Shown piece by piece: positions 1 through 64,000 of a stretch of DNA of 64,000 bases; within the stretch, counting starts at the first letter, position 1, and every line of letters starts with the position of its first letter. The position numbers were made by a program, and so were the translations under genes. Under the pieces are notes generated by a model. The model worked only from the letters and a program-made list of their open reading frames with translations, did not search any database and was not told the origin of the DNA. This stretch comes from Klebsiella variicola (lineage in GTDB: Bacteria; Pseudomonadota; Gammaproteobacteria; Enterobacterales; Enterobacteriaceae): the NCBI RefSeq assembly GCF_000828055.2, contig NZ_CP010523.2, positions 5,084,001 to 5,148,000 on the forward strand. Reading direction: 5' to 3'.

Positions 1-264
1 AACCCTCTTTCTTTTTTATTTATTTCAGTAAGTTAAAGAAATCAACTTCAACAACGCCGCTCGAATTAAGTCGGTTTTACAGAATTATCTTAAAACGCAG
101 CTCATCATTTATCCATATTTATCCGCTGCCGTATCGGGTATAAATTATCCATTCAATTATCAGCAGGAGATATGTTTATTACTTTGCAATAAGTCATTCA
201 CCCGCAGTGCCAGTCAGCTAAATGGGACCATCCTCATCCTTTAACTCACCGTCAAAGGACGGTC
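1..264 (+). promoter_or_regulatory. pgaABCD promoter and 5' leader
   Basis: Gene-free AT-rich sequence ahead of pgaA. A -10-like TATAAA lies at 139-144, but no convincing -35 is visible, as would suit an activator-dependent promoter (NhaR drives pga in E. coli). GGA motifs, the core of CsrA sites, occur at 166-168, 225-227 and 257-259, with another at 277-279. In E. coli CsrA represses pgaA by binding several such sites in the leader, so the same control is plausible here. A very short reading frame at 172-192 begins too close to its AGGAG to be convincing. Confidence 0.5.
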
Positions 265-306
265 GTGTTGTGCAATGGATTCTTGATGAACATATGGCAA
301 ATAGAA

Positions 307-2754
307 ATGGAAAGATCACCTTATTCAAATACGTTATTGTTTAATCGCAACACGAAACTCTCGCTGTCAATCGGCTTGCTTTTGCTCTTCCCGGCGCTGG
401 TTCAGGGAGCAGATTCGCTCTATGACCAGCAGATCCTGCAAGCGCGTCAAGGCCAGTACGCCCCCTTTCTCTCTTATCTTCAGCAGTACCAGCTGCGGCA
501 TGCCTTAACCCCTTCTCAGGTGGCGGACTGGCTGCAGGTAGCTCTCTGGGCCGGCCAGGACGATGAAGTGGTGAAAGTCTGGCGACGCTATCAGGTTTAT
601 ATGCCGCTTCCCGCACGCGGTACCGCCGCGGCGGCACAGGCCCTGCGTAACCAGAAACAGTGGCAAGCCTCGCTCACCCTCTGGCAGCAGGCTCTCAGCC
701 AGGCCCCTGACAGTGACGATTATCGTATCGGCTATATCAAAACGCTGGCCGATGCCCGCAAGGACGGCGAGGCGCTCAGCGAAGCGCGTCGCCTGGTAGC
801 GGAGCAGGCGAGCGTTGCCCACCTGCAGACGCTCTCTTATGTCTACCTGCGGCTTGGCAAAAGCTGGGACCAGCTGTTGGTGGACACGCAGATCCTCGAT
901 CGCGAACCGCAAAACAAAGCCGCGCTGGCCAGCCTGATGGCGACCCTGACCCGCAACCGGATCGATTCCCCTGCTCTCGGCCTGGCGAATAGCGTCGAAC
1001 TGACGCCTGCGGAAAAGCGCAATCTGCAGTTGAACGCCGCCGCCGAACTGGTGCGCCTTGCCGATACCCCTTCCCGCGAAGAAAACGCGCGTTACGCGCT
1101 GGCCCGCACGGCGCTCACGCAGTATGACGCGATGATTGCCGCCTGGCACCCCGACCCACAGGCTGCGTCCGACATCATCCGGGCGCGCATTGATCGTCTG
1201 GGTGCGCTGTACGCCAATGCAGATTACGCGCAGGTCATCCGTGAATACCAAAATCTCATCGCGCAGCAGCAGACCGTTCCCGACTGGGCCATCGGCTGGG
1301 TCATCTCCTCTTATATCGCCCTTAAGCAAATTGAGCCTGCGCTGACGCTTATTCACCAGCATCCCTCGTGGCTGACAAGCCAACAGAATGAGGAACACGA
1401 GCTTTTCTACGCCCTGCTGGACACCGGTCAGTACCCGGCGGCGCAACAGTATGTCGCCCGCCTCACCCGGAATGCACCCTACATCCGTCGTCTCTACGGT
1501 TCGCCGACGCCGCAGCCGAATGACGACTGGCTCACCGCACAGTCGCTTAACGTGCACTATTTAGCGGCCACCAACGCCCTGCCGCAGGCCGAAGCCCGGA
1601 TGCAGCGCCTGGCGGCAACGGCCCCCGGCAATCAGGGCCTGCAGATAGATTATGCCGCCCTTCTGCAGGACAGAGGGCTACCGCGAGCCGCCGAAAGCCA
1701 GCTAAAAGCAGCGGAATCTCTGGAACCCGCCAGCCTGCAGCTGGAGCGCCAGCAGGCCTGGGTCGCCCTCGATCTGCAGGAGTGGCGGCAAATGGATCTG
1801 CTGACTGACGACGTCGTCGCCCGCTCGCCACGGGATCTGAATACCCAGCGCCTGGCCAGAGCGCGCGAGGTCCATCATCTTTCCGACCTTCGCCTGAGCG
1901 TTGGCAAAGGGCTGCACTCCGACAACCCGGTGAGCGGCACCCACGACCTCAGTTTTGAGACGGCGATCTACAGCCCGCCGCTAGCCGACAGCTGGCGGTT
2001 GTTCGGCGGGCACCGCTTCGCTGAAGGCAATTTTGAAGAGGGGAAAGGCAGCCGTCGCCAGCTGTTCGCCGGCGTTGAATGGCGCCCGCGCGACTACTGG
2101 GGCGAGCTTGAACTCTCCAGCGTCAATTTTCACGGCGAGAACAAGCCCGGCGTCCGCCTTTCCGCCGCCCACGACGTCAGCGATCGCTGGCAGCTGGGCG
2201 GCGAACTGGAGCGGATTTCGCAGCAGACTCCGCTGCGCGCGTTACGCAACGGCGTCAGCGCCAACCGCGGCGAAGGCTGGCTGCGCTGGTATCAAAACGA
2301 ACGCCGGGAATACCGCGTCAGCGTGGCCGCCAGCCGGTTTACCGATCGCAACCGCCGCCAGGAGTACACCCTCTCCGGTAAAGAGCGCCTCTGGCAGACG
2401 CCGTGGTTAACGCTGGATCTGCAGCCCGGTCTGTCGGCCAGCGCCAATAGCCGCACCGACACCGCCTACTACAGTCCGGCACGGGACCTCGCCGCCACCG
2501 CGGCGCTGGCCGTCGATCACACGCTTTACCAGCGCTATGACACCGTCTGGAGCCAGCAGCTGCTCGCCGGCGGCGGCAGCTACTGGCAAAAAAATCACGC
2601 CGCCGGGGCGATCACGGTGCTGGGTTATGGGCAGCGCCTGCGCTGGAACAACGTCGTCGACACCGGGGTGATGCTGAACTGGGACAAACGCCCCTACGAC
2701 GGTAAACGCGAAAACAACCTCGCCATCACTCTTGATGCAAATATACGGTTTTAA
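307..2754 (+). CDS. pgaA: Poly-beta-1,6-N-acetylglucosamine export porin PgaA
   Basis: Outer-membrane exporter of the biofilm polysaccharide PNAG. The protein has an N-terminal hydrophobic signal segment ending near ALVQGA, a long helical TPR-like periplasmic half, and a C-terminal beta-barrel half ending in a typical outer-membrane terminus (final residues NIRF). From the ATG at 307 it is 815 residues, close to the 807 of E. coli PgaA. The start is uncertain: a GTG at 265 has a better ribosome site (AAAGGA at 254-259) and would add 14 residues, and an ATG at 286 is also in frame. It is first in pgaABCD, two bases before the next gene. Confidence 0.93.
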   Translation: MERSPYSNTLLFNRNTKLSLSIGLLLLFPALVQGADSLYDQQILQARQGQYAPFLSYLQQYQLRHALTPSQVADWLQVALWAGQDDEVVKVWRRYQVYMPLPARGTAAAAQALRNQKQWQASLTLWQQALSQAPDSDDYRIGYIKTLADARKDGEALSEARRLVAEQASVAHLQTLSYVYLRLGKSWDQLLVDTQILDREPQNKAALASLMATLTRNRIDSPALGLANSVELTPAEKRNLQLNAAAELVRLADTPSREENARYALARTALTQYDAMIAAWHPDPQAASDIIRARIDRLGALYANADYAQVIREYQNLIAQQQTVPDWAIGWVISSYIALKQIEPALTLIHQHPSWLTSQQNEEHELFYALLDTGQYPAAQQYVARLTRNAPYIRRLYGSPTPQPNDDWLTAQSLNVHYLAATNALPQAEARMQRLAATAPGNQGLQIDYAALLQDRGLPRAAESQLKAAESLEPASLQLERQQAWVALDLQEWRQMDLLTDDVVARSPRDLNTQRLARAREVHHLSDLRLSVGKGLHSDNPVSGTHDLSFETAIYSPPLADSWRLFGGHRFAEGNFEEGKGSRRQLFAGVEWRPRDYWGELELSSVNFHGENKPGVRLSAAHDVSDRWQLGGELERISQQTPLRALRNGVSANRGEGWLRWYQNERREYRVSVAASRFTDRNRRQEYTLSGKERLWQTPWLTLDLQPGLSASANSRTDTAYYSPARDLAATAALAVDHTLYQRYDTVWSQQLLAGGGSYWQKNHAAGAITVLGYGQRLRWNNVVDTGVMLNWDKRPYDGKRENNLAITLDANIRF

Positions 2755-2762
2755 GGATGACC

Positions 2763-4778
2763 ATGCTGAACACGACCCTGCGCAACGGCCTGATGCTTCT
2801 CGTCTGGCTGTGCCTTATCTTCAGCGTGCGTGCTGAGGAAGTCCCCTTCCTCGCCCCGCAGCAGCGCCCCCAACCGGAGGCCAATCAACCCTGGCCGGCG
2901 GATCGCTTTCTGGTGCTGGCCTACCATGACGTCGAAGACGATGCCGCCGACCAGCGTTATCTTTCAGTGCGCACCAGTGCGCTCAACGAACAGATCGCCT
3001 GGCTGCTGCATCACGGCTACCATGCGGTGAGCGTCCAGGACATTCTCGATGCACACCATGGCGTTAAGCCGCTGCCGGCCAAGGCTTTTCTTCTCAGCTT
3101 CGACGATGGCTATAGCAGCTTTTACACCCGCGTCTGGCCGCTACTTAAAGCCTGGAATGTTCCGGCGCTGTGGGCGCCGGTGGGCAGCTGGGTGGACACT
3201 CCCGCTGGCCAGCCCGTTAATTTTGGCGGCCTGATGACGCCGCGCGAGCGCTTCGCTACCTGGGAGATGGTGCGCGAGCTCAGCCGCTCGCCGCTGGTGG
3301 AGATCGGCGCGCACACCTGGGCCTCGCACTACGGTCTGCCGGCCAATCCGCAGGGCAGCCGCGAGCCCGCCGCCGCCAACCGCGGCTGGGATAAAACCAC
3401 CGGCCGCTATGAAAGCGACGCGCAGTTTACCCGGCGCATGGCCGATGACGTGCAGAAAGTGACGGCGAAAATCCACGAGGTCGCCGGGAAAGCGCCGCGC
3501 GCCTGGGTGTGGCCCTATGGCGCCGCCAGCGGCAGCACCCTGGCTATCGCCAAACAGCAGGGGTATCAGCTGGCGTTTACGCTGAACGACGGCCTGGGCA
3601 ATGTGAAAGATCTGGACAATATTCCGCGCATGCTGATCGCCGGTAACCCGTCGATCAAGGCCTTTGCCAACGCCGTAACCCAGATTCAGGAAGCCGATCC
3701 TGTTCGGGTGATGCATGTGGATCTGGACTATGTCTATGACCCCAATCCCGTCCAGCAGGCGAAAAATATCGATAAGCTGGTGCAGCGCGTCTATGACATG
3801 AAAATCAGCCATGTCTTTCTGCAGGCCTTTTCCGACCCGCAAGGCGACGGCACGGTCAAGTCGCTCTATTTCCCCAACCGCTGGCTGCCGATGCGCGCCG
3901 ACCTGTTTAACTTCGTCTCCTGGCAGTTGCAGACCCGCGGCGGGGTGAAGGTCTATGCCTGGATGCCGGTGCTGGCCTTCGATCTCTCGTCCGATCTGCC
4001 GCGCGTTCAGCGCTGGGATCCGCAAACCGGGAAGGCGTTACTTGCCCGCCAGCCGTACGTTCGCCTGTCGCCCTGGGATCCCCGGGTTCGCCAGCAGATC
4101 ACCGACATCTACGAAGATCTGGCCCGGCACGCCAGCTTCAGCGGGATTCTGTTTCACGATGACGCCGTGCTGACCGATTTTGAAGACGTGAGCCCGGAGG
4201 CGGTCGCCGCCTGGCGGCAGACGGGTCTGGGGCACGATGCCGGCCCGGTGCCCCAACGTCCGCAAGAGCGCCAGGCATGGATGCGTTTCAAAAGCCAAAC
4301 CCTGACCCGCTTCACTCTGGATCTACGCCAGGCGGTGCAGGCCATCCGCGGCCCGCAGGTGAAAACGGCGCGTAATCTCTTCGCCCTGCCGATCCTGGAG
4401 CCGCAGAGCGAAGCCTGGTTCGCGCAGAATCTGGATGACTTCCTTGCCGCCTATGACTGGACGGTACCCATGGCGATGCCGCTGATGGAGTCCGTACCGA
4501 TTGACGCCAGCCAGGCCTGGCTGACGCGGCTGGTCCAGGCCGTCGCCAGCCACCCGGGCGCGCTGAAGAAAACCATCTTTGAACTGCAGGCCCGAGACTG
4601 GAACCGACGCCAGCAAAACGCCATTCCCGACCAGCAGCTGGCGGACTGGATGCGTTTGCTGCGGCTGAACGGCGTCAAAAACTACGGCTACTACCCTGAC
4701 GATTTTATTAACAACCAGCCTGATATCTCCCGTATCAGGCCGCAATTTTCTTCCTGGTGGTACCCTGACCATGACTGA
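2763..4778 (+). CDS. pgaB: PNAG N-deacetylase / glycoside hydrolase PgaB
   Basis: Periplasmic enzyme that partly de-N-acetylates PNAG before export through PgaA. The N-terminal half is a CE4/NodB-type deacetylase with the metal-binding SFDDG (D114, D115) and HTWASH (H184); with the ATG at 2763 these numbers equal those I recall for E. coli. The C-terminal half is the hydrolase-like PNAG-binding domain. AAGG at 2753-2756 favours ATG 2763 over ATG 2757. The leader reads LIFSVRA then EE, a type I signal peptide; I see no lipobox cysteine, although E. coli PgaB is a lipoprotein. It overlaps pgaC by 8 bases. Confidence 0.94.
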
Positions 4779-6099
4779 TCGCATTATCGCATTGTGCATT
4801 TTATGCCTCGTATTCGGGCTGCCGTTAGGCGTCGCAGCGGTATTTACCGGCGAGCTTATCCTCGACTTTGTCTTCTTCTGGCCGCTGTTTATGTCAGTGC
4901 TGTGGATCACCGGGGGCCTTTATTTCTGGTTTCAGCTGGAACGCCACTGGCCGTGGGGGGAGGATACCCCGCCGCCGACGCTGCCGGGCAATCCGCTGAT
5001 TTCGATCCTGATCCCTTGTTTTAACGAGGAGAAAAACGCTCGGGAAACCATCAGCGCGGCGCTGGCCCAGCGTTACGCCAATCTCGAAGTGATCGCCATT
5101 AACGACGGCTCTTCGGACAACACCGCCCAGGTGCTCCAGCAGCTGGCGCAGGAGGAGCCGAGGCTGCGGGTGATCCACCTTGCCGCCAATCAGGGAAAAG
5201 CGGTAGCGCTCAAAGCAGGCGCCGCCGCCGCCCGCGGCGATCTGCTGGTCTGCATCGATGGCGACGCCCTGCTGGACCGGGATACCGCGGCCTGGCTGGT
5301 CGCGCCGTTGATCCACTATCCGCACGTCGGGGCGGTCACCGGCAATCCGCGGATCCGCACCCGATCCACGCTGATCGGCCGCATTCAGGTGGGTGAGTTC
5401 TCGTCGATCATTGGGCTTATCAAGCGGACGCAGCGGATCTATGGCCGGGTCTTTACCGTCTCCGGTGTGATTGCCGCCTTCCGGCGCCAGGCGCTGGCGG
5501 ACGTCGGCTACTGGAGCCCGGATATGATCACCGAAGATATTGATATCAGCTGGAAGCTTCAGCTCCGCCACTGGGACATCTTTTTCGAGCCGCGGGCGCT
5601 GTGCTGGATCCTGATGCCGGAGACCCTCAAAGGGTTATGGAAGCAGCGTCTGCGCTGGGCGCAGGGCGGCGCGGAGGTTTTTCTGGTCAACCTCCGTCGC
5701 CTGTTTCACTGGGAGCATCATCGGATGTGGCCGCTGTTTCTGGAGTATGCCTGCTCCACGCTGTGGGCCTTTGCCTACGCGGTTACCATTCTGCTGTTTA
5801 TCCTCAGCCGCCTGATGCCGCTGCCTGACAATCTGGCGGTGCACAGCCTGTTTCCGCCGGAGTTCACCGGCATGCTGCTTGGCGTGATGTGCCTGCTGCA
5901 GTTCGTCGCCAGTCTGTATATCGAGCGACGCTACGAGAAAAAGGTCGCCAAATCACTGTTCTGGGTGATCTGGTTCCCGATGGTCTACTGGATGATCGGC
6001 CTGCTGACCACGCTGGTCGCTTTTCCGAAAGTGATGGTGAAACGTCAACGTTCCCGCGCGCGCTGGGTGAGTCCGGACCGGGGAAAAGGAAGCCTGTGA
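4771..6099 (+). CDS. pgaC: PNAG synthase glycosyltransferase PgaC
   Basis: Inner-membrane processive family-2 glycosyltransferase that polymerises UDP-GlcNAc into PNAG together with PgaD. Two N-terminal membrane segments precede the cytoplasmic catalytic domain. This carries the family motifs NDGSSDN (D112), DGDALL (near 163), TEDID (near 254) and QRLRW (near 292), followed by about three C-terminal membrane segments. At 442 residues it is full length. Its ATG lies inside the end of pgaB and its TGA overlaps the pgaD ATG, so the four genes look translationally coupled. In E. coli the PgaC-PgaD complex is activated by cyclic di-GMP; that is family knowledge. Confidence 0.95.
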
Positions 6100-6548
6100 T
6101 GAATGAAAATACGCTCATCTTAACCGAACACCGTGTGCTGCCCCGGCTGGTCGACGCCGGTTTAACGCTGCTGGCCTGGCTCGGTTTTCTGTTCTTTCTG
6201 TACGCCAATTTGCTGATGCAGTTCATCGCGCCGCCCTCTCCGCGCTGGGAGTCGCTGATGGCTTCACTGAATACGGCGCTGGTGTATCTGCTGATTGCCG
6301 CACTGAACGGCTGGCTGTTGATCCTCTGGTATCATTACAACCGGCGCCGCGCTCGCACCCGGCATCATACCGCGGTGCTCACCCTGCGACATGATGAGCT
6401 GGCGAGCAGCTTTAACGTTGCGCCGCAGATTATCTCGGAGATGAGCCGCTATAATTTGCTCACCGTTTACCACGATCAAATCGGGCAGATTATTGATTTA
6501 AAAAGCCACGCGTTACCGCCGCCGCAGGAAGAGAGCGATCGCGCATGA
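6099..6548 (+). CDS. pgaD: PNAG synthase subunit PgaD
   Basis: Small inner-membrane partner of PgaC, 149 residues. Two hydrophobic segments (roughly residues 20-45 and 58-78) are followed by a cytoplasmic tail, the layout of PgaD proteins, which bind cyclic di-GMP jointly with PgaC. The start is the ATG at 6099, overlapping the pgaC stop and preceded by AAAAGGA at 6084-6090. A reading frame extends further upstream inside pgaC but has no support. It is the last gene of the operon. Confidence 0.9.
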   Translation: MNENTLILTEHRVLPRLVDAGLTLLAWLGFLFFLYANLLMQFIAPPSPRWESLMASLNTALVYLLIAALNGWLLILWYHYNRRRARTRHHTAVLTLRHDELASSFNVAPQIISEMSRYNLLTVYHDQIGQIIDLKSHALPPPQEESDRA

Positions 6549-6554
6549 GAGCAA

Positions 6555-6571
6555 GGCCGCCGTCGGCGGCC
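6555..6571. terminator. Hairpin between convergent pgaD and dsbA-like gene
   Basis: A perfect 7-bp stem GGCCGCC/GGCGGCC with a 3-base loop lies directly after pgaD. There is no T-run, so a strict intrinsic terminator is not shown. The position between converging genes suggests transcript-end formation or 3' protection. Confidence 0.4.
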
Positions 6572-6594
6572 TGTATGGGTTACGACGCCGTGGA

Positions 6595-7380
6595 TCAGCC
6601 GCCGGCTTTTTTGATGGCGGCTTCCAGCGAGGCCTGATCCGCCAGCCCCGGGAAGACGGTGATGCTGGCTTCCGTGGCGCCGGTGGTCGGCATCACGATC
6701 ACGCCCGGCGTGCCGCTCAGACCAATCTCCTGCGCCAGATCGTTAATGCTCTGCAGCACCGGTTCGACGTCGGTGGCCTTCTTCGCATCAAAGCCGGCTT
6801 TCTTCGCCTGCTGCTGGATATCCGCCGTCGTCAGCTTACCTTCGTTATGGCCGGTAGCGTAAATCCCGTTATGGTAGGCCAGATAGGCATCCGCCCCTTT
6901 CTGCTGATAGATCTGCAGGCCGGTTTTTGCCGCCTCCAGCGAGCTTTCCCAGCGGCCGCCGAAAATCGGCCACTCTTTAAAGGCGAAACGGGTCTGCGGG
7001 TGCGCTTTAATCACCTGCTCCATCACCGGCGCCAGACGGCTGCAGTACACGCACTGGTAGTCGAAGAATTCGATCACCGTGACTTTGCCGTTGGCCGGGC
7101 CGTAGGTCGGGGTATTTTTATCCTGGGTCAATACAGCCGCGTTTTTCAGCACTGCCTGAGTGGCCGCGCTGGCCTGCTGTTCAGCCTGTATTTGCTGCAA
7201 TTTCTGGCTCGCCTGCAGGAGGACTTCCGGGTGGGCGACCAGGTAGTCGGCGGCGATTTTGCCGATTTTCGCCTCCTGTTCCGGGGTGAAAGTCGCCGGC
7301 GCGTCAGCGGCAGAGGCCATCGCCGGCAGTAAGACAGCGCTCAGCAGGGCGACAGAGAGGTATTTCTTGTGGCCAGACAT
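6595..7380 (-). CDS. Periplasmic DsbA-family thiol:disulfide oxidoreductase (Com1/ScsC-like)
   Basis: A 261-residue thioredoxin-fold protein with a signal peptide (cleavage after AMASA), an N-terminal helical region rich in Q and A (about residues 30-90), and the active site CVYC inside FFDYQCVYCSRL. A cis-proline motif SGTPG lies near the C-terminus. The N-terminal helical extension resembles Com1/ScsC proteins, which can oligomerise and act as isomerases. The start at 7380 is chosen because AAGGA precedes it and the signal peptide then begins with MSGHKKY. No DsbD-like partner is adjacent, so oxidase versus isomerase activity cannot be decided. It is divergent from the TerC gene. Confidence 0.85.
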   Translation of the reverse strand: MSGHKKYLSVALLSAVLLPAMASAADAPATFTPEQEAKIGKIAADYLVAHPEVLLQASQKLQQIQAEQQASAATQAVLKNAAVLTQDKNTPTYGPANGKVTVIEFFDYQCVYCSRLAPVMEQVIKAHPQTRFAFKEWPIFGGRWESSLEAAKTGLQIYQQKGADAYLAYHNGIYATGHNEGKLTTADIQQQAKKAGFDAKKATDVEPVLQSINDLAQEIGLSGTPGVIVMPTTGATEASITVFPGLADQASLEAAIKKAGG

Positions 7381-7419
7381 AGTGGGGATCCTTGCGATAA
7401 GTGAACGGCAGGTGAGTCT

Positions 7420-7443
7420 GGGTGACAAAATATCACCCTTTTT
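7420..7443 (+). terminator. Terminator-shaped hairpin upstream of the terC-like gene
   Basis: Stem GGGTGA/TCACCC with a 7-base loop is followed directly by five T on the + strand. It lies about 160 bases upstream of the TerC-family start, in the region divergent from the dsbA-like gene. It could be an attenuator in a long terC leader or the end of an unannotated short transcript. I did not recognise a manganese (yybP-ykoY) riboswitch around it. Confidence 0.35.
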
Positions 7444-7604
7444 CGCCGAAGCCTTGCCCAACGGCGCGTTGATTCGTAACTTTATTTTTCAGGCACGCTT
7501 TTCCCGCGCGACGGCGTGGGTCTGCGTCAGTGGTCAATGCGCCCCAGGCGGAGTACCCTGCGCAGCGGTTTTTCTTGCTCTTTTTTCAGGTGGTTTCTCT
7601 CGAA

Positions 7605-8288
7605 ATGAATGCGTTACTCCAACAATGGGACATGGCGGTGATTATGCTGCAGATTGTCGCCATCGATTTACTGCTGGGCGGCGATAACGCCGTGGTGATA
7701 GCCATGGCTTGCCGCAAACTGCCGCCACAAAAGCGCACCAAAGCGATCATCATCGGTACCGTGGGGGCGATCCTGGCGCGCGTGCTGCTGCTGGCGCTCG
7801 CCCTGTATCTCCTGTCGCTGCCGTGGCTGAAAATAGTCGGCGCGTTGCTCCTGCTGTGGATTGGTATGAAGCTGGTGAGTAATGAGGAAGAAGAGAGCGT
7901 GGTCGGCAGCTCCGCGAGCCTGTGGCGCACCGCGATCACCATCACCGTCGCCGATGTGATCATGTCGCTGGATAATGTGTTGGCGGTCGCTGCGGCGGGG
8001 AAAGGGCACATTGCGCTGGTCGCCCTCGGCGTGGCGATCAGCATTCCGATTATCGTCGCGGGCAGTAAACTGGTCCTGGTCCTGCTCACCCGCTTTCCCG
8101 CCGTGGTGCTGTTGGGCGGAATGCTCATCGGCTGGATTGCCGGCTCAATGCTGGTCAGCGATCCCACCATTCAGCAACTGTTTCCCGCCGCCGGGGACGG
8201 CACCGCGCGCGTGGCTGGCGCCGTCGGCGCGCTGCTGGTGCTGTTTGAAGGATGGCGCCGCCGCCCACGGCCGCAGGCGAAAGAGTAG
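7605..8288 (+). CDS. TerC-family integral membrane protein (YjbE-like)
   Basis: A 227-residue protein of about seven membrane segments with the TerC signatures LLLGGDNAVVIAM near the N-terminus and VIMSLDNVLAV in the middle; their acidic residues are thought to bind metal. Family members are linked to tellurite resistance and, in several bacteria, to manganese export or metal loading at the membrane. The start MNALLQQWDM (ATG 7605) has AGGTGG 11 bases upstream; an in-frame start at 7530 would add an unlikely 25-residue extension. The C-terminus is basic. The substrate is not shown by the sequence. Confidence 0.85.
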   Translation: MNALLQQWDMAVIMLQIVAIDLLLGGDNAVVIAMACRKLPPQKRTKAIIIGTVGAILARVLLLALALYLLSLPWLKIVGALLLLWIGMKLVSNEEEESVVGSSASLWRTAITITVADVIMSLDNVLAVAAAGKGHIALVALGVAISIPIIVAGSKLVLVLLTRFPAVVLLGGMLIGWIAGSMLVSDPTIQQLFPAAGDGTARVAGAVGALLVLFEGWRRRPRPQAKE

Positions 8289-8299
8289 CCTCGCCCACG

Positions 8300-8323
8300 A
8301 CGCCGCCGACCCCGACGGCGTCA
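8300..8323 (+). terminator. Possible terminator hairpin after terC-like gene
   Basis: Inverted repeat GACGCCG/CGGCGTC with a 10-base loop lies 12 bases after the stop codon. It is followed by AAGTTTCC rather than a clear T-run. Confidence 0.35.
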
Positions 8324-8433
8324 AGTTTCCGCCACTTTTCTTCCCCTTCAGGGCGCATTTGCCCTACGCTTTATACTGACGCCTGTTCCAGGGAATATGT
8401 AACCACCGCACTGAGCATAGATGAGATAAAATC

Positions 8434-9351
8434 ATGGAATTGAAGGATTATTATGCCATTCTCGGGGTGCAACCAACCGACGATCTGAAAACTATCAAGA
8501 CCGCCTACCGCCGCCTGGCGCGCAAATATCACCCCGACGTCAGTAAAGAAAGCGATGCCGAAGCCAAATTCAAGGATCTCGCCGAAGCCTGGGAAGTCCT
8601 GAAAGATGAGCAGCGGCGCGCCGAATACGATCAGCTCTGGCAGCATCGCAACGATCCCGGCTTCGGTCGCCAGCAGCAGACACACGAGCAGAGCTACAGC
8701 CAGCAAGATTTCGACGACATCTTCTCCTCCATGTTTGGCCAGCAGGCGCATCAGCGTCGCCGTCAGCATGCCGCACGCGGCCACGATCTGGAGATCGAAG
8801 TGGCGGTGTTCCTTGAAGAGACGCTGGCCGAGCAGACCCGCACCATCAGCTATAACCTGCCGGTGTACAACGTGTTTGGCATGATCGAAAGTGAAACGCC
8901 GAAAACGCTGAATGTGAAGATCCCCGCCGGGGTAGTCGATGGTCAGCGTATCCGTCTGAAAGGCCAGGGAACGCCGGGCGAAAACGGCGGCCCGAACGGC
9001 GATCTGTGGCTGGTTATCCACATCGCTCCGCATCCGCTATTCGATATTGTCGGCCATAACCTGGAGATCGTCCTGCCGCTGGCGCCATGGGAGGCCGCGC
9101 TGGGCGCGAAAGTCACGGTGCCCACCCTGAAAGAGAGCATTCTGCTGACGGTGCCGCCGGGCAGTCAGGCAGGGCAGCGACTGCGTATCAAGGGCAAAGG
9201 GCTGGTGAGCAAAACCCACACTGGCGATTTGTTCGCCGTCATCAAAATTGTCATGCCGCCAAAACCAGATGAAAAAGCGCGTGAGCTCTGGCAACAATTG
9301 GCCGCCGCCGAAGCCAGCTTCGATCCGCGTAAGACATGGGGGAAAGCCTGA
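8434..9351 (+). CDS. cbpA: Curved DNA-binding protein CbpA (DnaJ-like co-chaperone)
   Basis: A 305-residue class II-type J-protein that stimulates DnaK and, in E. coli, also binds curved DNA in stationary phase. It starts with a J domain ([12 protein letters not shown]) containing HPD in YHPDVSK near residue 34. A Q-rich, G/F-poor linker around 70-115 is followed by two beta-rich substrate-binding domains. There is no zinc-finger region, which separates it from DnaJ. Its TGA overlaps the start of cbpM. Confidence 0.95.
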
Positions 9352-9656
9352 TGGCTACAGTAACAGTGACGTTTACCATTACCGAATTGTGCCTGCGTAC
9401 CGGGGTATCGGAAGAGGAGCTGACGGAGATCGTCGGCTTGGGGATGATTGAACCGCACCAGCCGCAGGCGGAAACCTGGCTATTCGACGACAGCGCGGTG
9501 ACGATTGTCCATCGCGCGGTGCGCCTGCGTAACGAGCTGGAGCTGGACTGGCCGGGGATCGCGGTGGCGCTGACCCTGCTGGATGAAAACGCGCGGCTGA
9601 CTCGCGAAAATCGCCTGCTGCAGCAGCGCCTGGCCCGCTTCCTCGCCCACGGATAG
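9351..9656 (+). CDS. cbpM: Chaperone modulatory protein CbpM
   Basis: A 101-residue specific inhibitor of CbpA, related to MerR-type winged helices. It starts [12 protein letters not shown], matching the known family start; ATG 9351 overlaps the cbpA stop (TGATG). The C-terminal part is a leucine-rich coiled region ([13 protein letters not shown]). In E. coli CbpM binds the CbpA J domain and blocks both its co-chaperone and DNA-binding activity, so coupled translation makes sense. Confidence 0.93.
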
Positions 9657-9689
9657 GGCGACATCCCGGGTGGCAGCGTTCCGCCTTCG

Positions 9690-10145
9690 TGCCGGATGGC
9701 GGCTACGCCTTATCCGGCCTACAAACTAAGCACAGCGCAAGCCGGGGAATTTCCCGGGTCGCGGCGTTCCGCCTTACCCGGGCTACCGGACAGTGCAAAC
9801 AGTAGCCCGGCTAAGCGCAGCCGAAAGCCGGGGAGTTCCCCGGGTCGCGGCGTTCCGCCTTACCCGGGCTACCGGACGGTGCAAACAGTAGCCCGGCTAA
9901 GCACAGCGCAAGCCGGGGAATTTCCCGGGTCGCGGCGTTCCGCCTTACCCGGGCTACCGGACTAGCGCCGCCGGGCATGGCCACAGCCAGGGAGCCGCCT
10001 GTATGCCGGGTGGCGGCTACGCCTTATCCGGCCTACAAACTAAGCGGAATTTCCCGGGTCGCGGCGTTCCGCCTTACCCGGGCTACCGGGCAGTGCAAAC
10101 AGTAGCCCGGCTAAGCGCAGCGCAAGCCGGGGAGTTTCCCGAATA
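9690..10145. repeat. REP/BIME cluster downstream of cbpM
   Basis: This gene-free stretch is a mosaic of palindromic units. One type reads GCCGGATGGCGGCTACGCCT (first copy near 9694, second near 10004). The other type pairs a CCCGGGTCGCGGCGTTCCGC half with an AGTAGCCCGGCTAAGC half and recurs about four times between 9728 and 10140. Copies differ by a few bases. These are enterobacterial REP-like elements arranged as BIMEs between genes that converge (cbpM + and parR-like -). Open reading frames across it are repeat artefacts. Confidence 0.85.
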
Positions 10146-10165
10146 GCGCAAACCGGGAATAGCGC

Positions 10166-10537
10166 TTAATCCGGTAACGAACCGGCGAGATTACGCGCGG
10201 AGACGCTCTCGCTGACCGGCGCGGGTGGCTCCGGCGCCTTAGCTGGAGCCGCCGCTGGCGCGGATGCCGGGGCGGAAGAGGCCGGCTGGATCTCAAGGAA
10301 CGAAGCCAGCATCTTACGCAGCGTTTCCGGTTTAGTATCTTCCGCCAGCAGCGCCGCCAGCATCGACGGCAGGCGGCTATCGACTTCCCCTAACGCCAGC
10401 CCCGCCAGCAGCGCCGTACGCGACATATCGCCGCGGTCGCCACGGTGGTGGGCCTCAATTTTTGCGTCCGCGAAGCGCTCGCTGGCGCTGATATCCGGGC
10501 GCAGGTAAATCAGCACTTTTCTGCGATCCAGAGTCAT
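10166..10537 (-). CDS. ParR/StbB-like centromere-binding protein, partner of ParM-like ATPase
   Basis: A 123-residue protein starting MTLDRRKVLIYLRPD, a beta-strand-like segment followed by helices, as in ribbon-helix-helix ParR/StbB proteins of R1-type plasmids. Conserved-looking blocks are SRTALLAGLAL and a leucine-rich middle. The last 45 residues are an Ala/Pro-rich tail likely to be flexible; in R1 the ParR C-terminus contacts the ParM filament end. AAGGAG precedes the ATG by 6 bases. It lies 9 bases downstream of the ParM-like gene, the R1 parMR order. Identification is by pattern and context. Confidence 0.72.
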   Translation of the reverse strand: MTLDRRKVLIYLRPDISASERFADAKIEAHHRGDRGDMSRTALLAGLALGEVDSRLPSMLAALLAEDTKPETLRKMLASFLEIQPASSAPASAPAAAPAKAPEPPAPVSESVSARNLAGSLPD

Positions 10538-10546
10538 AGACGCTCC

Positions 10547-11503
10547 TTAACCAATAATTTTCAGACCACGCACCAGGGCAAACTGCGGCTCTTCAGCCAC
10601 CACGAAACGGTCCTCGCGCAGCCCCATACGTTCACGAATCGCATCGGCCACCAGCGGCGCGCCGCCACCAATCACGATGGCGTGCGAATAGCCTTTAAAG
10701 CTATCAATCGCCGTCAGGACGCGGGTGGTCAGACGTTCGATGCTGTTATTGATCACCTTCTTCACCTCAGAAACCGCATCCGGATCGTTGATGTTGTCGG
10801 TCAGGTATTCTTCGTCGTGGCGGTTGATGATTATCTGGTCAACGTTATAGCTGGAAGTGTCGGTATTCGCCCGGGCCAGCGCCAGCTTAACGGCATCGGT
10901 CACCAGCGACACGCCCAGCTTCGGATCGCCGTAAATGCGCGAAACCGAGGTCATCTGCCCGGCGACCATTGAAATATCCAGCGTGGTGCCGCCGAGGTCG
11001 ATAATCAGCACCGAATGCGACGGTTTCAGTTCATCGCACAGGCTGATCCCCGCAGGAATGGATTCCGGACGCACGGTAACTTTCGTGATATTGAACACCA
11101 CGCCTTTGTTCAGTTTAACGTCGCGCAGCAGGCTCTTTTTCTTGCGCTCAATATTGTCGAGGCGATATTGCGCATCTTCGTCGTAAAATTCGGTCAGCGG
11201 CAGGGTGACCACAATCTCGACATCCTGCGGCTCAAGACCGCTGGTCAGCAGCGCGTGATGGACAGCGATGGAGTTCAACGGGCTATATTGCCAGTCAATG
11301 TTATTGGTGGGGAGCGCATCGGGAGTGATCAGGTCGAATGAGTACTTTTCATCATCCACGGTGTAGTTAAAAGGCTTCCCGGAACCGAAGGTGGCAGACC
11401 AGCCGCGTTTGAAACTGTTGGGGCTGATATGGGTGAAAGTTTCGCCATCTTGCTCCCACAGCATTTTGATATTGGTTGAACCATCATCGATAAAAATGCG
11501 CAT
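10547..11503 (-). CDS. ParM-like actin-family ATPase (plasmid-type DNA segregation) on the chromosome
   Basis: A 318-residue protein strongly resembling R1 plasmid ParM/StbA: the start MRIFIDDGSTNIK (phosphate 1 loop), HISPNSFKR, AVHHALLTSGL, PESIPAG, the second phosphate motif LIIDLGGTTLDIS, IYGDPKLGVSLVT, and the adenosine motif VIGGGAPLV. ParM polymerises with ATP into filaments that push ParR-bound DNA apart. It is full length (R1 ParM is about 320) and the nucleotide-binding motifs look intact. GGAG lies 7 bases before the ATG. Base composition is like the neighbours, suggesting long residence rather than a recent plasmid insertion. Whether it segregates anything here is unknown. Confidence 0.9.
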   Translation of the reverse strand: MRIFIDDGSTNIKMLWEQDGETFTHISPNSFKRGWSATFGSGKPFNYTVDDEKYSFDLITPDALPTNNIDWQYSPLNSIAVHHALLTSGLEPQDVEIVVTLPLTEFYDEDAQYRLDNIERKKKSLLRDVKLNKGVVFNITKVTVRPESIPAGISLCDELKPSHSVLIIDLGGTTLDISMVAGQMTSVSRIYGDPKLGVSLVTDAVKLALARANTDTSSYNVDQIIINRHDEEYLTDNINDPDAVSEVKKVINNSIERLTTRVLTAIDSFKGYSHAIVIGGGAPLVADAIRERMGLREDRFVVAEEPQFALVRGLKIIG

Positions 11504-11520
11504 CGCATTGCTCCATCACT

Positions 11521-11690
11521 GAGACAAATAAGAGAAAAATGTAAGACCCAAAAAGAGTAGCAAGAGTTAAAAAGCCGCGCAAGAGCACGAAAAAGAGACA
11601 ATTCCGAGTTTTATTTGAGAACAAATGGAGAAACGAACAGTTCAATGCGCCCTGAAAGAGAAATAAATGAGACAAAATAGAGAAATACAG
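11521..11690. repeat. Array of 11-bp-phased GAGA(A/C)A repeats: candidate parC-like centromere
   Basis: GAGA-type 11-mers begin at 11521 and 11532; at 11595, 11606 (GAGT), 11617 and 11628; and at 11658, 11669 and 11680. Spacing within each cluster is exactly 11 bp, with looser GAG copies at 11555, 11564 and 11583. Examples are GAGACAAATAA, GAGAAATAAAT and GAGACAAAATA. R1 parC likewise has 11-bp direct repeats in sets flanking the parMR promoter. The array sits immediately upstream of the ParM-like gene and is unusually purine-rich on the + strand. Confidence 0.65.
11554..11582 (-). promoter_or_regulatory. Candidate promoter of the parMR-like operon
   Basis: Read on the - strand, TTGCGC (11577-11582) and TACTCT (11554-11559) are separated by 17 bases. 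The site falls in the irregular interval between repeat sets, as the R1 promoter does, which would let the ParR-like protein autoregulate. The hexamers are imperfect. Confidence 0.35.
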
Positions 11691-11778
11691 TTTCTCTCTT
11701 TCTGTCTGTTTCAGACACTGTTCTTGTACAAAAAGAGAGCATCCCTCCCCTCTTTCCTCAGCGGTTTTCGCACGCTTT

Positions 11779-14642
<2,864 letters not shown>

Positions 14643-14878
14643 GCACTCTCCATCAGGTCATTGAACACTTGCAGAGTGGCACGTCGTTCAGCGTTACGCT
14701 GCCCTGTTCCCGCCGGAGCATTCCCGTAAACTCAGATCGGCCATTAAGCGCCACAAAATCTGAGTTTTTGGCAATAGATCGACTTAAAAGTAGAGAAAAC
14801 GGGCCGGTTATTCCGCTAAGCTGTAGTCAGTTCTGGCGAAAAATGCAGCCACTCTGACAATCCAGGAATAGGTTAATC
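14643..14878. promoter_or_regulatory. melA/melR divergent regulatory region
   Basis: A 236-base intergenic region between melA (-) and melR (+). It holds a perfect 10-bp inverted repeat, AAACTCAGAT at 14728-14737 and ATCTGAGTTT at 14758-14767, separated by 20 bases. In E. coli MelR and CRP bind several sites here; MelR sites are asymmetric 18-mers and I could not place them by eye. The inverted arms are a candidate operator or part of one. Confidence 0.5.
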
Positions 14879-15810
14879 ATGGAACACCGCTTTACTTCCC
14901 TGCCCCCCGATCCCTTTATGTGCAGCAGCGACGAAAAGCAGAGCCGCAGCCCGCTGGCGCTCTACTCCGAGTATCAGCGTATGGATATCGAACTGCGCCC
15001 GCCGCACGCCATGCCCACCAGCCACTGGCACGGCCAGGTGGAGGTCAACGTGCCGTTCGACGGCGATGTAGAGTATTTGATTAATAACGAAGTGGTGCGC
15101 ATTGAGAAAGGCTATATCACCCTCTTCTGGGCCTGTACGCCGCATCAGTTGACCCGCCCCGGCGATTGCCAGCAGATGGCGATATTCAACCTGCCGATGC
15201 ATCTGTTTCTGTCGTGGCCGTTGGACCGGGAGCTTATCAACCACGTCACCCATGGAATGGTAATTAAGTCCCTCGCCGCGCAGCAGTTAAGCGCCTTTGA
15301 AGTGCGCCGCTGGCAGCAGGAGCTGAACCACGACAATGAACAGATTCGCCAGCTGGCGATCGATGAAATCGCCCTGATGCTCAAGCGGCTGAGCCTCTCC
15401 GGCTGGCAGCCGATTCTGGTCAACAAAACCTCGCGCACCCACAAGAACAGCGCCACGCGCAGTTTTATGTCAGCCAGATGCTGGAGTTTATCGCCGCCCA
15501 CTACGACCAGGCGCTGACCGTCAATGCCGTTGCCGAGCACGTGAAGCTCAACCCGAACTACGCGATGGGGGTCTTTCAGCGGGTGATGCAGCAGACCATG
15601 AAGCAGTATATTACCGCCATGCGTATCAATCATGTGCGGGCGCTGCTGAGCGATACCGACAAGACCATCCTGGATATTGCCCTTACCGCCGGGTTCCGCT
15701 CCAGCAGCCGCTTCTACAGCACCTTTACCCGCTACGTGGGCATGCCGCCGCAGCAGTACCGTAAACTTAGCCAGCAGCGACGTCACGGGCTGGCCTTGCC
15801 GGAGGCATAA
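14879..15810 (+). pseudogene. melR: melR, AraC-family melibiose regulator, disrupted by a frameshift
   Basis: The first frame (from 14879) encodes the sugar-binding domain, including MCSSDEKQSRSPLALYSEY and HWHGQVEVNVPFDGDVEY, up to TSRTHKNSATR. It then runs into unrelated residues and stops at 15517. The AraC DNA-binding domain (QMLEFIAAHYDQALTVNAVA through YRKLSQQRR) continues in another frame to 15810. E. coli MelR has HAQFYVSQML at the junction. Restoring one extra GCCACGC beside the single copy at 15452-15458 rebuilds exactly RHAQFYVSQML, so a 7-bp deletion between tandem 7-mers is the likely cause. The product would lack its HTH domain, so melAB induction should be impaired unless frameshifting or a sequencing error is involved. 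Confidence 0.85.
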
Positions 15811-15813
15811 AAA

Positions 15814-15841
15814 ATGCCGCCGGGGTCTCCCCAGGCGGCAT
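15814..15841 (-). terminator. Terminator of proP
   Basis: Stem ATGCCGCC/GGCGGCAT with a 12-base loop between the converging melR and proP. On the - strand it is followed by a run of T (ATTTTTTATG), fitting an intrinsic terminator for proP. Confidence 0.75.
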
Positions 15842-15859
15842 GATTAACAGTGAAAACGG

Positions 15860-17362
15860 TTAGTCGTTGATACGCGGATGCTGCTGCACCAGACGCGACC
15901 GTTTTGCCTGCAGATCGGCGATCTCCTGATCGATATCTTCGATTTTTTGTTCGATGTTATCGTAGTGCTCGCCAAGGATTTCTTTCGCTTCCTGGATATC
16001 CGACGCCGCCGGGGTCGCCCCTTTCAGCGGGCGGTTAGCCGTCTCTTTCATCGACAGACCCGTCGCCATCCCCACCACCGCGATGACCATCAGGTAGTAC
16101 GCCGGCATCATCAGGTTCTGAGTGGTTTCCACCAGCCACGCCGCCAGGGTTGGCGTCAGACCAGCAACCAGCACCGAGATGTTAAAGGCGCTGGCCAGGG
16201 CGCTGAAGCGGATGTGCGTCGGGAACATCGCCGGCAACGAGGAGGCCATCACCCCGATAAAGCAGTTCAGCACGACCGCCAGCAGCAGCAGACCAGCGAA
16301 AATCAGGCCAATCACGTTGCTGTTAATCATAATGAAGGCCGGGATCGCCAGGGCAAACAGCGCCACGCTACCAATCAGGATGAACGGACGACGGCCAAAG
16401 CGGTCGCTGAGCATACCGATAACCGGCTGCACAAATAGCATCCCGACCATGATGGCGATGATGATCAGCACCCCATGATCTTCCGAGTAGTGCAGGTTAT
16501 GCGACAGGTAGCTCGGCATATAGGTCAGCAGCATGTAATAGGTCACGTTGGTGGAAATCACCAGACCAATACAGGTCAGCAGGCTACGCCAGTGCTTGGT
16601 GGCAATCTCTTTAAAAGAGACCTTCGGCCCGTCCTGCAGTCCTTCACGGTCGCCCTGCTCCATGGTGTCCACATGCTGCTGGAACGCCGGGGTCTCTTCC
16701 AGCGCATGGCGCAGATAGAGACCGATGATGCCTAACGGCAGCGCCAGGAAGAACGGGATACGCCAACCCCAGTCGAGAAAGTTCTGTTCCCCCACCACGC
16801 TGGAGATGAGAACCACCACGCCGGCCCCCATCACAAACCCGGCGATGGAGCCAAAGTCCAGCCAGCTGCCCATAAAGCCGCGTTTACGGTCAGGAGAATA
16901 TTCCGCGACGAAGATCGATGCCCCGGTATATTCACCGCCGACCGAGAAGCCTTGCGCCATTTTACACAGCAGCAGCAGGATCGGCGCCCAGATGCCTATC
17001 GTGGCATACGACGGAATCAGGCCGATACAGAAAGTACTTATCGACATGATCACGATGGTTATTGCGAGGATTTTCTGCCGACCATATTTATCGCCCAGCA
17101 TCCCGAAAAACAGGCCGCCTAACGGACGAATTAAAAATGGAACGGAGAAGGTACCCAGTGCGGCAATCATCTGCACGCTTGGGTTGGCATCGGGGAAGAA
17201 GACTTTACCTAAGGCGTAGGCCACAAAGCCATAGACGCCGAAATCGAACCACTCCATCGCGTTACCCAGGGAGGCCGCGGTGATCGCCTTTTTCAGTTTA
17301 CCATCATCGATGATGGTCACATCCTTAAGGGTGATGGGCTTTATTTTTTTCCTTTTAAGCAT
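15860..17362 (-). CDS. proP: Proline/glycine betaine:H+ symporter ProP
   Basis: A 500-residue MFS osmosensory transporter that takes up proline, betaine and other compatible solutes under osmotic stress. Twelve membrane segments include GDKYGRQKILA (loop 2-3) and MLSDRFGRRPFIL (loop 8-9). The C-terminal extension (about 455-500, heptads in NIEQKIEDIDQEIADLQAK) is the antiparallel coiled coil that tunes the osmotic activation threshold. It starts MLKRKKIKPITLKDVTIID like the E. coli protein. It is divergent from yjdM. Confidence 0.95.
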   Translation of the reverse strand: MLKRKKIKPITLKDVTIIDDGKLKKAITAASLGNAMEWFDFGVYGFVAYALGKVFFPDANPSVQMIAALGTFSVPFLIRPLGGLFFGMLGDKYGRQKILAITIVIMSISTFCIGLIPSYATIGIWAPILLLLCKMAQGFSVGGEYTGASIFVAEYSPDRKRGFMGSWLDFGSIAGFVMGAGVVVLISSVVGEQNFLDWGWRIPFFLALPLGIIGLYLRHALEETPAFQQHVDTMEQGDREGLQDGPKVSFKEIATKHWRSLLTCIGLVISTNVTYYMLLTYMPSYLSHNLHYSEDHGVLIIIAIMVGMLFVQPVIGMLSDRFGRRPFILIGSVALFALAIPAFIMINSNVIGLIFAGLLLLAVVLNCFIGVMASSLPAMFPTHIRFSALASAFNISVLVAGLTPTLAAWLVETTQNLMMPAYYLMVIAVVGMATGLSMKETANRPLKGATPAASDIQEAKEILGEHYDNIEQKIEDIDQEIADLQAKRSRLVQQHPRIND

Positions 17363-17906
17363 ATTTTTCCTCTGCTACTCCGCCTTGAGTACACGCATCA
17401 TCGCCGAATGACAAGGCCATTCGTATCGTGCGTCAGGAGCGGTGAATTGCTGTGCTCCTCATTTCAAGCGTAGCAGGTTTGCCTGCACTGTCTGCTGACA
17501 GAATGTACAACCGAACCTGTTGACGCCTGCTCTGGCTACTGGTGAATAAATAGAGCGGCCGATCGTGATACCCGATGAAATTGACCTGCTCCCCTTTTTT
17601 ACCCTAACAGCGTTTATATCTGCGATCAACTTCACATAAATTTACCGCCCTATTACAGAGTGTCCGAAAATAAATAAGTTCATTTTACTGGCTGCTCGCA
17701 AAAATTATTTCCTCATTCCCCCTTATCCTCTGGCGGATAATTTTGGCGGTTATTCTGCTTTTACCCGAATAAGGTGGTGGGTAATTTTTACTAAAAAAAC
17801 ACCCGACAAAAGTGGGTGATTGCGCTATAATCAGCCACACTTTCGGCTATCAGCCGCTGTTTAGAGGACCAACGTCCTGTTTTCCGACGACATCATGAGG
17901 AACGTC
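17363..17906. promoter_or_regulatory. proP/yjdM divergent intergenic region
   Basis: About 540 bases without a gene. For yjdM, CCGACA (17803-17808) and TATAAT (17826-17831) are separated by 17 bases, and a small CACCC/GGGTG hairpin overlaps the -35. The proP-proximal half should hold the osmotic and CRP/Fis-controlled promoters known from E. coli, but I could not place them confidently. Nothing else protein-coding is visible. Confidence 0.5.
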
Positions 17907-18242
17907 ATGCAACTGCCACACTGCCCAAAATGCGATTCGACTTACACTTATGAAGATAACGGCATGTACATCTGCCCGGAATGTGCCCATGAGTGGAACC
18001 CTGCCGAGGCGACAGAAGAGAGCGACGTTCTGATCGTTAAAGATGCCAATGGCAATTTACTGGCCGATGGCGATAGCGTTACCGTCGTGAAAGATCTGAA
18101 GGTAAAAGGCAGCTCTTCGATGCTGAAAATCGGCACCAAAGTGAAGAATATCCGTCTGGTCGAAGGCGATCACAATATTGACTGCAAAATTGACGGTTTT
18201 GGTCCGATGAAGCTCAAGTCGGAATTCGTCAAAAAGAACTGA
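17907..18242 (+). CDS. yjdM: YjdM (PhnA) zinc-ribbon protein
   Basis: A 111-residue protein with an N-terminal zinc ribbon (CPKC at the start, CPEC about 17 residues later) and a compact beta-rich C-terminal domain containing [16 protein letters not shown]. It is nearly the same as E. coli YjdM/PhnA along its length. Despite the old phn name it is not needed for C-P lyase; its role is unresolved. The start is ATG 17907, with AGG 6 bases before; an ATG at 17895 in the same frame lacks a ribosome site. Confidence 0.93.
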
Positions 18243-18250
18243 TTTATTTC

Positions 18251-18297
18251 CGGGAGGGCGGCGTCATTATTTTCCTGCACCACCGTCGCCGCTCCCG
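18251..18297 (+). terminator. Hairpin after yjdM
   Basis: Arms CGGGAGGGCGGCG (18251-18263) and CGCCGCTCCCG (18287-18297) pair with a 2-base bulge and enclose 23 bases. There is no clear T-run. The remaining 173 bases before yjdN hold nothing else recognisable. Confidence 0.35.
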
Positions 18298-18470
18298 ATA
18301 TCATCGTGCCCCACCCGCTCCCTGTGCAACCTGTTATTTTCCGCCTCAGTCCCCGCTATTTTCACTGACCATTTCGCCGCTATGCCGCTACACATTTTCG
18401 CGCTGCCGTCTGGCTCAACAGCGTCCCCGGCGACTACGCTTTACGGGTTACGGTCACTGAGGTATTCACC

Positions 18471-18905
18471 ATGTCCTTAAGTCCCTACCTTGCCTTTGCA
18501 GGCAACTGCGCCGAGGCAATCGCCTTCTATCAGCAGACGCTGGGCGCGGAGCTGATGTTTAAAATGACCTTTGGCGAAATGCCGCCCCCGGCGCAAGAAG
18601 CGTCAGACGGCTGCCCGTCTGGCCAGAAGATGGCAGATGATGCCATCGCCCACGCCAGCCTGCGCATCAATAATGGCGAGCTGATGCTGAGCGACAGCGC
18701 CTTCGGGCCCGATGTGCATTACGCCGGCTTCACCCTCGTCCTCGATCCCAGCGATGTCGCTGAAGGCCAGCGCTGGTTCGACGCGCTGGCCGTCGGCGGG
18801 CGCATTGAGATGGCCTGGCAGGAAACGTTCTGGGCCCACGGCTTCGGCAAAGTCGTCGACCGCTTTGGCGTCCCCTGGATGATCAACGTGGTCAAACAAG
18901 GCTGA
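18471..18905 (+). CDS. yjdN: YjdN (PhnB) glyoxalase/VOC-fold protein
   Basis: A 144-residue vicinal-oxygen-chelate fold protein of the PhnB/3-demethylubiquinone-methyltransferase-like group. It starts MSLSPYLAFAGNCAEAIAFYQ, followed by LMLSDSAFGP and a C-terminal GKVVDRFGVPWMIN typical of the fold. The function is unknown in E. coli. It lies just upstream of the Pho box of the phn operon but probably belongs to its own transcript with yjdM. Confidence 0.9.
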   Translation: MSLSPYLAFAGNCAEAIAFYQQTLGAELMFKMTFGEMPPPAQEASDGCPSGQKMADDAIAHASLRINNGELMLSDSAFGPDVHYAGFTLVLDPSDVAEGQRWFDALAVGGRIEMAWQETFWAHGFGKVVDRFGVPWMINVVKQG

Positions 18906-18929
18906 CCCCGCCAGGGCGGCCCGGCCGCC

Positions 18930-18969
18930 CTGTCATCCGTCTGGCACCAACTCTTCATCCTTTGGTCAT
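18930..18969 (+). promoter_or_regulatory. Extended Pho box upstream of phnF
   Basis: Four 7-mers recur every 11 bases: CTGTCAT (18930), CTGGCAC (18941), TCTTCAT (18952) and TGGTCAT (18963). The PhoB consensus is a pair of CTGTCAT-like repeats with this 11-base period, so this looks like two abutting Pho boxes. The position, about 90 bases before phnF, fits control of the C-P lyase operon by phosphate starvation. Confidence 0.75.
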
Positions 18970-19060
18970 CATCACTTAACCGAAATGCAACATAAACCGG
19001 TCAGGATCGGCCCACAACGCGAGGGACCTCCTCGCCTATGCTGTGTGAGGCTTGATGACT

Positions 19061-19786
19061 ATGCACCTGTCCAGACATCCGACCAGTTATCCCACGCGCT
19101 ATCAGGAAATCGCCGCCCGACTTGAGCAGGAGCTGCGCCACCACTATCGCTGCGGCGACTATCTGCCCGCCGAACAGCAGCTGGCGACGCGCTTCGACGT
19201 TAACCGCCATACCCTGCGCCGGGCTATCGACCAGCTGGTTGAACGCGGCTGGGTCCAGCGCCGTCAGGGCGTCGGCGTGCTGGTGCTGATGCGGCCGATC
19301 GATTACCCGCTTAATGCTCAGGCGCGGTTCAGCCAGAACCTGCTGGAACAGGGCAGCGATCCCACCAGCGAAAAGCTGCTGTCGGTGTTGCGCCCCGCCA
19401 GCGCGCATGTTGCCGAGGCCTTTGACATCAATGAGGGCGAGAACATCATCCACCTGCGCACCCTGCGCCGGGTCAATGGCGTCGCCCTGTGCCTGATCGA
19501 CCACTACTTCGCCGACCTGCGCTTCTGGCCGGTATTGCAAACCTTCAGCCACGGATCGCTGCACGACCTGCTGCGCGATGAACTCGACGTCAAACTGACC
19601 CGGGCACGCACCAAAATCAGCGCCCGCCGCGCGCAGGCGAAAGAGAGCAAGCTGCTGGAGATCCCCAACATGGCGCCGCTGCTCTGCGTACGCACCCTCA
19701 ACAGCCGCCAGGGCGAGCAGACCCCCATCGAATACTCCGTCAGCCTGACCCGCGCCGACATGATTGAATTTACCATGGAGCACTGA
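19061..19786 (+). CDS. phnF: PhnF, GntR/HutC-family regulator of the phosphonate operon
   Basis: A 241-residue repressor-type protein: an N-terminal winged helix (YQEIAARLEQELR, DYLPAEQQLATRF, VNRHTLRRAIDQL) and a C-terminal UTRA ligand domain ending SVSLTRADMIEFTMEH. With the ATG at 19061 (MHLSRHPTSYPTRY) the length equals that of E. coli PhnF; ATG 19055 and TTG 19052 are alternatives closer to GAGG at 19047. Here it is the first gene after the Pho box. Its TGA abuts the phnG ATG directly. Confidence 0.92.
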   Translation: MHLSRHPTSYPTRYQEIAARLEQELRHHYRCGDYLPAEQQLATRFDVNRHTLRRAIDQLVERGWVQRRQGVGVLVLMRPIDYPLNAQARFSQNLLEQGSDPTSEKLLSVLRPASAHVAEAFDINEGENIIHLRTLRRVNGVALCLIDHYFADLRFWPVLQTFSHGSLHDLLRDELDVKLTRARTKISARRAQAKESKLLEIPNMAPLLCVRTLNSRQGEQTPIEYSVSLTRADMIEFTMEH

Positions 19787-20239
19787 ATGCACTTCGATAC
19801 CGCCACCCGCCAGCGCTGGATGTCCGTGCTGGCCCACAGTGAACCGCAAGATCTTCTGGCGCGCATGCAGTCCCTGCAGCTGGCGCCGGCGTATGAATTG
19901 ATTCGCACCCCGGAAACCGGGCTGGTACAGCTCCAGGCCCGCATGGGTGGCATCGGCGACCGTTTCTTTGCCGGCGACGCCACGCTCACCCGCGCGGCGG
20001 TACGTCTGGCCGACGGGACGCTCGGCTACAGCTGGATCTTAGGCCGCGACCGCCCGCATGCCGAACGCTGCGCGGCCATCGACGCCCTGCTGCAGTCGCC
20101 TCGCCATTTTCATACGTTAATGGAAACCCTGATAACCCCGCTGGAAGCGCTACGCAGCGCGCGCATTGAAGCCCGACGCGCCGAAGTCAACGCCAGCCGG
20201 GTCGACTTCTTTACCCTGGTTCGCGGAGATAACGCATGA
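19787..20239 (+). CDS. phnG: C-P lyase core subunit PhnG
   Basis: A 150-residue subunit of the PhnGHIJ core complex. With PhnI, PhnH and PhnL it attaches a phosphonate to ATP, giving ribose-1-(alkylphosphonate)-5-triphosphate. Recognisable blocks are [11 protein letters not shown] near the start, [18 protein letters not shown] and [10 protein letters not shown]. It overlaps phnH by 4 bases and is coupled to the rest of the operon. Confidence 0.92.
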
Positions 20240-20820
20240 CCTTACAACCCGCTTTTACCCTGGCTGTGCAGGATGCCCAACACAGTTTTCGTCGCCTGCT
20301 GAAAGCGATGAGCGAGCCGGGGGTGATTGTCTCCCTGCAGCAGCTTCAGCACGGCTGGCAGCCATTGAACGTGGCCTCCACCAGCCTGCTGTTGACCCTT
20401 GCCGATCATGAAACGCCGGTCTGGCTCGCCAGCGCTCTGCATAACGATCTGGTGGGACAGAATCTGCGCTTTCATACCGGCGCGCCGCTGGTGGATCAGC
20501 CGCAGCAGGCGGTTTTTGCCGTCGCCAATGACGGCATCAGCGCCGAGCAGCTCAACGTCCTTTCCGCTGGCACCGTCACTGCTCCGGAAACCGGCGTCAC
20601 GCTGATTGTTCAGCTCGCCAGCCTCAGCGGCGGACGCATGCTGCGCCTGACCGGGGCAGGCATTGCCGAAGAGCGAATGATTGCGCCGCAGCTGCCGGAC
20701 TGCATCATCGACGAATTAACTGAACGCCCGCATCCGTTCCCGCTGGGCATCGACCTGATCCTCACCTGCGGCGAGCGCCTGCTGGCGATCCCGCGCACCA
20801 CCCACGTGGAGGTTTGCTAA
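20236..20820 (+). CDS. phnH: C-P lyase core subunit PhnH
   Basis: A 194-residue subunit of the C-P lyase core. It begins [20 protein letters not shown], contains FHTGAPL, and ends with [24 protein letters not shown], which matches the family. PhnH has a fold related to PLP transferases but binds no cofactor. The ATG sits in the last codons of phnG and the stop abuts phnI. Confidence 0.92.
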
Positions 20821-21885
20821 ATGTATGTAGCCGTCAAGGGCGGCGAGAAGGCGATCCTCGCCGCTCACGCCTTACAGGAACAGAAACGGCGGGGCGATGG
20901 ACGGCTTCCCGAACTGAGCGTTGATCAGATAGGCGACCAGCTCAACCTGGCGGTGGACCGGGTGATGACCGAGGGCGGCATCGCCGACCGCGAACTGGCG
21001 GCGCTGGCGCTCAAGCAGGCCAGCGGTGATAACGTCGAAGCGATCTTCCTGCTGCGCGCCTACCGCACCACCCTGCCGCGGCTGGCGGTCAGCGAACCGA
21101 TTAACACTGCGGAGATGCGCCTCGAACGCCGCATCTCCGCAGTGTACAAAGACATTCCCGGCGGCCAGCTGCTGGGCCCCACCTACGACTACACCCATCG
21201 CCTGCTCGATTTTACCCTGCTGGCCAACGGCGAAGCGCCGTCTGTGCAGCAAGCCGATGGCGAAGCAGAGCCGACGCCGCACGTCTTTAGCCTGCTCACG
21301 CAGCAAGGGCTGGCGAAGGCCGAGGAAGATCGCGGCACGCCGCCCGACGATATCACCCGTACCCCGCCGGTCTACCCCTGCTCGCGTTCCTCGCGCCTGC
21401 AGCAACTGATGCGCGGCGATGAAGGTTACCTGCTGGCGCTGGCCTATTCGACCCAGCGCGGCTATGGCCGCAACCATCCGTTTGCCGGCGAGATCCGCAG
21501 CGGCTACGTGCAGGTGGAAATCGTGCCGGAAGAGCTGGGCTTTAGCGTCAATATTGGCGAGCTGCTGCTCACCGAATGCGAAATGGTCAACGGCTTCGTC
21601 GCCCCGCAGGATGAGCCGCCGCACTTCACCCGCGGCTACGGTCTGACCTTCGGCATGAGCGAGCGCAAAGCAATGGCCATGGCCCTCGTCGACCGCGCCC
21701 TGCAGGCGCCAGACTATGACGAAGAGATTGCTGGCCCGGCTCAGGATGAAGAGTTTGTGCTGGCCCATGCCGATAACGTCGAAGCGGCCGGCTTCGTCTC
21801 GCATCTGAAACTACCGCACTATGTCGATTTCCAGGCCGAACTGGCGCTGTTGAAACGCCTGCAACGGGAGAACGAACGTGGCTAA
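20821..21885 (+). CDS. phnI: C-P lyase core subunit PhnI (nucleosidase component)
   Basis: A 354-residue core subunit that removes adenine from ATP so that phosphonate can be attached at ribose C1. Family blocks are MYVAVKGGEKAILAAH at the start, AVYKDIPGGQLLGPTYDYTHRLLDF, YPCSRSSRLQQLMRGDEGYLLALAYSTQRGYG (shown here only as landmarks YPCSRSSRLQQ and STQRGYG), and SHLKLPHYVDFQAEL near the end. It overlaps phnJ by 8 bases. Confidence 0.94.
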   Translation: MYVAVKGGEKAILAAHALQEQKRRGDGRLPELSVDQIGDQLNLAVDRVMTEGGIADRELAALALKQASGDNVEAIFLLRAYRTTLPRLAVSEPINTAEMRLERRISAVYKDIPGGQLLGPTYDYTHRLLDFTLLANGEAPSVQQADGEAEPTPHVFSLLTQQGLAKAEEDRGTPPDDITRTPPVYPCSRSSRLQQLMRGDEGYLLALAYSTQRGYGRNHPFAGEIRSGYVQVEIVPEELGFSVNIGELLLTECEMVNGFVAPQDEPPHFTRGYGLTFGMSERKAMAMALVDRALQAPDYDEEIAGPAQDEEFVLAHADNVEAAGFVSHLKLPHYVDFQAELALLKRLQRENERG

Positions 21886-22726
21886 CCCACTGACTGGCTA
21901 TAACTTTGCTTATCTCGACGAGCAAACCAAGCGCATGATCCGCCGGGCGATCCTCAAAGCGGTGGCCATTCCCGGCTACCAGGTGCCGTTCGGCGGTCGC
22001 GAAATGCCAATGCCCTACGGCTGGGGCACCGGCGGCATCCAGCTGACCGCCAGCGTCATCGGCGAGAACGACGTGCTGAAGGTGATTGACCAGGGCGCGG
22101 ATGACACCACCAACGCGGTGTCGATTCGTCAGTTCTTTAAGCGCGTCACCGGTGTCGCCACCACCGAGCGTACCGAAGACGCCACCCTGATCCAGACCCG
22201 CCACCGGATCCCGGAGACGCCGCTGGTGGAGGATCAGATCCTGATCTATCAAGTGCCGATCCCGGAGCCGCTGCGCTTTATCGAGCCGCGCGAAACCGAA
22301 ACCCGCACCATGCACGCGCTGGAAGAGTACGGCGTCATGCAGGTGAAACTGTATGAAGATATCGCCCGCTTCGGCCATATCGCCACCACCTACGCCTACC
22401 CGGTGAAGGTCAATGGCCGCTACGTGATGGACCCTTCGCCGATCCCGAAATTCGATAACCCGAAAATGCACATGATGCCGGCGCTGCAGCTGTTCGGCGC
22501 CGGGCGCGAAAAGCGGATCTACGCGGTGCCGCCCTATACCCCGGTGGAAAGTCTCGATTTCGATGACCATCCATTTACCGTGCAGGAGTGGGATGAGCCC
22601 TGCGCCATCTGCGGCTCGCGCCACAGCTACCTCGACGAAGTGGTACTGGATGACAGCGGCCAGCGGATGTTTGTCTGCTCCGATACCGACTATTGCCGCC
22701 AGCAGAGCGAGGGGCAGAAAAAATGA
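21878..22726 (+). CDS. phnJ: C-P lyase catalytic subunit PhnJ
   Basis: A 282-residue radical SAM enzyme that breaks the carbon-phosphorus bond. The start is a GTG at 21878 inside phnI. The atypical cluster motif is present as C242, C245, C267 and C273 (CAIC, then VCSDTDYC), the CX2CX21CX5C pattern of PhnJ, so the enzyme looks intact. GWGTGGIQLTASV and ETRTMHALEEYG are other conserved blocks. The stop overlaps the phnK start (ATGA). Confidence 0.96.
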   Translation: MANPLTGYNFAYLDEQTKRMIRRAILKAVAIPGYQVPFGGREMPMPYGWGTGGIQLTASVIGENDVLKVIDQGADDTTNAVSIRQFFKRVTGVATTERTEDATLIQTRHRIPETPLVEDQILIYQVPIPEPLRFIEPRETETRTMHALEEYGVMQVKLYEDIARFGHIATTYAYPVKVNGRYVMDPSPIPKFDNPKMHMMPALQLFGAGREKRIYAVPPYTPVESLDFDDHPFTVQEWDEPCAICGSRHSYLDEVVLDDSGQRMFVCSDTDYCRQQSEGQKK

Positions 22727-23481
22727 GCCAGCCATTACTTGCTGTGAATAACCTGACCCATCTCTACGCCCCGGACAAAGGTTTTCGCGATGTCTCCTTC
22801 GAACTGTGGCCGGGAGAAGTTCTCGGCATCGTCGGGGAATCCGGCTCCGGTAAAACCACCCTGCTGAAGGCGATCTCTGCCCGCCTGACGCCGCAGCAGG
22901 GTGAGGTGCTGTACCAGCAGCGCTCGCTGTATGCCATGAGCGAAGCCGAACGCCGCCGCCTGCTACGTACCGAATGGGGCGTGGTGCATCAGCACCCGAT
23001 GGACGGCCTGCGTCGCCAGGTCTCCGCCGGGGGCAACATCGGCGAACGGCTGATGGCCACCGGCGCCCGCCACTACGGCAACATTCGCGCCACCGCCGAA
23101 AAGTGGCTGCAGGAGGTGGAGATCCCGCCCTCACGCATCGACGACCTGCCCACTACCTTTTCCGGCGGCATGCAGCAGCGTCTGCAGATCGCCCGCAATC
23201 TGGTTACCCAGCCGAAGCTGGTGTTTATGGATGAACCCACCGGCGGGCTGGATGTGTCCGTGCAGGCGCGGCTGCTTGATCTGCTGCGCGGCCTGGCGGT
23301 GGAGCTGAATCTGGCGGTGGTGATTGTTACCCACGATCTCGGCGTCGCCCGTCTGCTGGCGAACCGTCTGCTGGTGATGAAGCAGGGCCAGGTAGTCGAG
23401 AGTGGCTTAACCGACCGGGTGCTCGACGATCCGCATCATCCTTACACCCAGCTACTGGTGTCGTCGGTGTTGCAGAATTGA
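22723..23481 (+). CDS. phnK: C-P lyase ABC-type ATPase PhnK
   Basis: A 252-residue ABC ATPase-like protein that binds the PhnGHIJ core rather than membrane transporters. It has Walker [10 protein letters not shown], the signature [16 protein letters not shown] and Walker [13 protein letters not shown]. The ATG at 22723 overlaps the phnJ stop; length equals the E. coli protein. A REP pair separates it from phnL. Confidence 0.94.
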
Positions 23482-23490
23482 TGCTGTTTT

Positions 23491-23565
23491 GCCGGGTGGC
23501 GGCTGCGCCTTACCCGGCCTACAGGTGCGTTATTCGTAGGCCGGGTAAGCGAAGCGCCACCCGGC
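23491..23565. repeat. Inverted REP pair inside the phn operon (phnK-phnL)
   Basis: GCCGGGTGGCGGCTGCGCCT begins one REP at 23491. A second in opposite orientation (TAGGCCGGGTAAGCGAAGCG) runs to about 23565, so the two face each other across about 12 bases. It lies in the 107-base phnK-phnL gap, the only sizeable gap between phnF and phnP. Confidence 0.85.
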
Positions 23566-23588
23566 AACCCAACCCCGCGAGGGCTAAC

Positions 23589-24269
23589 ATGATCCGCGTT
23601 GAAAACATCCATAAAACCTTTGTTCTGCACCAACAGCACGGCGTGCGCCTGCCGGTGCTGGCCGACGCCTCGCTGACCGTTAACGCCGGGGAGTGCGTGG
23701 TACTCCACGGTCACTCCGGCAGCGGCAAATCGACGTTGCTGCGTTCGCTGTATGCCAATTATCTGCCGGACAGCGGCCATATCCACATCCGCCACGGCGA
23801 GGAATGGGTGGATCTGGTCACCGCCACCCCACGCAAGGTACTGGAAGTGCGCAAAACCACCATCGGCTGGGTCAGCCAGTTTCTGCGGGTGATCCCGCGC
23901 ATTTCAGCGCTGGAGGTGGTGATGCAGCCGCTGCTCGACCTTGGGACGCCGCGTGAAGCGAGCGCCGCGAAAGCCGCCCAGCTCCTGACCCGCCTCAACG
24001 TTCCGGAACGCCTGTGGCACCTTGCGCCGTCGACCTTTTCAGGCGGCGAGCAGCAGCGGGTCAACATCGCCCGCGGCTTTGCGGTCGACTATCCGATTCT
24101 GCTCCTTGATGAGCCCACCGCCTCACTGGATGCCAAAAACAGTGCTGCCGTGGTCAACCTGATCCACGATGCCAAAGCGCGCGGCGCGGCCATCGTGGGG
24201 ATTTTCCATGACGAAGGGGTACGCCGTCAGGTCGCCGACCGACTGCACCCCATGGGAATGACAGCATGA
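23589..24269 (+). CDS. phnL: C-P lyase ABC-type ATPase PhnL
   Basis: A 226-residue ABC ATPase-like protein needed with PhnGHI to make the ribosyl triphosphate intermediate and able to bind on top of PhnK. Walker A is GHSGSGKST, the signature is [15 protein letters not shown] and Walker B is [12 protein letters not shown]. The start ATG 23589 gives the same length as E. coli PhnL. It overlaps phnM by 4 bases. Confidence 0.94.
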
Positions 24270-25402
24270 TTATCAATAACGTAAAACTGGTTCTCGACGA
24301 CGACGTGGTCCACGGTTCACTGGAAGTCCAGCACGGTCGCATCCTCGCTTTCGCCGAAAGCCAGAGTCGGCTGCCGCAGGCGCTGGATGGGGAAGGCGGC
24401 TGGCTGCTGCCGGGCCTTATCGAACTGCATACCGATAACCTCGACAAGTTCTTTACCCCGCGACCGAAGGTGGACTGGCCGGCCCACTCGGCGATGAGCA
24501 GCCATGACGCCATGATGGTCGCCAGCGGCATCACCACCGTGCTCGACGCCGTGGCGATTGGCGACGTGCGTGATGGCGGCGATCGTCTTGAGAATCTGGA
24601 GAAGATGGTCAATGCGGTGGAAGAGACGCAAAAGCGCGGCCTCAACCGCGCCGAGCATCGCCTGCACCTGCGCTGCGAGCTGCCGCATCACACCACGCTG
24701 CCGCTGTTTGAAAAGCTGATTGACCGCGAGTCGGTGAGCATGGTCTCTCTGATGGACCACTCGCCAGGCCAGCGTCAGTACGCCGATCGCAGCAAGTACC
24801 GCGATTACTATCAGGGCAAATACCATCTCACTCACGACGAAATGGACCGTTTTGAAGCCGAGCAGATGGCCCTGGCCGCCACCTGGTCGCAGCCGAATCG
24901 TCAGACCATCGCCGCCATGTGCCGCGCCCGTCGTATCGCCCTCGCCAGCCACGACGACGCCACCGAGGCGCATGTGGCCGAATCCCGTCAGTTAGGTAGC
25001 GTCATCGCCGAGTTTCCCACCACGCTGGCCGCAGCGCAGGCTTCACGTCAGCATGGGATGCACGTCCTGATGGGCGCCCCCAATATCGTGCGCGGCGGTT
25101 CCCACTCTGGCAACATCGCGGCGCACCAGCTGGCGAGCAGTGGTTTGCTGGACATTCTCTCGTCTGACTATTACCCCGCCAGCCTGCTGGATGCCGCTTT
25201 CCGCATCGCCGACGCCGAGGATAACGCCTTCACCCTGGCGCAGGCGATCCGTCTGGTCAGCAAGCATCCGGCGCAGGCGCTGGGCCTTGACGATCGCGGC
25301 GTCATCGCCGAGGGGAAACGCGCCGACCTGGTGCTGGCGCGCCGTCGCGGCGAGCATGTGCACATCGACCATGTCTGGCGCCAGGGAACGAGGGTCTTTT
25401 AA
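24266..25402 (+). CDS. phnM: Alpha-D-ribose 1-methylphosphonate 5-triphosphate diphosphatase PhnM
   Basis: A 378-residue amidohydrolase-superfamily enzyme that removes pyrophosphate from the ribosyl triphosphate intermediate to give the PhnJ substrate. It has [14 protein letters not shown] (metal-binding segment), [25 protein letters not shown] and [11 protein letters not shown]. The terminal region [13 protein letters not shown] is typical of amidohydrolases. Its TAA overlaps the phnN ATG by one base. Confidence 0.94.
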
Positions 25403-25965
25403 TGCCGGGAAAACTGATTTGGCTGGTGGGCCCCTCTGGCTCCGGTAAAGACAGCCTGCTGGCGGCGCTGCGCGAGCGCGAGCACCCGCAGCTGCTGGTG
25501 GCCCATCGTTACATTACCCGCCCGTTTAACGCGGGCAGCGAGAATCATATCGCCCTCAGCGAACATGAATTTTTTACCCGCGCCGAGCAGCATCTTTTTG
25601 CTCTCAGCTGGCACGCCAACAATACTTACTATGGCATTGGCGTGGAGATCGACCTGTGGCTGCACGCTGGCTTTGACGTGGTGGCCAACGGCTCCCGCGC
25701 CCACCTGGCGCTGGCCCGGGAACGCTACGGCGAGGTGCTGGTGCCGATCTGTCTCGCCGTCTCGCCGCCGGTGCTCCGCCAGCGGCTGGAGCAGCGCGGC
25801 CGGGAAAACGCACTGGAAATCGCCCAGCGTCTGGATCGCGCCGCGCGCTATAAGCCGGACAATTGCCTGACGTTGAATAATGACGGGAGTCTTCGACAAT
25901 CGGTTGACGATTTCTTCCGCCTGCTGCGCAGCCACGTGGCACGCGTAGAGGATCAGCCGGTATGA
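25402..25965 (+). CDS. phnN: Ribose 1,5-bisphosphate phosphokinase PhnN
   Basis: A 187-residue guanylate-kinase-like enzyme that phosphorylates ribose 1,5-bisphosphate to PRPP, the last step of phosphonate sugar salvage. Walker A is GPSGSGKDS near the start, followed by [18 protein letters not shown]. It overlaps phnM by one base. phnO, which follows phnN in E. coli, is missing; phnP comes next after 15 bases. Confidence 0.93.
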
Positions 25966-25980
25966 GTGAAAGGTGACACG

Positions 25981-26739
25981 ATGAGCCTGACAATCCGTTT
26001 AACCGGCACCGGCGGCGCCCAGCTGGTGCCCGTCTTCGGTTGCGACTGCGCGGCCTGCCGCCGCGCCCGCCGCGAGGAGAGCCACCGACGCCGCCCCTGT
26101 AGCGGCGTGGTCACGTTCAACAGCGCCGTGACGCTGCTTGATGCCGGACGACCGGATCTGATGGAACATCATCCCGCCGGTAGTTTTCAGCAGGTGCTGC
26201 TGACCCACTACCATCTGGATCATGTGCAGGGGCTGTTTCCGCTGCGCTGGGGAGTCGGCGCGTCGATCCCGGTCTATGGCCCGCCGGACGACGCCGGCTG
26301 CGACGATCTGCTCAAGCACCCCGGCCTGCTCGATTTTAGCCATACCGTCACGCCGTTTGTGGTGTTTGACCTGCAGGGGTTGCGGGTAACGCCCCTGCCG
26401 CTCAACCACTCGAAGCTCACCTTCGGTTATCTGCTGGAGTCGGCCCACAGCCGGGTGGCCTGGCTCTCGGATACCGCCGGGCTGCCGGACAAGACGCTGA
26501 AGTTTTTACTCAACAACCGCCCGCAGGCGATGATCATTGATTGCAGTCATGAGCCGCGCGCGCAGACCCCGCGTAACCACAACGATCTAAACACCGTCCG
26601 CCACCTTAACCAGGTGATTGGCTGTCCGCGGGTGATCCTCACCCATATCAGCCACCAGTTAGATGTCTGGATGATGGATAACCCGCTGCCGACAGGTTTC
26701 GAAGCGGGATATGACGGGATGGAAATCGTGCTGGATTAA
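25981..26739 (+). CDS. phnP: Phosphoribosyl 1,2-cyclic phosphate phosphodiesterase PhnP
   Basis: A 252-residue metallo-beta-lactamase-fold hydrolase that opens the cyclic phosphate released by PhnJ. The metal motif is [11 protein letters not shown], with further ligands in WLSDTAG and IDCSHEP, and the structural zinc-binding cysteines are near the N-terminus ([10 protein letters not shown]). ATG 25981 ([14 protein letters not shown]) fits the family; an upstream GTG at 25966 adds five residues. It is the last gene of the operon. Confidence 0.93.
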
Positions 26740-26761
26740 GTGCAGGTCCGTTGCGGAGCGA

Positions 26762-27115
26762 TCAGTAGCTATCATCCAGACGACGCTGGTCGCTTTCTAA
26801 CTGGCGACGATCCTGATCGAGCTGGCGCTGGCGTTCGTCAAGCTGGCGGCGGCGATCGTCCAGTTGCCGTTGTCGATCGTCATACTGACGCTGGCTGTCG
26901 CGGCTCTGCTGACGGCTCCCCTGATAGCGCCCGTCATCATACCGGCCATCATCATCGTATCTGTCGTCGTCATCGGAGCGGTTGCTACCCGGGTTATAGG
27001 CGTCGTTAATGGCTTGCTGAATATTGCCGATCGCGTCATCGATAATATCGGCGCGAGCGGCCAGGCTGGTCAGCGACAGGGTGCAAAAGAGCAGTGCGGT
27101 TGCGTAACGTTTCAT
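26762..27115 (-). CDS. yjdP: YjdP family periplasmic protein
   Basis: A 117-residue exported protein: signal peptide MKRYATALLFCTLSLTSLAA ending near ARA, then DIIDDAIGNIQQAINDAYNPG, then an acidic DDDRYDD stretch and a C-terminal half of repeated RQRQLDDRRRQLDER-type heptads that would form a charged helix. E. coli YjdP has the same plan and the same place next to phnP. Its function is unknown. ATG 27115 is chosen over an in-frame TTG at 27124. Confidence 0.85.
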   Translation of the reverse strand: MKRYATALLFCTLSLTSLAARADIIDDAIGNIQQAINDAYNPGSNRSDDDDRYDDDGRYDDGRYQGSRQQSRDSQRQYDDRQRQLDDRRRQLDERQRQLDQDRRQLESDQRRLDDSY

Positions 27116-27185
27116 CGGGGCCAATCTCGTCAGAGTCCTGCCGCTACCTTAATCAAGCGTACAACCCCCGAGTAGCGGAGGAATC

Positions 27186-29471
27186 TCAAATCCTCGCGTA
27201 CGCCGCGCTCAGCGCCTGCGCCAGCTGGGCGCGGGTAAACGGCTTACGCAGCCACTCTACTTCCGGCAGGGCCGGATTCTGCGCCGGACGCAAATCCTGG
27301 CCGCTGATCAGCAGCACCGGCAGCGCCGGAAAGCGGCGTCGGGCGGTATGGATCACGTCGGCGCCGCTCAGCGCGCCGGGCAGCATCAGATCGCTAATCA
27401 ACAGAGCGATATCCGGCGACGCCTCCAGCAGCTGCAGCGCCTCTTCGCCACTCGGCGTCTCCAGCGTCAGCCAGCCCAACTGATGCAGCTGTTCACACAG
27501 CGTCTGGCGTACATCTTCTTCATCTTCCAGCACCAGCGCCAGCCGTTCTCCCGCCGGCAGCGGCTCGTCCTCCGCTGGCGCCACCGTCGTCTCAACCTCG
27601 GTCATCGCCCGCGGCAGCTGCAGCCGCACCGTCGTCCCCTGCCCCGGCGCGCTCTCCAGCGCCACCCGGCCGCCCGACTGGCGCACAAAACCATACACCA
27701 TCGACAGTCCCAGACCGCTGCCGCTGCCGGTGGCTTTGGTGGTGAAGAACGGTTCAAACACCCGGGCTTTCACCGCCTGCGACATCCCGCTGCCATGATC
27801 GATCACCTCCAGGGCCACCATATCCTGCCGCTGACCGCTGCTGCGGGTGACCCGCTGATTCCATGTGCGTATTTTGATAACCCCGTCGCGCCCGGCCATG
27901 GCGTCGCGGGCGTTCATCACCAGATTGATCAGGGCGTTTTCCAGCTGGCCAACGTCTATCCATGCCGGCCACGCCGGCGACTGCGCCTCAATCTCCAGAC
28001 TTAAGGTCGCTGGCAGGGAGTGACGCATCAGCTCGCTGAGGTTCTCCAGCAGCGGCGCCATCGCCACCGCCTGGGGATGCAGCGCCTGTTTGCGCGAAAA
28101 GGCCAGCAGCCGCTGAGTCAGAAGCGCCCCACGCTCCGCCGCCTTCAGCGCCCTGGAGAGGCGCGGCGCATCGCGTGCGTCCGGTTCCACCAGCTCGAGG
28201 CTGCCGATGATCACCGCCAGCAGGTTGTTAAAGTCATGCGCCAGCCCCCCGGTCAACTGGCCGACGGCCTTCATCTTCTGGCTGTGCAGCAGCGCCTCTT
28301 CCAGCTCCTGGCGCTTAATCCGATCGATCTCCATCTGGGTGGTCTTCTCTTTCAGCAGCCGGGTGGTGTGCTCCAGCGACGCCGTATTGCGGGCGAAAAC
28401 GTTAAAGGCTCGCGCCAGCTCGCCCAGCTCATCGCGCCGCTGCAGGGCCGGCACCGAGACGTTCGGCTCCCCCTGAGCCAGCCGCGACATCGCCAGGGAG
28501 ATGGCGGTCAGGTTCGAGCCAAGGTTACGGTAGATATACCACCCGGCGCAGCCGGTGATCGCCAGCGCCAGCAGCGCGGAAAGCAGAATAAACATGCTGA
28601 TGGAGCGCAGCTCCCGATGGCTCTGCGCTGCCCGCTGCTCTGAGGCTTCCGCCACCCGGGTCACGTACTGATTGATATCCTCGTTAAGCAACGCGACCAG
28701 CGCTTTGATGTGGTACATGTACCAGCTGATCGTCAGGTCGCTCTCCTCCAGCTGGGCCGACAGCGGGGCCAGCGTCGCCAGTTCCCGGGTGACGTCGGGC
28801 AGGAAAAACGCCAGCGCGGGATCGGCGCTGCCTGCCGGCAGGTCGCCGCGCAGCTGGTCGAGCTGCAGAACGATCGACCGCGGCGTAACGGTATGGATCG
28901 CGGCCACGATCAGCCGGTCCATCTCGGCCAGCCGGCGCGGATCGATCGCCTTATCCCCGCCGCGATCGTTAAGATCGGCGAGATGGCGCAGATTGCTCTG
29001 ATTCTGGTAAAGCGAACTCAGCAGCGCATTGCGCTGCAGATGGCGGCGCTGGCCGCGCTCCAGCATCTCCGCCACGCTCTGCTGCAGCGCGTTGCTGCGT
29101 CGAATAATATTGGCCACCCGCGCCTGCTCCTGCTGCGCCAGCGGGGCCGCCGCCAGCTGGGCCAGCGAGTGCTTCAGCGCCTGCTGCGTCGCCAGCAGCC
29201 GTTCCGCTTCGCTTTTGTACTCCAGCGCCCCCACCACCTGCGACAGGCGCACCGCCGCCGTGGCGACATTCGCCGTGTCCCGCGCCAGATCCATACTGCC
29301 GCGCATGTCGTTGAGAGTCTGGCGCTGCACCTGCTCCTGCAGCTGGCTGGCGTGGTGAAAGCCGAACACCGCCACGCCGCTCACCAACAGGGTGACCACG
29401 CCCATCAATAGATTAAAGGAGAGCAGGCGGCCACGGGCGCTGGTGAAAAACGGGTGTCGGCGAGCGGTCAT
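27186..29471 (-). CDS. Hybrid sensor histidine kinase next to a sugar ABC transporter
   Basis: A 761-residue protein. Membrane segment one is about 18-38, a large helical periplasmic sensor region spans about 40-295, and a second membrane segment (about 296-316) is followed by a HAMP-like linker. Next comes HisKA with H412 in [10 protein letters not shown], then the ATPase with [10 protein letters not shown] and the [10 protein letters not shown]-box. The C-terminal receiver has acceptor D694 in SDLMLPG and K in LRKPF. There is no Hpt domain. The HDFNN type of phospho-site is unlike usual OmpR-partner kinases. It is divergent from the CUT2 transporter, so sensing its substrate is plausible but inferred. 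GGAG lies 6 bases before the ATG. Confidence 0.85.
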
Positions 29472-29650
29472 AGCAACTCCAGTGAAGGATAGGTCGGCAT
29501 ATAGGCGTGACGGTGCAGAAAATGACGCCGCGTAACTGTGATCGCGGTTAACTATTTATCACTATGACAAATATGAATGGATTCTGACATTCTGCATTTA
29601 TTTTCCGGTGGTGGACTGCAGCTATTGTTCTCATAGACAGGAGCGCCGCG
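29472..29650. promoter_or_regulatory. Divergent promoter region, sensor kinase / sugar transporter
   Basis: A 179-base gap between the kinase (-) and the transporter operon (+). A TGTGATCGCGGTTAAC sequence near 29538 is a partial CRP-like half-site, and AT-rich sequence follows near 29550-29580. No operator of a LacI or AraC type stands out. GGAG precedes the transporter ATG. Confidence 0.35.
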
Positions 29651-31171
29651 ATGACCGCCACCCCGGTACTGGAAATGCGCCATATCGCCAAAGCTTTTGG
29701 CAAATTCTACGCGCTGAAGGGCGTCGACCTGACGGTCTGGCCAGGGGAGATCCATGCCCTGATGGGAGAAAACGGCGCCGGAAAAAGCACGCTGATGAAG
29801 ATCCTTGCCGGCGCCTATACCGCCACCAGCGGCGAGATCCTGATCGACGGAAAACCGCAAACCATCCGCGGCCCCAAGGACGCGCTGGCCGCTGGGATCA
29901 CGTTGATCTATCAGGAGATGCAGCTGGCGCCGAACCTGACCGTCGCGGAAAACATTTTCCTCGGCAGCGAGCTGGCGCGCGGTGGCCTGGTGCAGCGCAA
30001 AGCCATGCTCAGCCAGGCGCAGGCGGTGATCGACCGTCTCGGCGCCCAGTTCAAAGCCAGCGACCGGGTGATGACCCTGACCATCGCCGAACAGCAGCAG
30101 GTGGAGATCGCCCGGGCGCTCCACCGTCAAAGCCGCATTCTGGTGATGGATGAACCCACCGCCGCCCTCTCCTCGCGGGAAACCCAGCGCCTGTTCGAGC
30201 TCATCCTGCGCCTGCGCGATGAGGGGATGGCGATTATCTATATCAGCCACCGCATGGCGGAAGTGTATGAGCTCTCCGACCGCGTCAGCGTCCTGCGCGA
30301 CGGGCAGTATGTCGGCAGCCTGGTGCGCGACAAGCTCAACGCGCCGGAGTTGGTGCGCATGATGGTCGGCCGCCCGCTCAGCGATCTGTTCAATAAAGAA
30401 CGCGACATTCCCCGCGGCCAGCCGCGCCTGCGGGTCGAGGATCTGACCGATGGCGGCAAGGTTAAGCCCAGCAGCCTCGTGGTGCATGCTGGCGAAATCG
30501 TCGGCCTCGCCGGACTGGTCGGCGCCGGGCGGTCCGAACTGGCGCAGCTGATCTTCGGCGTGCGCAAAGCCACTGGCGGGGTGATTGAGATCGACGGCGA
30601 GCCGGTGGTGATCCACTCGCCGCGCGAAGCCATCGACCTCGGGATCGGCTTTCTGACCGAAAACCGCAAAGAACAGGGGTTGTTTCTCGAACTGGCAGCC
30701 CAGGAAAACATCACCATGGCGACGCTGGAACGCGACGCGAACTGGGGGATGCTCAACCGCCGGAAGGCGCAAACCATCTCCGATGACGCCATCCAGTTGC
30801 TTAACATCCGCGTGCCGCACGCCCAGGTGCGCGCCGGCGGACTGTCCGGCGGCAACCAGCAGAAATTATTGATTTCACGCTGGGTGGCGATTGGCCCGCG
30901 CATTCTGATCCTCGATGAACCCACCCGCGGCGTCGACGTCGGCGCGAAAAGCGAGATTTACCGCATCATGAACGACATGGCGCGCCAGGGCGTCGCCATT
31001 CTGATGATCTCCAGCGAACTGCCCGAAGTGGTGGGCATGAGCGACCGGGTCTATGTGATGCGCGAGGGCGCTATCGCCGGCGAGTTACAGGCCGGCGATA
31101 TCAGCCAGGAAAGTATCATGACGCTGGCCACCGGCGTGAACGATTCTCACCTTAAGGCAGGGCAACTATGA
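29651..31171 (+). CDS. CUT2-family sugar ABC transporter, duplicated ATPase
   Basis: A 506-residue RbsA/MglA-type protein with two ABC domains. The first has [24 protein letters not shown] and [10 protein letters not shown]. The second has a degenerate P-loop GLVGAGRSE, the signature [14 protein letters not shown] and [13 protein letters not shown]. Such fused ATPases power import of pentoses, galactosides or related compounds. It overlaps the permease gene by 4 bases. The sugar is not evident. Confidence 0.9.
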
Positions 31172-32166
31172 GCATACCGAAAGAGACCTCCGCGCCGGTC
31201 GCGAAATCCGCTTCGGCGAAAAAAATGTTGATGGGCGACCTGATGCAGACCGTCGGCATTCTGCCGATCCTCATCCTGATCGTCGCCGTTTTCGGCTTTA
31301 TCGCCCCCAACTTTTTCACGGAAAGCAATCTGCTGAATATCACCCGCCAGGCCTCGATCAACATTGTGCTGGCGGCGGGAATGACCTTCATCATTCTTAC
31401 CGGCGGCATTGACCTCTCCGTTGGCTCCATTCTCGGCACCACCGCGGTGGCGGCAATGGTGGTGTCGCTGATCCCGGAGCTGGCGTTGCTGTCGATTCCG
31501 GCGGCGCTGATGCTCGGCCTGCTGCTTGGGCTGTTCAACGGCGCGCTGGTCGCCTTCGCCGGGCTACCGCCGTTTATCGTCACCCTCGGCACCTACACGG
31601 CGCTGCGAGGCGCCGCCTATCTGCTGGCCGACGGCACCACGGTGATCAACTCCGATATCAGCTTTGAGTGGATCGGCAATGACTACCTCGGCCCGGTGCC
31701 GTGGCTGGTGGTCATCGCCCTGGCGGTTATCGCGGTGTGCTGGTTTATCCTGCGCCGCACTACCCTTGGGGTGCATATCTACGCGGTGGGCGGCAACATG
31801 CAGGCGGCGCGGCTGACCGGCATCAAAGTCTGGCTGGTGCTGCTGTTTGTCTACGGCATGAGCGGCCTGCTCTCCGGTCTTGGCGGGGTGATGAGCGCCT
31901 CGCGGTTATACAGCGCCAACGGCAACCTCGGCGTCGGCTACGAACTGGATGCCATCGCCGCGGTCATTCTCGGCGGCACCAGCTTCGTCGGTGGTATCGG
32001 CACCATCACCGGTACGCTGGTGGGGGCGCTGATTATCGCCACCCTCAATAACGGCATGACCCTGATGGGGGTCTCCTACTTCTGGCAACTGGTGATCAAA
32101 GGGGCGGTGATCATCATTGCGGTGCTGATCGACAAATACCGTACCCGACACCATCAAAGTGCATAA
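31168..32166 (+). CDS. CUT2-family sugar ABC transporter permease
   Basis: A 332-residue RbsC-like membrane protein of eight to ten segments. It shows the family blocks [13 protein letters not shown] and [15 protein letters not shown] hydrophilic N-terminus of about 25 residues precedes the first segment. ATG 31168 overlaps the ATPase stop. The binding protein follows after 30 bases. Confidence 0.9.
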
Positions 32167-32196
32167 CAACACCATCTTACCTGCGAGGAAAAGCGA

Positions 32197-33138
32197 ATGC
32201 GTTTAAAACCGATAGTGACCGCGCTGTGTGCTGGCGCGCTGCTGGCCGCCTCCCCCTTTGCGTCGGCCAAAGAACTGAAAGCGATTGGCGTGACAGTGGG
32301 CGACCTTGCCAACCCGTTCTTTGTGCAGATCACCAAAGGGGCGGAGCTGGAGGCCCGCAAGCTGGCGGGAGATAATGTCAAAGTGACGCTGGTCTCCAGC
32401 GGCTACGATTTGGGCCAGCAGGTGGCGCAGATCGATAACTTTATCGCCGCCAAAGTCGATATGATCATCCTCAACGCCGCCGATTCGAAGGGCATTGGCC
32501 CGGCGGTGAAGCGGGCCAAAGAGGCCGGGATCGTGGTGGTGGCGGTTGACGTCGCCGCCGAAGGCGCCGACGCCACCATTACCTCCGATAACACCCAGGC
32601 GGGCGAGCTGGCCTGTAAATACATTAGCGACCGCCTGAACAACAAAGGCAGCGTGGTGATCATCAACGGGCCGCCGGTATCTGCGGTACAAAACCGCGTC
32701 GAAGGCTGCGAAACGGAGTTCAAAAAACACCCGGATATAAAAATCCTCTCCTCCAACCAGAACGCTAAAGGCAGCCGGGAAGGCGGCCTGGAGGTGATGA
32801 CCTCCCTGCTGGCGGCCAATCCGAAGATTGACGGCGTGTTCGCGATCAACGATCCGACGGCGATTGGCGCCGATCTGGCGGCGAAACAGGCGCAGCGTAG
32901 CGAGTTCTTCATCGTGGGCGTCGACGGCAGCCCGGACGGCGAAGAGGCGCTGAAGCGTAAGAACTCCCTGTTCGTCGCGACGCCGGCGCAGGATCCGCAG
33001 GTCATGGCGGCGAAGGCGGTGGAGATTGGCTACGACATCCTACAGGGCAAACCGGCGCCGACCGCGCCAGTGCTAATCCCGGTGACGATGATCGACAAAA
33101 ACAACGTCAGCTCTTACAAAGGCTGGACCGTGAAATAA
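32197..33138 (+). CDS. Sugar ABC transporter periplasmic binding protein (CUT2)
   Basis: A 313-residue RbsB-like protein with a signal peptide ending SPFASA, then KELKAIGVTVGDLANPFFVQ as the first strand and loop. DNTQAGELACKYI and FAINDPTAIGADLAA are typical of the two-lobed type I fold, and VGVDGSPDGEEAL follows. It lacks close identity to ribose or galactose binding proteins that I can recall. AGGA precedes the ATG. A stable hairpin lies just after the stop. Confidence 0.9.
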   Translation: MRLKPIVTALCAGALLAASPFASAKELKAIGVTVGDLANPFFVQITKGAELEARKLAGDNVKVTLVSSGYDLGQQVAQIDNFIAAKVDMIILNAADSKGIGPAVKRAKEAGIVVVAVDVAAEGADATITSDNTQAGELACKYISDRLNNKGSVVIINGPPVSAVQNRVEGCETEFKKHPDIKILSSNQNAKGSREGGLEVMTSLLAANPKIDGVFAINDPTAIGADLAAKQAQRSEFFIVGVDGSPDGEEALKRKNSLFVATPAQDPQVMAAKAVEIGYDILQGKPAPTAPVLIPVTMIDKNNVSSYKGWTVK

Positions 33139-33148
33139 GCGCAACCCG

Positions 33149-33176
33149 GCGCACAATCGTTCCGCCGATTGTGCGC
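33149..33176 (+). terminator. Intercistronic hairpin after the binding-protein gene
   Basis: Perfect 11-bp stem GCGCACAATCG/CGATTGTGCGC with a 6-base loop, without a T-run. Such structures often protect the binding-protein message and lower expression of the following gene, here the kinase. Confidence 0.5.
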
Positions 33177-33212
33177 TACGCTTAACGAGTATGACGGCGC
33201 GGAGTAGCGATC

Positions 33213-34220
33213 ATGGAACGTAAAGGGATTATTGCCGCAGGCAACATGCTGGTCGATCATGTCCACCAGATCAGGCAGTGGCCGGAGCGCGGCTGGCTGG
33301 TGGAAATTGTCCATAGTGAACGCGCCACCGGCGGCGCCCCGCTGAATGTCCTGCTGACCCTGGCTAAAATGCATGCCGGACTGCCGCTGCAGGCGGTTGG
33401 CCTGATTGGCGAGGATAACGACGGCGACTACATTACCGCCATGCTCGATCAGTACCATATCAATCGCCAGCTCGTGCAGCGCACCAGCTCCGCACCCACC
33501 TCGATGACCCAGGTGATGACCGACGCCGACGGCCAGCGCACCTTCTTTCACTCTCCCGGCGCCAACCGACTGCTTGACCTCCCGGCCTTTGAGCCGCTGG
33601 ATACGCCGCTGAAGATTTTTCATCTCGGCTATCTGCTGCTGCTCGAAAGCCTTGATCGGCCCGACGAGGCGTTCGGCACCCGCAGCGCGCGACTGCTGGC
33701 GCAGATGCGCGATCGAGGCTATGAAGTGTCCCTCGACCTGGTGTCGCGCAAAGGCGATCCGCACTACCGCCCGCGGGTCCTGCCGGCGCTGGCGCATCTC
33801 GACTACCTGACCATCAATGAGCTGGAGGCCAGCGAGTTTAGCGGGCTGGAAATCCGTCTGCCCAACGGTGAGCCGCACGTCGCTAATATCGCCCGCGCCG
33901 CCAGCGCATTACTTGACGCCGGCGTGCGCCAGCGGGTGGTGATCCATTGTCCGGAGGGCGCATGGGGCGTATCCCGCACGGAAGCCGGGCGCTGGGTACC
34001 GTCATGGCGGCTGCCGCCGGAGGAGATTATCGGCAGCGTCGGCGCGGGAGATGCCTTCTGCGCCGGCCTGCTGTATGGCAGTCACGAACGCTGGCCGTTA
34101 ACCGACAGTCTGCAGCTGGCCCACGCCTGCGCCCGCGCCAGCCTGCAGGCTGCCAACGCGATCGACGGCGCCAAAACGCTCCCTGAGCTGCAGGCGTTTA
34201 TTCAGTTGCAGAATGGTTAG
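33213..34220 (+). CDS. PfkB-family carbohydrate kinase
   Basis: A 335-residue ribokinase-like enzyme. The N-terminal ATGGAPLNVLLTLAKM contains the substrate-binding glycines, the C-terminal GSVGAGDAFCAGLLYG holds the anion hole and catalytic Asp, and TINELEASEFSG is the NxxE region. It probably phosphorylates the sugar or nucleoside imported by the adjacent transporter. No isomerase or aldolase is adjacent, so the phosphorylated product must feed into general metabolism. Confidence 0.87.
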   Translation: MERKGIIAAGNMLVDHVHQIRQWPERGWLVEIVHSERATGGAPLNVLLTLAKMHAGLPLQAVGLIGEDNDGDYITAMLDQYHINRQLVQRTSSAPTSMTQVMTDADGQRTFFHSPGANRLLDLPAFEPLDTPLKIFHLGYLLLLESLDRPDEAFGTRSARLLAQMRDRGYEVSLDLVSRKGDPHYRPRVLPALAHLDYLTINELEASEFSGLEIRLPNGEPHVANIARAASALLDAGVRQRVVIHCPEGAWGVSRTEAGRWVPSWRLPPEEIIGSVGAGDAFCAGLLYGSHERWPLTDSLQLAHACARASLQAANAIDGAKTLPELQAFIQLQNG

Positions 34221-34269
34221 ACTGGGCAGATCCCGCTATCAGGGCGATGCCACAGGAGAACGACGTATC

Positions 34270-34320
34270 ATGGCGAGAAAAGGGATACGGTTTATTCAAA
34301 TCACGCCTGTTTTACGCTGA
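34270..34320 (+). CDS. Possible 16-residue small ORF beside the AbiE block
   Basis: ATG at 34270 is followed by fifteen codons (MARKGIRFIQITPVLR) and TGA. A GGAG-type sequence at 34256-34259 is about 11 bases upstream. It lies between the sugar kinase and the AbiE toxin gene, so it could be a remnant at an insertion boundary. Its coding status is doubtful. Confidence 0.15.
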   Translation: MARKGIRFIQITPVLR

Positions 34321-34344
34321 GTTCAACAAGCCCGGGCCAGATGA

Positions 34345-35262
34345 CTAACTGCGCCACTCGGCCAACACCTTTTCCAGTTTATCTAATGACTCAGCGCGTT
34401 TTATCGCTGGCATCTGATGAATATTGCGCAATTTCCACTGCACGGCAGGCAAATCCTGAATACGCGTTTCCGGCGCTAAACGCCAGTCTGGTTCGCCTCG
34501 TTTAAATGACAGCAAAAAATCGACATCCTGTTGCGTGAAACAGGATTTTAACGCATCAATCATCCTGTAGGGGACTGCTGTCAGTTCCTCCAGGGCTATC
34601 GTCTCAAATGTCATCCCGCTGAATTCACGGTAAAAGGGTTCAGCAATATCTTTCCAGCGAGGACTAAGCACTTCAGCCAGAGGCCGATTATGGCTAAGTA
34701 AATACGCGATAAACCCATTGAAAATGGGACGGTTAAGCTCCTGCGCATCAAGAAGTAATTTCACATCATAAAAATCTCTGGGATGCTGGCGATCCAGCGC
34801 CGCGCATAATTTTCCACCGTAGAGATCGGGCAACGAAACCACCGGAAGGCTGGCATAGCCAAAAACGTCCTCTACCGCCCCCACCACCTCTCGCTCCTGT
34901 GGTGGATATAATGTTCCCCGTGCGACCGGTGAGACCTCTATCTTTATTTGTGCGCTATCGGTAGTAACAACGACACGCATCTCATCGGAACGATTAGCTT
35001 GTAATACAGCGTTCATACCTGCCTGTTGTTGCAGATTAGCGGCAATACGTGCAAGCGCATCCCGTATATGAGGTAAAGCGATCGTTCTGCTTTCCAGGGG
35101 CACCCAGGCGAGGTCGATATCCACCGATAATCGTGGGAAATCACGGATAAAGAGATTGATTGCCGTGCCACCTTTCAGAGCAAATTCCCGTTCGACGGCA
35201 ACATAGGGTAAAACCTGCATTAACAGAGCAACCTGCCGATAATAGGGCGCCTGTATATCCAT
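34345..35262 (-). CDS. AbiEii-type nucleotidyltransferase toxin
   Basis: A 305-residue protein of the AbiEii/AbiGii family. The N-terminal motif FALKGGTAINLFIRDFPRLS followed by VDIDLAW is the DNA polymerase-beta-like nucleotidyltransferase core (GG...DID). Family toxins cause reversible growth arrest and can abort phage infection. AAGGA precedes the ATG. It is 5 bases downstream of its antitoxin gene. The base composition is visibly more AT-rich than the flanking genes, consistent with acquisition. Confidence 0.87.
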   Translation of the reverse strand: MDIQAPYYRQVALLMQVLPYVAVEREFALKGGTAINLFIRDFPRLSVDIDLAWVPLESRTIALPHIRDALARIAANLQQQAGMNAVLQANRSDEMRVVVTTDSAQIKIEVSPVARGTLYPPQEREVVGAVEDVFGYASLPVVSLPDLYGGKLCAALDRQHPRDFYDVKLLLDAQELNRPIFNGFIAYLLSHNRPLAEVLSPRWKDIAEPFYREFSGMTFETIALEELTAVPYRMIDALKSCFTQQDVDFLLSFKRGEPDWRLAPETRIQDLPAVQWKLRNIHQMPAIKRAESLDKLEKVLAEWRS

Positions 35263-35267
35263 ATTTT

Positions 35268-36026
35268 TTATTCCTTTTGAAAGCGTTCAGGCACAGTGAT
35301 TTGATATTGAGCATTGAACTTGCCATTTACCACGATTTGCCGCTTACCCGCACCCAGATCGATTTTTTGGCTATCGATTCGTCTGAGCCAACCATGCTCG
35401 TAAAAACTGGCGAAAAAGAGATACAAACGCTTGGTCTGCACGGACTGGCTGACAGAAAGCAGATACTCTACTTTACGAGGATTAAGATTAACCAGTCCCT
35501 GGAAAAGCTCTGCCGCGTGGTTAAATGAGAGGGTCCCCGGTACCGCGCTCAACAACTCGTAAGCAGCCAGTTCCGGCGCACTGCCGGTGAGTCTTTTCCC
35601 TTTTACATCAAGCATTACGCGGTATTTATCATCCAGCACCGGCAGTTTTTGCCCCGATATGACTATCCACTCCACACCCGGGAATTCCCTGAACCATTTT
35701 GGCAGCAGCGCTTTATTTTCCATACTCAACCAGCACTGGTTTTGTTTGAGCTGTAGATAGTGTGAACGACCCTGCCAGACTAAGCTACTGAGCCCCGCGA
35801 CATACACCGGAGCGGCTAGCTGATTTTGCAAACATGCTAATGCATCGTTCCACTCCGGCTCACGTCCCGCACGCGCGTATACGCCGTTGCCTCGTTTTTT
35901 TAACCAGCCACTTTGCGTGTATTTAAAGGCCAGAGAGGGAGAGATGGCATGCCGGCTTAACCAGGACTGAAGGATCACATCTCCGGGAGCACTGTTTTGC
36001 AGCAGCCAGTTTAATTTTGATGGCAT
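35268..36026 (-). CDS. AbiEi-type antitoxin / autorepressor
   Basis: A 252-residue protein with an N-terminal winged-helix part (LSRHAISPSLAFKYTQSGWL, then KKRGNGVYARAG) and a longer C-terminal domain, the plan of AbiEi. In the type IV AbiE systems studied, AbiEi represses its own promoter and counteracts AbiEii without binding it. It is the first gene of the pair. A promoter with flanking inverted bases lies directly upstream. Confidence 0.85.
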   Translation of the reverse strand: MPSKLNWLLQNSAPGDVILQSWLSRHAISPSLAFKYTQSGWLKKRGNGVYARAGREPEWNDALACLQNQLAAPVYVAGLSSLVWQGRSHYLQLKQNQCWLSMENKALLPKWFREFPGVEWIVISGQKLPVLDDKYRVMLDVKGKRLTGSAPELAAYELLSAVPGTLSFNHAAELFQGLVNLNPRKVEYLLSVSQSVQTKRLYLFFASFYEHGWLRRIDSQKIDLGAGKRQIVVNGKFNAQYQITVPERFQKE

Positions 36027-36046
36027 AGATTAACCCAAGGTGTCAC

Positions 36047-36087
36047 TTTAATAAAAAAAGTAAACTCGCCGCGCTAAATAAAGTCAA
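36047..36087 (-). promoter_or_regulatory. abiE promoter and candidate operator
   Basis: On the - strand TTGACT (36082-36087) and TTTACT (36059-36064) are separated by 17 bases. The sequence ACTTT..AAAGT (within 36044-36062) forms a short inverted repeat over the -10, where AbiEi could bind to autoregulate. Assignment is from spacing and position only. Confidence 0.5.
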
Positions 36088-36110
36088 GAGCAGGTTGGCA
36101 GCACCTCGCC

Positions 36111-36839
36111 CTACGCCGCCTTATCGCTGTGGGTCACATCGGCGGAAAAGACATAGCCCAGACCGCGCAGGGTTTTAATCAACGTCGGCTGATGCGGGTT
36201 TAACTCGATTTTGCGGCGCAGGCGCATGATCAGCACGTCGATGGTCCGGTCGAACACCTCAGTGCTTTCATTATGAGTCAGCGCCAGCAGCTGTTCGCGA
36301 TTCAATACCCGGCGCGCGTTCTGCGCCAGCGCCAGCAGCAGGCCATATTCTCCCTGGGTCAGCGGGATCGCCTGCTGCTGCGGGTTATACAGTTCGCAGC
36401 GCGTGGTATCCAGCCGCCAGCCGTTAAACGTCAGGCCGCTGCCGACGCCCGACGTCTCGCCGGCCAGCGCCCCGCTGCGTCGCAGTACCGCTTTCACCCG
36501 GGCGACCACCACCCGCGAGCTGAAAGGTTTGGCGATGTAATCATCGGCGCCCATCTCCAGGCCAACCACTACATCAGACTCACTGCCCAGACCAGACAGC
36601 ATCACCACCGGCAACTCAGGCCGCGTGCGCTGCAGCTGCTGAAGCACCTGCAGACCATGGGTATCCGGCAGGATCATATCCAGCAAAACCAGCGCGATGT
36701 CTGCCCGCTGCGCCACCCTCGCCAGCGCGTCGCCGCCGGTCTGGCAGACCAATACTTCAAACGCGTGCGCGCCAAGCACATCGCTGAGCAGTTCGCCCAT
36801 CGCTATGTCGTCATCCACCACCAAAATGACTGGTTTCAT
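36111..36839 (-). CDS. OmpR-family response regulator
   Basis: A 242-residue protein. The receiver domain starts MKPVILVVDDDIAM, with acceptor D54 in LLDMILPD, the switch residues in VMLSGLGS and K in AKPF. It is followed by an OmpR/PhoB winged helix with LTQGEYGLLLAL, NREQLLAL, IDVLIMRLRRKIE and TLRGLGYVF. The start at 36839 has AGAGG upstream. It is the nearest regulator to the hybrid kinase at 27186-29471 and lies on the same strand, with the sugar operon and AbiE between. It may be the kinase's partner. Confidence 0.88.
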   Translation of the reverse strand: MKPVILVVDDDIAMGELLSDVLGAHAFEVLVCQTGGDALARVAQRADIALVLLDMILPDTHGLQVLQQLQRTRPELPVVMLSGLGSESDVVVGLEMGADDYIAKPFSSRVVVARVKAVLRRSGALAGETSGVGSGLTFNGWRLDTTRCELYNPQQQAIPLTQGEYGLLLALAQNARRVLNREQLLALTHNESTEVFDRTIDVLIMRLRRKIELNPHQPTLIKTLRGLGYVFSADVTHSDKAA

Positions 36840-36952
36840 CTTTGCCTCTGCCCGCGGGGAATTAGTGTCAGTCTGATCGATTCTGCAAGCCTGCGCCGAC
36901 AAATTCCTCTCCCGGTGACATTTTTTCAAGCGCCGTCACATCTCCGGCGTAT

Positions 36953-36974
36953 CGACACGTCAAATCTGTCGACA
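36953..36974 (+). promoter_or_regulatory. Candidate FhlA upstream activating sequence for fdhF
   Basis: CGACACGTC followed by TGTCGACA (36967-36974) forms overlapping palindromic TGTCGACA-like halves about 70 bases upstream of the sigma-54 promoter. FhlA sites contain TGTCG/TGACA halves. No exact site could be verified by eye. Confidence 0.35.
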
Positions 36975-37042
36975 GGCTGTTTTTCGTCAGCATTTCGCCC
37001 AAAAAAGCCGCGTATCATCAAGGAATATCCACAATGAAAATA

Positions 37043-37058
37043 TGGCATAGAAGATGCA
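37043..37058 (+). promoter_or_regulatory. Sigma-54 promoter of fdhF
   Basis: TGGCATAGAAGATGCA has the invariant GG (37044-37045) and GC (37056-37057) exactly ten bases apart, the -24/-12 pattern. It lies about 55 bases before the fdhF ATG, matching the known sigma-54/FhlA control of formate dehydrogenase H. Confidence 0.85.
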
Positions 37059-37111
37059 TAGTGACGGCGCGATAGCGCAAACGCGCCCATTGAATAACTG
37101 GAGCAAGACCG

Positions 37112-39259
37112 ATGAAAAAAGTCGTCACGGTTTGCCCGTATTGCGCATCAGGTTGCAAAATCAACCTGGTGGTCGATAACGGCAAAATCGTTCGGGCTGA
37201 AGCGGCGCAGGGGAAAACCAACCAGGGAACCCTGTGCCTGAAGGGCTATTATGGCTGGGACTTTATTAACGATACCCAGATCCTGACGCCGCGCCTGAAA
37301 ACCCCCATGATCCGTCGTCAACGTGGCGGCAAGCTGGAAGCTGTCTCCTGGGATGAGGCGCTGGATTACGTCGCCACTCGCCTCAGCGCCATTAAAGCCA
37401 AATATGGCCCGGATGCGATCCAAACCACCGGCTCCTCCCGCGGCACCGGTAATGAAACCAACTATGTGATGCAAAAATTCGCGCGCGCCGTTATTGGTAC
37501 CAATAACGTCGACTGCTGCGCTCGCGTCTGACACGGCCCTTCGGTTGCAGGTCTGCACCAGTCGGTCGGTAACGGCGCCATGAGTAATGCCATCACGGAG
37601 ATTGATAACACCGATCTGGTGTTTATCTTCGGTTACAACCCGGCGGATTCCCACCCTATCGTGGCGAATCACGTCATTAACGCCAAACGCAACGGGGCGA
37701 AAATCATCGTCTGCGACCCGCGCAAAATTGAAACCGCGCGCATCGCCGACATGCACATTGCGCTGAAGAACGGCTCGAATATCGCGCTGCTCAACGCCAT
37801 TGGCCACGTGATTATTGAAGAGGATCTGTACGATAAATCCTTCGTCGCCAGCCGTTCCGAGGGCTTCGAGGAGTATCGCAAAATCGTTGAAGGCTATACG
37901 CCGGAGTCGGTGGAAGCGATCACCGGGGTTAGCGCCCAGGAGATCCGCGCCTGCGCCCGGATGTACGCCAGCGCCAAATCCGCCGCCATCCTGTGGGGCA
38001 TGGGCGTCACCCAGTTCTATCAGGGCGTGGAGACGGTCCGGTCGCTGACCAGCCTGGCGATCCTCACCGGCAACCTCGGCAAGCCGAGCGTCGGCGTCAA
38101 CCCGGTACGCGGCCAGAACAACGTCCAGGGGGCCTGCGACATGGGCGCGCTGCCGGATACCTATCCGGGCTACCAGTACGTCAAATTCCCGGAGAACCGC
38201 GAGAAGTTCGCCAAAGCCTGGGGCGTCGACAGCCTGCCGGAACATACCGGCTATCGCATCAGCGAGCTGCCGCATCGCGCGGCGCACGGTGAAGTGCGGG
38301 CAGCGTACATCATGGGTGAGGATCCGCTGCAGACCGATGCCGAACTCTCGGCGGTCCGCAAAGCGTTCGACGATCTGGAACTGGTTATCGTCCAGGACAT
38401 TTTCATGACCAAAACCGCCTCCGCGGCCGACGTCATCCTGCCGTCCACATCGTGGGGCGAGCACGAAGGCGTGTATACCGCAGCGGACCGCGGCTTCCAG
38501 CGCTTCTTTAAAGCCGTGGAGCCGAAGTGGGACCTGAAAACCGACTGGCAGATCATCAGCGAAATCGCCACCCGGATGGGCTATCCGATGCACTACAACA
38601 ATACCCAGGAGATCTGGGATGAGTTGCGGCATCTGTGCCCGGACTTCTACGGCGCCACCTATGAGAAAATGGGCGAACTCGGCTACGTCATGTGGCCATG
38701 CCGCGATGAGTCCGACGCCGACCAGGGGACGTCGTATCTGTTTAAAGAGAAGTTCGATACCCCGAACGGGCTGGCGCAGTTCTTCACCTGCGACTGGGTC
38801 GCGCCGATCGATAAGCTCACCGACGAGTACCCAATGGTGCTGTCGACAGTGCGCGAAGTCGGCCACTACTCGTGTCGTTCAATGACCGGTAACTGCGCGG
38901 CGCTGGCGGCACTGGCGGATGAACCTGGCTATGCGCAAATCAACACCGCCGACGCCGAACGGTTAGGCATCGAAGATGAAGCGCTGGTGTGGGTGAATTC
39001 GCGTAAGGGTCGGATCATCACCCGCGCGCAGGTCAGCGACCGGCCGAACAAAGGCGCGGTGTATATGACCTACCAGTGGTGGATCGGTGCCTGTAACGAG
39101 CTGGTCTCAGAGAACCTGAGTCCGATAACCAAAACGCCGGAGTACAAGTACTGCGCGGTCAACGTTGAGCGGATTGCCGATCAGCGCGCGGCGGAACAGT
39201 ACGTGATCGATGAGTACAACAAGCTGAAAGCCCGCCTGCGCGAAAGCGCGATGGGTTAA
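37112..39259 (+). CDS. fdhF: Formate dehydrogenase H, selenocysteine-containing (in-frame UGA)
   Basis: A 715-residue molybdopterin enzyme of the formate hydrogenlyase complex that oxidises formate to CO2. The 4Fe-4S motif CPYCASGC plus TLCLKGYY is near the N-terminus. The TGA at 37529-37531 is codon 140, the known selenocysteine position (VDCCARV-Sec-HGPSVAG). The reading frame continues unchanged through the molybdopterin domains (MGVTQFYQG, PVRGQNNVQG, ILPSTSWGEHEG) to 39259. GGAG is 8 bases before the ATG. Automatic callers will split it at the UGA into two pieces. Confidence 0.97.
37529..37568 (+). promoter_or_regulatory. SECIS element and selenocysteine codon of fdhF
   Basis: The UGA is followed at once by a hairpin whose upper stem and loop include GGTTGCAGGTCTGCACC, the SelB-binding GGUCU apical loop known from E. 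coli fdhF. Sequence around it (ACACGGCCC to GTCGGTCGG) is nearly the same as the E. coli element. Confidence 0.93.
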
Positions 39260-39282
39260 GGTTCGAACCTTTGTACCATTGA

Positions 39283-39880
39283 GTAGCCCCGGTAAGCGGT
39301 AGCGCTACCGGGGATTTTCCCCGGAGGCGGCGCATTGCGCCTTCTCCGGGCTACCAAATCGCACAACGCTGTAGCCCCGGTAAGCGTTAGCGCCACCGGG
39401 GATTTTCCCCGGAGGCGGCGCATTGCGCCTTCTCCGGGCTACCAAATCGCACAACGCTGTAGCCCCGGTAAGCGTTAGCGCCACCGGGGATTTTCCCCGG
39501 AGGCGGCGCATTGCGCCTTCTCCGGGCTACCAAATCGCACAACGCTGTAGCCCCGGTAAGCGGTAGCGCTACCGGGGATTTTCCCCGGAGGCGGCGCATT
39601 GCGCCTTCTCCGGGCTACCAAATCGCACAACGCTGTAGCCCCGGTAAGCGTTAGCGATACCGGGGATTTTCCCCGGAGGCGGCGCATTGCGCCTTCTCCG
39701 GGCTACCAAATCGCACAACGCTGTAGCCCCGGTAAGCGTTAGCGCCACCGGGGATTTTCTCCGGAGGCGGCGCATTGCGCCTTCTCCGGGCTACCAAATC
39801 GCACAACGCTGTAGCCCCGGTAAGCGTTAGCGCCACCGGGGATTTTCCCCGGAGGCGGCGCGTTGCGCCTTCTCCGGATA
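39283..39880. repeat. Seven tandem 88-bp REP-type repeats after fdhF
   Basis: Units begin at 39283, 39371, 39459, 39547, 39635, 39723 and 39811, exactly 88 bases apart; the seventh is shortened to about 70. Each holds GTAGCCCCGGTAAGCG..., a CACCGGGGATTTTCCCCGG palindrome, GCGGCGCATTGCGCC and CTCCGGGCTACC, then a spacer AAATCGCACAACGCT. Units differ at a few positions (GGTAGCGCTACC, GTTAGCGCCACC, GTTAGCGATACC). It looks like a BIME amplified in tandem. The apparent - strand reading frames of 61-70 codons are repeat artefacts. From 39881 to 39964 only the yjcO leader is seen. Confidence 0.95.
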
Positions 39881-39964
39881 TTTACCCCGCTAATTCCCGC
39901 CATTTTCTTCTTTTTCGCCTCCCTTTATACTGCGCGCTATGTTCCTTGCTGATAATAAATACAA

Positions 39965-40651
39965 ATGAAATACCTCTTTTTATTTTTACTGGTTTTCACC
40001 AGCGGCGCAGCGGTCGCCACCGAACCGGGCAGCCAGTATCAACAGCAGGCGGAAGCCGGCGATCGACGCGCGCAATATTACCTTGCCGATACCTGGGTCA
40101 GCTCCGGCGATTATGAGAAAGCCGAATACTGGGCGCAGAAGGCCGCCGCCCAGGGCGATGGCGATGCACTGGCGCTGCTGGCGCAGCTCAAAATTCGCAA
40201 CCCTCAGCAGGCGGACTATCCGCAGGCCCGCCAGCTGGCGGAAAAAGCCGTCAAGGTCGGCAGTAAATCCGGGGAGATCGTTCTGGCGCGGGTGCTGGTG
40301 AACCGTCAGGCTGGCCCCACCGATGTGGCGCACGCCATCACGCTGCTGCAGGATGCCGCCCGGGATAGCGAAAGCGATGCAGCGGTGGACGCCCAGATGC
40401 TGCTGGGGCTGATCTACGCCAGCGGCGTGCACGGCCCGGAAGATGATGTGAAAGCGAGCGAATACTTCAAAGGCAGCTCGGCGCTCTCACGGACCGGCTA
40501 TGCCGAATACTGGGCCGGGATGATGTTCCAGCAGGGAGAGAAAGGCTTTATCGAACCGAATAAGCAGAAGGCGCTGCACTGGCTTAACGTCAGCTGCCTG
40601 GAGGGGTTTGATACCGGCTGCGAAGAGTTTGACCGGATCAGTAAAGGATAA
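39965..40651 (+). CDS. yjcO: YjcO, Sel1-repeat periplasmic protein
   Basis: A 228-residue exported protein with signal peptide ending near AAVA and several Sel1-like helical repeats (AQYYLADTWVSSGDYEKAEYW, DAQMLLGLIYASG, YAEYWAGMMFQQGE as landmarks), probably mediating protein contacts. It matches E. coli YjcO in size and in lying between fdhF and gltP. The function is unknown. A cysteine pair near the C-terminus (VSCLEGFDTGCEEF) may form a disulfide. Confidence 0.87.
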   Translation: MKYLFLFLLVFTSGAAVATEPGSQYQQQAEAGDRRAQYYLADTWVSSGDYEKAEYWAQKAAAQGDGDALALLAQLKIRNPQQADYPQARQLAEKAVKVGSKSGEIVLARVLVNRQAGPTDVAHAITLLQDAARDSESDAAVDAQMLLGLIYASGVHGPEDDVKASEYFKGSSALSRTGYAEYWAGMMFQQGEKGFIEPNKQKALHWLNVSCLEGFDTGCEEFDRISKG

Positions 40652-40654
40652 GAA

Positions 40655-40680
40655 AAAGCCCGGCGTTCGCGCCGGGCTTT
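40655..40680. terminator. Bidirectional terminator between yjcO and gltP
   Basis: Stem AAAGCCCGGCG/CGCCGGGCTTT with a TTCG tetraloop. T-rich sequence follows on both strands (GTGTTTT on +, TTTTTC on -), so it can end both converging transcripts. Confidence 0.9.
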
Positions 40681-40685
40681 GTGTT

Positions 40686-41999
40686 TTATTGGGCGGTTTT
40701 ATCAAACTTGCCCAGCACTTCGCGTTCATACGCCAGCGCTTTTTTGCGGTCGAACTTATGCTCCCATTTGGCGATAACCAGCACCGCCAGCGCATTGCCC
40801 ACCACGTTCAGCGCGGTACGCGCCATGTCGAGAATACGGTCGACACCGGCGATAAAGGCGAGGCCTTCCAGCGGGATCCCCACGCTACCCAGGGTTGCCA
40901 GCAGCACCACGAAGGAGACGCCCGGCACGCCAGCGATCCCTTTCGAGGTCACCATTAAGGTCAGCACCAGGGTGATCTCCTGCCAGATAGAGAGGTCGAT
41001 ACCGTACAGCTGGGCGATAAAGATCGCCGCGATGCTCTGATACAGCGTTGAACCATCGAGGTTAAAGGAATAACCGGTCGGCACCACAAAGCTGGTGATC
41101 GACGCCGGCGCGCCATAGGCTTCCATCTTCTCGATAATGCGCGGCAGCACGCTCTCCGAGCTGGCGGTGGAGTAGGCCAGAATCAGCTCATCTTTCAGGA
41201 TACGGATCAGGATCCAGATGCTCAGGCCACACAGACGCGCGACAATCCCCAGCACCACCAGCGCGAAGAACAGGATCGCGAAGTAAACCAGCAGTACCAG
41301 CTTGGCCAGCGGCCACAGCGAGGCGAAACCAAAGGTGGCGACGGTCACCGAAATCAGGGCGAACACCCCGATCGGCGCATAGCGCATCACCATGTGGGTG
41401 ACTTTAAACATGGTTTCGGAGATGGAGCGGAAGACCGTCACCAGCGGCTCACGGTGGGTCGCCGGCAGCGAGGAGAGCCCCAAACCAAACAGCACCGAGA
41501 AGAAGATAATCGGCAGCATATCGCCTTTCGCCATCGACGCCACGATGTTGGTCGGGACCAGCGACAGGATAGTGCCCATCAGGCCATGCGCATGGCTTTG
41601 CACCTCGGCAGTCGTGCTCTGATATTTCGAAATATCAACCGCCGCCAGCTGTGACATATCAATGCCGGTCCCCGGCTGAAAGACGTTGGCCAGGGTGATA
41701 CCCAGCACGATCGCCACCGTGGTGATCACTTCGAAATAGATAATGGTTTTGGCGCCGATCCGGCCTAACTGCTTGGCATCGCCCACGCCGGCAATCCCGA
41801 CCACCAGGGTCGAAATGACAATCGGGACCACGATCATTTTAATCAGATGGATAAAGATATCGCCCGCCGGCGTCAGCAAATTGCTAATCAACCAATCGCG
41901 ACTTTCGGCGTGGTAATGCAGATAACTGCCCAGAAGGATACCCAGCACCAGGGCTAGCAAGATTTGCCAGGCCAGACTGACTTTTTTCGTTTTCTTCAC
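40686..41999 (-). CDS. gltP: Glutamate/aspartate:proton symporter GltP
   Basis: A 437-residue DAACS-family transporter that imports L-glutamate and L-aspartate with protons. It has the serine-rich reentrant loop YSTASSESVLPRI and the motifs VVPTGYSFNLDGSTLY and GIAGVPGVSFVVL. The start is taken as GTG 41999 (MKKTKKVSLAWQ), with AGGAAG 6 bases upstream, which gives exactly the E. coli length; a TTG at 42014 would add five residues. In E. coli the nrf genes separate gltP from acs; here they are missing. Confidence 0.94.
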   Translation of the reverse strand: MKKTKKVSLAWQILLALVLGILLGSYLHYHAESRDWLISNLLTPAGDIFIHLIKMIVVPIVISTLVVGIAGVGDAKQLGRIGAKTIIYFEVITTVAIVLGITLANVFQPGTGIDMSQLAAVDISKYQSTTAEVQSHAHGLMGTILSLVPTNIVASMAKGDMLPIIFFSVLFGLGLSSLPATHREPLVTVFRSISETMFKVTHMVMRYAPIGVFALISVTVATFGFASLWPLAKLVLLVYFAILFFALVVLGIVARLCGLSIWILIRILKDELILAYSTASSESVLPRIIEKMEAYGAPASITSFVVPTGYSFNLDGSTLYQSIAAIFIAQLYGIDLSIWQEITLVLTLMVTSKGIAGVPGVSFVVLLATLGSVGIPLEGLAFIAGVDRILDMARTALNVVGNALAVLVIAKWEHKFDRKKALAYEREVLGKFDKTAQ

Positions 42000-42411
42000 T
42001 ACTGACTTCCTCAATGAAAGGCACCATTCCTTTTCGTCATGGTACCCACTGCAGGGGGTATGAATTGTGTTGCGTTGCTTTGTGGGGTTATTTAACGCGC
42101 AATATCAGTATCATTTGCACGGCATGCTGCGCAAGCCTTTAAGAATAGGGCTTTCTTCTGGTTTTCTGCATAAAGTCACGAATTTTCCCCAGTTACAATG
42201 CATAAGTATTTGTAATAAAAAATATTTCACACCTTCCGTTTCTATAAATTCATTTACGTAATTATTTCACTTCAAAGTTTCATTTGATGAAATTTCACTC
42301 AGTTGAATCATTGCGTGATCTGCCCCCCAATTAACAAACAAAGCTGTCAAAACCCCTACTATTAACGTTTGTTTGACATATATTTAACAAGTTCAAAGGA
42401 GAAAAAAAGCC
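42000..42411. promoter_or_regulatory. gltP/acs divergent intergenic region
   Basis: About 410 AT-rich bases with no gene. Toward acs, TTTGACATATATTTAACA near 42371-42390 includes a TTGACA-like and an AT-rich -10-like segment, and AAAGGAG precedes the ATG. The palindromic ATTTGATGAAATTTCACTC near 42280 and TGCGTGATCTG near 42312 are weak CRP-like candidates. E. coli acs is CRP- and acetate-responsive, but no exact site is proven here. Confidence 0.4.
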
Positions 42412-44370
42412 ATGAGCCAAATACACAAACACCCTATTCCCGCTAATATCGCGGAACGTTGCCTGATTAACCCGGAACAGTACAAGGCGCAGTACCAACA
42501 ATCCATAACCGACCCTGATACATTTTGGAGCGAGCAGGGCAAGATCCTTGACTGGATACGCCCCTATACCCGCGTGAAGAACACCTCTTTCGCGCCGGGT
42601 AATATTTCCATCAAATGGTATGAAGATGGCACCCTGAACCTCGCCGCCAACTGCCTCGACCGCCATCTCGCCGAGCGCGGCGATCAAACCGCCATCATCT
42701 GGGAAGGCGACGACGCCAGCCAGAGCAAGCACATCACCTACCGTGAACTGCATGCGGACGTGTGCCGCTTCGCCAATGTGCTGCTCGACCTTGGGATTAA
42801 AAAAGGCGATGTGGTCGCCATTTATATGCCGATGGTGCCGGAAGCCGCGGTGGCGATGCTGGCCTGCGCCCGCATCGGCGCCATCCACTCAGTGATTTTC
42901 GGCGGCTTCTCGCCGGAGGCGGTGGCCGGACGCATTATCGACTCCAGCTCGCGCCTGGTGATCACCGCTGACGAAGGGCTGCGCGCTGGTCGCGCCATCC
43001 CGCTGAAGAAAAACGTTGATGACGCGCTGAAAAACCCGAACGTCAACAGTATTGAGCATGTCGTGGTCCTGAAACGTACCGGCGGCAAAATCGACTGGCA
43101 GGAAGGCCGCGACCTGTGGTGGAGCGACCTGATGGCGAACGCCAGCGCCGAGCACCGGCCCGTCGAGATGAACGCCGAAGATCCGCTGTTCATCCTCTAT
43201 ACCTCTGGCTCCACCGGTAAACCGAAAGGGGTGCTGCACACCACCGGCGGCTACCTGGTCTACGCGGCCACCACCTTTAAATACGTTTTCGACTACCATC
43301 CGGGCGATATTTACTGGTGCACCGCCGATGTGGGCTGGGTCACCGGCCACAGCTATCTGCTGTATGGTCCGCTGGCCTGCGGCGCCACCACCCTGATGTT
43401 CGAAGGGGTACCGAACTGGCCAACCCCGGCGCGTATGTGCCAGGTCGTCGATAAGCATAAGGTCAGCATTCTCTATACCGCCCCGACGGCTATCCGCGCC
43501 CTGATGGCGGAAGGCGACAAAGCTATCGAAGGCACAGACCGTTCCTCGCTGCGCATTCTCGGCTCGGTCGGCGAACCGATTAACCCGGAAGCCTGGGAGT
43601 GGTACTGGAAGAAGATCGGTAACGAGAAGTGCCCGGTGATGGACACCTGGTGGCAGACCGAAACCGGCGGCTTTATGATCACCCCGCTGCCGGGCGCAAT
43701 CGAGCTGAAGGCCGGCTCCGCGACGCGTCCGTTCTTCGGCGTCCAGCCGGTGCTGGTGGATAACGAAGGCCTGCCGCTGGATGGCGCCACCGAGGGCAAT
43801 CTTGCCATCGCCGACTCCTGGCCCGGCCAGGCGCGTACCCTGTTCGGTGACCATGAGCGCTTTGAGCAAACCTACTTCTCCACCTTCAAAAATATGTACT
43901 TTAGCGGCGATGGCGCGCGTCGCGATGAAGATGGTTACTACTGGATCACTGGCCGCGTGGATGACGTGCTGAACGTCTCCGGCCACCGTCTGGGTACCGC
44001 GGAAATTGAATCCGCGCTGGTGTCGCACCCGAAAATCGCTGAAGCGGCGGTGGTGGGGATCCCGCACAACATCAAAGGCCAGGCCATCTACGCCTACGTG
44101 ACGCTCAATCACGGCGAAGAACCAACGCCGGAGCTGTATGCCGAAGTGCGTAACTGGGTGCGCAAAGAGATCGGCCCGCTGGCGACGCCGGATGTGCTGC
44201 ACTGGACCGATTCGCTACCGAAAACCCGCTCGGGCAAAATCATGCGTCGCATTCTGCGTAAGATTGCCGCGGGCGACACCAGCAACCTCGGCGATACCTC
44301 GACGCTCGCCGATCCTGGCGTCGTGGAAAAACTGCTCGAAGAGAAGCAGACCATAACGATGCCATCGTAA
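42412..44370 (+). CDS. acs: Acetyl-CoA synthetase Acs
   Basis: A 652-residue AMP-forming ligase that activates acetate to acetyl-CoA via acetyl-AMP, scavenging acetate at low concentration. The P-loop-like [11 protein letters not shown] lies near residue 265. The adenylation motifs [10 protein letters not shown] and [18 protein letters not shown] follow, and the acetylation-controlled lysine is in [11 protein letters not shown]. Length equals E. coli Acs. It is the first gene of acs-yjcH-actP. Confidence 0.97.
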
Positions 44371-44391
44371 GCAAGGACCGATTCCCTACAC

Positions 44392-44413
44392 CCTCTCCCC
44401 CGCCGGGGAGAGG
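44392..44413 (+). terminator. Intercistronic hairpin acs-yjcH
   Basis: Perfect 9-bp stem CCTCTCCCC/GGGGAGAGG with a CGCC loop, 21 bases after acs. It is followed by ATAAAAATAAG rather than T, so it likely acts as an mRNA 3' stabiliser or processing site. The rest of the 183-base gap shows nothing else. Confidence 0.5.
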
Positions 44414-44553
44414 ATAAAAATAAGTCCCTCCCCCAGGATTCCACTCGCAGGAACGCCGTCAGCAAACCGTATCCCGGCGCCATCGCCGGAGGGGTTGCTG
44501 TCGCCAGCGTCCGCTGAGTGGATGACGAAAGGGAGACCTCTGGAGACGCTAAG

Positions 44554-46517
<1,964 letters not shown>

Positions 46518-46526
46518 TCGTTCTCT

Positions 46527-46556
46527 CCCCTTCCCCGGCGCCGTCCGGAGAAGGGG
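46527..46556. terminator. Hairpin between actP and the fimbrial adhesin gene
   Basis: Arms CCCCTTCCCCGG and CCGGAGAAGGGG pair with one mismatch around a short loop, between converging genes. No T-run is present. Confidence 0.45.
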
Positions 46557-46571
46557 CTCACCCCCGACCTC

Positions 46572-47669
46572 TTAGTTATAGGTTAAGGTGATCACCCCGG
46601 TGGCGTTTGCCGAACCCGCGGTCACCGCGCTCCCCGTCTTGTAATAGTTAGTGGATAAGGCAAGCGTCTGCATGGCCGCGGCCCCGCCTGGGCTGTCGGG
46701 GTTGGTGAAATAGCTATAGCTGGCGTCCGCGCCGCTGTTGGTCACCGTCGTGCGGCTCGAAGTATAGAGGCTGATATCGGTATTTAACGGCAGCGCTTCG
46801 CCATTCATATTCAACTGAACCCCCACCCCGGTGGCAACATTCTCCTCTGCCGTTAAGGCTATCACCGTGTTGCCAGGGTTATCCCCACTCGCTTGCGCCG
46901 CCGCCACACGCATCGAAACGTTGGTTCCCGGCTCGCAGGCAAGGGTCAGGGACTGCCGCGCGTTCCCCACCTTCGTCGCGGTGTTGAACTCGCTGGCATT
47001 GATGCTGCCCATGGCAAAACTGAGATTATTGCTACCGACAATACACCCCATCGGGATCATCTGGATGCTGGTGGTGCCGCTGATGTGCAGCCGGGAAATG
47101 GAGAGCGTCGCCTTACTATCCTTCGCCGAAACCGTAGCCACCGGATCGCTGAACGATAATTGACTGTTGCTGGCGATAGCGCCGCCGGTGGCCACCAGCT
47201 GCAGCTGATATGCCGGGGTGTAATGGGTCGAGGCATAATAATCAAACAGGCCGGTGGGCTTACCGAGATAGTAATTCACATCGCCGATATAATGCACCTG
47301 CGAGTCGGGGCTGAAATCATCGGTATCACCGTCATATTCACCGCTGATATTGAGCCACACCTTGACGCGGAGGCCAATCCCCTGCACCGAGGTGGCATAG
47401 ATATTATCCCCTATCAGCGCCCCGGCATTGTTCGAGGACCAGGCAAACACCGCGTAGGTGCTTCCCTCGCAGTTAATCAGCTCCGTTTGCGCGCGGGTAA
47501 TTTTCCCCGAGTCATACAGCACGGTGCCCGCGGTGTAGCTCCCGGCGTTGACCAGAATCTTTTCCGGCAAGTTAGTCATCGAGACATCGCCATAGTTGGT
47601 TCCCGTGCAGGCCGCCCAGCTATAGAGGGGACACAGTACCAGCATGAACAAGAAGATCAGTTTTTTCAT
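46572..47669 (-). CDS. Fimbrial tip adhesin-like subunit
   Basis: A 365-residue exported protein. The signal peptide MKKLIFLFMLVLCPLYSWA is followed by ACTGTNYG. There is a receptor-binding-like N-terminal domain, then a C-terminal pilin-type domain with the penultimate-Tyr ending GVITLTYN, recognised by chaperones. Cysteines are spaced as in two-domain adhesins. ATG 47669 is used because upstream in-frame codons lack a signal peptide. It is the last gene of a five-gene chaperone-usher operon, the usual adhesin position. The receptor is unknown. Confidence 0.8.
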   Translation of the reverse strand: MKKLIFLFMLVLCPLYSWAACTGTNYGDVSMTNLPEKILVNAGSYTAGTVLYDSGKITRAQTELINCEGSTYAVFAWSSNNAGALIGDNIYATSVQGIGLRVKVWLNISGEYDGDTDDFSPDSQVHYIGDVNYYLGKPTGLFDYYASTHYTPAYQLQLVATGGAIASNSQLSFSDPVATVSAKDSKATLSISRLHISGTTSIQMIPMGCIVGSNNLSFAMGSINASEFNTATKVGNARQSLTLACEPGTNVSMRVAAAQASGDNPGNTVIALTAEENVATGVGVQLNMNGEALPLNTDISLYTSSRTTVTNSGADASYSYFTNPDSPGGAAAMQTLALSTNYYKTGSAVTAGSANATGVITLTYN

Positions 47670-47688
47670 ACCCATCCCTGTCGAAACG

Positions 47689-48240
47689 TTATTTGTAAGC
47701 CACATCGAACGTGGCGGTAAAGCCGACAATCCCCGGCCTTACCTGGCCATAGGGCGAAAACATGCGTGCTACCATATTGAAGATATGGACGTCGGCACGG
47801 CCACCAAAGGTATAAAGATACTGGTCGCCAGGCCCGAGGGGCTGCTGATCGGCAAGAGTGAGAAGTTGCATACCGACGCCGCTGGCCCCGTCGCTGCCTG
47901 TGCGGAAGTTTTTATAAACCGAGGTGTAAGTGTTATCGAATTTTGCTCCGCTAAATGCGATGGTTACCGCCGACGCATCGGCGGAACAACTGGAAAAGAC
48001 CAGCTTAACCGGCACGCTGGCGCCGCTCGACCCGGCATTTCCGGAGAACGTCTGCGAGGAGACGGTGCCTAAATCGATACTGTTCGACGGTTCCACGGCC
48101 ACCTCGCAGGAAGGCGCTTCGATGGTGCCCGTGACGTTAAAATTGACCGTGCTGCTGCCTTCATAAGCCAGCGCCGGAAGGGAGAGCAGCAAAAGGCTGG
48201 CCACCAGGATGCCCCTTGTGCTGCCGTCTCGCATATTCAT
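47689..48240 (-). CDS. Fimbrial minor subunit
   Basis: A 183-residue pilin-like protein with signal peptide (MNMRDGSTRGILVASLLLLS ending LPALA) and the pilin pattern STVNFNVTGTIEAPSCEV, with one paired cysteine in SSCSADAS and the terminal TATFDVAYK donor-strand motif. GGGG lies about 7 bases before ATG 48240. It sits between the usher and adhesin genes, so it probably serves as an adaptor or tip subunit. Confidence 0.82.
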   Translation of the reverse strand: MNMRDGSTRGILVASLLLLSLPALAYEGSSTVNFNVTGTIEAPSCEVAVEPSNSIDLGTVSSQTFSGNAGSSGASVPVKLVFSSCSADASAVTIAFSGAKFDNTYTSVYKNFRTGSDGASGVGMQLLTLADQQPLGPGDQYLYTFGGRADVHIFNMVARMFSPYGQVRPGIVGFTATFDVAYK

Positions 48241-48276
48241 ATCAGCCCCTTCTTCCATGTTGAAAACCTGCATCCA

Positions 48277-50856
48277 TTACCGGCATTCGGCCTGATAGAA
48301 CAGAATATCGTCGCCAAGAGCCATGCTGGAGAAGTCGTAATGAACGGTGCACTGCTCACTGCTTTTCTCCCCCCAGCGCGCTAACAGCTGGCCTTTTTTC
48401 TGCAGCCCCGTGAGATACACCTGCCCCTCATCGCCGACAATATTGCTGCGCGCCGCGCTGGCGCGATCATTATCAAGTGTCACCAGCGCGCCGAAAGGCA
48501 CAACACCGTTGCGAGTACGCAGGGTGAGCATCGCCTTATAGCCAATTCGGGTGTCATACTGCACTTTGACGATTGCATTGCGCGTTGGGACCACCGTTCT
48601 GGCGACGTTATCCACCTCGGCGCCAGCCATCTGCTGTTCATCCAGCGCCAGGCTGTTGCGATGGTAAGGGCGAACATACGGTACGACGGCATACCCGGCG
48701 GCATCCGTCGTCACGTTGGTCTGGCCCTGCACCCGCACATCGCTGACGCCGGGCGTTTCGACCAGCGCAGCACTCTCACCCAGAAAGCGCGACAGCGTGA
48801 GCCCGCCCGCGTGGGCAACCATGCCGCCGCGCAGCGAATAATTGTAGTGATTGCTGTAGTGGTCGTAGCCATAGCCGCCGGCGACATCGCCTTTTGAGCC
48901 CTGATAATTGACGCTGAGGTTGCCGGAGGTGCTCTTATCCTGGGTGTTGTAACCCTCCTGGAGGCTCCAGTTGAGAGAACGATCCTCGAACGCCGAGCCA
49001 TTGAGCCCCACGCTGTGCGTGGTGTCGTTATGCCGACCATGGTTCAAGGTGTAATTCGCCGAGAGCGTCTCGCCAAGCGGGATGCTTAGCGTCAGGGAGA
49101 CGATGGTATCGCTGGCCGGCCGGTTATTGCCGCTGTCATCGGTGCTTTGCACATTGCGGTTATAGGAATAGTTAATAAAGTAGGAGGCCCTGCCAATCGA
49201 CCCGCTATAGCCCACGCCTACCGACTCCATGCGCGAGCTGTCCCAATAGGTTTCATTGACCAGCGAAAGCGAGAGCGAACCATAGCCGAACAGCGTCTGC
49301 GACAGCGAAGCGTCAAACCGGCCTTTCGTTCTGCCGCTCTGCGTACAGCAGTCGCGCTGCGTGGAGGCGTTATCGACAAAATCCTGAAACGAATAGTATC
49401 CCGCGGTGGAGTAGCGATAGCCGGCCACGGAAAAGCTGGTGCCCGTCTGCAGAAAGCTTTTGCTGAAGCGGACGCGATACGATTGCCCCTGTTCTTTGCG
49501 GGTTGACGAGGCCGTATCGCTGGTTTTCACGTCGGCCCACGACTGAGAGCCGTCAAACGACAGCGCGCCGATGGTGCCAAGGTTAAAGCCAGCGCCTAAC
49601 AGCAGGTTGGTGTATTTATCTTCCGCCTGCTGAAAGCCGGTATAGAGAGTAAAGTTACTGGTGGCGCCATAGGCCAGGGAAGACTGAATAAAGTTGTATT
49701 CTTTATCGTCGGAGCTGCCTGAGCGCGTCCTGCCGCTGCTCAGCGCATAGTCCAGCTGGCCCTCACGCTGCAGGACCGCCAGCGAGGCAAAAGGCACCAC
49801 AAAGTTTTGCTCGCTGCCGTCAGACTCTTTAACGGTGACGTACAGATCGCCGGCGCTGCCGGTGGCATACAGATCGTTAATCTCAAAGGCGCCGGGAGCG
49901 ACGGTGGTTTTATAAATGCTGTAACCATTCTGATAAACCGAGACCTCCGCGGTGGTGCGCGCGATCCCTCGAATCGTCGGCGCGAAGCCATGCAGGCTAT
50001 CCGGCAGCATCTCTTTGTCCGAACTGAGCTGCAGGCCGGTAAAGCTCACACTGTCGAAGATGCCGGAAGAGGTATAGGTATTACCGACCACCAGTTGACT
50101 GCGCAGGGTGTGAATATCGCGGGCAAGGTACGAGTAAACCGACTCCCAGCGGCTGCTGTTGTCGCTGTGGCTATAGGTGCTGTAGTTGCGCAGACGCCAT
50201 GGCCCCAGATTCACCCCAGGCTGCAAGCTAACAAACTGGCTGTCTACGGTCGCGCCATTATGCCGCGGCGCATTGCGCTGCCCGGTGACACTATAGTTGA
50301 GAAGACCGGCGTTGATCCCCTGCTGCCACTGGCTCTCCGGTATATAGTCTCTTGGGCGATTCAGCATCGCGGCCTGCGGCACGGTAAAATCGATTCGCTG
50401 TTGGGCAAGAGACACCGAAAATGTCATCCCGGGGATCGCCGACAGCCGGGCGCAGGTTTCCCCTGCCGCGAACAGCTGGGGATAGGCGGTGGTATTAATC
50501 AACCACGAATTCAGATACTCCGCGGAAAGACAGGGAGAAGCGGTCGCGCCTGCGTCATGGCCAATTTCCTGAAAGGTCAGCGATTCTGAACTGACATACT
50601 TATCATTGATGTAAACATCCAGATGATAGGTGCCCGGCGGTACGCCATCTTGCGAAAAATAGGACAGATCCACCGAAGCCGCAGGATCCTCGGCGACTTC
50701 GAGTAAATTCGGGTTGAAATATTCACCGGCCTCAGCGCGAGAAGACAAGGTACTCAGGCACAAAACAATAGCGACGCAGATACTTTTGGTTGAAAACAGT
50801 AGCTCAACGCTACTGAATGATAGCGGTATATTTCTTCCCTGACATACCATAATCAT
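48277..50856 (-). CDS. Fimbrial outer-membrane usher
   Basis: An 859-residue PapC/FimD-type assembly platform. A signal peptide ends near SSRAEA, then EYFNPNLLE is the usual start of the mature usher. An N-terminal chaperone-binding domain with CLSAEYLNSW...C is followed by the 24-strand barrel with a plug (FAPTIRGIARTTAEVSVYQNG) and C-terminal domains with a disulfide-like cysteine pair (QCTVHY, AECR). The start overlaps the chaperone gene by 47 bases; ATG 50850 is an alternative. Confidence 0.92.
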   Translation of the reverse strand: MIMVCQGRNIPLSFSSVELLFSTKSICVAIVLCLSTLSSRAEAGEYFNPNLLEVAEDPAASVDLSYFSQDGVPPGTYHLDVYINDKYVSSESLTFQEIGHDAGATASPCLSAEYLNSWLINTTAYPQLFAAGETCARLSAIPGMTFSVSLAQQRIDFTVPQAAMLNRPRDYIPESQWQQGINAGLLNYSVTGQRNAPRHNGATVDSQFVSLQPGVNLGPWRLRNYSTYSHSDNSSRWESVYSYLARDIHTLRSQLVVGNTYTSSGIFDSVSFTGLQLSSDKEMLPDSLHGFAPTIRGIARTTAEVSVYQNGYSIYKTTVAPGAFEINDLYATGSAGDLYVTVKESDGSEQNFVVPFASLAVLQREGQLDYALSSGRTRSGSSDDKEYNFIQSSLAYGATSNFTLYTGFQQAEDKYTNLLLGAGFNLGTIGALSFDGSQSWADVKTSDTASSTRKEQGQSYRVRFSKSFLQTGTSFSVAGYRYSTAGYYSFQDFVDNASTQRDCCTQSGRTKGRFDASLSQTLFGYGSLSLSLVNETYWDSSRMESVGVGYSGSIGRASYFINYSYNRNVQSTDDSGNNRPASDTIVSLTLSIPLGETLSANYTLNHGRHNDTTHSVGLNGSAFEDRSLNWSLQEGYNTQDKSTSGNLSVNYQGSKGDVAGGYGYDHYSNHYNYSLRGGMVAHAGGLTLSRFLGESAALVETPGVSDVRVQGQTNVTTDAAGYAVVPYVRPYHRNSLALDEQQMAGAEVDNVARTVVPTRNAIVKVQYDTRIGYKAMLTLRTRNGVVPFGALVTLDNDRASAARSNIVGDEGQVYLTGLQKKGQLLARWGEKSSEQCTVHYDFSSMALGDDILFYQAECR

Positions 50857-51499
50857 TAATCACGCTCCATGTGATCTCTTTTTTCCCTGTCGCGGACAGG
50901 GTACTCTGCACGGGTATTTTTAAAGTAGAAAATGGGGCAGCAAACCATGCGCCAGAAATATTTTTTCCGTTAAGGCTAACCTGGGAAAAATTCATATACA
51001 GCGGTGAGTTATTTTTTACCGTCACCGAGTCCCCCGCTTTTCCCCACTGTAATTTTTCGGCATACGATTCCGGTGTATTGCCTTTTAACGCGGCAGGTCG
51101 ATAAATCAATTTTATTTTCGAGTTGATGGCAAACTGCACCACATTTTTATCCGGGACATATTCCGTTGCCGGGATCCCTTTGATATTGAGCCAAAACATC
51201 GACTCGCGATCGTCGGGTAATTTTTTTCCTGAGCGGACAACGCGCACGAATCCTTTCTCTCCGGCTTTGAGACGGAACAGCGGCGGCGTAATAATAAACG
51301 CGTCTTTGGCTGGCGACGCGGCATCCACCACCGAGAGCCAGGACTGGACGATATTGCTGCTCTGATCTTTATTCTCAACCGTGATGACGGCGTTGTTTTT
51401 CGCACCATCAAACACCAGACGCGTGCCGCCCACGACCACGCTGGCTTGCGCAATAGAGGAAGACAGCAAAAAACCGACCACAAAAAAAGGATATCTCAT
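50810..51499 (-). CDS. Periplasmic fimbrial chaperone
   Basis: A 229-residue PapD-like chaperone with signal peptide ending SIAQA, then SVVVGGTRLVFDGAKN, the G1-strand partner region and the conserved Arg of the pilus-binding cleft in TRLVF. NIVQSWL, TPPLFRL, RVVR and INDYGM are family landmarks. ATG 51499 gives the signal peptide. The ribosome site is weak, consistent with reduced translation compared with the major subunit. Confidence 0.9.
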   Translation of the reverse strand: MRYPFFVVGFLLSSSIAQASVVVGGTRLVFDGAKNNAVITVENKDQSSNIVQSWLSVVDAASPAKDAFIITPPLFRLKAGEKGFVRVVRSGKKLPDDRESMFWLNIKGIPATEYVPDKNVVQFAINSKIKLIYRPAALKGNTPESYAEKLQWGKAGDSVTVKNNSPLYMNFSQVSLNGKNISGAWFAAPFSTLKIPVQSTLSATGKKEITWSVINDYGMSGKKYTAIIQ

Positions 51500-51509
51500 A
51501 CGTTTAATT

Positions 51510-51537
51510 AAAGGGGAATAGCAGACGATTCCCCTTT
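51510..51537 (-). terminator. Attenuator-like hairpin between major pilin and chaperone genes
   Basis: Perfect 10-bp inverted repeat AAAGGGGAAT/ATTCCCCTTT with an 8-base loop. On the - strand the second arm ends in CCCCTTTAATTAAA, a weak T-tract. It lies just after the major subunit and before the chaperone, where partial termination would give excess pilin over assembly proteins. Confidence 0.6.
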
Positions 51538-51559
51538 CTCCATTCAACAAAACGCCGAA

Positions 51560-52099
51560 TTAATAATAAGTCACGTTATAAGTCACAGTTGTCTGAACGG
51601 TACCTTTCGTCGGATCGGTATCACCCGACTTCACCATTTTAACGGTGAATGGAATGGTTGCGGCACCGGAAGAAATATCGACATCCGAACCCTCTTCATT
51701 ATTCTTCATTACCTTACCCGCTTCGTCGAAAAGCGCCACAGCAACACCGGTTGCCGGCTCATCAGTCGCCTGGTTTTTAAAATAATCGCTGTTCGCGGTA
51801 TCGGAAACACCGCCAAAAGTGACGCGAGCGATGCTGTTGCCACCGTCTTCCGCGGTCGGGCAATCGGCTAAGCTAAAGGAGAAGTTCTTGGCAGCGCCGA
51901 AGGTATACGCTTTCAGATCTGCCACTGAGGTGGTGCCCATATCAATAGCCGTTACGCCGCCGTCAATGGTCGCCGTACAGGTCGTATCGGAAACAACACC
52001 ATTAAAAGTAATGGTGTTATCGGCCTGAGCAACGGTAGACAGCACGCTGCAGGCAGAGAAAATCAGGGCACCAGCCAGAATTTTTTTACTCATCTTCAT
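51560..52099 (-). CDS. Major fimbrial subunit (FimA/type 1-like pilin)
   Basis: A 179-residue pilin with signal peptide ending VAQA, mature start DNTITFNGVVSDTTCTATI, the disulfide pair in TTCTAT and LADCPT, and the chaperone-recognised C-terminus TVTYNVTYY with penultimate tyrosine. ATG 52099 has GGGA about 7 bases upstream. It is the first gene of the fimbrial operon. About 500 AT-rich bases lie upstream. Confidence 0.9.
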   Translation of the reverse strand: MKMSKKILAGALIFSACSVLSTVAQADNTITFNGVVSDTTCTATIDGGVTAIDMGTTSVADLKAYTFGAAKNFSFSLADCPTAEDGGNSIARVTFGGVSDTANSDYFKNQATDEPATGVAVALFDEAGKVMKNNEEGSDVDISSGAATIPFTVKMVKSGDTDPTKGTVQTTVTYNVTYY

Positions 52100-52560
52100 A
52101 TTTATTCCCATATCCATTATAAACGACAATCAGTCCGTCAATTGTTTTATGCAGATATATTAGAGAATGAATTTGCATCCGCGCGGCGTCACATACACAT
52201 TTACGTGACATATGATTTATGATAATTAATATTATACATAAATAAACGACCAGCATTTGAATCCATTCAATAATACAAGCCCGCGTAAAAAGAATAACGA
52301 ACAGAGGGTAAAAGCTCAATTATTAATGTAAAAATTGATTTTTAAACAAATCGCCTTAAAAAATGAGAAAAATAAAATGAAGTTCCTTTGAAATCATAGC
52401 GATACAAACTTATAAAATTCTTAGAGATAATAAAAAGCCTATACATCATTCGCAATATAATTAGATCACTATTGATTATGAAATATTTAGTTACAAAGAG
52501 AGGATGGTAATAAGAATTGCCTTAATCTTTTCTGATGACCAATAACCGGCATAAACAAAA
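52100..52560. promoter_or_regulatory. AT-rich region upstream of the fimbrial operon
   Basis: About 460 bases far richer in A+T than the surroundings, without a plausible gene. Fimbrial promoters are often in such H-NS-bound sequence. I looked for an invertible element (paired inverted repeats with a recombinase gene nearby) and saw neither. Confidence 0.4.
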
Positions 52561-52594
52561 AGGGGCGAAAATAGTTCACAACTATTCCGCCCCT
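52561..52594 (-). terminator. Terminator of the cidAB-like operon
   Basis: Arms AGGGGCGAAAATAGT and ACTATTCCGCCCCT pair with a small bulge around a TCACA loop. On the - strand it is followed by TTTTTGTTT, a good intrinsic terminator 33 bases after the CidB/LrgB-like gene. Confidence 0.85.
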
Positions 52595-52627
52595 CAATAT
52601 TTCATAACAACCGGTTACACGAGAACG

Positions 52628-53317
52628 CTAAAACAGCAGCCAGCGCACTAACGGCGCCGCCAGCACCACCACTACGCCAGACAGCATCATCACCAGGCTG
52701 GCCACCACGCCCTCCTGCTGGCCCAGCTCATAGGAGCGCGCCGTCCCGGCACCATGGGAAGCCGCGCCGAACCCGGCTCCTTTCGCCATCCCTTCCCGGA
52801 TAGCCAGGCGTAAAAACAGCATATCCCCCACCGCCATGCCAAAGACGCCGGTGATCACCACAAACAGCGCCACCAGATCGGGCTGACCACCGAGCGGTTT
52901 CGCCGCCGCCAGCGCAAAGGGCGTGGTCACCGAGCGCACCGCCAGGCTGCGCTGGATTTCATCAGACAACATCAATCCGCGCGCCAGCCATACGGAGCTG
53001 GTCACCGCCACCACCACCGCCGTTACCACCCCGGCGCTGAGCGACATCCAGTGGCGTTTGATCACCGCGACATTTTCATAGACCGGGACGGCAAAGGCGA
53101 TAGTGGCGGGGCCCAGCAGCCACAGCAGCCAGTGGGTCTCTCCCATATAGCTCTGATAAGAGATATGGCCCAGCACCAGGATCAGCACCAGCAGGATCGG
53201 CGTGAACACCAGCGGCATCAGCGGCAGTTTATGAAAACGGCGATACAGTCTTTTATTGGCGTAATAGAGACCCAGCGTCGCCACCAGACACAGGACGCTC
53301 AGCATGACATCATTCAT
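52628..53317 (-). CDS. CidB/LrgB-family membrane protein
   Basis: A 229-residue multispan protein of the LrgB/CidB family, with RSVTTPFALAAAKPLGG, ITGVFGMAVGDMLFLRLAI and GAASHGAGTARSYELG as conserved blocks. With its CidA/LrgA-like partner it is thought to form a holin/antiholin-like or organic-acid-transport pair. The ATG overlaps the partner stop (ATGA). The order A-B and the linked LysR gene resemble the cidABR arrangement. Confidence 0.88.
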   Translation of the reverse strand: MNDVMLSVLCLVATLGLYYANKRLYRRFHKLPLMPLVFTPILLVLILVLGHISYQSYMGETHWLLWLLGPATIAFAVPVYENVAVIKRHWMSLSAGVVTAVVVAVTSSVWLARGLMLSDEIQRSLAVRSVTTPFALAAAKPLGGQPDLVALFVVITGVFGMAVGDMLFLRLAIREGMAKGAGFGAASHGAGTARSYELGQQEGVVASLVMMLSGVVVVLAAPLVRWLLF

Positions 53318-53721
53318 TTTTTTAGCCGGCTCACTTCGTAACGGTAAACCCTGTCGACGACCCAGGCCGTCGCGCCGAGCACCATCAGCGTGCTTAAGGC
53401 GATCACCAGGAAAATCCGCCAGCCATCAACCATCAGCAGCTGGGTATAATTGACCACCGCGACCACCGCCGGGACGAAAAACAGCAGCATCTCCGCCAGC
53501 AGCCAGCGGGCGCCGGCGCGAACCCAGCTCAGGGGGATCACCCGGCAGACGATCAGCAGCAGGAGCATCACCATGCCGACCAGGTTAGCCGGCAGGGGTA
53601 CCTGCCACCTGTTCACCAGATATTGCGCAAAAATAAATAACCCGACATAAAGAAGCACCTGCAGCGGGATTTGAAGACGCTGCGCCACGGCGGGGGCAAC
53701 GCGAGCTGGCGCGAAGGCCAT
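53314..53721 (-). CDS. CidA/LrgA-family membrane protein
   Basis: A 135-residue holin-like protein with four membrane segments, LPANLVGMVMLLLLI and LLFFVPAVVAVVNY being the signature blocks. Members influence murein hydrolase release, pyruvate or acetate-related metabolism, or both. It starts with ATG 53721 and lies divergent from the LysR regulator across 105 bases. Confidence 0.88.
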   Translation of the reverse strand: MAFAPARVAPAVAQRLQIPLQVLLYVGLFIFAQYLVNRWQVPLPANLVGMVMLLLLIVCRVIPLSWVRAGARWLLAEMLLFFVPAVVAVVNYTQLLMVDGWRIFLVIALSTLMVLGATAWVVDRVYRYEVSRLKK

Positions 53722-53826
53722 GAGCGATATTCCTGAAAAAAAGAAGTCAGGGGTGCAGTATAGAGAGCCGCCGAAGCGGACAGAAATGAATTAAAATCAT
53801 CGCAGGTATAGTCTCAGGGAATAATT

Positions 53827-54708
53827 ATGGATATCCGAACGCTGCGCTATTTCGTTGAAGTGGTTCGTCAGCAGAGTTTTACTCGCGCGGCGGAAAAGCT
53901 GTTCGTCACACAGCCCACCATCAGCAAGATGCTCAAAAATCTCGAAGATGAACTGAACTGCACGCTGTTGATCCGCGATGGCCGTAAACTGCTGCTCACC
54001 GATACCGGGCGCGTTGTTTTTGAACGCGGCCAGGCGATCCTTGGCGAGTTCAGCCAGCTGGAGTCAGAACTGAGCGATATCAACCACCTGCATAAAGGGG
54101 TGCTGCGGCTTGGCATTCCACCGATGGTCGGAATGCTGATGGCGGAGCCGATCAGCCGCTTCCGCGAGCGCTACCCGGGCGTCGAGCTGAAAATCGCCGA
54201 GTTTGGCGGCCTGACGGTCCAGCAGGCGGTCAGCAACGGCGAGCTCGATATGGCGATGACCGCCCTGCCCATCGAAGAGGGTAGCCACCTCACCACCCTG
54301 CCGTTGTTCAACCACCCGCTGTGCGTCCTGACGCCAAGAACCGCGCCGTGGGAGGGCGTGACCTCGCTCTCGCCGGCCGAGCTGGCGGCGTATCCGCTGG
54401 TCATCTACAACGAAGAATTTGCCCTCAGCCAGCAGCTGATGCGCCTGTTTGCCGAGCATGACGTAAAGCCGCGTATCGCGGTGCGCAGCGGCCAGTGGGA
54501 TTTTCTCGCCGCGATGGTGCAGGCCGGCATTGGCGTGGCGATCCTGCCCGAGCCGATTTGCCAGCGTCTCGACCCGCAGAACTTTTGCTGGATCCCATTG
54601 CAAAGCGAGCTGCGCTGGGAGCTGGGGATGATTTGGCGGGAGGGCGTGTATATGTCGCGCAGCGCTGAGGCCTGGCTGGCGTGCAGTAAAGCGTTCTGGC
54701 TGGAATAA
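53827..54708 (+). CDS. LysR-family regulator (CidR-like)
   Basis: A 293-residue LysR protein: an N-terminal winged helix (MDIRTLRYFVEVVRQQSFTR, FVTQPTISKMLKNLE) and a periplasmic-binding-like effector domain. It is divergent from the CidA/CidB-like pair, so it most likely controls them; in staphylococci the LysR protein CidR activates cidABC in response to carbon overflow. A repeat-rich stretch follows the gene. Confidence 0.87.
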   Translation: MDIRTLRYFVEVVRQQSFTRAAEKLFVTQPTISKMLKNLEDELNCTLLIRDGRKLLLTDTGRVVFERGQAILGEFSQLESELSDINHLHKGVLRLGIPPMVGMLMAEPISRFRERYPGVELKIAEFGGLTVQQAVSNGELDMAMTALPIEEGSHLTTLPLFNHPLCVLTPRTAPWEGVTSLSPAELAAYPLVIYNEEFALSQQLMRLFAEHDVKPRIAVRSGQWDFLAAMVQAGIGVAILPEPICQRLDPQNFCWIPLQSELRWELGMIWREGVYMSRSAEAWLACSKAFWLE

Positions 54709-54743
54709 TTCCCTGGTGACAACGCATTTCACAGAGGAATGGG

Positions 54744-54867
54744 TAACCCGGGTCAGGCGCTTGCGCCGCTGCCCGGGTTTCCCCCGGTCGCGCTAACGCT
54801 TACCGGGGCGACACATTTACTGCAGTCTCGCCAGTAGCCCGAATAAGCGTCGCGCTATCCGGACTAA
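54744..54867. repeat. REP-like palindromes between the LysR gene and yjcE
   Basis: AACCCGGG (54745-54752) and CCCGGGTT (54772-54779) bracket GCGCTTGCGC. A second palindrome CCCCGGT/ACCGGGG (54783-54808) follows, and then a degenerate AGTAGCCCGAATAAGCG...CTATCCGG unit. These are related to the elements at 9690 and 39283. Confidence 0.75.
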
Positions 54868-54870
54868 AGG

Positions 54871-56517
54871 TTATTGATCTTCGATTAACAGCGCTTCCAG
54901 CAGGTCGAGATCGTGCAGCAGCTTCTGCAGCGTCTCGTTACTGATCTGCCGGGTGGCGCGCAGGTGATACAGCTCTCCACGCTCGGAGCGCAGCGCCGCC
55001 AGGCGGAAGCGACGCTCCAGACTCTCCTCCAGCATAGAGGTCTCCACGTCGTTACGACCATCGGCGCGCCGGCGCAGGTTACCGATCACCCGCGAACTGA
55101 CTTCGGTCAGCAGCTGATTATCGATATTCTCTTTGGTATCCGCCGCCAGGCGCTCTTCCATCTTCTGGATCGCCACAATCGCCACGTCTGCCGTCGCTGC
55201 GCGCGCCAGCCGTTCCTCTTTCCGCTGCTGCACGTTGTCACTGGATTCAATGTGGCGCAGCAGGATCGGCAGCGCTATCACCCCGACGAACAGCGAGAAC
55301 AGGATCACCCCGGCGGCGAGGAAAATCAGCTCATAGCGCGCCGGGAAAACATTCCCGTCCGGCAGCAACAGCGGAATCGAGAGCACACCGGCGAGGGTAA
55401 TCGCCCCGCGCACCCCGGCCACAGAGGAGATCAGCAGCTCGCGGGTGGTCCAGGAGCCAAACTCCATCGGTTTCTTCTTCAGGAAGCGCTGACTAAGCTT
55501 ACGCATCGACCACAGCCAGCCAAAACGCACCAGCATCAGCGCGGCATAGATCAGGATGATGTCGGTAAACAGCATCCAGGTCTCGACGTTGGGGTCAGCT
55601 TCCGCCGCCACCAGCGAGCTGGAGAGGATATCCGGCAGCTGTAGGCCCAACAGCAGGAAGACCATGCCGTTGAAGACAAATTCCAGCATCGCCCAGGTGC
55701 TGTTGGCGCGCAGACGCATGGCCAACGGCGCGGTACGCATCACGCCGGAACGGGTGATGGTCATCCCCGCCGCCACCGCCGCCAGGATACCGGAGACACC
55801 GATATGTTCGGCAATCAGATAGGAGGCAAACGGCAGCAGGAACAGCAGGACAATCTGCGTGGCGGGTTCATCCCCGCCCCAGCGGCTGAGGAAACGCATC
55901 GAACGGCCATACGACCAGCTCACCACAAACCCGGCCAGCACGCCGCCGATCGCCACCTTCAGAAATTCTACGGTCGCGCCGCCAACGGTGAAGACCATAG
56001 TGCCCATCGCCACCGCGACGGCAAACTTGAGCGAAACCAGACCAGAGGCGTCGTTCATTAACGCCTCCCCCTGCAGAATGCCCATGATTTTTTTCGGTAT
56101 CCGCCCTTCCCCGACGATGCCGGAGAGCGCCACGGCATCGGTCGGCGAGAGTACGGCCGCCAGCGCGAACGCCGGGATCAGCGGAATGCCAGGCACAATC
56201 CAGTAGATCAGAAAGCCGATGCCGACCACCGTCACGACCACCAGCGCCAGCGCCAGACCAAGGATCTCCCGCCCGTGTTCAATAAACTCACGGGTCGGCG
56301 TTTTCCAGCCGTCGGCGAACAGCAGCGGCGGGATAAACAGGACCAGAAACAGCTCTGGATCAAATTCAACGTGCAAACCGAAGGTCGGCCATGCCAGAAG
56401 CGCGCCAATGGCGATTTGCATCAGTGGGAGTGGAACCTGAAAGGGCAGTACACGCGTCACTACCCCGGACAGTGAGACCACGAGGGTCATGATGAGGATG
56501 GTAAAGAATATTTCCAT
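54871..56517 (-). CDS. yjcE: Na+/H+ antiporter YjcE (CPA1 family)
   Basis: A 548-residue cation:proton antiporter. Twelve or so membrane segments include LSPTDAVALSGIVGEGRIPKK and the ND motif region GEALMNDASGLVSLK. The long hydrophilic C-terminus (about 420-548) is partly helical and acidic. It is like E. coli YjcE in length and neighbourhood. The transported cation is unproven. Confidence 0.9.
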   Translation of the reverse strand: MEIFFTILIMTLVVSLSGVVTRVLPFQVPLPLMQIAIGALLAWPTFGLHVEFDPELFLVLFIPPLLFADGWKTPTREFIEHGREILGLALALVVVTVVGIGFLIYWIVPGIPLIPAFALAAVLSPTDAVALSGIVGEGRIPKKIMGILQGEALMNDASGLVSLKFAVAVAMGTMVFTVGGATVEFLKVAIGGVLAGFVVSWSYGRSMRFLSRWGGDEPATQIVLLFLLPFASYLIAEHIGVSGILAAVAAGMTITRSGVMRTAPLAMRLRANSTWAMLEFVFNGMVFLLLGLQLPDILSSSLVAAEADPNVETWMLFTDIILIYAALMLVRFGWLWSMRKLSQRFLKKKPMEFGSWTTRELLISSVAGVRGAITLAGVLSIPLLLPDGNVFPARYELIFLAAGVILFSLFVGVIALPILLRHIESSDNVQQRKEERLARAATADVAIVAIQKMEERLAADTKENIDNQLLTEVSSRVIGNLRRRADGRNDVETSMLEESLERRFRLAALRSERGELYHLRATRQISNETLQKLLHDLDLLEALLIEDQ

Positions 56518-56626
56518 GTGTTCCCTGTTTGCTGCGTTTTCTTTTATACCTGTGAGGCGTCGTGCCTGTGAATCATACGCTACCCAGATTAACGCAAATG
56601 GAAACAGGATGTGGCTTAAAAATAAA

Positions 56627-56648
56627 ACGGGCGGCCTGAGCCGCCCGT
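56627..56648 (-). terminator. Terminator of ghxP
   Basis: Perfect 9-bp stem ACGGGCGGC/GCCGCCCGT with a CTGA loop. On the - strand it is followed by TTTATTTTT, placing an intrinsic terminator just after ghxP. Confidence 0.9.
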
Positions 56649-56664
56649 GAGGAGCACGAAGGGT

Positions 56665-58014
56665 TTAAATCGCCCAACCGCCCGCGTAAAACGCCACCAG
56701 CGCCACGGCGATAATTACCGTACCGAGGTTCAGCTTGCGCCACTCGCCGGAGACCAGACGGCCAATCACCAGGGTAGCGAAACCGATCATGATGCCGGTC
56801 ACGATGTTACAGGTCAGCACGATAAACACCGCGGTGATCAGGCCAGCCATCGCGTCAACGAAGTCGTTGAAATCGATTTTTGCCACGTTGCTCAGCATCA
56901 GCAGGCCGACGTACATCAGCGCCGGCGCGGTCGCGTAGGCCGGTACCAGATAAGAGAGCGGGGAGAGGAACAGGATCAGCAGGAACAGGACACCGACCGT
57001 CACCGCGGTCAGACCGGTTTTACCGCCAGCCGCGGTACCCGCCGCCGATTCGATATACACTGCCGCTGGCGCCGCGCCAACTAAACCGGAGAAGACGCTG
57101 CTCAGGGAGTCGGTGGTCAACGCTTTACCGCCGTTGATGATCTGTCCGTCTTTGTCCAGCAGGTTTGCCTGGCCGGCCACCGCGCGGATAGTACCGGTGG
57201 CGTCAAAGACCGCCGTCATCACCAGCGCCAGCACGCTGGGCAGCACGACCGGGTTCAGCGCGCCGATGATGTCGAGGCTGCCGATCAGCGAGTTGCCTTT
57301 ATCATCGCTCAGGGATGGCATGGCGAAAATACCGGAGAAATGGACGTTCGGATCGAAAATCAGGCCCACAATCGACACGCCAATAATGGTCAGCAGAATA
57401 CCGCCCGGCACCTTCATTTTTTCCAGACCAATGATCACCGCGAGGCCAATCAGCGACATCACCACCGGGAAGCTGGCAAATTTGCCCAGCGCCACCGGCA
57501 GACCGTCCAGCGGATTTTTGATCACCAGACCAACGCCGTTGGCGGCGATCAGCAGCAGGAACAGGCCAATCCCGATCCCGGTACCATGCGCCACGCCCTG
57601 CGGCAGGTTGCGCAAGATCCAGCTGCGGATGCCGGTCGCGGAAATCACCGTGAACAGGACACCCATCAGGAATACTGCGCCGAGGGCCACCGGAATACTG
57701 ATCTGCTGCCCCAGCACCAGGCTAAAGGCGGTGAAGGCGGTCAACGAAATGGCGCAGCCGATAGCCATCGGCAGATTTGCCCATAACCCCATCACCAGCG
57801 AGCCAACGCCCGCCACCAGACAGGTCGAGACAAACACCGCGGCCGGCGGGAAGCCCGCTTTACCGAGCATGCCCGGCACCACGATGACGGAGTAAACCAT
57901 CGCCAGAAAGGTAGTAAGACCTGCAACAATCTCCTGACGCACGGTGCTACCGCGCGCCGAAATTTTAAACCAGGCGTCTAATGAACCGCCGGTACGCGCT
58001 GAAGGCGTAGACAT
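56665..58014 (-). CDS. ghxP: Guanine/hypoxanthine permease GhxP
   Basis: A 449-residue AzgA-type purine importer (formerly yjcD) driven by the proton gradient. It starts [18 protein letters not shown] at ATG 58014; a further in-frame extension to 58071 is not used. [39 protein letters not shown] and [17 protein letters not shown] are the family blocks. Upstream there are three PurR-box-like palindromes, fitting purine repression. Confidence 0.94.
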
Positions 58015-58127
58015 AGAAAACTTCCCCTGAAAATTTTTATTGTTCGTTGATATGCGTGGTGGACCCTCCACTGCCAGTTAAACGCGATCTCCTTGTACCG
58101 AATCGCAGCGCCAGGGGGGCTGCAAAA

Positions 58128-58143
58128 AAGCAAACGTTTAACT
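58128..58143 (-). promoter_or_regulatory. Candidate PurR operator 1 for ghxP
   Basis: AAGCAAACGTTTAACT matches the PurR consensus ANGCAANCGNTTNCNT at all but one position. It lies about 115 bases before the ghxP start. Confidence 0.65.
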
Positions 58144-58217
58144 CCGCGCATACACTACGGTGTGTCAACCTTATCTCCTCCCCCTGGATAGCAGAAAAAA
58201 GAGGGAGCAAAACAGAA

Positions 58218-58233
58218 AGGCAAACGATTATCC
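58218..58233 (-). promoter_or_regulatory. Candidate PurR operator 2
   Basis: AGGCAAACGATTATCC matches the PurR consensus with two mismatches in the right half. It is in the same 390-base region between ghxP and the GST gene. Confidence 0.4.
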
Positions 58234-58316
58234 GGCCTTTAGATAACCCTTTTCAACCGATGTTTATCGTATTTCGCTAAATTTCGCTTATGACGAGCAG
58301 AAAATAACCAGACGAT

Positions 58317-58332
58317 GCGCAAACGTTATCGT
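58317..58332 (-). promoter_or_regulatory. Candidate PurR operator 3
   Basis: GCGCAAACGTTATCGT retains the GCAAACGTT core with two mismatches. It is the farthest of the three from ghxP, so it may be a spurious or auxiliary site. The remaining sequence 58234-58404 shows no gene. Confidence 0.35.
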
Positions 58333-58404
58333 CTATGCGCAATCCGCTAACAAATTTTTAGTGAGTTGCTTTCATTTGTCGGCGTCATCGGATCCGCTGA
58401 TACC

Positions 58405-59073
58405 TCAGGCGCCGGGTAAGGTGAAGGGACCGCCGCGCTCGATGGCCCGCTGCCAGGCCGGACGCTGCTCCACCCGCTGTCGCCAGGCCTCAATATGGAC
58501 AAGGTCATGCACGCCACCGCGCGCCAACAGCGCCATCACCGGGAAGCTCATCTGGATATCGGCCATACTTAGACGCTCGCCGGCAAACCATGGCCGCGTG
58601 GCAAGATGGTCGTCAATAAACCGCGCATGGGTGGCCAGCTGGGGATCCAGCCACGCTTTCTGAATGCCCTTGCCCAGCAGGGCGCCCAGCGAGCGGACGC
58701 CAAAGGGCACAGGGGGTTTACCCAGGCTGGCGAACACCAGCTTCATTAACAGCAGCGGCATCAGCGAGCCTTCGGCATAGTGCAGCCAGAAGCGGTACTG
58801 CAGTTTGTCCTCTATCGCCTGCGGCTTCAGCAGCCCGCCGCTGTCCCAGGTCTCCTGCAAATACTCGAGAATGGCCCCGGACTCCGCCAGCACATAGCCG
58901 TTGTCTTCCAGCACCGGCGATTTCCCCAACGGATGGACTTTCTTCAGCGCCGCCGGCGCCAGCATCGACTTTTCCCGCTGATAGCGGACTATCTGATAAG
59001 GCAGCTGCAGCTCTTCCAGTGCCCACAGTACGCGTTGCGATCGTGATTGATTAAGATGGTGTACCGTCAGCAT
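58405..59073 (-). CDS. Glutathione S-transferase family protein
   Basis: A 222-residue GST-like protein. The thioredoxin-like N-terminal domain starts MLTVHHLNQSRSQRVLWALEEL with the catalytic-type Ser/Arg cluster and the LGKSPVLEDNGYVLAESGAI cis-Pro/ES motif, and a helical C-terminal domain includes RPWFAGERLSMADI. ATG 59073 with GGGAGAGG before it is used instead of an upstream ATG at 59097. It is next to soxR, a position I recall for a GST in Salmonella. Confidence 0.87.
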   Translation of the reverse strand: MLTVHHLNQSRSQRVLWALEELQLPYQIVRYQREKSMLAPAALKKVHPLGKSPVLEDNGYVLAESGAILEYLQETWDSGGLLKPQAIEDKLQYRFWLHYAEGSLMPLLLMKLVFASLGKPPVPFGVRSLGALLGKGIQKAWLDPQLATHARFIDDHLATRPWFAGERLSMADIQMSFPVMALLARGGVHDLVHIEAWRQRVEQRPAWQRAIERGGPFTLPGA

Positions 59074-59183
59074 GGGCCTCTCCCGTGGTTTGTTCAAATT
59101 AACTATAGGAACAGGCGCTCATTGCCGGGAAAATTTCGGCAAAATAGTGAGGAAAAAATGACGGCAGCTGCCATAGTTAAAGT

Positions 59184-59331
59184 GTCGACGCAAACCGGAA
59201 CCTCCATCAACAGATTGCGCAATACTGAGGGACGTCGATGTCGGGGGAAACCCTCTCGTGAACCAGCGAGATAATGCGAAAGACAAAGACCGGAAAACAA
59301 CTAAAGCGCCCAGTTGTGGCGCTTTAGTTTT
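59184..59331 (+). ncRNA. sraL: Probable small RNA SraL (RyjA)
   Basis: The gene-poor stretch between the GST gene and soxR is where enterobacteria encode SraL, on the strand opposite soxR. A CATAGTTAA -10-like element near 59172 could start a transcript near 59184. The transcript would end in the hairpin CTAAAGCGCC/GGCGCTTTAG (59301-59327) followed by TTTTATT, a Rho-independent end typical of Hfq-dependent RNAs. In Salmonella SraL is sigma-S dependent and targets tig and rho. Assignment rests on synteny and structure, and the 5' end is estimated. Confidence 0.6.
59301..59331. terminator. Terminator hairpin at the soxR 3' end / SraL end
   Basis: Stem CTAAAGCGCC/GGCGCTTTAG with a 7-base loop, followed by TTTTATTA on the + strand. 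On the - strand the tail is TTGTTTTC, so it can also help terminate soxR. Confidence 0.75.
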
Positions 59332-59332
59332 A

Positions 59333-59791
59333 TTATTCCTCTTCCAGCAGCCGGGCGCCGGTCCCCTCTTCCCCCAGCTTATCGCCCGGGTTGCGCAGCG
59401 GGCAGTCGCGCCGTGATAAACAGCCGCAGCCGATACAGCCGTCGAGCTGGTCGCGCAACGCCGTCAGGGTATGAATACGCCGGTCCAGCTCCTCACGCCA
59501 CTGCGATGACAGCATCTTCCACTCTTTTGCGCTGAGGTTGTGCCCTTCCGGCAGTACGCCAAACGCGTCGCCGATGGTCGCCAGCGGGATGCCGATGCGT
59601 TGCGCAATTTTGATAATCGCCACCGCGCGCAGGACATCGCGCCGGTAGCGCCGCTGGTTGCCGGCATTCCGCTGGCTATGGATCAGGCCTTTACTCTCAT
59701 AAAAATGGAGAGCCGAGACCGCCACGCCGGTTCGTTTTGCCACTTCCCCGGGCGTCAGCAGCATTTTGATGCGGGGTGATTTCTTTTCCAT
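59333..59791 (-). CDS. soxR: Redox-sensitive regulator SoxR
   Basis: A 152-residue MerR-family protein with a 2Fe-2S cluster that senses redox-cycling drugs and nitric oxide and activates soxS. The winged helix starts [20 protein letters not shown], the dimer helix follows, and the cluster ligands are C119, C122, C124 and C130 in [12 protein letters not shown], all conserved. It is divergent from soxS with the SoxR box between. Confidence 0.97.
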
Positions 59792-59798
59792 AAAGCGC

Positions 59799-59829
59799 TT
59801 TACCTCAAGTTAACTTGAGGAATTATACT
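59799..59829 (+). promoter_or_regulatory. soxS promoter with SoxR box
   Basis: CCTCAAGTTAACTTGAGG (59803-59820) is a perfect 18-bp palindrome, the SoxR operator. It lies between TTTACC (59799-59804) and TATACT (59824-59829), a 19-base spacer that is too long for RNA polymerase until SoxR distorts it. Confidence 0.95.
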
Positions 59830-59875
59830 CGCCCGCAGACAAAACGACGAATCGAGAATTGAGAGAGGCCGCTTT

Positions 59876-60205
59876 ATGTCCCATCAGGATATTATTCAAA
59901 CACTGATTGAATGGATTGATGAACATATCGATCAACCACTTAACATTGATATAGTCGCCAGAAAGTCAGGATACTCGAAATGGTATCTGCAGCGGATGTT
60001 CCGTACCGTAATGCATCAGACGCTGGGTGATTATATTCGTCAGCGCCGCCTGCTGCTGGCGGCGGAAGCGTTGCGAACCACTCAGCGACCTATCTTTGAT
60101 ATCGCGATGGATCTGGGCTACGTCTCGCAGCAAACCTTCTCCCGGGTGTTCCGCCGCGAGTTCGACCGCACTCCCAGCGACTACCGCCATCAGATCTCCG
60201 CGTGA
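59876..60205 (+). CDS. soxS: Superoxide-response activator SoxS
   Basis: A 109-residue AraC-family activator with only the two-HTH DNA-binding domain (NIDIVARKSGYSKWYLQRMF and FDIAMDLGYVSQQTFSRVFR). It switches on the superoxide regulon, efflux and multidrug-resistance genes. Its last 16 bases overlap the end of the convergent pdeC gene. It is driven by the SoxR-controlled promoter upstream. Confidence 0.96.
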   Translation: MSHQDIIQTLIEWIDEHIDQPLNIDIVARKSGYSKWYLQRMFRTVMHQTLGDYIRQRRLLLAAEALRTTQRPIFDIAMDLGYVSQQTFSRVFRREFDRTPSDYRHQISA

Positions 60206-61794
60206 CGCGGCGGCTGAGGCCTGCTTATGGGCGTGGGAGCATTCGCTAACCACTGCATAAACTCCCGCGCCGGCATGGCTTTCGCAAACAGCCAGCCCTG
60301 ACAAAATTGCACGCCGCGCTTGTAGAGCCAGCTTACCTGCTCCGGGGTCTCCACCCCTTCCGCGATAGTTTTTAAACGCAGCCCGCGCGCCATCTCAATG
60401 ATGTGCTCAGCGATCAGATGGCTGGTGTTGTTGGTGGTCAGCGTATCAACGAAGGTTTTATCGATTTTGAGGATATCGACATTCAGCGCGTGCAGATTAT
60501 GCAGATTCGAGTAGCCGGTACCGAAATCATCGATCGCAATCTCATAGCCTGCTTCGCGGAACGCCTGGATCACCGGCGTCGTTTTCGCCACGTCGATAAA
60601 CCCGCGCTCGGTCACTTCGATTTTGATCTGTCCGATGCAGACCGCATAGCTGTGCGCTTTCTCACTGATCTGTGAAATCAGCCGCGCCGAGTGGAAATCG
60701 GACGCAGAGAGATTGATCGCCACATACAGCTGCGGATGGCTGGCAAGAAACTCACCCATTTCATAAAACAGCTCATCCACCACGTAGTCCGTGATCTGGG
60801 CAATCATGCCTTCATTTTCCGCCAGCGGGATAAACTCCGCCGGGTTCATCACCGGGCCATCAAACCCCGGCCATCGCAGTAGCGCCTCCGCCCCGACGCA
60901 GCGGTTATTTTTAATATCGATAATCGGCTGGTAGTGCAGCCGCAGCTGGCGGCAGCTCAGAGCCCGCTGTAGCATATTGCGCGGCGAGTGATACTGGCGG
61001 CGGGTTCGTGTCCACACCAGCACCAGTAAAATACTGCAAATGATCCCCAGCGGCAGCGTCAGGCTCGCCTGGTCACAGAAGTTGTGGTAGTAGCTGGCCC
61101 GGGAGGTGGACATGATGACCGCGATCGGCCGGATAGCGGAGCGGGCTATCGTATACACCCGACCATTCTGATTAAAAAAAGCATCGCCTTCGCGAATTAA
61201 CGCCTGGAGTTCGGCGGGCTCAACATTATTACTCAGCGAGAAAAAGAGGTTGGTTTTAGTATCGAAAACGCCATAGGCTAAATCGCGGTCGCTGGCAATC
61301 ACCGAGCTGAACGAGTAGGGGTTGACCACCACCACATAGGGCCCCTTCTGCATATAATTCATGGCAAAGCCCGGGTAAAACGGCGTATCCCGATAGTAGT
61401 AAATCGCCACATCCGGCTTTTTGGTGTAATTCGCCGCGGGCATCCGCCAGCCGGTCTCGGGATGAGCGGACGTTGAACAGATAAAGCGCTGACCGTTGGC
61501 GTAGATCAGATCTTCTACATACAGCAGACCGCGAACAATATGCAGTAAATAACGCTGGTGCTCCGCTGAGCATAGCTCACCACGATACTGGCTGGCTTTA
61601 AACCGCGCCTGATCCGCTTCCCGGATGACCATTTCTGTTTTTTGCAGCGCCAGCTGCGAAAATGAGTGCAATTGATCAATGGTTTCGGCTTTGGCCCGCA
61701 GCTGGGCAAACCACAATGCCAACATCACCGGCAATAAAATAACCAGCCCCATTCCGACAAGTCTGAGCGCCTTATGCGGCGCACTGTCAGCCAT
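60190..61794 (-). CDS. pdeC: Cyclic di-GMP phosphodiesterase PdeC (YjcC)
   Basis: A 534-residue membrane enzyme: an N-terminal membrane segment, a periplasmic CSS domain (about 40-240, with GELCSAEH and the FICSTS motif) and a second membrane segment. A cytoplasmic EAL domain has GAEALLRW, VAINLSASDF, EVTERGFI, IDDFGTGYSNL and LKIDKTFV, all needed for catalysis. In E. coli, oxidation state of the CSS cysteines controls it. Adjacency and 3' overlap with soxS fits an oxidative-stress link to cyclic di-GMP, which in turn would affect PgaCD. Confidence 0.94.
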   Translation of the reverse strand: MADSAPHKALRLVGMGLVILLPVMLALWFAQLRAKAETIDQLHSFSQLALQKTEMVIREADQARFKASQYRGELCSAEHQRYLLHIVRGLLYVEDLIYANGQRFICSTSAHPETGWRMPAANYTKKPDVAIYYYRDTPFYPGFAMNYMQKGPYVVVVNPYSFSSVIASDRDLAYGVFDTKTNLFFSLSNNVEPAELQALIREGDAFFNQNGRVYTIARSAIRPIAVIMSTSRASYYHNFCDQASLTLPLGIICSILLVLVWTRTRRQYHSPRNMLQRALSCRQLRLHYQPIIDIKNNRCVGAEALLRWPGFDGPVMNPAEFIPLAENEGMIAQITDYVVDELFYEMGEFLASHPQLYVAINLSASDFHSARLISQISEKAHSYAVCIGQIKIEVTERGFIDVAKTTPVIQAFREAGYEIAIDDFGTGYSNLHNLHALNVDILKIDKTFVDTLTTNNTSHLIAEHIIEMARGLRLKTIAEGVETPEQVSWLYKRGVQFCQGWLFAKAMPAREFMQWLANAPTPISRPQPPRHAEI

Positions 61795-62302
61795 TTACGC
61801 TTTCATCCATGCGATATGCCTTAATTAAGGTAGCCCGAACACGTTAGCAATCGCGACTGCGATAGACATCAGCAGATATCTGCCAGCCCTTCAGGGCGTC
61901 AGCTTTTCAGCTGGTGGTGTTGAATAATACTTATTTATCAGGTATTCGAAAGATATTCTCGTCAGATTAAGAATAGACGCGCATCTGACTCGGTTTCTCC
62001 GTGTAATAAACAGGAACTGGTAATAAAACCCGCAGAATAATAATCATTAGCAAGAGAATGAAAATAAGATAATCGGGTTTTGCTTACCTATATCCACACA
62101 AAATCAAAGCTTATTCAGCGCAGCGAAAGCTCATTTTTTGGCTGGCGAATAAAGCATCAAGTGTGATATAGTTCACACAAGTTGATGAAACAGAAATGAC
62201 GTTTCATCACTCTCTAGTTTGCCAGTCGAGACCAGAGCGCTATGCCATCGTCAGTCGCGCCAGGTCATCCATGGCTCCCCGACTTTCTTTGAGGATAGGT
62301 TA
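61795..62302. promoter_or_regulatory. pdeC/yjcB divergent region with a strong CRP site
   Basis: About 500 AT-rich bases without a gene. TGTGATATAGTTCACA at 62162-62177 is a perfect TGTGA-N6-TCACA CRP operator with matching flanks (AAG/CAA). A 9-bp inverted repeat TGATGAAAC (62183-62191) and GTTTCATCA (62201-62209) follows. The arrangement points to yjcB, whose start is 126 bases downstream of the CRP site. Confidence 0.7.
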
Positions 62303-62584
62303 ATGGCTTCCATTACTACCAGTGTCGTTTTGTTGCGCTGGCCCCTGGTGAGCGCGGTACTGATGTTTCTCGCCAGCTCGTTGAATATCCAGTTACGGAA
62401 AAGCGATTATGCCGGTCTGGCAGTGATCTGCAGCTGCCTCGGCCTTGCCGCCGCCTGCTGGTTCGCCACCGGTTTGCTGGGCATCACCCTGATCGATATC
62501 GCAAAAATCTGGGGTAATATCAAAGATGTGATGATTGAGGTCATGAGTCAGACGCCGCCAGAATGGCCAATGATGATGACCTGA
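62303..62584 (+). CDS. yjcB: YjcB small membrane protein
   Basis: A 93-residue protein with two or three hydrophobic segments (about 10-28, 38-66), starting MASITTSVVLLRWPLVSAVL, the same plan and length as E. coli YjcB. GAGG lies just upstream of ATG 62303. The function is unknown. A clean terminator follows. Confidence 0.88.
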   Translation: MASITTSVVLLRWPLVSAVLMFLASSLNIQLRKSDYAGLAVICSCLGLAAACWFATGLLGITLIDIAKIWGNIKDVMIEVMSQTPPEWPMMMT

Positions 62585-62588
62585 GGTT

Positions 62589-62615
62589 AAAAAGCTTCCC
62601 ACCGGGAAGCTTTTT
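62589..62615. terminator. Bidirectional terminator yjcB / ABC permease
   Basis: Stem AAAAAGCTTCCC/GGGAAGCTTTTT with a 3-base loop. T-tracts on both strands let it end both converging transcripts. Confidence 0.9.
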
Positions 62616-62630
62616 CGTTTTCTACGGTCC

Positions 62631-63488
62631 TTACTTCCCCAGTTTCGCCATCATCTCCGGGCGCATAAATTTATGGATCACCACCATAAAGAGCAGCGAT
62701 GGCACCAGCAAAATCAGCGCCGTAATCGACGAGACCTGATAGTTACCCGACATGCTGGCGTTATAGAGCAGTAGCGGCAGCGTGGTGATATCCGGCGCGC
62801 CGACAAAGAAGGTGCCGGTAAACTCATCCAGCGACTCCAGAAAAACGAAGATGCTGGCGGCAACGATCCCCGGCGCCGCCTGCGGCAGCACAATGTGCCA
62901 GAAGGTATACACCGGTCCGGCGCCAAGGTTACGCGACGCCCGCGCCAGCAGCGGGTCGATGGATGAGAAGGCTGCCACACAGATCCACACCGAATACATC
63001 AGGCCGTGGACGCTATGCACCAGCACCACCCCCGCGATACTGCCGTTCAATCCCCACTGATAAAACAATCGGGCAACATTCATGTATACCGTCAGGTTGG
63101 GAAAGGCCTGCGGGATGAGAAACAGCAGCATAAACAGCACCCGCAGCGGCATTTTCCGCCGGGAAAGCGCATAGCCGGCGGGGACGGAAATCAGCAAACA
63201 GACCCCCACCGATAACAGGGCGATCAACACGCTGGTTAACAGCGAACCGGACACATCGCTGTATGGATTGAAAACCTGATACCAGTACTTCAACCCCCAC
63301 TGACTGGGCAGCGAATGGGGAAAATACCAGCTTTCCGCTACGGTCCAGATCAACAGGTTCAGCAACGGGCCAAACATCGCCAGCAGCATAAACAGCAGCA
63401 GCAGGGTCTGCAGCGCCAGGCTGGCGCGCACTTTACGGCGCCCTTTTATCCACCATGACGGGGATGAGGCGAGAGTCAGCGCTTTCAT
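62631..63488 (-). CDS. ABC transporter permease (PotC/YdcV-like)
   Basis: A 285-residue inner-membrane protein of about six segments with the EAA-loop ASRNLGAGPVYTFWHIVLP, as in polyamine, iron and phosphonate-type importers. ATG 63488 has AAGGAGGGG upstream and overlaps the stop of the next permease gene (ATGA). The ligand is unknown from this fragment; binding-protein and ATPase genes may lie beyond the window edge. Confidence 0.85.
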   Translation of the reverse strand: MKALTLASSPSWWIKGRRKVRASLALQTLLLLFMLLAMFGPLLNLLIWTVAESWYFPHSLPSQWGLKYWYQVFNPYSDVSGSLLTSVLIALLSVGVCLLISVPAGYALSRRKMPLRVLFMLLFLIPQAFPNLTVYMNVARLFYQWGLNGSIAGVVLVHSVHGLMYSVWICVAAFSSIDPLLARASRNLGAGPVYTFWHIVLPQAAPGIVAASIFVFLESLDEFTGTFFVGAPDITTLPLLLYNASMSGNYQVSSITALILLVPSLLFMVVIHKFMRPEMMAKLGK

Positions 63489-64000
63489 GATTCCCCTCCT
63501 TTTTGCTGCAGGCTGTGGCGCAGGTAAAACCACGACAGCGCGCCGCAGATCGCCAGCGACACCACACCCAGCGCATTCGCCACCGCGTAATCGCCATAGG
63601 AATTCACGCGAAACGCCATATCCACCGTCAGCATCGTCGGCGTTCCGACGCCGATCATCAACGGTACCGACAGCACCGACATCATGGTCACCGTCGACAG
63701 CACCAGCGCCACGCCGATGGTCGGCAGGACCTGCGGCAGCATGATATCGAACAGGATCCGCGGCCGGGAGGCGCCAAGGTTACGCGCAGCAAGGATCTGC
63801 GACGACTCCAGCGCCGCCATCGCCCCGCAGATCAGCAGCGTGGCAAAGGCCAGTTGCTTCCAGACAAAGGTGATCACTATCCCTTTCCATCCCAGCCAGG
63901 AGAGCGTCTCCAGCGGTGTGACCAGGTCGGCCGCCACCAGCGCATTGTTCATCAGGCCATTTTTGGCGAGAAAAGTGCGCATCATCTGGGCGACGACAAT
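63485..64000 (-). CDS. ABC transporter permease, partial (5' end outside window)
   Basis: The C-terminal part of a second permease; the open frame runs off the window edge (residues IVVAQMMRTF and onward). It has an EAA-like loop SSQILAARNLGASRPRILFDIMLP and several membrane segments. The stop overlaps the start of the following permease, so the two form a heterodimer-type pore (PotB/PotC-like). The gene start lies beyond the window. Confidence 0.83.
   Translation of the reverse strand: MVVAQMMRTFLAKNGLMNNALVAADLVTPLETLSWLGWKGIVITFVWKQLAFATLLICGAMAALESSQILAARNLGASRPRILFDIMLPQVLPTIGVALVLSTVTMMSVLSVPLMIGVGTPTMLTVDMAFRVNSYGDYAVANALGVVSLAICGALSWFYLRHSLQQKGGES

Follow-up and report, generated by a model that had tools for sequence, protein, structure and literature searches.

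Between melB and cbpM on the chromosome of Klebsiella variicola lie the genes of a ParM-like ATPase and of its ParR-type partner, preceded by a phased array of CTC motifs that we regard as a putative centromere (Table 1). Judging from the sequences, we put the odds at about even (a probability of roughly 0.5) that this locus is a domesticated ParMRC system, whose donor was a phage-plasmid of D6 type or a similar island, inherited mainly vertically and probably working, with a region of the chromosome as its likely substrate. The anatomical part of this reading taken alone, namely that the three parts of such a system are present, is very probably correct.

Table 1. Features of the parMR locus (positions are those of the window).
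Feature	Position	Strand	Description
parM	10547-11503	minus	actin-like ATPase, 318 aa; open ORF
parR	10166-10537	minus	adaptor/DNA-binding protein, 123 aa; open ORF; starts 9 bp after parM
parC-like putative centromere	11521-11682	minus	12 CTC cores that fall on a ~10.5-11-bp grid
5' leader of parM	11504-11520	minus	GGAG ribosome-binding site

Genomic setting and gene products

The window, i.e. the whole 64,000-nucleotide stretch that was analysed (G000:C1:5084001-5148000), belongs to a single contig of 5,521,203 bp with dnaA at base 397, which we take to be a closed chromosome. A sequence-only reading of the window had proposed a gene pair in R1 order in a chromosomal setting. Both proposals are borne out: the window lies in a 5.52-Mb single contig with dnaA and not in a plasmid, and the order array-parM-parR, as in R1, is found between two genes named melB and cbpM in annotated relatives of the window. 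ParM has a single match in its own genome. With the contig assumed to be circular, the locus is located ~426 kb from dnaA, and the corresponding distances are ~440, ~392 and ~396 kb in the related genomes G014, G002 and G001, respectively (the first two assumed to be circular); this position, ~0.4 Mb from oriC, is simply what conserved gene order would produce. The GC contents of parM and parR are 0.538 and 0.648, for 0.584 in the window, and the GC3 of parMR (0.67-0.71 versus 0.70-0.72 for cbpA and melB) is in keeping with the compositional likeness to the neighbouring genes noted in the first reading. The array is AT-rich, with a GC content of 0.376.

ParM matches the Pfam StbA_N (5.2e-65) and ParM C-terminal (5e-55) domains and, with at least 316 of its 318 residues covered in each case, the PDB entries 4a62, 1mwk, 4a61 and 5aey (E-values 7e-107 to 8e-106). 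The motifs DDGSTNIK (residue 6), DLGGTTLD (residue 169) and GGGA (residue 279), which we take to serve in nucleotide binding, are all present, confirming the view of this protein as a full-length ATPase with intact motifs. The same motifs are preserved in each of ten ParMs that we aligned, contrary to what an ATPase core mutated in most genomes would show.

The assignment of the downstream gene to the ParR/StbB-like proteins is substantiated by matches to PF10784 (Plasmid_stab_B, 1.5e-15) and to the StbB structure 2jd3 (2e-9). No NCBIfam model scored above its cut-off with ParM or ParR. The C-terminal segment of ParR, SARNLAGSLPD, is identical in the genomes of all six species carrying the locus (see below) and nearly so in D6 (SARNLADSLPD), with a variable Pro/Ala linker before it; from this conservation, it is likely to be the ParM-binding tail of ParR. 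An AlphaFold model of ParR built with seven sequences reaches a pLDDT of 52, too low to inform on a ribbon-helix-helix fold. With a motif-bearing ParM, an StbB-family ParR encoded downstream and phased repeats upstream, the locus has the sequence hallmarks of type II (ParMRC) partition systems.

The CTC array upstream of parM

An upstream array had been mentioned, though not described, in the sequence-only reading; we located it between the melB stop codon and the parM start codon, with CTC cores at positions -20, -31, -54, -63, -82, -94, -105, -116, -127, -157, -168 and -179 relative to the latter. The best period of the CTC phasing is 10.3-10.6 bp. None of 2000 dinucleotide shuffles attained the period power of the array in the window, in the locus of each of the five other species, in two K. 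pneumoniae records or in the D6-like plasmid L043, and 43 of 2000 did so for the Enterobacter hormaechei phage-plasmid L042; all these shuffle figures are descriptive, because the motif and the period range were picked after the sequence had been read.

For the six species genomes, we aligned the 200 bp that precede parM and defined core columns by the CTCs of the window. Invariant columns make up 34 of the 36 core positions versus 84 of the 164 others (Fisher p=2.6e-7). When the array is split in two, a division chosen after the alignment was seen, the upstream half has 17/18 invariant core columns versus 17/82 others (p=5e-9), and the gene-proximal half 17/18 versus 67/82 (p=0.16). Most columns are conserved in the latter half, where the contrast between cores and spacers is missing perhaps because the promoter and leader are conserved as well. 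Of the trinucleotides with three or more occurrences in this upstream half, conservation is 0.94 for CTC and 0.84 for TCT, and at most 0.5 for all others. We read the conservation of the cores as the footprint of putative protein-binding sites under selection, with spacers that drift.

Phage D6 harbours 10 CTC in the corresponding upstream stretch, and the 30 bp beside the parM start codon are similar in D6 and in the window (TGTCTCAG...GGAGC), GGAGC being common to these two and to the E. hormaechei phage-plasmid. In a set of 13 ParM loci, the 240 bp upstream of parM contain 9-13 CTC in the five of D6 type versus 0-4 in the eight others, i.e. none in the IncF-type locus L116 and 0 to 4 in the remaining seven. 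As D6-type loci are thus CTC-rich and other ParM loci CTC-poor, the DNA specificity of the array looks D6-type.

The array probably also contains the parM promoter. A promoter scan upstream of parM returned no sigma-70-type site, and a candidate spotted by eye, TTGCGC-17-TACTCT, is not relied on.

Searching the whole genome with a profile of the array yielded one match at E<=10, the array itself (E-value 1.1e-42; 150 of 179 candidates scored). When we looked for a second centromere with a pattern of four CTC spaced exactly 11 bp apart, we obtained three matches, including the known array, but as many with the reversed control, and a second centromere was rejected. One of the other matches, at 4905790, is intergenic, C-rich and G-poor (phasing P=0.031 versus single-base shuffles), and the remaining one is in a coding-like stretch. 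Of note, the 236 bp of L131:5700-5935 (G000 about 4905700-4905935) contain 13 G versus 110 C on one strand and lie between what look, by eye, like a tRNA and a carbonic anhydrase gene.

Distribution, selection and inheritance

We sampled Klebsiella and Raoultella with 20 genomes, one per species, including that of the window. ParM matches at E<=1e-30 were found in ten of them, with identities of 92-100% in six: the window genome, G013 (K. pneumoniae ATCC 13883), G014, G001, G002 and G016 (Raoultella sp. BIGb0138). In all six carriers, ParM has 318 aa and ParR 123 aa, and the two genes are located beside cbpM. The cbpM gene is present in 20/20 genomes; G006, with the order melA-melB-cbpM, has no parMR at this site but a gap of 224 bp. 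The locus had been called a conserved chromosomal copy, which holds in that the same site is occupied in several species but not at the scale of the genus, only 6 of whose 20 sampled species carry it. Because it is missing from the other 14, it is no essential segregation system.

The locus is also present in 3/3 K. pneumoniae records (ATCC 13883, CP125156.1 and NZ_CP129856.1), a count that says little on its frequency within the species. CP125156.1 (5.37 Mb) and NZ_CP129856.1 (550 kb, linear) both have the gene order phn-proP-melRAB-parMR-cbpMA-pga, with intact genes. These two records, the first of them circular, are filed as Klebsiella plasmids, yet they carry chromosome sequence here. The locus shares with the chromosomal ParMRs of PMC12270681 its presence on the chromosome and its conservation among relatives. 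As it is neither part of a plasmid window nor a remnant limited to one strain, and its ATPase core is not mutated, the interpretation of the sequence-only reading is supported.

Relative to the window, the dN/dS ratios of parM in the five other species are 0, 0.016, 0.025, 0.051 and 0.047, those of parR range from 0.026 to 0.084 and those of cbpA from 0.015 to 0.065. These values indicate that selection on both ParM and ParR is purifying. Synonymous divergence of parM resembles that of the genes around it: it is 0.21 in CP125156.1 versus 0.11-0.28 for the neighbouring genes (melB 0.20, cbpA 0.17, proP 0.15), 0.31 in G014 versus 0.16-0.32, and 0.96 in Raoultella BIGb0138 versus 0.86-1.11 for four neighbours. 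In G001, it is 0.39, with neighbours from 0.29 (melB) to 1.32 (pgaA); divergence is strongly unequal on either side of the locus there, which suggests that one flank has recombined in some lineage. The melB gene is reduced to a 35-residue match in G002 and was not found in Raoultella BIGb0138, and parMR is intact in both.

In a tree of cbpA and cbpM, the five Klebsiella carriers group together (0.997) and the Raoultella carrier branches elsewhere; in the ParM tree, the five Klebsiella copies also form a clade (99), which the Raoultella copy joins next (99). Taken together, the two trees point to an old gain followed by losses, or to an ancient transfer. The GC3 of ParM is 0.674 in the window versus 0.505 in D6 and 0.502 in L042, indicating that the chromosomal gene has been ameliorated. 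The parMR genes thus seem to be long resident on the Klebsiella chromosome and intact.

Kinship with D6-type phage-plasmids

Among 72,556 plasmid records, 188 harbour a ParM homologue at E<=1e-120. Two of these are pieces of Klebsiella chromosome (99.7% identity), and the 186 others, at 60-80% identity, include none from Klebsiella. Two close records, L042 and L043, were examined; both contain capsid and tail genes and are phage-plasmids. In phages, ParM identity reaches 78% in two D6 records and is below 60% in the other 14, with ~46% for the P88-like ones. In 5,426 Escherichia coli genomes, we found 1010 similar places, 1003 of them on plasmids and 7 on chromosomes. A maximum-likelihood tree of 35 ParM sequences groups the six chromosomal copies in a clade (99) that is joined by the E. 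hormaechei phage-plasmid (93), in a wider group that includes D6, Providencia and Yokenella. Other chromosomal ParMs of the family were discarded as close relatives: L126 is a P88-type prophage, and L118, L120, L121, L123 and L124 belong to a separate ParM clade (support 100).

Phage-plasmid D6 and its relatives (MF356679, 91 kb; E. coli and Salmonella plasmids of ~92 kb; E. hormaechei p60214CZ_1) have ParM proteins 78-79% identical to that of the window, an upstream array of CTC cores and the same gene order; in L042 and L043, ParR identity is about 51-54% (tblastn). They are extrachromosomal and possess capsid and tail genes, whereas the Klebsiella locus stands alone on the chromosome and has a higher GC3.

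The main rival to our reading arises from this kinship. The chromosomal centromere and ParMR might cause mis-partition and loss of D6-type phage-plasmids, or of islands with the same iteron specificity, in which case the locus would be a domesticated incompatibility or defence module. That the gene pair is nearest to phage-plasmid versions and has an array of their CTC-rich type argues for it, as do reports that the incompatibility of Clostridium perfringens plasmids is set by ParR/parC specificity (PMC9426499) and that the parC of R1 expresses incompatibility. The lack of Klebsiella among the 186 plasmid records would fit as well, but host range predicts the same absence: only 10 of 926 records with relatives of the D6 capsid are from Klebsiella, and since these relatives are rare there too, we did not count the absence as evidence of defence. 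At least 60% capsid identity is found in 136 of the 926 records, the rest, at ~43% and lower, being presumably mostly P1-like; the one of the 10 Klebsiella records that is among the matches listed has 43.5%. Moreover, a decoy would need no motor as conserved as this ParM, and we consider exclusion rather doubtful, if still the closest competitor.

A second chromosomal ParMR family linked to flagellar genes

Another clade of chromosomal ParMRs is found in Enterobacteriaceae, with ParM proteins of ~349 aa and, in those read, ParR proteins that end in KGIF. Its ParM is present in 19 of 392 genomes of the family (E<=1e-120). Nine of the 19 sites directly follow motB-like and NlpC/P60 genes, four directly follow a FliJ-like gene, four are beside caiD and two have no such neighbour within 1.5 kb (NlpC/P60 and FliJ identified by Pfam, motB-like and caiD by eye). 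In the loci read over 18 kb, those of the motB type (L120, L121, L123 and L127, from G027, G152, G162 and G194, respectively) close a flagellar cluster and those of the FliJ type (L124 and L125, from G224 and G297) are embedded in one; loci L134-L152 also belong to this second family. We take these clusters to be flag-2. The main texts of two flag-2 surveys (PMC6993521 and PMC7526173) contain neither ParM nor StbA nor 'partition'. No obvious iteron array was detected in the 120 bp upstream at six of these loci, and the family is possibly an actin-like system tied to flagella. The nearest relative of the flag-2-linked ParM in plasmid records (71%) is coded, together with a KGIF-ending ParR, by a 2.1-Mb replicon of Photobacterium sp. 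DA100 (L153:15001-16786), with no match to the tested flagellar proteins within 15 kb.

ParMRs within or beside flagellar clusters indicate that such pairs can take chromosomal roles. By the same token, the ParM filaments and the ParR of the melB-cbpM locus might have been recruited to a cytoskeletal or regulatory role other than segregation, with the array serving as a simple operator. We hold this to be unlikely, since the set of array, ParR and ParM is complete and 12 phased cores have been kept over 160 bp, beyond the expected need of an operator.

Mobile-element context

In Yokenella (G170; L104:4395-7328, L154, L155 and L156), D6-type ParMRs are found beside tyrosine integrase genes in three places, one of which is probably split over two contigs. 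These are integrative islands that carry a partition system, and hence the donor of the Klebsiella locus may have been such an island. The chromosome of Providencia rettgeri RB151 (L103) also has a D6-type ParMR (72%), with a Rep3 replication gene ~1.8 kb away, and is likely to harbour an integrated plasmid there.

The replication, integrase or phage genes that would mark an integrated plasmid, ICE or prophage were not found in L045, where 26 features are annotated over 25 kb around the locus, in a gene table that may be incomplete. The Yokenella-type integrase has no match in the stretches of the six species (L099 and L090-L094), and of ten P88 proteins, ParM alone matches L099. In G014 and CP125156.1, an insertion-sequence-like transposase gene, recognized by eye, is located between parR and cbpM; it is absent from the window. 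Because this gap measures 110-509 bp in the window and four other species, we take these genes as later insertions. Across relatives, the gap ranges from 110 bp to 2.2 kb. It harbours repeats with a spacing of ~85 bp (window 9657-10165; L091:6449-8220; L044:13338-15532), made of palindromic CTTACCCGGGCTAC / GTAGCCCGGCTAAG pieces.

That an integrated plasmid or island left the locus behind as a relic or selfish remnant, devoid of host function, is the least probable of the readings, for although the integrases next to the Yokenella relatives, the Rep3 gene of Providencia, the srpMRC system reported to work in SXT/R391 ICEs (PMC4489591) and the genes inserted in the parR-cbpM gap of two carriers would suit it, the lack of mobile-element genes in L045 and of the Yokenella integrase in the six stretches, the single site common to six species, the low dN/dS, the preserved array cores and the retention of parMR where melB decayed all disfavour it.

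Comparison with known systems

The Klebsiella locus shares with the ParMRC systems of R1 and pB171 a full-length ParM homologue, a PF10784 ParR and a centromere upstream, in the order parC-parM-parR. The IncF-type copy has a ParM with 53.9% identity (tblastn) and an upstream region devoid of CTC, and it probably has another DNA specificity. Chromosomal ParMRs are already on record in other bacteria (J Biol Chem 2025): those of Desulfitobacterium and Clostridium botulinum are described, two of which are reported to form filaments, and further ones are listed (PMC12270681). As presented there, cParCMRs are chromosomal and conserved across related species, with a proposed non-plasmid role; the Klebsiella locus differs from them by its R1-type ParM of phage-plasmid kinship. 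The words 'Klebsiella' and 'Enterobacter' occur 0 times in the main text of that article.

The srpMRC locus of SXT/R391 ICEs is reported to be an actin-type partition locus that works in the chromosome and stabilises DNA (PMC4489591). It is described as part of an excising ICE with an integrase, and none was found at the Klebsiella locus. Among the matches listed in our literature searches, no title or abstract opening has a Klebsiella chromosomal parMR as its subject, and the main text of a Klebsiella transposon screen (PMC11349299) mentions neither parM nor plasmid segregation nor stbA. The kind of system is thus already known in other bacteria, and the Klebsiella locus is, as far as sequences can tell, an unusually complete case for an active chromosomal centromere.

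Proposed mechanism and significance

In the reading that we favour, that of a domesticated ParMRC, an ancestor of Klebsiella and Raoultella would have captured the system, either from a phage-plasmid of D6 type or from an integrative island related to one, with mainly vertical inheritance thereafter. ParR would bind the phased CTC iterons upstream of parM to form a segrosome, which would also control the parM promoter by repressing it. The C-terminal tails of ParR would serve to nucleate filaments of ParM and to cap them; when such filaments link two sister copies, they would drive these apart. For R1, the centromere is reported to be split around the promoter, ParR to repress that promoter and its tails to bind ParM inside the segrosome (PMC5016525). 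It is by analogy with such systems that we infer, for Klebsiella, that ParR binds the array, that ParM forms filaments, that the operon regulates itself and that the chromosome is moved.

As the only detectable centromere is chromosomal, the natural substrate in a plasmid-free cell would be the chromosome itself. The region ~0.4 Mb from oriC is the most likely one, which the system may help to segregate or to position, in an accessory role. Enteric bacteria such as E. coli are said to use no ParABS (PMC12270681), a statement that is not specific to Klebsiella, and the separation of their origins has long been a question. Several Klebsiella species have, as part of their stable chromosome, a complete actin-type system whose putative centromere is visibly under selection, and as the locus is easy to delete and to image, it can be tested directly whether an actin spindle acts on a bacterial chromosome. 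If the exclusion of phage-plasmids should prove true, the locus would represent an incompatibility-based defence. We tentatively suggest, as a possibility that we rate below even odds, that in K. pneumoniae and its sister species a host-adopted actin centromere system may move or position an origin-proximal part of the chromosome.
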